From the IMG/VR virus record IMGVR_UViG_3300032236_000059, positions 1 through 34,277 of that record: a DNA stretch of 34,277 nucleotides; one strand, written 5' to 3'. The notes under the pieces were generated by a model. It did no database searches. It worked only from the letters and a program-made list of their open reading frames with translations, and was not told the origin of the DNA. Origin of the DNA: a virus. Every line of letters begins with the position of its first letter. The stretch's first letter is position 1. The translations under genes were made by a program, and so were the position numbers. Positions 1-34,277 of the stretch are shown here, in pieces.

Positions 1-89
1 AATGGAAGCCACCAAACAGTTCCATCTTCGGTTGTTTTTTTCAAAGATTTAACGCCATCTTCGGCAGTTACGATTTCATATTTAGTCAT
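1..89 (-). CDS. Small tail-fibre-associated protein, N-terminal fragment (duplicate of the copy at the right end)
   Basis: The ATG is at 87-89 and the frame runs off the left edge after about 29 codons (MTKYEIVTAEDG...). It is the redundant copy of the gene at 34095-34268, where the full 57-aa product is described. The ATG follows the TAA of the fibre gene at 91-93 by one base, so on the circle the fibre gene lies immediately upstream and the two are probably translated together. Confidence 0.8.
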   Translation of the reverse strand, partial: MTKYEIVTAEDGVKSLKKTTEDGTVWWLP

Positions 90-98
90 TTTATAACT
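1..98. repeat. 98-bp terminal direct repeat, left copy
   Basis: Bases 1-98 are identical to 34180-34277. The repeat lies inside coding sequence: the start of a small tail-fibre-associated gene and the stop of the fibre gene at 91-1182. Joining the ends gives uninterrupted genes. This fits a circular or circularly permuted genome closed by an assembler overlap better than true packaged terminal repeats, which usually lie outside genes. Confidence 0.9.
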
Positions 99-1182
99 CC
101 GCAGAAGCTGAAATTATGCCTGAAGTGCCAGTAAATTCTAATAATGCGGCATAACCAGTAGTAGATGACGATGCAGTTGCAGCATCAAATTTTACAAAAT
201 TAGTTGTAGGAACAGCAAAAGAAAGTGCATTACAAGTATTGATGCTTCCTAAAGCAAAGTTTCCAACAGCATTAGCTGAAACAGAAGGTGCTGTCCGCAT
301 AGGAACTGGGAAAGCAATAACACCCCTAGCGGCAGTTGAACTATAAAAACGACCTGCACCAATAGGCGCACCATCAGCAGTAGTTGTAAATGCTGTGAAA
401 TACCTTTGGCAGTTAGCTAGGCTAGTCTGATAATTAACATACTCAAATCCAGTAGCACTACTTCCTACTTCTAGTTGAACACCAGTCCATTGAATTGTTG
501 CACCATTAGTTCCCAACACATTAGTTGCACCAGTAGCACCATATTGTGAACTTGTGCCTGTCCAAGCACCAGCCGCACTACTTAATGAAGTGCCAATTCC
601 TACTTCTAAAGATAAACGCAAACCAACACCATTAGTAGAACCTACCCAAGTTCCAGTAGTATCACCAGCGATTGTGATTGATTTTTGTTCCCAAGTGTTT
701 GCAGAAGATATTGTGTAGCTAAATGGATAACAACGAGTTTCTGCTGAATTAACAATAGAACCGCCAAAAGTTCCAGTTAATGAAGATTTAACCCAAAATG
801 ATACTGTTACTGTTTTAGCGTTAGCCGTTCCCCATGCAAGGTCTGAACTATTAAAACCTTCAACAGATTGAACCACAAAATAATAGCCACCAGCAGGAAC
901 AGAATATGCTGATAAAGAAGTTACTAACAAAGAATTGCTAAATCCTGCTGGTGCATCAGAAGATTGGCTAATTGACATTTTGCTAGTTAAATCATTTCTT
1001 GCACACCATCTATCAAGCGTGTAAGTTGAATCAGAAGTAATTGTGCCACTCCATGCTCTTTGATTTATAACCATCGCACCATTGATAATGCGATTCTTCA
1101 TAATAGAAGCGTTACCAGCACCTAGATTGCTACCAGCTACGCTTGTTCCGATTACATCGGCATTTACTGTTCCGTAAGCCAT
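91..1182 (-). CDS. Tail fibre / receptor-binding protein
   Basis: The 363-aa product has the layout of phage tail appendage proteins. A short N-terminal part (residues 1-28) is followed by the motif IINGAMVINQRA and YTLDRW, which begins a widespread fibre domain. A beta-rich, Ser/Thr/Gly-rich body follows, with QLEVGSSATGFEYVNYQTSL near residues 235-255, a signature of carbohydrate-binding-like fibre domains. It probably sits on the virion surface and contacts the host envelope. The ATG (1180-1182) overlaps the stop of the upstream small gene as TAATG. It belongs to a run of four fibre-like genes spanning the circle join. The receptor cannot be told from the sequence. Confidence 0.75.
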   Translation of the reverse strand: MAYGTVNADVIGTSVAGSNLGAGNASIMKNRIINGAMVINQRAWSGTITSDSTYTLDRWCARNDLTSKMSISQSSDAPAGFSNSLLVTSLSAYSVPAGGYYFVVQSVEGFNSSDLAWGTANAKTVTVSFWVKSSLTGTFGGSIVNSAETRCYPFSYTISSANTWEQKSITIAGDTTGTWVGSTNGVGLRLSLEVGIGTSLSSAAGAWTGTSSQYGATGATNVLGTNGATIQWTGVQLEVGSSATGFEYVNYQTSLANCQRYFTAFTTTADGAPIGAGRFYSSTAARGVIAFPVPMRTAPSVSANAVGNFALGSINTCNALSFAVPTTNFVKFDAATASSSTTGYAALLEFTGTSGIISASAEL

Positions 1183-1340
1183 TATGCTAATTCCTCATCT
1201 GTTGGTTTAGCTAGTGTAGGGTGTTCCCATTTAGCAATGTAATCGCCTTTGCCGTCTGAATCGTTTTGAAGAATAATGTATTGTGCAAAATCTCTTTCAG
1301 ATAATTCAGGGTATAAAGTTTTAATTTTTTCGTATAACAT
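1182..1340 (-). CDS. XkdW-like small tail-fibre-associated protein
   Basis: This 52-aa product begins MLYEKIKTLYPEL and ends PTLAKPTDEELA. The pattern LYPEL, then LQNDSDGKGDYIAKW, then HPTL-PT-EEL resembles XkdW-type small proteins found next to phage tail-fibre genes, which are proposed to help fibre assembly. It overlaps both neighbours as TAATG: its ATG at 1338-1340 shares a base with the stop of the C1q-like gene, and its TAA overlaps the ATG of the fibre at 91-1182. Such coupling suggests co-translation with the fibres. The family assignment is from memory of the pattern and is moderate. Confidence 0.6.
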   Translation of the reverse strand: MLYEKIKTLYPELSERDFAQYIILQNDSDGKGDYIAKWEHPTLAKPTDEELA

Positions 1341-1891
1341 TATGCGTTCCTTACCAAATATCCACTAAATATTGTTGAACCGCCTGAATTTGTTTGGGCA
1401 ATTATTGGCGTAATATTATTTGTTTGTGCATATATTTCAATGTAATCTGTTGAACCATTGCAATAAACTAATGCAGTTGCTTGCTGACCGCCATAAAGAC
1501 CTGTGCCAGCCGTAGCACTTCTATAACTTGAAAGTTGATATAAAGAACCATTTTTATAAATTGCAGTTGAAGCGTAAGTGCCATTGCTACCAGCAAAATC
1601 TTGATTTAGTGATGCAATAATTGCGTAATAACCAGCTACAGTTGGTGTAAAAGTTGAAGATGCAAAATTATTGTTAGTATCAAATGTTTCTGTTTGAAAC
1701 AAAATTTTAGTAAATGTGCCTGTAGAAAATGATTGATTGGCATTATTTGTAGCACTAAACGCTGGCATATTACCGCTAACCATTACTGTGCCAGTAGCGG
1801 CAGGCAAAGTCGCTGTGTTAGTGCCTGCAACGCTAGGGACAGTTAAACTAACTGTGCCGCTAGAATCACCTGAAATTACGACTGAACTCAT
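1340..1891 (-). CDS. C1q-like tail fibre protein
   Basis: The 183-aa product starts with a short repeat-like region (SGDSSGTVSLTVPSVAGT..TLPAATGT) common in phage fibre N-termini. The C-terminal 130 residues look like a C1q/TNF-type jelly roll: PAFSATNNANQSF, then KILFQTETFDTNNNF, then TPTVAGYYAIIASL and a final IFSGYLVRN. C1q-like domains form trimers and occur at fibre tips, so a receptor-binding role is likely. A good ribosome site (AAAGGAT) lies about 7 bases before the ATG. It is part of the fibre run and is followed directly by the XkdW-like gene. Confidence 0.75.
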   Translation of the reverse strand: MSSVVISGDSSGTVSLTVPSVAGTNTATLPAATGTVMVSGNMPAFSATNNANQSFSTGTFTKILFQTETFDTNNNFASSTFTPTVAGYYAIIASLNQDFAGSNGTYASTAIYKNGSLYQLSSYRSATAGTGLYGGQQATALVYCNGSTDYIEIYAQTNNITPIIAQTNSGGSTIFSGYLVRNA

Positions 1892-1918
1892 GTTGTTTAT
1901 CCTTTAATTTCGTCTATT

Positions 1919-2530
1919 TTACAAGATTACCCAGCGCTGTGTGCTAGGAATAGTGACTGTAATGCCAGAATTAATAGTAATAGGCCCTACGCTTTCCGCA
2001 TTTTTGGATGTGGATAATGTGTAATTTGTAGTCACAGTTACGCCATTTTCTACGAATACTTGGTCGCTACCACCGCCTGTTGCGCCACCACCTAATTGAC
2101 CCCATGCGCCATTAGCATAGCCTTCAAATTGGTTATTGTCGGTGTTATAGCGAATTTGACCAGCTACAGCAACCGCAGGGCGTTGGGCAGTCGTGCCTTT
2201 AGAAACTAATACAAAGCCTGTGCCTTGAAATGTACCGTTACCAGTAACCGTTAAATCACCAACAATAGTTGGGCTAACTAGCAATGCGGCTAATTGGCTA
2301 AATTCTACGGAATCACCAGCAGTAGTTCCAACAGCCAAGCCAGTTAGCTTGTTGGCGTTCATTTGAATGTTGCCAGTAACAACAGTTTGTCCGTCTGCCG
2401 CAATAGAGTTACTTAATGCAGTAGCAATATCTGTAAGGGTGTTATTAGCCCATGTAGAACTAATCGTTGTATTGGTTACTACTGGATTGCCAGCAGGTAG
2501 GGTATATGTACCCGATCCGTTTCTACTCAT
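1919..2530 (-). CDS. Tail fibre / appendage protein
   Basis: The 203-aa product begins MSRNGSGTYTLPAGNPVV, a common start of phage tail appendage proteins. It contains NTLTDIATALSNSIAADGQT and ends in TVTIPSTQRWVIL. The same C-terminal motif closes the large fibre at 15356-17659 (TVSSGSRWVVL), so the two share a terminal module. The middle has a GTTAQRP...QIRYNTDNNQFEGY segment typical of fibre proteins. The ATG overlaps the stop of the upstream ejection-like gene as ATGA. Its exact place on the tail is not known. Confidence 0.7.
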   Translation of the reverse strand: MSRNGSGTYTLPAGNPVVTNTTISSTWANNTLTDIATALSNSIAADGQTVVTGNIQMNANKLTGLAVGTTAGDSVEFSQLAALLVSPTIVGDLTVTGNGTFQGTGFVLVSKGTTAQRPAVAVAGQIRYNTDNNQFEGYANGAWGQLGGGATGGGSDQVFVENGVTVTTNYTLSTSKNAESVGPITINSGITVTIPSTQRWVIL

Positions 2531-4206
2531 TTGGTCATACCTCTTTCAGTTCCTTGCAACAATAGTAATTTGGCTAAATCTTTTTGTTCTTGCGAAAATT
2601 TAGGATTGGCCACCATTTCAGGTTTATATCCTGCTCTCATCATTGCGGCTAATTGCTTGACATCATCTTTACGAATTTTAGTTGCACCAGCTTTAGAAAG
2701 CATAGATGCGGCTTCAAAAGGGATTGCAACCGCAGGATGGGCTAATAAAGCACCGCCAGCAAACATACCGCTTACTGGGCCTGTAGGCGTAAATCTTGCC
2801 ATAAAACGCATTGCATTTTGAACATTGCCGCCTTCACCAGCTTGTCTAATAGCATCTTGTTCAGCTTGCGTAAATAAACGCATACGTTTTGGATTTTCAG
2901 CCAGTTTGCGTAATTCTTTAAATAAAGCGTTTTCTGTACCCGATTGAGTTAATTTGTGTTTTTCAAGTTTTGCTTTTTCCAACATTTCTGTGAAAATGTC
3001 TGCTTTGCTTAACTTAGTGTAAGTATCACGGGCTTCTTTCCAAGCCGCTAAACCTTCTTTTGATCCACCAACAACAGCAGAATCAGGAATATTAGCAAGA
3101 TAGTGATCAAAATCAGCCTTTAACATTGTTGCCAAACGCATTTCTTCAGGATCAACGCTTTTTTGTGCTCCCATAATGAATTTACGCAAGGTATTTAATT
3201 CATTAAAATCTTTAGTTGTTTTGATGTTTTTAAGTTCATCAATTGCAACAGCAATTTTTGGGTAAAGTCGTGGATCGTAACCTTCATTACGCAAATCTTT
3301 AGCAATTTGGCCCATCGTGCCACCAAATGTTTTTGGATCAAGTTGTACGCCTGAATCTCTAGCTTCTTTAAATAAAGAACTAGCTTTATTTTCAAGAAAT
3401 TCTTGTGATGGTGTTTCAGCTAATTTACGGCCAAGATTTAAACCAGTAGCGGTATTAAGTGTAGATAGTGTTTTTCCTACAATTGGCAATCCAGCACCAA
3501 TACCTACACCTGCTTTAACTTTACTTTCTTTTTCTTTAGCAAACTGTTCAGGTGTTAAATCTACTTCTTCAGGAGAAGTCATAGCTGTAGCACCACCAAT
3601 AGCACTACCTTTAGCTACATTACCAACTAAATTAGCACTTGGAACGACTTTTTGAGCAAAACTAGGCAACATTCCAATCATGTCATTAACAGCTTTACCT
3701 GCTTGACCAGTATATTCAGCTACTTTAGGGGCAACTCTAGCGGCAGTAACTTCTAAAAATGTAGGTGCTCCCACTTTTACAGGTGACATTAAATATGGGG
3801 CGGCTTCACCAACTATGCTACCGCCTTGCAATATACGCTTACCAATATTTCCAGCCTGTGCTTGTGTACCCTGTTCAAGTTGATTAATGGTATTAACCAT
3901 ATTGTCACCAGTAGTGCCACCACCTATGTATTTATCATAAGACTGTACTAATCCAGCAGGTAATTTAGCCGCACCAGTTGCAATATTGATTGGCAATGCC
4001 GCAATTGTGTTTGCTGTTTTTTCAATCTTTTGATATGGGTTTGCAGAACCATAAGACGATGTGTTTAATGGTGTTCCGTTAGCGTCATACTGTATATCTT
4101 CAGCACTCTGAGTATACATATTGCCCTGTTCGGGCTGGGCTTGCGATAGACGCAAACGAGCGTTAGCCATAGCTAATGCTTTTTGCTGTTCTACTGTCAT
4201 TTCCAT
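2527..4206 (-). CDS. Putative internal virion / DNA-ejection protein
   Basis: The product has 559 aa if the ATG at 4204-4206 is used; a second ATG lies two codons later. It is Ala/Gly/Lys-rich, with hydrophobic Gly-Ala stretches near residues 210-250 and 480-520 and the segment KTTKDFNELNTLRKFI, a pattern seen in ejection-type proteins of short-tailed phages. Similar proteins are packaged in the virion and pass into the cell to extend the tail across the periplasm. It lies next to two other candidate virion proteins (4197-5648 and 5974-7026), the usual place for ejection genes in P22-like genomes. Its start overlaps the end of the upstream gene. No enzyme motif is visible. Confidence 0.55.
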   Translation of the reverse strand: MEMTVEQQKALAMANARLRLSQAQPEQGNMYTQSAEDIQYDANGTPLNTSSYGSANPYQKIEKTANTIAALPINIATGAAKLPAGLVQSYDKYIGGGTTGDNMVNTINQLEQGTQAQAGNIGKRILQGGSIVGEAAPYLMSPVKVGAPTFLEVTAARVAPKVAEYTGQAGKAVNDMIGMLPSFAQKVVPSANLVGNVAKGSAIGGATAMTSPEEVDLTPEQFAKEKESKVKAGVGIGAGLPIVGKTLSTLNTATGLNLGRKLAETPSQEFLENKASSLFKEARDSGVQLDPKTFGGTMGQIAKDLRNEGYDPRLYPKIAVAIDELKNIKTTKDFNELNTLRKFIMGAQKSVDPEEMRLATMLKADFDHYLANIPDSAVVGGSKEGLAAWKEARDTYTKLSKADIFTEMLEKAKLEKHKLTQSGTENALFKELRKLAENPKRMRLFTQAEQDAIRQAGEGGNVQNAMRFMARFTPTGPVSGMFAGGALLAHPAVAIPFEAASMLSKAGATKIRKDDVKQLAAMMRAGYKPEMVANPKFSQEQKDLAKLLLLQGTERGMTK

Positions 4207-5648
4207 AATGATTTTTCTGCTGGTGTCATTACAGCCCAAACTGCTGGATCAACTCCAGTAGGTACTTTAGATGCTTGTTGAGAAGCGTTTGCATTAGGCA
4301 CAGGCGTTGGTTTTACAGAAAAAGTCCAATCCAAATTAGGTGCATAACGCTTGTAAAGCGTTTTAATTTTTTCTAAAGCGGCTAAACGATCTTCAACAGG
4401 CAAATTAGCGTTAGCAATATCACCTGCGGCTCTTTCGTACAATTTCACATCAAGATTACTTTGTTGACCTTCAAAGCGTGGTTGGGTCATTACAAGTTTT
4501 GTTCCCAAAATGTCTAATTGAGCATCAATAGGCGATCCTGATGTTGATGCACCAAAGAAACGATTGGCTTGTTTCCAGCCTTGTTCTGCATAACCAGCAG
4601 TTGCTTTTGGCAAAATTTCTTGAATTTCTTTAATAACTGGGTATGCTTCATAAGAATTTTTTACATTGTTTTGCAATGTTGTTAATTGTTCACCAGCTAT
4701 TTTTCTTTGTTCTTTAGGTGAAACACCAGCCATATTTACCTGCGGTGGAACAGGCAATTGATTTGCATTAAGAGTATTGCTTGTTGGTTGCATAGATACT
4801 GCATTTTGAGCATACGCTGGTGCATTAGGAGCAATAGATACCGCTGGTGCATTTTGTCTAATAACAGGGCTAGTACCAACTGGTGCATTATTAATAGGAA
4901 CAGGGTTAGCAACAGGATTAACAGCAGGAGAGTAACCACCACCGCCAACAGGAATACCCTCATCTCTTGCTCTGTTTAAAGCAATGTCTGCGTGTATTCT
5001 TTCACTTGCAGTCATTGCAGGTTTCTTGGTTTGTGCGGCAAAAGGTAATGTTGGATCGTTTACATTAGTCCAACCATGAATTTCTGTACCTTTGTCATCG
5101 TACCTAACATCTTTTTCCCACTTAGGCGGTTTAGTGAGTTCTGTCATAGCGTGTTGACGCAAAAACGCTGGTAGACGCTCATCCATAGAAGCAGTTAAAT
5201 TAGCTAATTCTCGATTTCCTGCCTGTGCCGCTACTGGGGCTACTTTTTTGTAACCAGCAGTTAATTCCATGTTAGGGCCATACATATCACGGGTAGTTTC
5301 CGTTGTAATTTGGCCTTGTGGGTTATAAATTCCACCCTGTACTTCAGGAGTGCCTTTTAGTGTTTGGTAATAATCAGCTAATCCAACTTTTTGTTGTTCA
5401 CGAATAGCTTTAGCCATGTCTAATTGGGCTTGGTCACCTTTTTCTAATGCTCTTTGACCAACATAAGTATTGGCTAATCCAGCTAAATGCTGTGTCCATG
5501 ACGGGGCAACAAAACGATTACCAATCATTTGACCTTGTGGTTGTTGCATACCTCTTTCCATCAACATTTCAGCCATTTTTTGTTGGCGTAAAATCTGTTG
5601 CTGTTGCAACATTTGTTCAGGCGTTAGTGTTCCAATATCAGCGGCCAT
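4197..5648 (-). CDS. Putative internal virion / ejection protein
   Basis: The 483-aa product has a Gln/Met-rich N-terminus (QQQQILRQQKMAEMLMERG), a long Pro/Asn/Ala-rich low-complexity centre (about residues 220-300) and a more ordered C-terminal part (about 310-450) with helix-forming segments. No catalytic motif is seen. Position and composition match internal virion proteins of P22-like phages. The central low-complexity DNA gives several shadow ORFs in other frames that I do not believe. Its stop overlaps the start of the next gene by a few bases. Confidence 0.5.
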   Translation of the reverse strand: MAADIGTLTPEQMLQQQQILRQQKMAEMLMERGMQQPQGQMIGNRFVAPSWTQHLAGLANTYVGQRALEKGDQAQLDMAKAIREQQKVGLADYYQTLKGTPEVQGGIYNPQGQITTETTRDMYGPNMELTAGYKKVAPVAAQAGNRELANLTASMDERLPAFLRQHAMTELTKPPKWEKDVRYDDKGTEIHGWTNVNDPTLPFAAQTKKPAMTASERIHADIALNRARDEGIPVGGGGYSPAVNPVANPVPINNAPVGTSPVIRQNAPAVSIAPNAPAYAQNAVSMQPTSNTLNANQLPVPPQVNMAGVSPKEQRKIAGEQLTTLQNNVKNSYEAYPVIKEIQEILPKATAGYAEQGWKQANRFFGASTSGSPIDAQLDILGTKLVMTQPRFEGQQSNLDVKLYERAAGDIANANLPVEDRLAALEKIKTLYKRYAPNLDWTFSVKPTPVPNANASQQASKVPTGVDPAVWAVMTPAEKSLWK

Positions 5649-5650
5649 AA

Positions 5651-5977
5651 TTAATCTCTAGTAGAAAACACATTACCAATATTGCTGTAATCAGGCTGTT
5701 GTGGTGTATATGCGTAAGGATTTTGACCATTTTGGTCGTAAGCAACTCCTGTGCTTCTTTCGGTAATTCCATTATTAGGATTTTGACGCAATGCTTTAGC
5801 CATAGCCATAGGATCTAAACCACCCTGCTTTTGCGTCATTCCAGCTTGTTGAACCAATTGATTTTGTTGGGCAAGTGCCGCTTGTTGATTAGCTTGTTGC
5901 TGACCAAAGTTTTGAAATACAGGTTGCAATCCGCTAACATCTTGCATTGGTTGACCTTGTAAAATGTATGGGTTCAT
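5651..5977 (-). CDS. Small Gln-rich virion-associated protein, function unknown
   Basis: The 108-aa product is Gln/Asn-rich (QQQANQQAALAQQNQLVQQ near residues 27-46) and ends PDYSNIGNVFSTRD. Its ATG overlaps the stop of the upstream S74-domain gene as ATGA, and it is followed after two bases by the next ejection-like gene. Composition and position suggest a small structural or ejection component. I do not recognise a family. Confidence 0.5.
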   Translation of the reverse strand: MNPYILQGQPMQDVSGLQPVFQNFGQQQANQQAALAQQNQLVQQAGMTQKQGGLDPMAMAKALRQNPNNGITERSTGVAYDQNGQNPYAYTPQQPDYSNIGNVFSTRD

Positions 5978-7026
5978 AGTTGTCCGTAATCTACGGCTAA
6001 GTAGCCGTTTTCAAGGTTGATAACAGCTTCAGGAATAATGGCTTGAACTTCTTGTGCCATAACGCCAACAAACTTGCCATGACCTGCCAAAGGATGATCT
6101 TTAAATTCAGGTTTGTATTCGTATTCGTATACTGGTAAACCATTAGGTAACCAATGAATTTGCTTGATATTTTCTTTCATGCGTATGTCAGATGCCGCAA
6201 TAATTCCAGCACCACCTAGACCCATCAAGCCGCTATTAAAGTTAGCTTGTGCCGCATTTTTAGCGTTAAAATCACCCATTTGAGCGTTGTAGCCCATCTG
6301 AGCCGCACCCAATAAATCAGGGCCTGCGGTTGTAGCTTGCTGGGCAGAGTTTACAAACGATGGGTTTTGAACTTGTGAACCACTACGCAATGCACTTAAA
6401 GTATTTAGTGGCATATTGTAGTTAGTCAATGCTTGGTTGTAAGCCTGTTGATTTGCGGCTAAACCAGTACCAAAACCTTGAGTTGTTGCGGCCGCATACA
6501 AGTCATTTTCTTTTTGACCCTGTGTCATCATTGCCCGTTTGTATGCTTCTGATCCTACGGGAATACCCGAATTAGCTAACTGAGTTGTTAATGCTTCACG
6601 ATTTTGTGCAATCTGTGGAGCAAGTCGTTGCATATACGCATCTTGGTAATTCTGGCCAGCATTGATGCCTACTTGCGGTAAATTAGGGTTAAACGGCTGG
6701 CCCATTGTGCTCTGCACATTACCCAATGCAGAATTAATGGTTGAACCAAGTCCTAAACTAGCGTTATTTTGATTATTTAAAAGTTGTTGACCAACATCAG
6801 ATAATGATGTTTTAGCTGTCCAAGTAGGGTTTCCATAAGGATCTTGCCCTGTAATGGAATAGTCTAAGTTGCCATAAGGCGTTATTTGATTTACACGATT
6901 AGCGGCTGTAGCGGCTCTTGCCGCATCAAGATTACCTGAAGCCGTAGCTTGTGCCGCCCCTGCATAATCAGGGGCCGCTGGAGCACTTGGAGCAGGCCCT
7001 AATCCTAAAAATCCACCACCACCCAT
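5974..7026 (-). CDS. Virion protein with C-terminal S74-type intramolecular chaperone domain
   Basis: The 350-aa product starts with a Gly-rich leader (MGGGGFLGLGPAP) and has an Ala/Asn/Gln-rich helical body (residues 25-275). It ends with SDIRMKENIKQI, PVYEYEY, GVMAQEVQAIIPEAV and YLAVDYGQL, the signature of the peptidase S74 intramolecular chaperone. In many fibres this domain directs trimerisation and then cuts itself off. Here it sits on a protein without beta-helical fibre repeats, among ejection-type genes. It could be a trimeric needle-like or ejection protein. A catalytic Ser is plausible at the SDIRMKEN start, but cleavage cannot be read from sequence. Confidence 0.65.
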   Translation of the reverse strand: MGGGGFLGLGPAPSAPAAPDYAGAAQATASGNLDAARAATAANRVNQITPYGNLDYSITGQDPYGNPTWTAKTSLSDVGQQLLNNQNNASLGLGSTINSALGNVQSTMGQPFNPNLPQVGINAGQNYQDAYMQRLAPQIAQNREALTTQLANSGIPVGSEAYKRAMMTQGQKENDLYAAATTQGFGTGLAANQQAYNQALTNYNMPLNTLSALRSGSQVQNPSFVNSAQQATTAGPDLLGAAQMGYNAQMGDFNAKNAAQANFNSGLMGLGGAGIIAASDIRMKENIKQIHWLPNGLPVYEYEYKPEFKDHPLAGHGKFVGVMAQEVQAIIPEAVINLENGYLAVDYGQL

Positions 7027-7027
7027 G

Positions 7028-7471
7028 TCATTCTCCTCTTGCTGTTCTTAAAGGGCATTTGATGTCGATCCATCGACAATCTTCACGCCTCATAGCCATA
7101 ATCACTAAGTCACCATCCATGTGAGCATCAGGGATTTCGGCTACCACTTTAAAACCAAGGTGTCGGTTTAGTCTTAAGGCAGATTCATTATCTGCACAAA
7201 CTTGACCAAGTATAACGCTAACACCTAGTTTATTAAAGGGGTAATCGAAAGCCGCCCACAATAAATCTTTACTTATCCAATTTACTTCATCTACTGCCGC
7301 AATGTGCATTTGACACGCTTTGGGCATAAAACTGGCAAATCCTACTACTGCCACTAAATTACCGTCAATCTCTTGTCCTATACATACTGTTTCTTCAGGT
7401 AATGGATGGTTCATTAATCTGACCAGCCAATCACCCATGTAGCGTTGATCTTCCGTAGTTACCCTACGCAT
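7028..7471 (-). CDS. GNAT-like acetyltransferase-fold protein
   Basis: The product has 147 aa from the ATG at 7469-7471, which overlaps the upstream stop as TAATG. A longer in-frame extension exists but lies inside the upstream gene. The centre has GQEIDGNLVAVVGFASF and the C-terminal half has ILGQVCADNESALRLNRHLGF, the N-x-x-A-x-x-L...GF pattern of the GNAT acceptor/CoA region. Such proteins are common between tail and ejection genes in short-tailed phages, with unknown targets. The usual Q/RxxGxG/A CoA loop is not clear, so it may be degenerate or have another role. Confidence 0.55.
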   Translation of the reverse strand: MRRVTTEDQRYMGDWLVRLMNHPLPEETVCIGQEIDGNLVAVVGFASFMPKACQMHIAAVDEVNWISKDLLWAAFDYPFNKLGVSVILGQVCADNESALRLNRHLGFKVVAEIPDAHMDGDLVIMAMRREDCRWIDIKCPLRTARGE

Positions 7472-9243
7472 TACAATACGCCACCTTTTTCCATTACATA
7501 ATCGGTTGATGCCCAATGAAACTCAATACCTTGCGATGCAACATTTATATTGACCGATCCTGAAAATCCAATACCGTTGACCCCTTGCCAAAATTTAGTA
7601 ACGGTTAATCCACCGCCCCAATTAGCTTGATCCCACTTGGAACTATCCCAAATACCTGTGTTGGTAATGGATGGATTAAAAGCTATCTGATTGACTAACG
7701 GTTGTGTATCAAAATCCGTGCTAATACCGCATAGAACGGTCGGTAAGCCGTTATCTGTCTGTAGGATAGGGCGTACTAGCGTAAAGCGTTTATTTTGCCC
7801 TCTGCTGTCAAAATAGCTGTATGCTTGTTGTGCAGTTGCAATAATATTAGCCCCTGCATCAGAAGATTGGCTATAAAACTGACCTACAAATCCGCTAGAA
7901 CCAAAGTAAATTTTATTGTCGGCTGAAACTTCCCAGCAAATAGCATTTACCCCAGTAAATCTAGCCCATGCTTTAGTAATCGTGTGCATGACATATTGTT
8001 CCTTACCGCTATCGGTAGGGATATTCAATATCAGCATATTTTCACTAGCAAAATAATTGATTTGCCAGCCAAAATTACCGTAAAAGCTAGTAGCCGCTTG
8101 GCTTACAGCAAAGTAAATCTTATCTGTTAGGTTAATACGGGGATCTAAGCGTGAAGATTGCAATGCCGATGACATCGGAACAAGGCCATCTTGGGTTAGT
8201 AACAGTAAGTCACCAGCCCATTTGAAGAAGCATCTGCGGTTAAAGGTTTGGCCCATCTGCCATACACCGACTTCGCTCCAAGCATTTGCATCACTAGGGT
8301 TTGTACCCTTGTAAACAATAACCTCGCCCATGCTAGTAACAAAGGCCGATAAGTCATCTACGCCATAACCAGCATCTAAAGTCCATGTACCCATTGCTTG
8401 CAGGTAACCACCTGAACGGGCAATAGCACCTAAATTAAAGTCTAAAGCCGTACCACCAATAGATTGCACGGGCAGATACCAAAATACCATGCTGTCTTTT
8501 TGTACAAAGAACAGCCTGTTTTGGCACATATTGATGTTAATCAGGGTGTTGCTGTTTACCCCTGCAATACCGATTACTGTGTAAATACCCACTACGGTAG
8601 CGTTTGCCGCTGGTGCGGTGAGCATTGTGTAAGTAAAGGTAGTCGTTCCAGTTACGGTAATGTAGAAAGTACCGCTGTAATTGGCTTCTGTAGTTCCTGA
8701 AACACTAACCCGATTGCCTGTTGCAAGGCCATGAGAAGTTGCAGTAGTTACGGTAGCTGTCAGATTACCCGTGCCACCTCTTGTAATTGTGCTAATTGCG
8801 GCCGCTGTAGTGGTGGTAGCCATCTTGTACCAGCGTGTACCGTCATAAATAATGGCAGGATCAGCCCCGTTTACAGCCAATAGAAAATGTCCACCAGCAG
8901 TCGTAATCATGCAATGCTGGAACTTACTATTAGTTAATCCTGTTAATACGGAAGTTGCTGTGGCAGATGAAGCGTTATAGATAGTGCCATTAGCAATAGC
9001 AAATAGCGTGTTTGTGCCATCTGTATTGGCATAATTCATCAATGTTTCTACATTGCCTGTAATGCCTGTAGAAGCCTTGGAATAGCCTTTTCTGAGCGTT
9101 ACATCGGTAGGCGTAGGAAAGAAATTAACTAAAGAAACCGCATCTAACGGTTGCATTTCAGCTAATGAATCCCTAGCGTTCCAACCCCCAATAGGGGCGG
9201 CTAACGATGCAGTAACCGCTGTCCTACCTTTTGGTTGAATCAT
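7471..9243 (-). CDS. Tail hub / nozzle protein (P22 gp10-like)
   Basis: The 590-aa product begins SLAAPIGGWNARDSLAEMQPLDAV-type sequence, followed by NFFPTPTDVTLRKGY, the characteristic opening of the packaged-DNA stabilisation/tail hub proteins of P22-like phages. A Ser/Thr-rich insert at about 145-225 (TVTTATSHGLATGNRVSVSGT) looks like an immunoglobulin-like domain. The rest is beta-propeller-like (repeated GxVxxY/W strands). It would form the distal tail tube below the adaptor encoded by the next upstream gene. The stop overlaps the GNAT-like gene. Confidence 0.75.
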   Translation of the reverse strand: MIQPKGRTAVTASLAAPIGGWNARDSLAEMQPLDAVSLVNFFPTPTDVTLRKGYSKASTGITGNVETLMNYANTDGTNTLFAIANGTIYNASSATATSVLTGLTNSKFQHCMITTAGGHFLLAVNGADPAIIYDGTRWYKMATTTTAAAISTITRGGTGNLTATVTTATSHGLATGNRVSVSGTTEANYSGTFYITVTGTTTFTYTMLTAPAANATVVGIYTVIGIAGVNSNTLININMCQNRLFFVQKDSMVFWYLPVQSIGGTALDFNLGAIARSGGYLQAMGTWTLDAGYGVDDLSAFVTSMGEVIVYKGTNPSDANAWSEVGVWQMGQTFNRRCFFKWAGDLLLLTQDGLVPMSSALQSSRLDPRINLTDKIYFAVSQAATSFYGNFGWQINYFASENMLILNIPTDSGKEQYVMHTITKAWARFTGVNAICWEVSADNKIYFGSSGFVGQFYSQSSDAGANIIATAQQAYSYFDSRGQNKRFTLVRPILQTDNGLPTVLCGISTDFDTQPLVNQIAFNPSITNTGIWDSSKWDQANWGGGLTVTKFWQGVNGIGFSGSVNINVASQGIEFHWASTDYVMEKGGVL

Positions 9244-9245
9244 AA

Positions 9246-10151
9246 TTAGCTACCGTAGCCAGTATCAGGAATGTTTGCCCAGCCAATAAGCACAGCACTT
9301 GGAGCAGGTGCAAAAGATAGTGTTGCTGATCCCTTGTCGTTTGCCTTGGCAACGCTTAAATAACGCATATAGTCTTGTTGCAATGCAGTAGTGTCAAAAG
9401 ACTTAATTTGAAAGTATTTAAGTTTTGTCAATAATACGATTACGGTATCGTCTAATACGGTTGTGTCTGTATCGGCAGTAAAGCTGTTCTTTACTTGATC
9501 TGTGGCACTTCTTACAAAACCCCTAGAACGATACTCAAAACCTAAATATTCTTGGGTGTTATATGGTGGCCAAATTTGGAATGTATTGCCCAAAATTCTC
9601 CAACGAACCCGTGGGCCTGTTGAAATATAGCCCGATTTGAGCCATTGCCATTGTTGGGCATCTACTGGGCCAAGCATCTGCCAATGTTTTGTCTTGTCCC
9701 AATGCGTGTTATCGGTAATGGTTTCGTAGTCAGGCGGCAAGGGGTAAATGGTCTTACTAAATGTGACCGAACCGCCAATGCTGGTTGCTGAAGCTAATTG
9801 GGTAGTTGTTAAGCTAGTTGAATCAATTACATTATCAACATAGGTATCTTGGGGAATTGATGTTCCCACGATGGAATAAGTGCTGTCCAGCCCTGTAGTA
9901 CTAGGAATGTTGTTAAGTAAATAAGTTCCATTCGTAGTATTACAGGTCGTGGTTATTGCGTTTGTATAGAACCGATATTCTAGTTCTAGGGCTTGCCAAT
10001 CATACTCTTTTACTAAGTCGTACCCTGCACGGTTCATTAACGCAAGAATCTGTTGCACATCTTGGTTAGTGTTACCTGCTACATAGGTTGGAACGGCTAA
10101 GTTAAGTTCAGCGGTAACTTGCTGGACTAATTCGAGCATGGTATATGACAT
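9246..10151 (-). CDS. Tail adaptor protein (P22 gp4-like)
   Basis: The 301-aa product has the N-terminus TMLELVQQVTAELNLAVP, then QILALMNRAGYDLVKEYDWQAL, typical of the head-tail adaptor that binds the portal ring in short-tailed phages. A later stretch, GNTFQIWPPYNTQEYLGFEYRSRGFV, fits the same family. A low-complexity Thr/Ser segment near residues 80-125 looks like an inserted domain. It lies directly between the coat-associated gene and the tail hub gene, the expected order. Some relatives are annotated as tail tubular protein A. Confidence 0.7.
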   Translation of the reverse strand: MSYTMLELVQQVTAELNLAVPTYVAGNTNQDVQQILALMNRAGYDLVKEYDWQALELEYRFYTNAITTTCNTTNGTYLLNNIPSTTGLDSTYSIVGTSIPQDTYVDNVIDSTSLTTTQLASATSIGGSVTFSKTIYPLPPDYETITDNTHWDKTKHWQMLGPVDAQQWQWLKSGYISTGPRVRWRILGNTFQIWPPYNTQEYLGFEYRSRGFVRSATDQVKNSFTADTDTTVLDDTVIVLLTKLKYFQIKSFDTTALQQDYMRYLSVAKANDKGSATLSFAPAPSAVLIGWANIPDTGYGS

Positions 10152-10152
10152 T

Positions 10153-10803
10153 TTAGGCTTCCTCTGTGGCTACCGCTTTTGCTTTACGGGGTTTCTTTTC
10201 ACCAACAGCGGCAAGTATAGTGGCCATTTGTTCCTGCATTAAGGCCAGCTTCGCATCTGTTTCTGCTTTTATTTTAGCAGTTTCTTCATCCTTTTTGGCA
10301 AGTTCTTCTTTCAAATCATTAATCTCTTGCTCTCGTTTATCGGATTCCGCTGTGGATGTGGCTAGATTTAAAAATGCCTTTGCCTTATCACGGAACGCAT
10401 AGGGTGACATTCCTGCCGCCATACCAATACGCTGTAATTGCTGATCTGATGCGTTTGCTACCGCTTCTACCGTGTAAAACTTCATGGCACGGAGTTCTTC
10501 TGCCTGTGATTTAGATACTAAAGGCCATTCCGCAAGCGGAGTTCCTTCATATCCTTGATCGTCAGCACCAAGTTTGTTTTGATAAGCCGCCCAATGTAAC
10601 GGAAAACGCTGTTTATGGTTTTCTAAGGCGTAAGTATCAATTTCGGTCAAAGTATCGCCAGCAACGCAAATATGTACAAAATCAAACTCTTTGTATATTG
10701 GTCTGCCAGCTTCTGCGGAAGCATCATCCTGTTTTATTGCTCGTTTATAAAAACGAACCTGTAATCGGGAATCTGCATTTTGTTCATCGCTAGGTAAAGC
10801 CAT
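10153..10803 (-). CDS. Head-module protein with C-terminal coiled coil
   Basis: The 216-aa product has an ordered N-terminal half (RFYKRAIKQDDASAEAGRPIYKEFDFVHI..) of a type often found next to capsid genes in phages of this kind. Then comes LRAMKFYTVEAVANASDQQLQRIGMAAG, which resembles a helix-hairpin-helix-like element. The C-terminus (about 155-200) is a charged coiled coil, NDLKEELAKKDEETAKIKA, with a basic tail KKPRKAKAV. The function is unknown; a minor head or head-completion role is a guess from position. Confidence 0.55.
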   Translation of the reverse strand: MALPSDEQNADSRLQVRFYKRAIKQDDASAEAGRPIYKEFDFVHICVAGDTLTEIDTYALENHKQRFPLHWAAYQNKLGADDQGYEGTPLAEWPLVSKSQAEELRAMKFYTVEAVANASDQQLQRIGMAAGMSPYAFRDKAKAFLNLATSTAESDKREQEINDLKEELAKKDEETAKIKAETDAKLALMQEQMATILAAVGEKKPRKAKAVATEEA

Positions 10804-10838
10804 TTTTAAATCTCCTAAGTAGTTAGGTAAAGTTAAAG

Positions 10839-10868
10839 AAAAAAGGGGCTACCAGTTAAGGTAACCCC
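10839..10868 (-). terminator. Rho-independent terminator after capsid genes
   Basis: On the minus strand GGGGTTACC and GGTAGCCCC pair (one G-T pair) around a TTAACT loop and are followed by six Ts. It lies between the head-decoration-like gene and the next head gene, so it would raise capsid gene dosage relative to genes downstream. The plus-strand copy also has a T run, so it may act weakly in both directions. Confidence 0.8.
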
Positions 10869-10890
10869 CCGTTTTTACTACATTTTGCTA

Positions 10891-11184
10891 TTAAACACTA
10901 GCCTTGCTGAACCAACCATAATCACCTGATGCCATAGAAGCACCTGACAAATATGTACCTGCACCCAAGGTAGCTTGGAATGTAGATGCGTTAATTACGC
11001 AAGTAGCGGTTGAAGTACCAATTGCAACAGCGGCTTGGGCAAAAACATAACGGTAACCATCGCTACCGAAAGTTTCAGCACCTAATGGGCCAAATGTTGG
11101 AATTGCTGTGCCAGCGGAATTAAGGTTTGTATTAGTTGTGTTATACAAATCTACGCCAGCGATAGGGAGAACTGAATATGCCAT
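10891..11184 (-). CDS. Small head decoration-like protein
   Basis: The 97-aa product is Ala/Gly/Thr-rich and beta-prone (MAYSVLPIAGVDLYN... ASGDYGWFSKASV), with no signal peptide or membrane segment. It lies directly after the major capsid gene, has its own strong ribosome site (AAAGGAAAA about 8 bases before the ATG) and is followed by a strong terminator. This matches capsid decoration or stabilising proteins made in large amounts. The GYRYVFAQAAVAI-type core is shared by small head proteins of related phages. The decoration role is inferred from context. Confidence 0.55.
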   Translation of the reverse strand: MAYSVLPIAGVDLYNTTNTNLNSAGTAIPTFGPLGAETFGSDGYRYVFAQAAVAIGTSTATCVINASTFQATLGAGTYLSGASMASGDYGWFSKASV

Positions 11185-11211
11185 GATATATTTTCCTTTC
11201 GAATCAATGGA

Positions 11212-12469
11212 TTAGGTTGTCAACACGCCTTGTAGGAATGAGTTGGAGCAAGTTAAGTTGCCAGCCCAGCCATACAATTTGACGATTGCATCTTGGTTGA
11301 TCGATTGACGCTCGCCACCGATAGGAACGAAATTACGCTCTTTATGTGGGCGTAGGAAAATGTAGTTTGTGTTTAGCAAATACATATATGTTGCGTTCTC
11401 TTGAGCACCGTAACCGCCACCCAAGATCACATCAGCAGACATACCACCACCGTAGAACTTGAGGGAAGCAAAGCCAGCCGCACCTTCTTCTACACCTGCG
11501 ATACGCTGAATAGCCTGTAAAGACTGAACATAGTAAGAGTAGAAAGTGTTACCAGCAACGATTGTGTCAACTTTATCAGTTCCACGAACAGACTTGATAG
11601 CGGCATCAGTCATCTTAGCTTGAATGTTTGCGTAACCAGTTACACCAGTTGTCGCTTGGTTCTGCCAAAATGTCCAGTTTGCACGGTTAATACCACCGTA
11701 TGTGCCTGTTGTTGGTGAAGTAGAAACAGCGGCCGCTAGACCAGTAATGTTCTTACCACCGTTACCTGTACCGTCACCATAGATGTCAGTAGAAATACGG
11801 TTCAACAAACGGGCTTCAGAAACTTGCATACGGCCGTCTAACAGGTCGATGATCTGTTCCTTAGAACTGTTTTGCAACATTTCAAGTCCACTCATTGTTA
11901 CAGAATCAGCGTACTGCGTAATGCTGAACTGAGCCGCAGAGATAGGGCTATCAGGGGTGATGTTTAATACTTCGTCAATCTTGTTACCGTAGTGGCTCTT
12001 TATCCGCTACTTCAGTATGTCACCATACTGTTCAGACTATATCATCCCTTTCGGGTGGGAAGCTCGTGGGGACATTACCGCTTTCGCTCGATCCCTAGTC
12101 GTTACACCTTCTGTGTCCCTAGCCCTTTCGGGTTACATACACAGCTTGGCTCGGTATTATCTTTAAACTCACCTAAATTTAAAGGTTTCCACCGAATTCA
12201 TCCCATTTGCTACAAAAACTTGCTTAATGCAAATTCATGAAGGGGCTAGAAGTCAACCCTGAATAACTGTTTGCGTTGTTTGTGTTCGGATCGTTGTACA
12301 TGATTTCTTGCAAAATCACATTACCGCCTGAGAACGGTTGAACATTTCCTTTAGCGTTCAAACGCTGTAGGATCGCATTGTTTTGTGTTAAGTTATCAGC
12401 CAAAATTCCGCTACGGCTCTGAATGGTAGTAGCGATAATATCGGTGATTGCTGAGTTAGCAAATGCCAT
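11212..12469 (-). CDS. Major capsid protein, split by a group I intron (exons 12469-12256 and 11975-11212)
   Basis: Two separated reading frames belong to one coat protein. Exon 1 encodes the first 71 residues (MAFANSAITDIIATTIQSRS... FSGGNVILQEIMYNDPNTNN, ending NSYSG). Exon 2 encodes YEVLNITPDSPISAAQFS, SGLEMLQNSSKEQIIDLLDG and DIYGDGTGNGGKNI, the classic core of coat proteins in P22/HK97-fold phages of this type. Without splicing, exon 1 stops after ten foreign codons (LTSSPFMNLH). Removing 11976-12255 joins GGG-T to AC-GAA, restoring G-Y-E and one frame of 326 codons (325 aa plus stop). The start follows AAAGGAAAT. It follows the scaffold gene, as expected. I see no frameshift or decay in either exon, so it should be functional when spliced. 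Confidence 0.85.
11976..12255 (-). ncRNA. Group I self-splicing intron without an ORF, in the major capsid gene
   Basis: The intron is 280 nt long. P1 pairs exon-end GGGU with intron GCCC (nt 10-13), placing a U-G pair at the 5' splice site. P10 pairs exon-2 GAAGU with ACUUC in the P1 loop, and the intron ends in G. Core pairings by intron position: P2 AUUUGC/GCAAAU, P3 GGGAUG (52-57)/UGUCCC (182-187), P4 UUCGGU (60-65)/ACCGAG (101-106), P5 CUUUAAA/UUUAAAG, P6 CUGUGU (112-117)/ACACAG (140-145), P7 GACUA (156-160)/UAGUC (217-221, within AUAUAGUC), P9 CAGUAU/AUACUG. GAAA loops cap CCC/GGG stems. Extra sequence between P7 and P3 suggests subgroup IA. There is no homing endonuclease; the plus-strand ORF inside is a shadow. 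Confidence 0.9.
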
Positions 12470-12492
12470 GATATTTCCTTTATTAGATTAAG

Positions 12493-13596
12493 TTAAACCC
12501 GACCACCCTCTGCTTCTGACAATTGAGCCATCAACACAGAGCGTCTATCCTTTGCATCTGTCTTAGACACCTGACCGCTAGGAGTAGCGGACTTCGGACT
12601 AACAGCAGTTGCTTTGGCTTTTGCTACTTGTTGTGCCTTAGATGCTTGGGTATTAACTGAACGCAGGAGTTTGTCCTGTTCCAGCTTGTACGCTTCATCG
12701 TTCATACGCACAGCTTTGGCATAAGCCGATTCTAGGTCTTGGGCTAAACCTCGCTCAAGTAATTGAGCCATATCTTCCCTTACCATATCAAAGTGCGGAA
12801 ACCGCTCTTTGTTACTGCTTACACGGCTGATTTCTTGGGTCAACCGTGCATTTTCTTCTTGCTCCCGTATCGCTGACAGTTGCTGAACTTGTTGCTGGGT
12901 AGCTTGAAGTTGTTGCATTAACTGCTGTTGATACGGATCTACATACGCCTGTTCAGGCATCTGAAGTGCATCTTGATTTAATTGTATTCCATAGTCTTGT
13001 GCAAGTCTATGAAACATTTGAACCTTCTGCTCATAGGGGGCTTTGCTTAAAACCATGTGAGCACGGCCTAGATTATTAATCCAAGCTACGGGATGGATTC
13101 CTTGTGCTTGAAGTTCAGGGGCAAATTGGCCAATAGCTTCGGTTAATTGTCTAGCATTGTCAGCTTCACCCTTATAAGCAGATACGCCACGCTTGTATTC
13201 GGCTTCACGCTGGTTGGCATATTCAGCAAACTTAGCAAATTCCGCTTTATCTAGCGGTTTGCCTTCCTGCATCTTGTTCCAAACCTCGACATACTCTTTT
13301 TTCCAAGTAGTCGGGCGTTTTATTTCTGTTTCTTCATCAGTTCCACTAGCTTCTGCAACCAGTTCAGGTTCTTGATCGGTATCGTCTTGGCTACTGGTTT
13401 CTTCTTGCTTACTTTTGAAACGACCTTTTTCGTCACGGTCGTTGCTTTCTTCGCTACTTTCTTGACTGGCGTTTTCAGCTTGGATTGGATCGTCATTTAC
13501 TTCAATCTCCTTTTCTTCAAGGGCTTCTAATGTGCCTTCTTCGGCTTGGTCTAATGCGGCTTCTAGCAATTCTCTGCGGTCTAATTCTTCACTCAT
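12493..13596 (-). CDS. Scaffolding protein
   Basis: The 367-aa product is highly charged and mostly helical. It has an acidic N-terminus (about 1-95, with repeated E/D/S), the segment RPTTWKKEYVEVWNKM near residue 95, a Gln-rich coiled coil at about 220-250 (QQQLMQQLQATQQQVQQL) and a basic Lys/Ala/Ser tail (about 315-350) of the kind that binds coat protein. It lies directly upstream of the major capsid gene, the usual order in P22-like phages. Scaffolds direct procapsid assembly and leave before or during DNA packaging. No protease domain is seen. Confidence 0.75.
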   Translation of the reverse strand: MSEELDRRELLEAALDQAEEGTLEALEEKEIEVNDDPIQAENASQESSEESNDRDEKGRFKSKQEETSSQDDTDQEPELVAEASGTDEETEIKRPTTWKKEYVEVWNKMQEGKPLDKAEFAKFAEYANQREAEYKRGVSAYKGEADNARQLTEAIGQFAPELQAQGIHPVAWINNLGRAHMVLSKAPYEQKVQMFHRLAQDYGIQLNQDALQMPEQAYVDPYQQQLMQQLQATQQQVQQLSAIREQEENARLTQEISRVSSNKERFPHFDMVREDMAQLLERGLAQDLESAYAKAVRMNDEAYKLEQDKLLRSVNTQASKAQQVAKAKATAVSPKSATPSGQVSKTDAKDRRSVLMAQLSEAEGGRV

Positions 13597-13606
13597 GTAA
13601 TGCTCC

Positions 13607-13999
13607 TTATCTTAATTTTGCGTGGGCTACTTCGGCTATTGTGCGTTTTAAATGCTCACGCTCTCTTGTGCTTAATTCGTGCTTTTTCTGTGCCATCGGG
13701 ACATCATTACCCAATTCAATACAGCCATTACGCTTTAAGTTCTCACGATGCGAGGAACGGCTACCAACCCATTGGCCATCAGCCATGCTAATGTGACCAC
13801 CAATGTCAGGAATGACCATAGGGGCTTCTTTTGGGGTCATGTTTAACTTGTCTTGCCATGCTTTATCGGCTTCTGCACCTTCAAATGGCAGATTCCAGTA
13901 AGCAAGGTACTTTTCACGGTCATCATATTGCGTTGCATCAAATTCTTCATGGTTAACTTTGCAATGTGGGCAAGTTACGGTGACTTTGACTAAAGCCAT
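13607..13999 (-). CDS. Conserved phage protein with N-terminal CxxC motif, function unknown
   Basis: The 130-aa product begins VKVTVTCPHCKVNHEEF, with a single CPHC that could be half of a zinc ribbon. The C-terminal half has SMADGQWVGSRSSHREN-LKRNGCIELGND, a motif I know from short conserved proteins beside scaffold and portal genes in many phages. It ends in a basic helix (STREREHLKRTIAEVAHAKL). The function is unknown; the context suggests head assembly. It overlaps the upstream glycosyltransferase-like gene as TAATG. Confidence 0.55.
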   Translation of the reverse strand: MALVKVTVTCPHCKVNHEEFDATQYDDREKYLAYWNLPFEGAEADKAWQDKLNMTPKEAPMVIPDIGGHISMADGQWVGSRSSHRENLKRNGCIELGNDVPMAQKKHELSTREREHLKRTIAEVAHAKLR

Positions 14000-14904
14000 T
14001 ACATTCTCCTTATGATGTCAGGTAATTGTTCATATTCATCAGGTCTTAACAGGCAAATGCTGTCATACCAACGGGCATTTTTCCATCTCCAGCAAACAAA
14101 TTCTTCTTTTGGTAGTAAAACCACGCATTTCACGCCCAAAGCACCAGCAAGATGGGCAGTACCTGTGTCAACGGTAACAATTCCCTTCATGGCTTTCATG
14201 TGGCTGGCAGTTTGTACCCAGTTTTTCTTCCAACCATCGTTAGGAAGTGGGTGAAATAGGCCATCAGAGTTAGGATTTAGCGAATATGCGTCATCTCCAA
14301 CCAGTTCAGCCATGTGTTGATGGGCAATAGACTTGATGTAATACAAGGTTTGCTTGGATGCTTCCCAATTTACCCCGATCTTGGGTGGAATATTGCTAGG
14401 CAGGGCGTGTAAATAGCCTTCTGAACCCACAATTTTGTTCCGTGTGACGGGGAATAACGATTTAACAATCGGGTGCATCAAAGAAATATAGTACGGGAGC
14501 GACATCGAGCCGATCCAGTAGTCAGATTCGTTGGCAATACCTTCTAATCCGTTGCTAAACACATCTACAGCGTGTATTTGACCTAACAGGTGGTGCAATG
14601 TACCTTCTTGCAAGACAACGACCCTAGATGCTCCTAATGCTTTTAGGGCTGGTAAGAATCGGGCAAACATAATGATGTCACCAAAACCCTGCTCCATCTG
14701 CACGGTGATGGATTTACCCATTAATGGTTCACCTCTCCATACAGGCATCTTTAAAGCAGGTGCATAGGGCTGGGCTTGCTTGGCAATAATGTCAGGATGC
14801 CAACGGTATTCAAATCCCCTAAAGCCAGCTTCATACCTTCCAGCGTGTAGATGCTCGTAAGCTAACTTGTACTGTGCGTCAGCGTCTAATGTAGAAGTAT
14901 TAAT
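13999..14904 (-). CDS. Glycosyltransferase-like protein (GT9/heptosyltransferase type), probable AUU start
   Basis: The first ATG (14746-14748) would give 249 aa, but the frame stays open upstream and encodes family-like sequence, AYEHLHAGRYEAGFRGFEYRW, before MPVWRGEPLMGKSITVQMEQ. No ATG, GTG or TTG occurs between the preceding in-frame stop and that ATG. An ATT at 14902-14904, six bases after GAGGA, is the best start and gives 301 aa. The body has EQGFGDIIMFARFLPALKALGA near the N-terminal third and GIVTVDTGTAHLAGALGV in the C-terminal third, as in GT9-like proteins. Bacterial GT9 enzymes add sugars to lipopolysaccharide. Here it might modify a virion glycan or host LPS, or be a structural relative. 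It overlaps the upstream gene by 19 bases. Confidence 0.65.
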   Translation of the reverse strand: MNTSTLDADAQYKLAYEHLHAGRYEAGFRGFEYRWHPDIIAKQAQPYAPALKMPVWRGEPLMGKSITVQMEQGFGDIIMFARFLPALKALGASRVVVLQEGTLHHLLGQIHAVDVFSNGLEGIANESDYWIGSMSLPYYISLMHPIVKSLFPVTRNKIVGSEGYLHALPSNIPPKIGVNWEASKQTLYYIKSIAHQHMAELVGDDAYSLNPNSDGLFHPLPNDGWKKNWVQTASHMKAMKGIVTVDTGTAHLAGALGVKCVVLLPKEEFVCWRWKNARWYDSICLLRPDEYEQLPDIIRRM

Positions 14905-15356
14905 ACGGATTCCTCATCGTCTAGTTCCTCTAGGCGTTTGGCTTCCATATACATCAATTGCTGTTGAATAAGCGATTGTTGTTTTCTGTAAGCTACTGCC
15001 GCAAGGATGTTATCCCGTTGTCTTTCAAGGTAGCTTATAGACCGTTGTAAATCTTCTGTTTCAGCTAACGGTATATCAGCCTTAACCTCTTGTTTTGATT
15101 GTACTTTAGATTGCTTAACTTTTGCAACAGGTGACACTAGATCACGAATGGATTGTTTACGGCTTGCGTTAGCATCTTTAATAGCTTGCTCTAGCTTGCG
15201 TTGACGCTCTGCGATCTTTTTATCTAATCGCTGTGCTCGTAACCATTCTTCCCTAGTCCAGCCATCGCCACCAGTTTGCCCCGTTGGGGTCGGTGCTACA
15301 TATACCTGAAAGGCATCGTTCTGAAACGCATTAGCTTGAAAAGCCGTTGAAAACAT
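14886..15356 (-). CDS. Coiled-coil protein of the head/fibre region, function unknown
   Basis: The 156-aa product begins with a short near-repeat, FSTAFQANAFQNDAFQV, as seen in small proteins following tail-fibre genes. It continues as a long charged helix (REEWLRAQRLDKKIAERQRK... YLERQRDNILAAVAYRKQQ) to the end. It overlaps the preceding fibre stop and the following glycosyltransferase-like frame. No catalytic motif is visible. It might be a fibre-attachment or assembly protein, but that is only positional. Confidence 0.5.
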   Translation of the reverse strand: MFSTAFQANAFQNDAFQVYVAPTPTGQTGGDGWTREEWLRAQRLDKKIAERQRKLEQAIKDANASRKQSIRDLVSPVAKVKQSKVQSKQEVKADIPLAETEDLQRSISYLERQRDNILAAVAYRKQQSLIQQQLMYMEAKRLEELDDEESVLILLH

Positions 15357-17659
15357 TACAGAACTACCCAGCGTGACCCACTAGAAACTGTCACAGCTTG
15401 ACCTGAAGCTACGGTCATTGGCCCTGCACTCATTGCACTAGAACCGCTAGGAATTGTATAGCTTGCCGATACAGTATTGCTATTTACGACTATGCCGTTA
15501 GTAGCTTGAATGACTGTACCCTTGACGCTATTTGGGGAAGTTCCACCGATAGCAGGGGGGCTAGATAAATCTAATGTGCCACCTAATGTCAGATTGCCAG
15601 TAGAAGTAACCGTACCGCTAAGACTGATACCTGAAACTGTACCTGTACCGCTTACGCTAGTAACTGTGCCTGAACCCTTGTTATTAAAGGTTGTCCAATC
15701 GGTGCTAGTTAAATAACCGTTTACTGAACCTGTAGCGGCCGCCATGCTAATAGCTGGGGTTGCACCGCCTGAAGATACTACTGGGGCAGTTCCAGTTACA
15801 GATGTAACCGTTCCCTGTGGATTAGATGCAGTAGTAATGCTAGTTACACGCCCATAAGTGTCGATTGTTACTACAGGAATTAGGGTACTAGAACCAGTTG
15901 TTCCTGCCGTTGCTACACCTGATGCAAGGTCAATTACAGGAGTATTACCGCCAGTAGATGTAATACGCCCTGTTGTTCCGCTTACACTAGTTACAGTACC
16001 ACCGCTAGATGGGCTTGTATTGGTAATTGTAAAGTTAGGGTATGTGCCGCTAGTAGAAATACCAGTACCAGCAGTCAAGACTACAGTTTGGTCAGGAGCA
16101 GTATTGGTAATGTTTAATGTACCACTACTGGTAATAGGGCTACCAGTAACGCTAATTCCTGTACCTGCGGTTGCGGCTACGCTAGTTACTGTTCCAACGC
16201 TTACAGAGCCACCAAGACTTGTGCTTGTGCCATTAATAGTAATAGCTGAATTGGCTAACTGAGCATTGGTTATCGTGCCTGATAAATCAGTTGTAGGAAT
16301 AGTGCTTGATGCTGTCATTGCACTTGTTCCGCTACCTTTGACATATCCTGTAAGAGTAGCCGCACCAGTTCCACCATTTGCAACAGCAACCTGACCAATA
16401 ATGGTAGAAGCTGAAACTGCTAAAGGTGTGGTTTGTTTTACATAAATTGAACCATTAGGGCTATTTGCATAAGCCACGACACCCACTTGCACCGCATAAC
16501 CTGTAGGCGGTACTGTATTCATTAATTGACCAGCAGAATATGGGCTTAGATATAAAACTTGGCCGACTGTAAATGACCCTGTATTGCAAGGCGTAAGCAA
16601 TCCAGCAGTACATACATAGCCTACTGCACCTGAAGCAATAGTGCCGTTTGTAAGTCCTAATACCGCAGAAGTGCTAGACGCATCTGCTTTGGCAAGGGCA
16701 ATATTAGGGTAACTTTGACCGCTAGAAGTGCTTGTAACATATACAGGTGTGCCGTTAGCAATGCTAGAGCCAGTATTGTTAATGACCTTTAATTGGACTT
16801 CTTGCCCAAGATGAACAGCATTATTAGTTACATCATTAAAATAAGTTAAAGCCTTTTGTGTGCTGTCATACCATAATTCACCTTCTGCATAGCTTGGGGC
16901 AGATGTAGAAGTAAATGTTTCATAATCGCTAATAGTTGGATGGGCTTGCGTTGCACCTGTGGCTAATACGACATTGCCTGAACCAGTTGTGCTTGTAGCA
17001 GGAAAAGCACCGACATCGCTATAAGTTAAAACGACTGTACCTGTCTTGCCGTTTACGCTAGTTACTGCATCGGTATTGTCTATCTTCTGCCATGCCGAGC
17101 CGTTATATACCGCCCAATCGCCCACTTGCCAATCGGTAACACCGTTCAAATTGGTAGAACCAGCCACATTGACTACATAGTAATAACCCTTAGTTCCCAC
17201 AGAAGATGTCAGCGTAGGAGTATTTGTGCTTGCGTTCCATGTGCCTTGATAACTTAACGCTCCTAAAACTGCTGCTGGAAGCTGGCTAATAGGTACTGTG
17301 CCACTACCATCTAAAGTTGCAACGCCATTGGCTACACCTTTTTCAGTAGTAGGTATATAACCTGATACTGTTGCACCACTAATTGAACCGCCAGTAATTG
17401 TTACATTATTAGCATTTTGAACAGACATTGTGCCAAGACCAGTAATGTCTGTGCTTGGTACTGTTGCACTAGCGGTCATTGGAGATGTGCCATTACCCTT
17501 TACATAACCTGTAAGAGTTGATGCACCTGTACCGCCATTGTCAACAGGGACTGTTCCTGTTAATTGATGGTCAGCGTTCCAATCACTTGGGCGGACAACG
17601 GATGTGTCATCTCCGTCAGGTATCGTTGAAACCTTAGTATGCTTGACTGTAATAGCCAT
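15356..17659 (-). CDS. Large repeat-rich tail fibre protein
   Basis: The 767-aa product is Ser/Thr/Gly-rich. The N-terminus ITVKHTKVSTIPDGDDTSVVRPSDWNAD is the usual start of this fibre class. The segment NGGTGASTLTGYVKGNGTS with MTAS (about 39-71) recurs at about 425-457, and GTVTSV-type strands repeat in the C-terminal third. The C-terminus SGQAVTVSSGSRWVVL matches the fibre at 1919-2530. It is expected to be a trimeric surface fibre that recognises the host. It lies between portal and head-assembly genes, apart from the other fibres, so it may be a head fibre or a second adsorption organ. The DNA is repetitive and could recombine within itself. Confidence 0.75.
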   Translation of the reverse strand: MAITVKHTKVSTIPDGDDTSVVRPSDWNADHQLTGTVPVDNGGTGASTLTGYVKGNGTSPMTASATVPSTDITGLGTMSVQNANNVTITGGSISGATVSGYIPTTEKGVANGVATLDGSGTVPISQLPAAVLGALSYQGTWNASTNTPTLTSSVGTKGYYYVVNVAGSTNLNGVTDWQVGDWAVYNGSAWQKIDNTDAVTSVNGKTGTVVLTYSDVGAFPATSTTGSGNVVLATGATQAHPTISDYETFTSTSAPSYAEGELWYDSTQKALTYFNDVTNNAVHLGQEVQLKVINNTGSSIANGTPVYVTSTSSGQSYPNIALAKADASSTSAVLGLTNGTIASGAVGYVCTAGLLTPCNTGSFTVGQVLYLSPYSAGQLMNTVPPTGYAVQVGVVAYANSPNGSIYVKQTTPLAVSASTIIGQVAVANGGTGAATLTGYVKGSGTSAMTASSTIPTTDLSGTITNAQLANSAITINGTSTSLGGSVSVGTVTSVAATAGTGISVTGSPITSSGTLNITNTAPDQTVVLTAGTGISTSGTYPNFTITNTSPSSGGTVTSVSGTTGRITSTGGNTPVIDLASGVATAGTTGSSTLIPVVTIDTYGRVTSITTASNPQGTVTSVTGTAPVVSSGGATPAISMAAATGSVNGYLTSTDWTTFNNKGSGTVTSVSGTGTVSGISLSGTVTSTGNLTLGGTLDLSSPPAIGGTSPNSVKGTVIQATNGIVVNSNTVSASYTIPSGSSAMSAGPMTVASGQAVTVSSGSRWVVL

Positions 17660-19938
17660 TAATGAACTCCGATTATCTTGCCGTTTTCGTCACGCATAAC
17701 AGTTTTAGGTCTGTTGTGGTTTTCGTTGATTGTATTAACCAAGTCACCCAATGCCAGCGTCATCTGCTGATTGCTATGGCTGATGGCATCGGCAATCGGT
17801 TGCATAGGATGTTGCATAGATGCGGCCATAGCTTCCTCAGATAAATAGGCTTGAGCACCATCATCTACACCAGCAGAAATACGGGCTGTTTCAATCTTTG
17901 CACCGTTGTTAATGTGTGCTAACAAGACCTGAGTATTACGCTCGGTGTTCATTTTCATCTGTGCAACCTTCATATCCATCTCGGCTTGCTGACGGTTACG
18001 TTGATCTTCCAGTTGGAATTTAAGTTGATTCTCTTGGGCCTGATATTCTTGCTTGGCCTTTTCCAGTTCCATCTGCATCTGCATCTTCTGTTGCTCAAGT
18101 TGCATATCCTGCTGGGCCTTGGCTTGTGCGGCTTGCATCTTGGCTTGCTCTAACTGCATAGTCATCTGCATCTTTTGCATTTCAGGGCTAGGTGGCTTAG
18201 GTTGGCCTTCCATTTGTTTAGCTTGCTGACGGAATTTATCTGCGGTTTCGTCAATCAAACCTTCCATACCCTTACCAGCTTTAAACGCTGTTACACCGAA
18301 TTTAAGCATCTCCATAAGCAATGGGGTAAGTTCAGGTGCGTTTGTGGCTACAGGTAATGCGGTCTGCATGAAGCTACTTACAGCGGATAAGAACTCAACA
18401 CGGTCTTGCTTTTCCTGTTGTTCATCCTGATAAATCATCGAATCGCTAGTGACTTCGATACGGAAGTTCTTAGCTGGTTCATCCTTCAGGAGTTGCAGGG
18501 CTTGCGGTATAAGCTGTTGATCCTGTGGGGATAATTGCATTGCACCGCTGATCTTAACGATAGTGTCATCGGTAAAATGCTGGCAAATAATCTGTGCTTT
18601 GATCTGCAATAGGGCTGTAGCAAAGTTCACTACATCGTGTTGCATAGTCTTTAAACGCCCTGAAGCGTTGTTTGACTTAATGATTTGAGCACCAAGGGTT
18701 TCGTTAGGATCGGTTTGGCCACGCTGAATGTCAGCAATGCCCATGATCTCGTAGATTTGGCCCTTGACCTGCTCCATAGCTTGATAAGCCATGTTAAGAC
18801 CTTCAGCAATTGGCTTGATGTCTACAAGGTTAATAGCCCCCTGTAATCCACCCTTCTCGCTAAATGCACCATAGTTCTTAACTGGCAATAGGGCATTGTT
18901 CTCACCTTCGGAGAATAGACGGGCAAGGCTTGGCTCTGCCGCATCGTATACACCCCGAACTTTAAGTGCCTGAATAAAGCCATCAATACGGTCAGCCAGC
19001 GTGTCTAGCTGTCTAGCTTGGTCTTGGTATAGAACAAAGTCAGGAACAGGAACTAGGCTGTCTGTCGTGAGTGTAGAAAACATTGGCTTAGGACATGGCC
19101 AAAAGTTTTCAAGCTGTAATGGATCATCACGAACATCAAGGATTTTGCCCATTGACTTTGATAACCATAGAACTTGACCGCTGGTTTTATCCCAAATCTC
19201 ATAAATAACGGCTTCGTGTGAGCCTTCGCCCATCTTTTCAGCAAAGGTTTTAGAACTTTCAGGTTTGGTATCAAGCGGAATCTTACCGCCTAGTTCTTCA
19301 CCAAAGCGTTCAACAAGGGCAGGTCTACCCATGTAAACCTTACGCCATACCGCTGTAACTTCTTCCCATGTACGGGCAACGGTTAAACCAAAGTCACGCC
19401 AATGGACATAATCTACTGGAGCACATTCGTATTCAATACGCTCTTGGTTTTCACGATGGATGCCACCTTCAGTTTCAGCTTCATCAATATCTTCTGTGAT
19501 CTGATAGCCGTCATCGGGAGCACCTTCGCCTTCACCACCAGCTTCGCCAGTAATGTGTGGCTCATAGCGTACCCAAGATGTTCCACGACCACCAAGTAAA
19601 CGATCTTGAACGCATTGTTTCATGGCATTTGCATAGTCACCATAATGTTCAATTTCGTACTCTAATGCCCGTTCTAGCATCATTGAAGCTACACGGCCAA
19701 TAGGATCATTGTCCCTAAACCTGCGTGAAACATCAGGTCTTGGCAAGCGAGCAAATACCGCTGGGGTTATGGTCTGTACATTAGACCAAAGGATATTGAA
19801 TTTAGCGTTAGGATTGTTGCGACTGCGTTGGTCATCACGATACCGTTTAACAATCTTGTCGGCTCTACCTTCCCATTCCTTGAATGTACGCTCGTATTGG
19901 GCAATGCAGTTATACCAATCTTGGTATGTGTGATCCAT
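17659..19938 (-). CDS. Portal protein (P22-like)
   Basis: The 759-aa product is close to the 725 aa of P22 portal. Family features include NPNAKFNILWSNVQTITPAVFAR near residue 40, PRPDVSRRFRDND and a central ASGRLKTMQHDVV region. A long Met/Gln/Lys-rich helix at about 580-668 (QMTMQLEQAKMQAAQ...) matches the helical barrel that projects into the head. It forms the dodecameric ring through which DNA enters and leaves. It has a good ribosome site (AAGGAT) before the ATG. It lies downstream of terminase with one small gene between. This assignment is secure. Confidence 0.9.
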   Translation of the reverse strand: MDHTYQDWYNCIAQYERTFKEWEGRADKIVKRYRDDQRSRNNPNAKFNILWSNVQTITPAVFARLPRPDVSRRFRDNDPIGRVASMMLERALEYEIEHYGDYANAMKQCVQDRLLGGRGTSWVRYEPHITGEAGGEGEGAPDDGYQITEDIDEAETEGGIHRENQERIEYECAPVDYVHWRDFGLTVARTWEEVTAVWRKVYMGRPALVERFGEELGGKIPLDTKPESSKTFAEKMGEGSHEAVIYEIWDKTSGQVLWLSKSMGKILDVRDDPLQLENFWPCPKPMFSTLTTDSLVPVPDFVLYQDQARQLDTLADRIDGFIQALKVRGVYDAAEPSLARLFSEGENNALLPVKNYGAFSEKGGLQGAINLVDIKPIAEGLNMAYQAMEQVKGQIYEIMGIADIQRGQTDPNETLGAQIIKSNNASGRLKTMQHDVVNFATALLQIKAQIICQHFTDDTIVKISGAMQLSPQDQQLIPQALQLLKDEPAKNFRIEVTSDSMIYQDEQQEKQDRVEFLSAVSSFMQTALPVATNAPELTPLLMEMLKFGVTAFKAGKGMEGLIDETADKFRQQAKQMEGQPKPPSPEMQKMQMTMQLEQAKMQAAQAKAQQDMQLEQQKMQMQMELEKAKQEYQAQENQLKFQLEDQRNRQQAEMDMKVAQMKMNTERNTQVLLAHINNGAKIETARISAGVDDGAQAYLSEEAMAASMQHPMQPIADAISHSNQQMTLALGDLVNTINENHNRPKTVMRDENGKIIGVH

Positions 19939-19946
19939 ATAAATCC

Positions 19947-20249
19947 TTAAGTAAAGTTACCTACAGCCAATACAGTTGCACCAGCACCAGTAGTAATCTT
20001 CCATGCACCGTTTACTGATACAGCATTGATTTCAATAGAATAAACGCCTAAAGGTAGACTTGCTGGCAATAATGGATAAGATGTTGCACCATCTAAAAGT
20101 GATACTGTACCTGTAAGAGAAACGCTTACAGTAACGACTAAACGCATTAAAGTGTCACCAGCCGCTCCTGTAACGCCTAATACTTGAGCAGTCTGTGATG
20201 CGGCTACGGTTTCGTAGAATGTGCCAAATGGTTGATTAACGCCTGACAT
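19947..20249 (-). CDS. Small head-associated protein, function unknown
   Basis: The 100-aa product is beta-prone and rich in Val, Thr and Gly (GDTLMRLVVTVSVSLTGTVSLL). It has no signal peptide and no charged tail. It sits between the large terminase and portal genes, with short gaps on both sides. Similar short beta-rich proteins in this position are sometimes decoration or head fibre components. I do not recognise a specific family. Confidence 0.5.
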   Translation of the reverse strand: MSGVNQPFGTFYETVAASQTAQVLGVTGAAGDTLMRLVVTVSVSLTGTVSLLDGATSYPLLPASLPLGVYSIEINAVSVNGAWKITTGAGATVLAVGNFT

Positions 20250-20251
20250 GA

Positions 20252-21595
20252 TTAAATCCTTTTAATGGTTGATTTGGGGGTTTGCTTCCATAATTCATCA
20301 AGACTTACATCCGTTTGCCCGACATGAAGGCCTTTAATCCTTGAATCTTTGAGGATAGGGCTGTCCTCATCCTTCCATACAATGCTGAGATAACGCATAG
20401 CGTCTGCCGAGTGGCTTGTCCAATCGTGCTTCGGGCGATCTCTAAATACTTTTTTATCATCATCCCACTCCCGTTGATATTGACGCAAACATTCGATTAA
20501 TTCTTCACATTTATTATCGAACCAAGTGCGAGTTAATGCAAGTCGTGTTGCCTGTATTCCATCCTGAATTGACAGGTTTGGAACAATTTTTAGATGTTTT
20601 ATGTCAATTTTTGCAGAAATTTGTTCGATTATGCTCTTACCACCGCTTGCTAGTGTTTTTGCTCTAGCGTCATGGGGTAGCCAATGAGTGCCATATTTAT
20701 ATCCAAATTCATCTTCTTTTTGGGCAAGTAAACCTGTGTAAAAAGATATAGGTTGGCCATTGCTGGAATGGTGATCAAGCACTCGTATCTCACCATAAAC
20801 AACCTGAAACCAAATAATGCTCGTACTATCGTTATAGCCCAAGTCCCATGCCGTATGACAGGGGAACATAGGGTCATAGTCGATGCTGGTAATACGCTCA
20901 AGATCAGTAACCCTACGCATTTCCTGCCCATAATACGCCCCGACTATGGCCGCCTCAAATGAGCAAAGGAACTCAGCCTCGTACTGATTGTCAGACATCA
21001 TGCGTCTAGCATCGTCTAATTCAGCTTGTGGCAATAGACCCGACTGATCCGCTCTTAGCGTCTTGGAATACCAGTCATTATTGCCAATGGCGTTCTTATA
21101 CACTTCATAGAATCCGTTGTGTCCACGGGGAGTGCCTATAAATGTGGCAAATCCGCCCCTATCAGCCAAAGCTGGTCTGATGATTTCACCCCATACACGG
21201 GGCTTCATATCGGCATATTCGTCAAGTACGATTCCGTCAATAAAATTTCCTCGGAGTGAATCAGGCGAATCTGCTCCAAACAGGCGAATCTTAGCCCCGT
21301 TGTGCAATTGAACCCATAATTCAGACTGATTGGCTTTAGCTAATGCTGGTGCGGCAAAGCGTAAAAGGTAATCCCATGCCACGGATTTAGCCTGACTGTA
21401 TAGTGGGCAAAGGTAAAAGTACCTGCCATCAGGCTTTTGTTCTTTAATTGCCCTGCGAATTAAGTCGTTGATGCTGGCTACCGTCTTACCTGCTCTACGA
21501 TGACAGACTAATACTGCCCAGCGTTGTTTACGCTTGTGGAAGTCTTTAAACGCATCCCGTGCTTTGTATTCAAACTCATGGACTACTTCAATCAT
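20252..21595 (-). CDS. terL: Terminase large subunit
   Basis: The product has 447 aa from the ATG at 21593-21595, which overlaps the small-subunit stop by eight bases; a TTG 15 codons upstream is less likely. The ATPase domain has Walker A CHRRAGKT (about 31-38), Walker B DGIVLDEYAD (about 120-129) and coupling motif FIGTPRGHNGFYEVY. The nuclease domain has HTAWDLGYNDSTSIIW and later acidic positions, ending near HDWTSHSADAMRYL. It pumps DNA into the head and cuts the concatemer. The family supports headful or related packaging but does not by itself prove the strategy. Confidence 0.92.
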   Translation of the reverse strand: MIEVVHEFEYKARDAFKDFHKRKQRWAVLVCHRRAGKTVASINDLIRRAIKEQKPDGRYFYLCPLYSQAKSVAWDYLLRFAAPALAKANQSELWVQLHNGAKIRLFGADSPDSLRGNFIDGIVLDEYADMKPRVWGEIIRPALADRGGFATFIGTPRGHNGFYEVYKNAIGNNDWYSKTLRADQSGLLPQAELDDARRMMSDNQYEAEFLCSFEAAIVGAYYGQEMRRVTDLERITSIDYDPMFPCHTAWDLGYNDSTSIIWFQVVYGEIRVLDHHSSNGQPISFYTGLLAQKEDEFGYKYGTHWLPHDARAKTLASGGKSIIEQISAKIDIKHLKIVPNLSIQDGIQATRLALTRTWFDNKCEELIECLRQYQREWDDDKKVFRDRPKHDWTSHSADAMRYLSIVWKDEDSPILKDSRIKGLHVGQTDVSLDELWKQTPKSTIKRI

Positions 21596-21914
21596 CTTGC
21601 CACTTGTAGATGTGTACGACTGGAGCGGTTTCGTCACCAACTTGTTCTGAACGGGCTAATTTAGGCAGATGGTATTCCATAACAGATTGGAGCATCCCAA
21701 ATGCTTTCTCAGGATTAGGCAAAACGATGTATTTGTCATCTTCGTTTTTAACGCCTTTAGCGACTTGTTCTAGCCACTCTTGCATTTTGTGGGCATTACC
21801 ATCAACAAAGTTAGCAATAGCCTCACGAGCCATCGTAGTGCTTTTATTAGGCACTCCCTTAGGCCGCCCTGCTCTATTAAGGTTTCCGTCAGATTTCGAC
21901 AGTTTTTTTTCCAT
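21588..21914 (-). CDS. terS: Probable terminase small subunit
   Basis: The 108-aa product has GRPKGVPNKSTTMAREAIANF near the N-terminus, a motif common in small terminase or terminase-associated proteins, then a helical middle and a C-terminal stretch ending IYKWQDD. It lies directly upstream of and overlaps the large subunit gene, the standard arrangement. The small subunit binds the packaging start site and positions the motor. A pac site, if inside this gene as in P22, cannot be recognised from sequence alone. Confidence 0.7.
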   Translation of the reverse strand: MEKKLSKSDGNLNRAGRPKGVPNKSTTMAREAIANFVDGNAHKMQEWLEQVAKGVKNEDDKYIVLPNPEKAFGMLQSVMEYHLPKLARSEQVGDETAPVVHIYKWQDD

Positions 21915-21949
21915 ACCTTATCCAAGTAGTTGATTAAGATAGGTTAATT

Positions 21950-22522
21950 CTACTCTAAATTATTGATTTGTTGTTGGATTAGTTCTTTACGGCTTGGTGG
22001 TGTAGTCATGTATGACTTGAGTGCATCTAAAGATTTAAGTTGTTCAGGGCTATAAGCCAATGCTTTGTTTATTTCTTCGGGCCATTGACCTACTGTGTAT
22101 CCACGCAATGCTGAATCAGTAGCATTTTTTATGGCATCTTTTTCAGGTCGGCCTTCATCTAATGTAGCTTGCCAATCTAATGCGTGTTCTTTAAGCGTTT
22201 TAAGCTGGTCGGGTGACCAAGACTGCATCAAAGTTTCTCTAGTTTGATTAGCCATAGGATCAATATGTAGCATTTCTGCGGCTAAATCATGGTGCGTAAA
22301 CTGTTTAGGTTTAAAAACTTCTACTCCAACCCTGTCAATTGGCAATGATGGATGCTTATTAAAGCCGCCTTCAGGCAAAGGTGCTCCAGTTTCGCCAATA
22401 GGATAAGTTTCAGCAAAACCCCTATCTTCGGCAGGATTTACCACAACCATTGGGTTGTGTTTAGCAACAAAAGGATAAGCCTGTGTTGCTTGATTTAACA
22501 GATTTGTAGCGTAATCAGCCAT
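21950..22522 (-). CDS. Conserved phage protein upstream of terminase, function unknown
   Basis: The 190-aa product has no recognisable catalytic motif. It starts MADYATNLLNQATQAYPF, contains NPAEDRGFAETYPIGETGAPLPEGG near residues 30-55 and has a helical C-terminus ending RKELIQQQINNLE. The PAEDRGFAETYPxGE segment suggests a conserved phage family often next to packaging genes. Its ATG overlaps the upstream stop as TAATG, so it is translated with the chain of small genes before it. Confidence 0.5.
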   Translation of the reverse strand: MADYATNLLNQATQAYPFVAKHNPMVVVNPAEDRGFAETYPIGETGAPLPEGGFNKHPSLPIDRVGVEVFKPKQFTHHDLAAEMLHIDPMANQTRETLMQSWSPDQLKTLKEHALDWQATLDEGRPEKDAIKNATDSALRGYTVGQWPEEINKALAYSPEQLKSLDALKSYMTTPPSRKELIQQQINNLE

Positions 22523-22671
22523 TAATCTATTTCTTTATCCAAAGACTTAAGTTTGTTTTCAAGCAATCTTCTGCGTTCTTCACGCAAACGCTGTTGCTTT
22601 TCTAATGTAGATTCTTTGTGCTCACGCAAAAGATCATTGCCTTTTGGAAATTTTTTGTTCATGTGTTCCAT
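22522..22671 (-). CDS. Small charged helical protein, function unknown
   Basis: This 49-aa product begins MEHMNKKFPKGNDLLREHKE and is nearly all charged residues, forming one predicted helix or coiled coil (EKQQRLREERRRLLENK). Start and stop overlap the neighbouring genes as TAATG on both sides (ATG at 22669-22671, TAA at 22522-22524), which supports it as a real translated gene in the chain. No function is evident. Confidence 0.6.
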   Translation of the reverse strand: MEHMNKKFPKGNDLLREHKESTLEKQQRLREERRRLLENKLKSLDKEID

Positions 22672-23072
22672 TACATATTCTCCATGTATCTCATTAAAAC
22701 AGCCCGTCTTAACTCATCACCACGCACATTACCAATGTCTTTAGAACGCTGAATAGCGTCAGGTATGGCTTGTTGCTCGGTTTTGTATGATTTGTAAGCG
22801 TTTGGGGTTTGCATTACATTTTTGCGGATTTCGTTCATTCCGCTAAATGTATTTGGGTCATTGATTTGACCATTGTAAATTGTAGGAACATTGTACATAG
22901 CGTTAGCTTGCGGCAAACCTAATTCTTTACCTGTTGCGGTCATGCTTAATTCTGTGTGTGGCTCGTAACCACCTTTGTCAAAAACAATAGGTCTTTTTGT
23001 ATCAATAGGCTGTCCAGCAGAATCTACTGTGGGTTGCATACGCAACATATGGGCCATTTGATTAAAGTCCAT
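22671..23072 (-). CDS. Conserved phage protein, function unknown
   Basis: The 133-aa product begins MDFNQMAHMLRMQPTVDSAG and has a polar middle with VFDKGGYEPHTELSMTA. It ends with a helical segment, RGDELRRAVLMRYMENM. No enzyme motif or membrane segment is present. It overlaps both flanking genes by a base or two, in a chain of short genes ahead of terminase. The GxEPHTELS-like stretch recalls packaging-associated phage proteins, but I cannot assign it. Confidence 0.45.
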   Translation of the reverse strand: MDFNQMAHMLRMQPTVDSAGQPIDTKRPIVFDKGGYEPHTELSMTATGKELGLPQANAMYNVPTIYNGQINDPNTFSGMNEIRKNVMQTPNAYKSYKTEQQAIPDAIQRSKDIGNVRGDELRRAVLMRYMENM

Positions 23073-23266
23073 TATTCTTCAGCATCCCGTTTGCCTAAAA
23101 AGCGACCATAAGCCTCTTCTAGCTTGGCTTTGCGGCTACCTTTGGCGTTGTCACGTTCAACATTAAGGGCAATCGCAAGAGCCTGTTTTTTAGGACATCC
23201 TGCTTTCATCTCGGCTTTCATATTGCGACCTACCGATGCTTCTGTACCTGATTTGTCTAATGGCAT
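23072..23266 (-). CDS. Small basic conserved phage protein
   Basis: The 64-aa, Lys/Arg/Ala-rich product has the sequence VGRNMKAEMKAGCPKKQALAIALNVERD, a pattern common in short phage proteins that carry a KxQAxAIAL helix. Strong positive charge would allow nucleic acid contact, but the function is unknown. A ribosome site (AAAGGT) lies before the ATG, and the stop overlaps the next gene. Confidence 0.55.
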   Translation of the reverse strand: MPLDKSGTEASVGRNMKAEMKAGCPKKQALAIALNVERDNAKGSRKAKLEEAYGRFLGKRDAEE

Positions 23267-23268
23267 GA

Positions 23269-23628
23269 TTAACCTTTGAATTTAAGTAAATAAATGGTTG
23301 TGTCAATTTCTTGGGCAATATTGTCAATAAGCTGGACAATTTCAGAATCGGTGGGCAGATCGGCCCGTGCTTCTTTTACAAACTTTTGCAACGATTGCAA
23401 GTATGCTAACGGTTCTTTAGGCATATGGTATGTAGCAGGAAATTCGGTTATCTGACCGTATATGCCAAAGTAGGTTTCCGCTAACTGGTCTGCGACTTCT
23501 ATGATGCTCTCGTAAAAATGGCCGAGTGCTTTGTGTTTAGCATAAGACTTGGTGGCCCAATGAAAAAAGTGGGTGTTTGTCCCCGAATGAAGCAATGTTG
23601 CAAGAAACAACGCCATCGACTTTTCCAT
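23269..23628 (-). CDS. Ferritin/Dps-like helical protein (DUF5856-like)
   Basis: The 119-aa product has LLHSGTNTHFFHWATKSYAKHKALGHFY near residues 12-39, then ESIIEVADQLAETYFG. This resembles DUF5856-type proteins from myoviruses, a ferritin-like four-helix family with conserved His and Glu. A Dps-like role (iron or DNA protection) is possible but not shown; the full ferritin di-iron motif is not evident. The ATG at 23626-23628 has AAGGAT six bases upstream. It lies between RusA and packaging-associated genes. Confidence 0.5.
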   Translation of the reverse strand: MEKSMALFLATLLHSGTNTHFFHWATKSYAKHKALGHFYESIIEVADQLAETYFGIYGQITEFPATYHMPKEPLAYLQSLQKFVKEARADLPTDSEIVQLIDNIAQEIDTTIYLLKFKG

Positions 23629-23636
23629 ACAAATCC

Positions 23637-24020
23637 TTATGTTATGGGTATATTTTCCTTGATTTTATCAAGTATTTCAATCATTACAAGACATCCGCCA
23701 CCTTTTTTTATTTCACCTCTTTGCAGAAATAAAACATCAATTTGGCTATCATCATCAAATACACCAGCACCATTGCCGCCTAAAGCATCCCACAATGATT
23801 TAACACGATTGTCCAAATCTTGCCTACGCTTGTTGGCAAAATGAATTGTGATCTTCATTTCAAGCCTAGCATCGCCCAATTTTGGCACTCGGTATTCGGA
23901 TACATAATCAGCCACTTGCTTTTTAAATTCAACGGCTTCTTTGCTCAAATAACGCCTATAACCGCTACTTTTTATGTAGTGGTTGACTGTTGGCGGCAAA
24001 GGTAAGTTAAGGACAATCAT
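23637..24020 (-). CDS. rusA: RusA-family Holliday junction resolvase
   Basis: The 127-aa product starts MIVLNLPLPPTVNHYIKSSG, with the LPLPPTVN-Y opening of RusA. It has the catalytic acidic pattern RRQDLDNRVKSLWDAL (D68, D70) and GVFDDDSQI (D89-D91). RusA homodimers cut Holliday junctions symmetrically, helping to resolve recombination intermediates before packaging. Length matches the family (about 120 aa). It overlaps the Ref-like gene by 14 bases, so the two recombination functions are co-expressed. Confidence 0.88.
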   Translation of the reverse strand: MIVLNLPLPPTVNHYIKSSGYRRYLSKEAVEFKKQVADYVSEYRVPKLGDARLEMKITIHFANKRRQDLDNRVKSLWDALGGNGAGVFDDDSQIDVLFLQRGEIKKGGGCLVMIEILDKIKENIPIT

Positions 24021-24288
24021 TTAATAAAATTTGGGTCTGTACCAAGAGTTGTTCTTCGGTGATGGCGTACTCTCTTTCAAAACGCTTGCGACCCATTCCG
24101 TGAATACTGGTATTTGATCCTCGATGGTGGTACGGGCAAAGGGGGATAACAGGGGCATTACTTCGTTTAGAAGTTCGTCTAATGTGATGCAATTCTGCTG
24201 GCGTTCCCTCATTGCCTTGATGCCTACATAATGAGCATCCCAATTCAGCAGTTTTTCGGTAGAGTTCTTTTTCGGCTTTAGTGGCCAT
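24007..24288 (-). CDS. Ref-like HNH nuclease
   Basis: The 93-aa product has CSLCRHQG (C18, C21), AELHHIRR (H34, H35), IPLCPYHHRG (C51, H54, H55) and SIHGMGRKRFEREYAITEEQLL. This matches the zinc/HNH core of P1 Ref-type recombination-enhancement proteins and related phage nucleases. P1 Ref is a RecA-dependent nuclease cutting at displacement loops. This short form holds the core only. It is paired with RusA, suggesting a role in recombination or DNA processing. Confidence 0.8.
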   Translation of the reverse strand: MATKAEKELYRKTAELGCSLCRHQGNEGTPAELHHIRRTSKRSNAPVIPLCPYHHRGSNTSIHGMGRKRFEREYAITEEQLLVQTQILLNDCP

Positions 24289-24445
24289 TTGCGTGGTCGC
24301 AGGACAGTTGTTCTAATTTTTCAGCACTTTCAGCAATATCAACACTTAATTGCAAAAGGATAACAGGATCGCCTTTGCTAAGTGCTTCATCAAACATACG
24401 AATTAAAGTTTTAAGTATCAAAAATTCTTCTGTAAGGGTCATCAT
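24278..24445 (-). CDS. Small helical protein, function unknown
   Basis: This 55-aa product is MMTLTEEFLILKTLIRMFDE followed by another amphipathic helix (DPVILLQLSVDIAESAEKLEQ). The ATG at 24443-24445 overlaps the upstream TGA as ATGA, and the end overlaps the Ref-like gene by 11 bases. Tight coupling on both sides supports it as a real gene. No family is recognised. Confidence 0.6.
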   Translation of the reverse strand: MMTLTEEFLILKTLIRMFDEALSKGDPVILLQLSVDIAESAEKLEQLSCDHANGH

Positions 24446-24771
24446 CGGGTCATTTTCTCCAAGTTGCGGTTACTTGCTTGTTCGGTACGCCACGCATCAA
24501 AACGCATTGTAGCCGCTGTGATCTTCCATTTAAGTGCTTCTGCTTGTTCTGTTGCCGTTCCTATTGCACCGCACAAATCTTGATATTCTTGGCTTGCATA
24601 CGCTTCCCGTTCTTGACCGCCAAGACTTTGTTCATTTGACTTCTTCATCATTATGGCTTTAAGACTTGATTTGTACGCTTCTAGCTGGGCTAACTGGCCT
24701 TTAGCACGGGCGTATTCAGGGGCGTGCGTAAATATGTAATTGATTGCTTCGTGTGGATCGTATTCGCTCAT
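24442..24771 (-). CDS. Conserved phage protein of the replication region
   Basis: The 109-aa, mostly helical product starts MSEYDPHEAINYIFTHAPEYARAKGQLAQLEAYK, continues SLKAIMMKKSNEQSLGGQEREAYAS and ends WRTEQASNRNLEKMTR. The layout (helix, basic turn, Gln/Glu-rich helix) is common in short proteins beside phage replication and recombination genes. The function is unknown. ATG and stop overlap both neighbours (ATGA), so it is translationally coupled. Confidence 0.55.
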   Translation of the reverse strand: MSEYDPHEAINYIFTHAPEYARAKGQLAQLEAYKSSLKAIMMKKSNEQSLGGQEREAYASQEYQDLCGAIGTATEQAEALKWKITAATMRFDAWRTEQASNRNLEKMTR

Positions 24772-24926
24772 TTGCCTAATATTTCCTTTATGCGTTTTTT
24801 GACAGCTTCTTCTGTGTCTTTGTTGCGTTCAATCAAATCTTTAACTAAATCCCAATTTCTATACCGTTTTGCAATGGCAATGTAGGATTGGGCCAAATAG
24901 TTGATGCGGTCTTTAAAGTTGTTCAT
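24768..24926 (-). CDS. Small helical protein, function unknown
   Basis: The 52-aa product starts MNNFKDRINYLAQSYIAIAK and is strongly charged and helical (DLIERNKDTEEAVKKRIKEI). Its ATG lies 13 bases inside the upstream replication-like gene, and its TGA overlaps the next ATG. The coupling argues that it is expressed. No domain is recognised. Confidence 0.6.
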   Translation of the reverse strand: MNNFKDRINYLAQSYIAIAKRYRNWDLVKDLIERNKDTEEAVKKRIKEILGK

Positions 24927-25296
24927 CTAGCTGTTTAATACGCTGGCTAATTCTTGCCCGTAGTTGTTGCCAACCCTCACCAGCATAGGGCGTGATACCA
25001 ACTTCCTGCGCCTTTTTAAGCGTGAGTTCTTCTGTTGCATAAAATGGTAATTCAGGCTTTTTGCTGACAATTGGTTCAAGGTCAAGGTCATCAGTCCAGC
25101 GTTCATTGTTTAAAAATGTGGCTGGGTATGGAATGAAATCTTTTGCCGTTTCCTTAATCTTCCAGTATTTAAGGTAATTAGGCATGGCTTGTAGGCACTC
25201 TGCTTGTTGGACAGGGGTTAGCCTATTCCAACTGCGTTCAGCGTCTTTACGCCCCATTTTACGGGGATACAGGCTATAAAATTCGTTGAAGTTCAT
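24913..25296 (-). CDS. Replication-protein C-terminal-domain-like protein
   Basis: The 127-aa product begins FNEFYSLYPRKMGRKDAERSWNRL and continues with FIPYPATFLNNERWTDD. This F-x-x-YPRK...PATFLN-xRW pattern is the C-terminal domain of many phage replication initiation or helicase-loader proteins (DnaT-like). The N-terminal winged-helix origin-binding part is absent, so it may act as a stand-alone helicase-loader-like factor. As the genome has no polymerase or helicase, recruiting host machinery is a reasonable inference. It overlaps the upstream gene by 23 bases. Confidence 0.65.
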   Translation of the reverse strand: MNFNEFYSLYPRKMGRKDAERSWNRLTPVQQAECLQAMPNYLKYWKIKETAKDFIPYPATFLNNERWTDDLDLEPIVSKKPELPFYATEELTLKKAQEVGITPYAGEGWQQLRARISQRIKQLDEQL

Positions 25297-25429
25297 TTAT
25301 TTGCTCCAATAGGGCTTTTATTTCGTAAGATTGAAAGCGTAAAACTGTCACTACATCTGCAAGTTTTAAATTATCAAATTTGACATTTTCGTATTTGGAT
25401 AAAATGTCGGCCATTTCGTATGCGGTCAT
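25274..25429 (-). CDS. Small protein behind a KAQEK junction, function unknown
   Basis: This 51-aa product starts MTAYEMADILSKYENVKFDN and ends QINELQRIL. Its ATG is formed within the 19-bp repeated junction at 25426-25444 and overlaps the upstream TGA as ATGA; its end overlaps the replication-like gene by 23 bases. It is predicted helical, with no membrane segment. No family is recognised. Confidence 0.6.
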   Translation of the reverse strand: MTAYEMADILSKYENVKFDNLKLADVVTVLRFQSYEIKALLEQINELQRIL

Positions 25430-25444
25430 TTCTCTTGTGCCTTT
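25426..25444 (-). repeat. 19-bp gene-junction repeat, copy A
   Basis: The core AAAGGCACAAGARAAATGA encodes KAQEK, then a TGA that overlaps the next ATG. Identical or one-base-different copies lie at 25602-25620, 25718-25736 (minus) and 31131-31149 (plus). Each joins two coupled small genes. Confidence 0.85.
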
Positions 25445-25605
25445 CCAAACTCACCATTTTGCCAATCCCAACCAAACATTAACTTAACCATTTTTTTGTG
25501 AAACCAATTAGGCTTTTTTTCTACATAAATATGCAAAGATTTGTTGATAATCCAGCATCCTGCTTTGGCTGGCTGTGAATGAAAAGTGTATTGTGGTTCA
25601 TTCAT
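25426..25605 (-). CDS. Small mosaic protein ending in KAQEK
   Basis: This 59-aa product begins MNEPQYTFHSQPAKAGCW and ends GEFGKAQEK. It has a diverged form of the MNNEPVA...HPAK start found in two other genes here and the same C-terminal KAQEK encoded by the repeated junction. The middle is basic and aromatic (VEKKPNWFHKKMVKLMFGWDW) and might touch a membrane. Start and stop overlap neighbours as ATGA. The function is unknown. Confidence 0.65.
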   Translation of the reverse strand: MNEPQYTFHSQPAKAGCWIINKSLHIYVEKKPNWFHKKMVKLMFGWDWQNGEFGKAQEK

Positions 25606-25620
25606 TTCTCTTGTGCCTTT
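25602..25620 (-). repeat. 19-bp gene-junction repeat, copy B
   Basis: Identical to copy A. It ends the 39-aa membrane microprotein and starts the 59-aa mosaic protein. Confidence 0.85.
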
Positions 25621-25721
25621 CTTACATTTTCCAAAGCTAAATTTATACAAAACATTGCCGTATAAAAACCAAAAGCAAAACTTCCAGCCATTGCTAATCC
25701 AATCCATATACCTTCTGTCAT
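25602..25721 (-). CDS. Single-span membrane microprotein ending in KAQEK
   Basis: This 39-aa product has one hydrophobic segment, IWIGLAMAGSFAFGFYTAMF, then INLALENVRKAQEK. It lies between two copies of the 19-bp junction: its start is formed by the copy at 25718-25736 and its end by the copy at 25602-25620. The reading frame and coupling support it as real. An inner-membrane location is likely. No function is known. Confidence 0.65.
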   Translation of the reverse strand: MTEGIWIGLAMAGSFAFGFYTAMFCINLALENVRKAQEK

Positions 25722-25736
25722 TTTTCTTGTGCCTTT
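25718..25736 (-). repeat. 19-bp gene-junction repeat, copy C
   Basis: It differs from copies A and B by one base (GAA in place of GAG for Glu). It ends the 122-aa mosaic protein and starts the 39-aa membrane microprotein. Confidence 0.85.
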
Positions 25737-26086
25737 CTTAGTATTGCAAACACTTCGTCATATACAGTATTACAAGCATCAAGCCAGCCATCTTCGTATG
25801 TGTTCTCATATTCTTTATACGAACCAACATCATCAGCAATAGATTTAATAGCGGTCAGTATTTGCTCATCTGTTAGTGTCTTAAACGCTGACTTGTAAAT
25901 GGTTGTGCCACATTGTAGGCAGATTGATTCATAGTTAGAAAACCTATCCTTTGCTTTTGATTCCTTTGCTGGATGGGTGTAGAGTGGTACACAAGGTTGT
26001 TCAATATCAAAAGATATGTTCAATGCCGCACCCAAGCTATTAAAAAGCACTCCATCTACCATCCACGCTACTGGTTCATTGTTCAT
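25718..26086 (-). CDS. Mosaic phage protein (MNNEPVA...YTHPAK...KAQEK)
   Basis: The product has 122 aa from the ATG at 26084-26086, which overlaps the upstream TGA as ATGA. It has blocks MNNEPVAW, VPLYTHPAK, a CLQCG segment, TLTDEQI and a C-terminal AILRKAQEK. The same blocks, with near-identical DNA, form the gene at 30757-31149 on the other strand, with different sequence between. This architecture is widespread in phages as short hypothetical proteins, function unknown. Conserved blocks around variable centres suggest exchange by short homology. Confidence 0.7.
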   Translation of the reverse strand: MNNEPVAWMVDGVLFNSLGAALNISFDIEQPCVPLYTHPAKESKAKDRFSNYESICLQCGTTIYKSAFKTLTDEQILTAIKSIADDVGSYKEYENTYEDGWLDACNTVYDEVFAILRKAQEK

Positions 26087-26184
26087 TTGTTTATCCAAAA
26101 AAATATGATTGCCGCAATAACCAAGACCGTGCCAAAGGTAACAAATGTACCAATGGCAAATACGGTCATTATGGTTTCGATCAT
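26083..26184 (-). CDS. Single-span membrane microprotein
   Basis: The 33-aa product is almost entirely a hydrophobic helix (MTVFAIGTFVTFGTVLVIAA). The ATG at 26182-26184 abuts the upstream TAA, and the TGA overlaps the next ATG. It is the second gene after PL, so it would be made early in leftward transcription. It could be a membrane-acting factor; no family is recognised. Confidence 0.6.
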   Translation of the reverse strand: MIETIMTVFAIGTFVTFGTVLVIAAIIFFWINK

Positions 26185-26364
26185 TTAAATTACGCCAAAG
26201 CTGACTGACATTGATTCAACTTCAACTTGATTGATTGTTGTAGTCAAACCTTTGGCTTTGTACTTTGCCGCTTGTTTTTCAGCGTTTTCAAGTTTTTCGT
26301 ATTGGCCTTTAAATTCGCCATTTACTTTTAATGAATAACGAATTACTTTTTTCCATGTACTCAT
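26185..26364 (-). CDS. First gene of the leftward operon, small basic protein
   Basis: The 59-aa product starts MSTWKKVIRYSLKVNGEFKG, then QYEKLENAEKQAAKYKAKG and VEVESMSVSFGVI. The beta-helix-beta pattern with Lys-rich loops recalls small phage proteins of unknown role. A ribosome site (AAAGGAAC) lies 5 bases before the ATG. It is the first gene after the strong repressible promoter at 26407-26435, with a leader of roughly 40 nt. An early regulatory or host-takeover role is possible but unsupported. Confidence 0.65.
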   Translation of the reverse strand: MSTWKKVIRYSLKVNGEFKGQYEKLENAEKQAAKYKAKGLTTTINQVEVESMSVSFGVI

Positions 26365-26406
26365 TTGTTGTTCCTTTTTCTATTTCACTCGTTATTGAGT
26401 ACTTAC

Positions 26407-26435
26407 AGTATATTAAGTTAGCTTAACAATGTCAA
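26407..26435 (-). promoter_or_regulatory. Leftward promoter PL with repressor operator
   Basis: On the minus strand TTGACA (26430-26435), a 17-base spacer and TATACT (26407-26412) form a near-consensus sigma70 promoter. The palindrome TTAAG-N4-CTTAA (26413-26426) fills the spacer, so a bound repressor would block RNA polymerase. It heads the 29-kb leftward block. Confidence 0.85.
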
Positions 26436-26463
26436 GCGTTTTTTATAATTATTTTGTAGGGAC

Positions 26464-26676
26464 TTACCCTATGTGTTGTTTTTTAGTCATAGGTTGCCCA
26501 AAGGTGATAGCACCCCATCCATTCAGAAGTTGATCTGAACTAATGCTCCCGAAGGTAGTGTTCATTCGATTACAAGGTTGTCTATCACCATTGTCCTTGC
26601 ATCTTGTGTGATACCCACTTAAGTTCACGGGGCTTGCTGTCAGGTGTAAACCAGCCCATGTTTTCTTCCACGCCAC
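26464..26676 (-). CDS. Possible small Cys-containing protein, doubtful
   Basis: This 70-codon frame has a GTG start and no visible ribosome site. It contains HTRCKDNGDRQPCNR, two Cys spaced by nine residues. The later part, NTTFGSISSDQLLNGWGAITFGQP, looks protein-like. The stop falls just upstream of PL. It would be expressed only by read-through from the repressor gene past the attenuator-like hairpins. A competing 31-codon ATG frame overlaps it. It may be a remnant or not coding at all. Confidence 0.25.
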   Translation of the reverse strand: MAWKKTWAGLHLTASPVNLSGYHTRCKDNGDRQPCNRMNTTFGSISSDQLLNGWGAITFGQPMTKKQHIG

Positions 26677-26718
26677 CCATTTAAGTGCTTAATTTCGTTT
26701 GGAGTACGACAGAAATAG

Positions 26719-26735
26719 AAAAACCCTTTGGGGTT
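26719..26735 (-). terminator. Putative rho-independent terminator after the repressor gene
   Basis: On the minus strand AACCC-CAAA-GGGTT is followed by TTT, a short five-pair hairpin with a T run. It lies about 130 bases downstream of the repressor gene. Its stem is also half of a long-range inverted repeat, so it may be conditional. Confidence 0.5.
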
Positions 26736-26806
26736 GTTCTAAGGTGAAGTTGCTTAATAAATGGCTCTAAATCATTTACTAAACACTCAGAACAACCCGA
26801 AAGGGT
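26723..26806 (-). promoter_or_regulatory. Attenuator-like inverted repeat pair
   Basis: An 18-base arm at 26789-26806 and one at 26723-26740 are complementary at 17 of 18 positions across a 48-base loop. Each arm also folds alone into an ACCC/GGGT tetraloop hairpin, and the distal one doubles as the terminator stem. Long-range pairing would prevent that terminator from forming. It sits in the 3' part of the repressor transcript. Confidence 0.5.
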
Positions 26807-26863
26807 CTTGTGCTTAGAGCTAACTACTAAACAGACTTCACTCTGCCAGCACAGTATATCAAA

Positions 26864-27085
26864 CTATTCCAGTTCAGGCCAAATTAATTTATGCGTATTT
26901 GGAAACAGCGTTTTTCGTGTAATCAATCCATGCGATTCTTTTTCTAGTGTGGCCGCAAGGATCACCAGCTTGTCCATTGGTATCTCACCGTTCTGCCACA
27001 TAGAAACGGCAGGTACAGAAACCCCTACCAGCTTGGCTATACGGGTTGGGCCACCTAGAAGTTTAATGATTGCGGTTGGATTCAT
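26864..27085 (-). CDS. Cro/YdaS-like transcriptional repressor
   Basis: The product has 73 aa from the ATG at 27083-27085 (MNPTAIIKLLGGPTRIAKLVGV). The helix-turn-helix is GPTRIAKLVGVSVPAVSMWQ, followed by NGEIPMDKLVILAATLEKES, and the protein ends LFPNTHKLIWPELE, as in YdaS/Cro-type regulators. A TTG 12 codons upstream would extend the frame across the promoter and operator, so I reject it. The gene lies divergent to the early operon and is flanked by operators, as for lambda-type repressors. It is the only transcription factor seen and the likely ligand of the TTAAG-N4-CTTAA sites. It may also be called an antitoxin in databases, but no toxin partner is visible. Confidence 0.8.
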   Translation of the reverse strand: MNPTAIIKLLGGPTRIAKLVGVSVPAVSMWQNGEIPMDKLVILAATLEKESHGLITRKTLFPNTHKLIWPELE

Positions 27086-27121
27086 ATAAGCTATCTTAAC
27101 ATTTTTACAACATATTTGCAA
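27086..27121 (-). promoter_or_regulatory. Repressor-gene promoter with operator, probably leaderless transcript
   Basis: On the minus strand TTGCAA (27116-27121), a 17-base spacer and TAAGAT (27093-27098) precede the ATG by seven bases. The transcript would therefore start at or next to the AUG. The operator ATAAG-N4-CTTAA (27086-27099, one mismatch) covers the -10 and start point, consistent with autorepression. Confidence 0.65.
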
Positions 27122-27128
27122 ATAGTTC

Positions 27129-27160
27129 TTGCTTTATTGTTTAAGGTAGCTTAATATGGT
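27129..27160 (+). promoter_or_regulatory. Rightward early promoter PR with operator
   Basis: TTGCTT (27129-27134), 17 bases, then TAATAT (27152-27157). The perfect palindrome TTAAG-N4-CTTAA (27141-27154) overlaps the spacer and -10. It drives the early rightward genes, with a leader of about 35 nt before the ATG at 27199. It is weaker by consensus than PL and the promoter at 29968. Confidence 0.7.
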
Positions 27161-27198
27161 TGTACGGTATATGCCGTGTAAATTTAGGAGAAACTCTA

Positions 27199-27402
27199 AT
27201 GAGTGAGCAAGATCAAGACTTTCACAGCTTCCAACAACATTTGGAACGCATCTTTAAAGACCTCGATGATGGTGTATTTATTACCCAAGCAGAAATAAAC
27301 GACCTACGCTACGCCTGTGGCCTACTTCGTAACAGCCATGTCAACCCGTTATTGCGTGATGTTATTAATGACTTTGGCAAAATCTTTAGGAGTGCCAAAT
27401 GA
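27199..27402 (+). CDS. First early gene, small acidic helical protein
   Basis: The product has 67 aa from the ATG at 27199, which has AGGAG 8 bases upstream; an earlier in-frame start at 27160 lies inside the promoter and is rejected. The sequence MSEQDQDFHSFQQHLERIFKDL is acidic and helical, followed by GVFITQAEINDLRYACGL. It overlaps the ParB-like gene as ATGA. The function is unknown; position suggests a regulator or partner of the next gene. Confidence 0.7.
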   Translation: MSEQDQDFHSFQQHLERIFKDLDDGVFITQAEINDLRYACGLLRNSHVNPLLRDVINDFGKIFRSAK

Positions 27403-28193
27403 AACCTGAATTTATGACAATAACGCCTGAAGTGGCGGCATCATTTTTAAAACACAATACCGATAACCGCAATAAACGGGGCTGGTGGGTAAATGGTCTT
27501 GCCAACATGATCAAGCGTGGCGAATGGATACCAACACATCAGGGTGTGGCGTTTTCCAAATCAGGCAAGTTAATTGATGGCCAACACCGTTTAGAAGCAA
27601 TTGTAGAAGCCAATATACCCGTGCAGATGCTGGTAACTACTGGCGTTAGTGATGATGCTTACAAAGTCTTGGATAACGGCATTAAACGCACAATGGCTGA
27701 TTTGACTGGTATGCACATGAGAACCGCTGAAGTGTGCCGTGTATTGGCTAGATTGGCTTATGGTGGCGATACAGTTAATAGTGCCGATCAAATTCTTGAA
27801 ATTTACAATACGGGTGTTGGTGAAGTACACGATAACTTAGTAGAGTTTTGCGGTAAAAATTTAAAGGTGTTTTCTTCAGCACCTATTAGAACCGTGGCTA
27901 CCTGCATGATCCTTGATGGCCATAATCAGCAATACATCAAGAGTATGTACGCCAATTTGTGCAATCAAAAGTTTAATGATTTACCCAATATTGCCCATGC
28001 GTTTATTCGTCAAGTGACAGAAAAAAAAGCTACCGTAGGTTCTAGATATGACCTTATGGCTAGGTCTTTAAAAGTGTTTGATGTAAACCAAGAAGCTACA
28101 ACAAGGCTAACGGTAACTGATTCAGATGCAACAGCCGCAGTAGCTTATTGCCGTAATGTAGTAAGAAACTTATTAAATAAGGAAACAAAATGA
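27399..28193 (+). CDS. ParB/sulfiredoxin-fold phage protein
   Basis: The 264-aa product has the ParB-like core: a short strand, MTITPEVAASFLKHN, then GEWIPTHQGVAFSKSGKLID and the signature GQHRLEAIVEANIPV (about 61-75). It continues VLDNGIKRTMADL. Phage relatives are annotated as ParB-like nuclease or DNA-binding proteins. Canonical ParB binds centromere-like sites and hydrolyses CTP, and some relatives nick DNA. No ParA partner is present, so plasmid partition is not supported directly. The stop overlaps the SSB-like gene as ATGA. Confidence 0.75.
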   Translation: MKPEFMTITPEVAASFLKHNTDNRNKRGWWVNGLANMIKRGEWIPTHQGVAFSKSGKLIDGQHRLEAIVEANIPVQMLVTTGVSDDAYKVLDNGIKRTMADLTGMHMRTAEVCRVLARLAYGGDTVNSADQILEIYNTGVGEVHDNLVEFCGKNLKVFSSAPIRTVATCMILDGHNQQYIKSMYANLCNQKFNDLPNIAHAFIRQVTEKKATVGSRYDLMARSLKVFDVNQEATTRLTVTDSDATAAVAYCRNVVRNLLNKETK

Positions 28194-28804
28194 TTATTTC
28201 AGATACCCAACGAGATTTTAAAATTGCCCCTGCTGGCCTACATATGGCACGCCTTTATTCAATTATTGACTTAGGCCACCAAGCTACAGAATGGGCTGGC
28301 GAAACTAAGATCATGCACAAGGTGGTATTTACTTGGGAATTGCATGGTAATGACGATAACGACCAGCCACTTAAGACTGATGATGGCAAGCCATTAATTG
28401 TGTCTAAGCGTTATACCGTGTCATTAGGCGATCAGGCCCGTCTGCGTCAAGATTTGGAAGCATGGTCAAACAAGAAAATGACCCCTGAAGATCGTAAAAA
28501 CTTTGATCTTAAGAACTTGCTAGGTAAGTTCTGCATGGTCAACATTACGCATAGCGAGGATGGCAAGTACGCTAACATCAGCGGTATTAGCCCAGTACCT
28601 TCTGCCCTGCGTAACGCCCAACCTGATGGCATTAACCCACCATTGCACTTTTGGTTAGCTGAGTTTGACCAAGCCAAGTACGATGCTTTGCCAAAGTACT
28701 ACAAGGAGAAGATCACCGAATCATCAGAATGGCGTGGCCAAAAACAGCGTGAAGCTAATGAGCCAAAGATTGTTGACGATGATTTATCAGACATTCCATT
28801 TTAA
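28190..28804 (+). CDS. SSB-like single-stranded DNA-binding protein
   Basis: The 204-aa product has a beta-rich N-terminal two-thirds (MIISDTQRDFKIAPAGLHMA... HKVVFTWELHG) consistent with an OB-like fold and ends in an acidic tail, DDDLSDIPF. That tail closely matches the bacterial SSB tip (DDDIPF), which recruits repair and replication proteins. It is flanked by the ParB-like gene and a RecB-type nuclease, as expected for recombination/replication. The SSB role is inferred from tail and context; the fold is not one I can confirm by motif. Confidence 0.65.
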   Translation: MIISDTQRDFKIAPAGLHMARLYSIIDLGHQATEWAGETKIMHKVVFTWELHGNDDNDQPLKTDDGKPLIVSKRYTVSLGDQARLRQDLEAWSNKKMTPEDRKNFDLKNLLGKFCMVNITHSEDGKYANISGISPVPSALRNAQPDGINPPLHFWLAEFDQAKYDALPKYYKEKITESSEWRGQKQREANEPKIVDDDLSDIPF

Positions 28805-28813
28805 GGGGCAAGC

Positions 28814-29020
28814 ATGAAAGCATTTCCAACAGAACACGCAATAGCAGGAACGATGGATTTTAAAGCTGATGGCATGGATTTGCGTGATTATTTTGCGGCT
28901 AAAGCATTGCAAGGGTATCTAGCACAAGGATTTAGTGCGGAACTTAAACCATCTTCTGTATGTGAAAGATGCTATGCATATTCTGATGCAATGATGAAAG
29001 CGAGAAAAAATGATAGTTAA
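28814..29020 (+). CDS. Small conserved phage protein (MDLRDYFAAKAL type)
   Basis: The 68-aa product contains GMDLRDYFAAKALQGYLAQG and CYAYSDAMMKARKND, the two blocks of a short protein common in phage early regions. The function is unknown. The ribosome site AAGGGGC lies before the ATG. It overlaps the nuclease gene by 11 bases. Confidence 0.7.
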   Translation: MKAFPTEHAIAGTMDFKADGMDLRDYFAAKALQGYLAQGFSAELKPSSVCERCYAYSDAMMKARKNDS

Positions 29021-29771
29021 AGAAAAGGTGGCAGAAAGTGGACATTGGTATACGAAAGACGGCACTCCAGCCTATACAACCATCGGCAAAACTGGTGAAC
29101 GGCCAACAACGCTCCGTGACGCACGGAAACTCGGACTTTTGCCAAGTGTTACAACAATTAACGGAATGTTATCGAAAGCAGGGCTTAATTCATGGTTGCA
29201 ACAGCAAGTCCTCTTATCGGCATTAACGCTACCTAGACTGCCTGACGAACCTGAAGCTGATTGGTTGTCCCGTGTTATGCAGGACAGCAAGTCTACGGGC
29301 AGGGAAGCCGCAGAACGGGGTACAGCTATTCACGCCATTATTCAAGGTTATTTTGAGCAGATGTATATGCCACAAAAACCTGCGTATTTGAATAACATTG
29401 ATGTGGCCCTAGCTGACGCATTTGGTAACCAGCCGTGGATTAGCGAAAAGTCTTTTGGCCACCCGTTAGGTTTTGGCGGTAAGGTTGACTTGATGGCTAA
29501 ACCGATCAACGGTCAGGGTAGCGGCTATGTGTGTGATTTCAAGACCAAGGAAACCGACTTAGACAAGGTTGATGTTTACTTTGAGCATGAAATGCAACTG
29601 GCGGCTTACAGAGAGGGTCTAGGGATGCCTACAGCCCGTTGTGCCATCGTTTTTGTCAATGCCCTTACCAATCAGGTCAAATTGATTGAAATTGAGCAGG
29701 ATCGGCTTCAAAAGGGCTGGGAATGTTTCGAGCATTTACTACGGGTTTACCAAATAAAGAACGGAATATAA
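29010..29771 (+). CDS. RecB-like PD-(D/E)XK exonuclease
   Basis: The 253-aa product has the RecB-family nuclease motifs in order: RGTAIHAII (H108), GFGGKVDLMA (D160), VCDFKTKE (D176, K178) and the QxxxY motif in MQLAAYREG (Q196, Y200). Such phage nucleases trim double-stranded ends for recombination. A single-strand annealing partner (Erf, RecT or Red-beta type) is not recognised; the SSB-like protein may partly serve. It is the last gene before a hairpin-rich gap. Confidence 0.85.
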   Translation: MIVKEKVAESGHWYTKDGTPAYTTIGKTGERPTTLRDARKLGLLPSVTTINGMLSKAGLNSWLQQQVLLSALTLPRLPDEPEADWLSRVMQDSKSTGREAAERGTAIHAIIQGYFEQMYMPQKPAYLNNIDVALADAFGNQPWISEKSFGHPLGFGGKVDLMAKPINGQGSGYVCDFKTKETDLDKVDVYFEHEMQLAAYREGLGMPTARCAIVFVNALTNQVKLIEIEQDRLQKGWECFEHLLRVYQIKNGI

Positions 29772-29778
29772 TGGGCTA

Positions 29779-29959
29779 TGGGCGGTGGGGTAGACAAAAT
29801 CTATGCTCCTTCACGGGACTGCCGCCCACCCTATATGGGCGTTAAGCCACCAAAGTAGGATGCAGTAATTGGGTAATTTTGTGGCTTTCTGACCCATTGT
29901 TAGTAACTGCCAAATACTGCCTTGTCGTTTTTTTGCACATATTAGGGAAAGTCCTAATA
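29779..29959 (+). other. Hairpin-rich intergenic region
   Basis: In the 267-base gap after the exonuclease gene three inverted repeats occur: TGGGCGG/CCGCCCA (29779-29785 and 29822-29828), AAGCCAC/GTGGCTT (29844-29850 and 29881-29887) and TATTAGG/CCTAATA (29940-29946 and 29953-29959). None has a strong T run on the plus strand, so it is not a classic terminator. It may be a structured RNA or an mRNA-end element upstream of the next promoter. Confidence 0.4.
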
Positions 29960-29967
29960 AAAATGTG

Positions 29968-29996
29968 TTGACATTGTTAAGTTGGCTTAATAAACT
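29968..29996 (+). promoter_or_regulatory. Second rightward promoter with repressor operator
   Basis: TTGACA (29968-29973), a 17-base spacer and TAAACT (29991-29996). The perfect palindrome TTAAG-N4-CTTAA (29977-29990) lies in the spacer, in the same geometry as PL. It drives the gene at 30039 and probably the lipoprotein and downstream genes. Confidence 0.85.
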
Positions 29997-30038
29997 GTAG
30001 TTACTCCATTGGGGAGTGAGATAGATAAGGAGATTCAA

Positions 30039-30320
30039 ATGCAAGTTTTAGACATTCAAATCACAGAAGTAGATAAGTTAGGTATGTTGTTGGCTCAGAT
30101 CGCTGACTTAGAAGCACAGGCAGAGATCATCAAGAACAATCTCAAGAACGCTGGTGAGGGCCACATCGAGGGCAACCTGTACAAGTCTTGCGTAACCCTG
30201 TCACAGCGTAAGACTGTAGATAACAAAGCCGTATTTGCAGAAGCAAATGTGCCAGCAGACTTGATCGAAAAGCACACCAAAACAACCGCTGTTATTACTC
30301 TTAAAGTAACAGCCCGTTAA
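30039..30320 (+). CDS. Small helical early protein, function unknown
   Basis: The product has 93 aa from the ATG at 30039, with AAGGAG six bases upstream; a TTG ten codons earlier is rejected. It starts MQVLDIQITEVDKLGMLLAQ, then IADLEAQAEIIKNNLKNAG, and ends KTTAVITLKVTAR. The helix pair followed by beta strands resembles short phage proteins near recombination genes. The strong ribosome site and consensus promoter suggest abundant expression when derepressed. Confidence 0.65.
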   Translation: MQVLDIQITEVDKLGMLLAQIADLEAQAEIIKNNLKNAGEGHIEGNLYKSCVTLSQRKTVDNKAVFAEANVPADLIEKHTKTTAVITLKVTAR

Positions 30321-30325
30321 TCAAC

Positions 30326-30389
30326 GACAGGTCATTGATACAGTTCAAATGAGCCGTGTGAGCAGAATTTAACATGACCTTGACCTGTC
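30326..30389 (+). other. Inverted repeat in the gap before the lipoprotein gene
   Basis: GACAGGTCA (30326-30334) and TGACCTGTC (30381-30389) are perfect inverted repeats separated by 46 bases. They lie in an 88-base gap between the 93-aa protein and the lipoprotein gene. They could form an mRNA hairpin or bind a regulator. They do not match the main operator. Confidence 0.4.
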
Positions 30390-30408
30390 ACCCAACTTAG
30401 GAAAAACC

Positions 30409-30660
30409 ATGAAATATTTATATCTATTAGCACCATTAGGATTGGCCGCTTGCAGTTCATTTGAACCACCAAATGTCACCCTTGAAACCGATAAAACGGC
30501 TTATCACATGACCCGTGCTCAAGTTATTCTTGGCATTAATGAGTGTGAAGATGCTGGCACACGCCCTGTAGTTATTACCGCTAAACGCAAGATCAACGGT
30601 GTTACTACCGATGTACCTGTAGAAGTAACCTGCAATCCACGCTACAAGATTTTTCACTAG
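30409..30660 (+). CDS. Small phage lipoprotein
   Basis: The 83-aa product has a signal peptide MKYLYLLAPLGLAAC with lipobox LAAC (Cys15), then SSFEPPNVTLETDKTAYHM and a short beta-rich domain with two further Cys. The mature protein (about 69 aa) would be lipid-anchored, with Ser at +2 favouring the outer membrane in enterobacteria. It lies in a repressible early operon, not in the lysis cassette. Phage lipoproteins of this size include superinfection-exclusion proteins that block receptors; an outer spanin is less likely given the location. No homologue is recognised. Confidence 0.7.
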   Translation: MKYLYLLAPLGLAACSSFEPPNVTLETDKTAYHMTRAQVILGINECEDAGTRPVVITAKRKINGVTTDVPVEVTCNPRYKIFH

Positions 30661-30669
30661 GAGATCAGC

Positions 30670-30756
30670 ATGAAAGACTTTATTTTAGGCGGTTTAATGG
30701 CTTTGTTTATTTGTTTTGTAATTTTTGGCGTTCAGTATCTTGACGGAAAATATTAA
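30670..30756 (+). CDS. Single-span membrane microprotein
   Basis: The 28-aa product has one hydrophobic helix, FILGGLMALFICFVIFGV, and ends in DGKY. The ribosome site AGGAG lies seven bases before the ATG. The stop abuts the next ATG. It lies between the lipoprotein and the mosaic gene. It might work with the lipoprotein at the envelope; this is inference. Confidence 0.65.
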   Translation: MKDFILGGLMALFICFVIFGVQYLDGKY

Positions 30757-31149
30757 ATGAACAATGAACCAGTAGCGTATGGCAGATACATTGAAAACGC
30801 AAAAATGTGGCTAGTTGTTGAAATTGATGAAAGTATACCGCCAAATATGGGCTACATTCCACTCTACACCCATCCAGCAAAGACACCTGCAAAGCAAAAA
30901 TATGATGATTGTATGAAAGATTGTGATGAACCTAATCCAGTAGAAAGATTGCGGTTTTTCTTATCTTGTGCATTAACTGGTCAAGACTGGTTGGATGTAG
31001 AGCCATTTATTGATGCTATTTCCCATCCAGCAAAGACACTAACAGATGAGGAAATACGAGATTTGGCTGGATACGCTGGTGAAAATTCTTCTATGGATGA
31101 CATGATTGAATTTGCTAGAGCAATATTAAAAAAGGCACAAGAGAAATGA
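30757..31149 (+). CDS. Mosaic phage protein (MNNEPVA...YTHPAK...KAQEK), plus-strand copy
   Basis: The 130-aa product has blocks MNNEPVAY, IPLYTHPAKTPAK, ISHPAKTLTDEEI and AILKKAQEK. The first 22 bases are identical to the start of the gene at 25718-26086, and 21 bases around YTHPAK are also shared. An 18-base stretch coding for HPAK is repeated inside this gene (about 30869 and 31021). Its stop is formed by junction repeat D and overlaps the next ATG. The function is unknown. It and the minus-strand relative are clear paralogues. Confidence 0.7.
   Translation: MNNEPVAYGRYIENAKMWLVVEIDESIPPNMGYIPLYTHPAKTPAKQKYDDCMKDCDEPNPVERLRFFLSCALTGQDWLDVEPFIDAISHPAKTLTDEEIRDLAGYAGENSSMDDMIEFARAILKKAQEK
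31131..31149 (+). repeat. 19-bp gene-junction repeat, copy D
   Basis: Identical to copies A and B but on the plus strand in the other operon. It ends the 130-aa mosaic protein and starts the nuclease-like gene at 31146. Confidence 0.85.
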
Positions 31150-31583
31150 AGTACAAGCCATTTGATCAGGGATTGCATGATGAGTGCGATCCCCCTGCTC
31201 GTAATGCGGTTGCTGAGTGGCTTAAAAATCTTTGGTATGTCGATGCCTTACCTAACCCTGATAAGTACGCTGTAGACCTTGTATTGAGCAAAAATGGGCA
31301 AGAAATTGGGTTTGCAGAAGTTGAAGTGCGTGATTGGGGTATGAACTTTTGCCCTTACGACACAATCCACATTGCCCAGCGTAAAAAAAAATTGTTTGCC
31401 CATCCCCGTACCACGATGTATGTAGTCACTAAAGACTATACCCATGCTTACTGGATCAGGGCATCCAAGATTAAAGAATTTACCCCAATTGAAGTTCCTA
31501 ATTCAGCAGTTGCACGGGGCGAATACTTTTACGATGTTCCTATTAACCTGTGGAAATATGTTGACTTACGGGAATTGTTTTAA
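31146..31583 (+). CDS. Putative PD-(D/E)XK-like nuclease
   Basis: The 145-aa product has NPDKYAVDLVLSKNG and GFAEVEVRDWGMNF, giving D...ExE in the spacing of a PD-(D/E)XK core, then YDTIHIAQRKKKLFAH with conserved basic residues. Similar short proteins occur in many phages without known function. The end YDVPINLWKYVDL is conserved in type. It is the last rightward gene, and its TAA overlaps the endolysin stop on the other strand within TTAA. Confidence 0.55.
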   Translation: MKYKPFDQGLHDECDPPARNAVAEWLKNLWYVDALPNPDKYAVDLVLSKNGQEIGFAEVEVRDWGMNFCPYDTIHIAQRKKKLFAHPRTTMYVVTKDYTHAYWIRASKIKEFTPIEVPNSAVARGEYFYDVPINLWKYVDLRELF

Positions 31584-32011
31584 GCGTAGGGCCTTGTACC
31601 TGATTTATCAATAATTAAAGACTGTCTGCGAGGATGATCGCCAGCAGTATTAGGCACAGAAATATGTGTCCAGCGGTCAAATTCTCGAATAACTTGGTCA
31701 TATCCGATTCCCGATGCAATTACAGCCTTAACAACCTCATCAGGGGTCATGTTCGGTATACGAATGTCTGCCGCACAACCAATCCGATGTTGGCTACTGT
31801 CCTTTGATCCTACAGCGTCATTGACTTGTTTGCAACGAAACGCTGAATTAACCATAATTGGCTTACCACCAAGCACTTCTTTAACCTGTTCTAAAAACAA
31901 AGCTAAACGCTCTAGGTTGGCTTTTTCTGCATCATTAGGGGTATTGTCAAACTCACGGTGATCGGTGATTGTGAGTTCCTCTAGCGTAAAATGCTCAGTT
32001 AGTTTCGTCAT
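31580..32011 (-). CDS. Endolysin, M15-type peptidase
   Basis: The 143-aa product is HFTLEELTITDHREFDN, then MVNSAFRCKQVNDAVGS, SSQHRIGCAADIRI (SxHxxGxAxD: H75, D82) and RWTHISVP (W114, H116). These are the zinc ligands and fold markers of peptidase M15 (D,D-carboxypeptidase or L-alanyl-D-glutamate peptidase type) endolysins. It cuts peptidoglycan cross-bridges or stems at lysis. There is no signal peptide, so it needs a holin for release. It overlaps the small membrane gene upstream by 17 bases and is the last gene of the leftward block. Confidence 0.88.
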   Translation of the reverse strand: MTKLTEHFTLEELTITDHREFDNTPNDAEKANLERLALFLEQVKEVLGGKPIMVNSAFRCKQVNDAVGSKDSSQHRIGCAADIRIPNMTPDEVVKAVIASGIGYDQVIREFDRWTHISVPNTAGDHPRRQSLIIDKSGTRPYA

Positions 32012-32213
32012 TGTTTGATCCTATCTTGATTCCTGTAATTAAACCAATAAAGCCGCCAACAATGGTCTGAAAAGCTGGGCCAATAATTTGAAATACCACC
32101 GTATCATCAACATTAGGGTCAATAACCGCAAAAGCAAACATTAATAACATAGCCGCCACAACGCAAACTAGCGACCAAGCCGCAATAACTAAAATGTGTT
32201 CTTTACTGTCCAT
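31995..32213 (-). CDS. Two-span membrane protein of the lysis cassette
   Basis: The product has 72 aa from the ATG at 32211-32213 inside the end of the upstream holin-like gene. It has two hydrophobic segments: HILVIAAWSLVCVVAAMLLM (about 6-31) and FQTIVGGFIGLITGIKIG (about 48-66), with a polar tail. This fits a holin or antiholin. It overlaps the endolysin start by 17 bases. Confidence 0.6.
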   Translation of the reverse strand: MDSKEHILVIAAWSLVCVVAAMLLMFAFAVIDPNVDDTVVFQIIGPAFQTIVGGFIGLITGIKIGSNNDETN

Positions 32214-32613
32214 CTTTTGCTTCACTTTTCTTAGCCATAATTTTTTCAAGTGTGCGACCGCCAAAATAAGCGGACATTATTAACATACCCCATTGTCCAA
32301 GCAATTCTACATAGGCTTGTTTTACATTCAAATCAAAAGCCGAGGATGTGGCAAATATAAAATATCCTGCCAAAATGGCTATAAGGGTCATAGGGCGTAT
32401 ATTTTTACTTAACCAACTATCTGACGCCAAGTCAGCTTTCCATCGGTCTGACACATTGTTTTGCTCATTCATGTCAGCTTGAAGTTCGGCTAATTTGCCG
32501 TCTTGAGCCAGTTTTTGAAGTTCTAGTGCCGCCTGTGCTTTTTGAGCAGGATCAGGAATAACTTTGTCTAGGATTTTTAACCCAGCACCAACAATATCGT
32601 CTATGCCAAACAT
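32203..32613 (-). CDS. Holin-like protein (GTA-holin 3TM type)
   Basis: The 136-aa product begins FGIDDIVGAGLKILDKVIPD and continues AQAALELQKLAQDGKLAELQ, then a basic turn and membrane segments (MTLIAILAGYFIFATSSAF; WGMLIMSAYFGGRTLEK). This order matches the family of three-span holins described for gene transfer agents and phages. It is the best candidate for the main holin, upstream of endolysin. It ends by overlapping the two-span gene by 11 bases. Confidence 0.7.
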   Translation of the reverse strand: MFGIDDIVGAGLKILDKVIPDPAQKAQAALELQKLAQDGKLAELQADMNEQNNVSDRWKADLASDSWLSKNIRPMTLIAILAGYFIFATSSAFDLNVKQAYVELLGQWGMLIMSAYFGGRTLEKIMAKKSEAKDGQ

Positions 32614-32614
32614 A

Positions 32615-32701
32615 TCAATATTTTCCCATAATTAAAGTTGCCGCAAAAAGCCAAATAACTAATAACAAAATAGTAATCCATATTATTTTTTCATCAATCA
32701 C
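32615..32701 (-). CDS. Single-span membrane microprotein, GTG start
   Basis: The 28-aa product begins at GTG (32699-32701), which overlaps the upstream TGA as GTGA. The sequence is IDEKIIWITILLLVIWLFAA followed by TLIMGKY, a single membrane helix. It lies just before the holin-like gene. Its end (GKY) recalls the plus-strand 28-aa microprotein at 30670. It may modulate lysis. Confidence 0.55.
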   Translation of the reverse strand: MIDEKIIWITILLLVIWLFAATLIMGKY

Positions 32702-33147
32702 TTAATGCCCCATGTCAAATACCATGCAATAAAAGCCGCTACAAAAAAGCACCAAAACTGCACCCGTCTAACAGCTTTTAAATCGTGTTGATATTCTTCG
32801 TTATCTTTGCGTTCCAAATTCTCAATATCCAGCTTGATTTTAAGGACTGCTTCCCACTCTTTAGCACCGTACCGCTTTACAAAATCAATCTTTAGCTTGG
32901 CTTCTTCATCGCTAATTTGCTTCTTTTTTTGCCAATCTTCTAAAGCCTTAATTAACGCCCGTTGCTTTTTAAACTCTGCTTCACGCCTTGCCCTGATGCG
33001 GTCATTAGCTTGTTTTTGGGCTACATCAACAGCGTCTTGCTGTACACCCTCAATGCTTTTACTTAACTGCTTTGATGCTTCACGGCTTGAATCCAAACTA
33101 CTGCTAAGACCCTTTACGCCCTCAGATAACCCAAATGGATCAGGCAC
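32698..33147 (-). CDS. Coiled-coil protein with C-terminal membrane anchor
   Basis: The product has 149 aa from GTG (33145-33147). A long charged helix fills residues 25-125 (RIRARREAEFKKQRALIKALEDW), followed by a membrane segment, FWCFFVAAFIAWYLTWGI. It has no signal sequence or lipobox, so it is not a standard spanin. Similar proteins lie between fibre and holin genes in many short-tailed phages, function unknown. It could be a membrane-bound lysis regulator or an adsorption-related protein. Confidence 0.55.
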   Translation of the reverse strand: MPDPFGLSEGVKGLSSSLDSSREASKQLSKSIEGVQQDAVDVAQKQANDRIRARREAEFKKQRALIKALEDWQKKKQISDEEAKLKIDFVKRYGAKEWEAVLKIKLDIENLERKDNEEYQHDLKAVRRVQFWCFFVAAFIAWYLTWGIK

Positions 33148-33152
33148 TTCAT

Positions 33153-33389
33153 TTACTTATTTGAAAACCAATGTGCGATAAAACCCACGATGGAACTAAT
33201 AGCCGAAACAAACCCCATACCGACCCAAAAACCACCACGACTGCGGTTAGCCATTGCAACAAGTTCATCAATGCTGGCTTCCATCTTGTCAATTTTTTTA
33301 GACATATCGTCAAACTTGGTTTCATAAGATTCAACCTTGTTCCACAGTACCCCATATTTAACTGGGTCAATCTCGAAAGCCATCATCAT
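33153..33389 (-). CDS. XhlA-like membrane protein
   Basis: The 78-aa product is an amphipathic coiled coil, ESYETKFDDMSKKIDKMEASID, followed by basic NRSRGG and one C-terminal membrane helix (FWVGMGFVSAISSIVGFIAH). This matches the layout of XhlA-type holin-associated proteins. ATG codons are tripled at the start, overlapping the upstream stop. The frame 33149-33370 on the same strand is a shadow. It may anchor to the inner membrane and aid lysis. Confidence 0.6.
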   Translation of the reverse strand: MMMAFEIDPVKYGVLWNKVESYETKFDDMSKKIDKMEASIDELVAMANRSRGGFWVGMGFVSAISSIVGFIAHWFSNK

Positions 33390-33613
33390 CCAATCAACGC
33401 TTTTACTTCGTCTTGAGTTAAACCTAATGCGGCTAGTTTAGCTAGTGCAGATGCCTTTGTATCAATAATTGCTTGTGCATCAGCTTGGGCTTGTGCAGTT
33501 ACGGCTTGTAGGTCGTAAGCTACTTCTGTTTCATTTACATCATAAGCAATATCACCACGAATAGTAACTACTTGTGGATACAGTTTATAAATTGCATTTG
33601 TAATATTAATCAT
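33386..33613 (-). CDS. Small tail-fibre-associated protein
   Basis: The 75-aa product begins MINITNAIYKLYPQVVTIRG and ends LAALGLTQDEVKALIG. The LYPQVVTIRGDIAYD motif is common in short genes directly after fibre genes and is thought to assist or cap fibres. The helical middle is Ala/Gln-rich. It overlaps the fibre stop as ATGA. Confidence 0.6.
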   Translation of the reverse strand: MINITNAIYKLYPQVVTIRGDIAYDVNETEVAYDLQAVTAQAQADAQAIIDTKASALAKLAALGLTQDEVKALIG

Positions 33614-34098
33614 GACGCAATCTCCTGCAAGATAATAGTTGAAGTAAAGCTATTTTCGTTTATATCTACTGCCGCACCACCAGCAGAAGCAAAGTAAACT
33701 GTATAAGCCGTGCTAGAAGTAGTAGCTGGACTATCAATATAAGAAAATGTTAAATTGCCACCAGTAGCGGCACTTGGGTTATATAACCATGCAAATGCTT
33801 TATTAGAAGAAGTACCAGTAGGGGCTATATTTGTAGAATCACGATATATAGTTGCACTTAATTCTCTATTTGCGGCATTTGTATAACAACCAACCAAAGT
33901 TACTGTTATTAATACTTTGCTTGTAGAAAATTTAGGGGTGATATTTGCCGCTAATCCAGTTGTAACAAAAGAAGTGCTACTGGTTGTTATTTTTCCAGCA
34001 ACAGTACCTTGAACCACTTGCAACACTTGTCCAGCACTAGCTTGTGTAGTAGCGTTGTTAAATGTTAGACCATTAGTCCCATCCAAAATTAAACTCAT
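33610..34098 (-). CDS. Tail fibre protein
   Basis: The 162-aa product begins MSLILDGTNGLTFNNATTQA, a very common fibre N-terminus. The remaining beta-rich region (KFSTSKVLITVTLVGCYTN...) ends in TSTIILQEIAS. It is a surface adhesin candidate. Its ATG overlaps the stop of the small gene across the circle join. Together with 91-1182, 1340-1891 and 1919-2530 it forms the fibre cluster. Confidence 0.7.
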   Translation of the reverse strand: MSLILDGTNGLTFNNATTQASAGQVLQVVQGTVAGKITTSSTSFVTTGLAANITPKFSTSKVLITVTLVGCYTNAANRELSATIYRDSTNIAPTGTSSNKAFAWLYNPSAATGGNLTFSYIDSPATTSSTAYTVYFASAGGAAVDINENSFTSTIILQEIAS

Positions 34099-34268
34099 TG
34101 TGTCACCTCTGCTGGTAATGGTTCGTTACCTTCAGCTACCCATTTTAGGTAGGTTTGGTAGTCTGTGTTGGCTTCATCAAATGGAAGCCACCAAACAGTT
34201 CCATCTTCGGTTGTTTTTTTCAAAGATTTAACGCCATCTTCGGCAGTTACGATTTCATATTTAGTCAT
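34095..34268 (-). CDS. Small tail-fibre-associated protein (complete copy)
   Basis: The 57-aa product is MTKYEIVTAEDGVKSLKKTT followed by WWLPFDEANTDYQTYLKWV and ends GNEPLPAEVTQ. Short acidic-aromatic proteins with YQ-YLxWVAEGNxP endings are common between phage tail fibre genes. The ATG (34266-34268) lies inside the terminal repeat, and on the circle it directly follows the fibre gene at 91-1182. The stop overlaps the next fibre's ATG as ATGA. Confidence 0.65.
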   Translation of the reverse strand: MTKYEIVTAEDGVKSLKKTTEDGTVWWLPFDEANTDYQTYLKWVAEGNEPLPAEVTQ

Positions 34269-34277
34269 TTTATAACT
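34180..34277. repeat. 98-bp terminal direct repeat, right copy
   Basis: Identical to bases 1-98. Reading on from 34277 into base 99 keeps the fibre gene and the 57-aa gene intact, so this is the join of a circular sequence. Confidence 0.9.

Follow-up and report, generated by a model that had tools for sequence, protein, structure and literature searches.

The group I introns of phages usually reside in genes of nucleotide and DNA metabolism (PMC12350094). The closest described case to the one reported here is mycobacteriophage LittleE, in which a probable group I intron lies in the major capsid gene and RT-PCR, together with protein sequence, proved that it is spliced (Pope et al. 2013, PMC3706429). 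Our intron, found in the major capsid gene of a viral contig, resembles that of LittleE in that a U ends exon 1 and a G ends the intron, but the LittleE intron is 819 bp long, contains an endonuclease-like ORF and occupies one site only, whereas ours is 280 nt long and ORF-less. The BAKA tail-gene intron, which is ORF-less, 265 bp long and spliced (PMC3706429), is closer in form. Lactococcal phage Tuc2009 is cited in PMC3706429 as having a group I intron in a capsid-subunit gene, a likeness to our locus in intron class and host gene that goes by that description only.

At the sequence level, the 3′ 72 nt of our intron are ∼82% identical to Streptococcus phage Javan576 and 75–82% identical to Listeria and Twort phage introns. 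The likeness to the Twort, Listeria phage DNA polymerase and Javan576 introns is limited to the P7–P9 end of ∼70 nt, and their host genes are different. In Javan576 (L213, 2280–2575), the unannotated group I-like stretch separates two ORFs that both bear the annotation portal protein and that probably represent one split gene. The paper on freshwater cyanophage PA-SR01 was discarded as a capsid-intron precedent, as it mentions an intron-endonuclease gene only. A search of open papers gave no report of an intron in a gene of the phrog_9953 type, nor of any capsid gene with introns at many sites. Capsid-gene introns are thus already known (LittleE and Tuc2009), and the hotspot within one gene is the more interesting part of what follows.

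The insert in the major capsid gene

The window is the whole 34,277-nt stretch analysed, positions 1–34,277 of IMG/VR record IMGVR_UViG_3300032236_000059. On its minus strand, the portal gene (17659–19938, phrog_12082) is followed by further ORFs, an 81-aa ORF (12224–12469) and a 227-aa ORF (11212–11895), and the ORF at 12493–13596 (−) has the position expected of a scaffold gene. The capsid frame is broken on read-through, and without splicing translation ends at 81 aa. Among all T^…G^ pairs round the break there is a single best splice solution, an intron of 280 nt from 12255 to 11976 (−), which reproduces the exact coordinates (11976–12255) given by an initial annotation of this DNA. Exon 1 (12256–12469, minus strand), assigned from the ORF list and the phrog_9953 match, holds codons 1–71 and the first base of codon 72; exon 2 (11212–11975, minus strand), assigned from the spliced ORF, the same match and relatives, holds the remainder of codon 72 through to the stop. 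Excision joins …SYSG-Y-EVLNITP into an ORF of 325 aa, and the protein of an uninterrupted relative (L002) is 100% identical to this spliced product, so that the restored length and the SGYEVLNITP junction proposed in the same annotation both hold. The product matches phrog_9953, the Mx8-like major head protein, at full length (residues 3–325, E 1.3e-92); this assignment came from PHROGs, as the spliced capsid matched no family in Pfam. It is ∼50% identical to the capsids of Stenotrophomonas phage BUCT555 and Myxococcus phage Mx8. A prophage search for the host matched two uncultured bins only.

Searching the minus strand with the Rfam group I model (cmscan), as had been proposed, gave a match to RF00028 (Intron_gpI) at 12264–12013 (−) with 43.6 bits and E 9e-10. 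The curated gathering score is 50 bits, which this match does not reach. The window intron therefore gives no match at the gathering threshold and is missed by default Rfam settings, and we used an E-value search instead. Window-family introns elsewhere in the capsid gene exceed the threshold, with 96.2 bits in L099, 72.2 in L113 and 53.3 in L169. The folding z-score of the insert is −2.66, and none of 100 shuffles was equally stable. No sense ORF occurs within it, and an antisense ORF of 82 aa was rejected as a gene, being not conserved among the 14 copies and without a Pfam match. Judged from these features, the 280-nt insert is almost certainly a self-removing group I intron without genes of its own. 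One other origin is an assembly artefact or chimera, in which unrelated DNA was joined inside the capsid gene; the contig does come from metagenome data, but 13 further loci, retrieved from other samples by a pattern search, have this intron at the identical nucleotide, which leaves such an origin with a negligible probability.

Core helices and splice-site logic

The predicted P1 (12243–12259, minus strand, as are all features below) pairs exon GGGU (12259–12256) and U12255 with AGCCC (12247–12243), assigned from the sequence and the exon GGG codon, with a U·G at the 5′ splice site; the last intron base is G. The intron side of P10, ACUUC (12249–12253), is complementary to GAAGU of exon 2 (11973–11969). 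Compensatory changes are seen in P3 (5′ arm UGGGA, 12201–12205; 3′ arm UCCCA, 12060–12056; 5/5 pairs), in P4 (UUCGGU, 12191–12196, with ACCGAG, 12155–12150; 4/6 pairs), in the P6a hairpin UGUGU/ACACA (12112–12143; also among same-site copies, e.g. L082) and in P9 (CAGUAUG-GUGA-CAUACUG, 12013–12030). P7, the guanosine-binding helix of group I introns, consists of GACUA (12096–12100) and UAGUC (12039–12035), with compensatory change in 2/5 pairs, as in L099, where it reads GAGCA/UGCUC. P8 (CCC-GAAA-GGG, 12046–12055) was placed by the hand-anchored core alignment, and the P9.2 hairpin GUAG/CUAC (11989–12010), with a conserved AUAAAGAG loop, by alignment; the window copy has one internal mismatch in P9.2. 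Every element listed by the initial annotation, namely P1 with its U·G, P3, P4, P6, P7, P9, P10 and the terminal G, is therefore present in the sequence.

In addition, the alignment places an extra hairpin region of the P7.1/P7.2 type at 12061–12095, between the P7 5′ arm and the P3 3′ arm. It has GGGA/UCCC with GCGAAAGC in the window and GGGG/CCCC with GAGAAAUC in other same-site copies. Extra stems at this position are a mark of IA introns, and this hairpin, with its compensatory change, points to subgroup IA as the probable class.

Across the family, two-sided change occurs in 24 of 34 core pairs, and all core helices show compensatory change. Pairing was found in 271 of 272 cells, compared to a mean of 206 (maximum 231) when the 3′ arms were exchanged, although hand anchoring of the arms biases this count towards pairing. 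This anchoring was used because the MAFFT core alignment misplaced P3 in distant copies; the P3 arms adjoin conserved anchors, and six different P3 sequences occur among eight introns. Taken with the RF00028 match and the lack of a sense ORF, the covarying core bears out the earlier identification, and there is strong support for an ORF-less group I intron with exact splice sites, whose removal would restore the major capsid protein.

Immediately before the window splice site, 14/14 carriers have a GGG codon, compared to 2/99 distinct uninterrupted genes (Fisher P 4e-16, for carriers that share ancestry), and in all 14 same-site copies it is followed by U, giving GGGU/AGCCC in P1. This bias is explained by P1, which requires that exon match. 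At another site in the gene, codon 62, the wobble base of the exon changes in step with the intron's guide in 7/7 copies (CCGU with GCGG; CCAU with GUGG). These data bear on whether the insert could be the relic of a group I intron that has lost its ability to splice, with the capsid gene dead or the truncated 81-aa product in use. The sub-threshold Rfam score would fit such a relic, as would a search of viral contigs for the spliced-junction pattern, which no contig matched. However, the core helices have been kept through compensatory changes, the P1/exon match is retained, both exons are open and conserved, and nothing in the window ORF list stood out as a second capsid gene; we consider a dead intron very improbable.

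Distribution and mobility at the window site

The 80 nearest capsid genes from viral contigs are all free of the insert at the window site. Relatives containing the inserted residues, the case named beforehand as speaking against an intron, were thus not encountered among them, and by this comparison of sequences the insert is not ancestral to the capsid gene. Same-site introns are on average 96.5% identical among carriers, while exon 2 identity is 93% over the first 60 nt and 79–88% beyond, being highest beside the intron. Since the non-coding intron is more alike than the surrounding gene, with a gradient in the flank, recent gene conversion is the likely cause.

No endonuclease ORF is conserved inside the window intron, and no GIY-YIG or HNH_3 endonuclease gene was found in the whole window record, by a search that, for GIY-YIG, missed a weak gene in L186 detected by a direct scan. 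In T4-like phages, ORF-less introns are moved by trans-acting endonucleases (PMC3984707). Elsewhere in the window, at 24007–24288, there is a Ref-like RecA-dependent nuclease (PF16786) adjoining a RusA resolvase gene, which is not a known homing enzyme.

The initial annotation had further suggested that the intron could couple capsid production to splicing conditions. If retained as a regulator, it might for instance hold back capsid synthesis until guanosine, temperature or the late stage of infection permits splicing. No other virion gene is in such demand as this one, translation of the unspliced message stops at 81 aa and several relatives carry introns in the same gene, all of which would suit a regulator. 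In contrast, the distribution is sporadic, with any intron in about 9/55 sampled capsid genes (a rough prevalence, as the contigs were sampled through an exon pattern that presupposes one codon choice), and sites and families differ between phages. The gene-conversion signature and the LittleE capsid intron, reported as efficiently spliced (PMC3706429), likewise argue against regulation. The proposed coupling finds no support in these data, and we regard a regulatory role as improbable.

We are instead highly confident in reading the insert as a group I (IA-like) ribozyme whose removal restores the 325-aa head protein, and as a selfish, low-cost element rather than a regulator, moved by gene conversion and with relatives spread to other sites. 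Its selfish appearance rests on its sporadic occurrence, the conversion signature and the invasion of eight sites by two families described below. According to this model, the ribozyme would fold in the late capsid transcript, a guanosine-dependent cut would follow GGGU at 12256, and exon 1 would be joined to exon 2 at 11975 to encode the major head protein. Between related phages, the intron would move by DNA gene conversion at the window site, probably initiated by an endonuclease supplied in trans, as the intron encodes none. Related introns would have reached other sites of the capsid gene, plausibly by guide-directed reverse splicing into abundant mRNA.

Two intron families at eight sites of the capsid gene

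Using tblastn of the spliced capsid against all fetched loci, we found group I-like inserts at eight places of the gene: codons 27, 49/50, 53, 62, 72, 145/146, 151 and 309/310 in window numbering. The window-type family occupies 27, 49/50, 72 and 145/146 and also occurs in L099, and a second family occupies 53, 62, 151 and 309/310. As Rfam gave nothing for the second family at E 0.1 despite its group I marks, we recognised its members from sequence, splice logic and the presence of a P7-type pair; its apparent membership of group I is judged from splice logic together with core motifs. With similar introns at seven or more further sites in relatives of the window phage, the capsid gene is an unusual hotspot for selfish elements.

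Three ORF-less introns can share a single capsid gene, as in L095 (4738–6469; codons 53, 72 and 309/310) and also in L089. GIY-YIG ORFs are held by window-family introns at other sites, in L186 and L099. In L186 (9684–10463), a 694-nt intron at codon 27 carries the endonuclease gene (Pfam E 2e-5). In L099 (784–4105), at least four or five inserts, with boundaries partly uncertain, interrupt a distant capsid gene on an 88-kb contig, and one of these inserts has a GIY-YIG gene. The L099 insert near codon 260 perhaps has a LAGLIDADG-like gene on the other strand, a reading based on a GLFDGEG motif seen by eye, for which Pfam gave nothing.

Furthermore, in the 19 whole records other than L099, the family-marker matches equal the introns mapped in the capsid gene, with none left for other genes. 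The second-family core was detected in 38 contigs, 36 of which have a phrog_9953-type capsid gene. In the two others, the second-family intron lies in a tape-measure-like gene (L175, near 5403–5433) and, judged by eye, apparently in an unrelated capsid gene (L183, near 6219–6249), where the exon again ends in ATCCT.

Second-family introns group by site, except that the tree places those at codon 151 inside the clade of codon 53 (supports 0.95 and 0.89), and they share ∼92% identity with the codon-53 introns of their sublineage. Between the two targets, only 10 of 28 bases agree, with CCT^C at the join, and by inspection one guide can pair with both exons. This circumstantial pattern would fit guide-directed reverse splicing, not extended DNA recognition. 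Related introns at several sites of rDNA have likewise been explained by reverse splicing (PMC1299323, PMC3984707), on a case that is also circumstantial (PMC3984707). There, as here, one intron lineage sits at different sites of one abundant RNA, although the rDNA introns sit in rRNA and the hotspot introns in phage mRNA. Tentatively, the capsid gene could be a dedicated group I habitat: in the genomes searched, the two families would be confined to it, at eight or more sites, and new sites inside it would arise as the guide directs reverse splicing into its very abundant mRNA; we put this forward as a possibility less probable than not. To our knowledge, RNA-level transposition of a group I intron in a phage has long been proposed but never directly shown.

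Intron-bearing capsid genes are easily called broken, and the default Rfam threshold misses the window intron. With eight sites, two families, one gene and a nested clade, these phages offer a natural system for asking how ORF-less group I introns move, and especially whether group I introns reverse-splice into abundant mRNA. Up to three introns in the message that the phage needs most are also a strong test of splicing efficiency.
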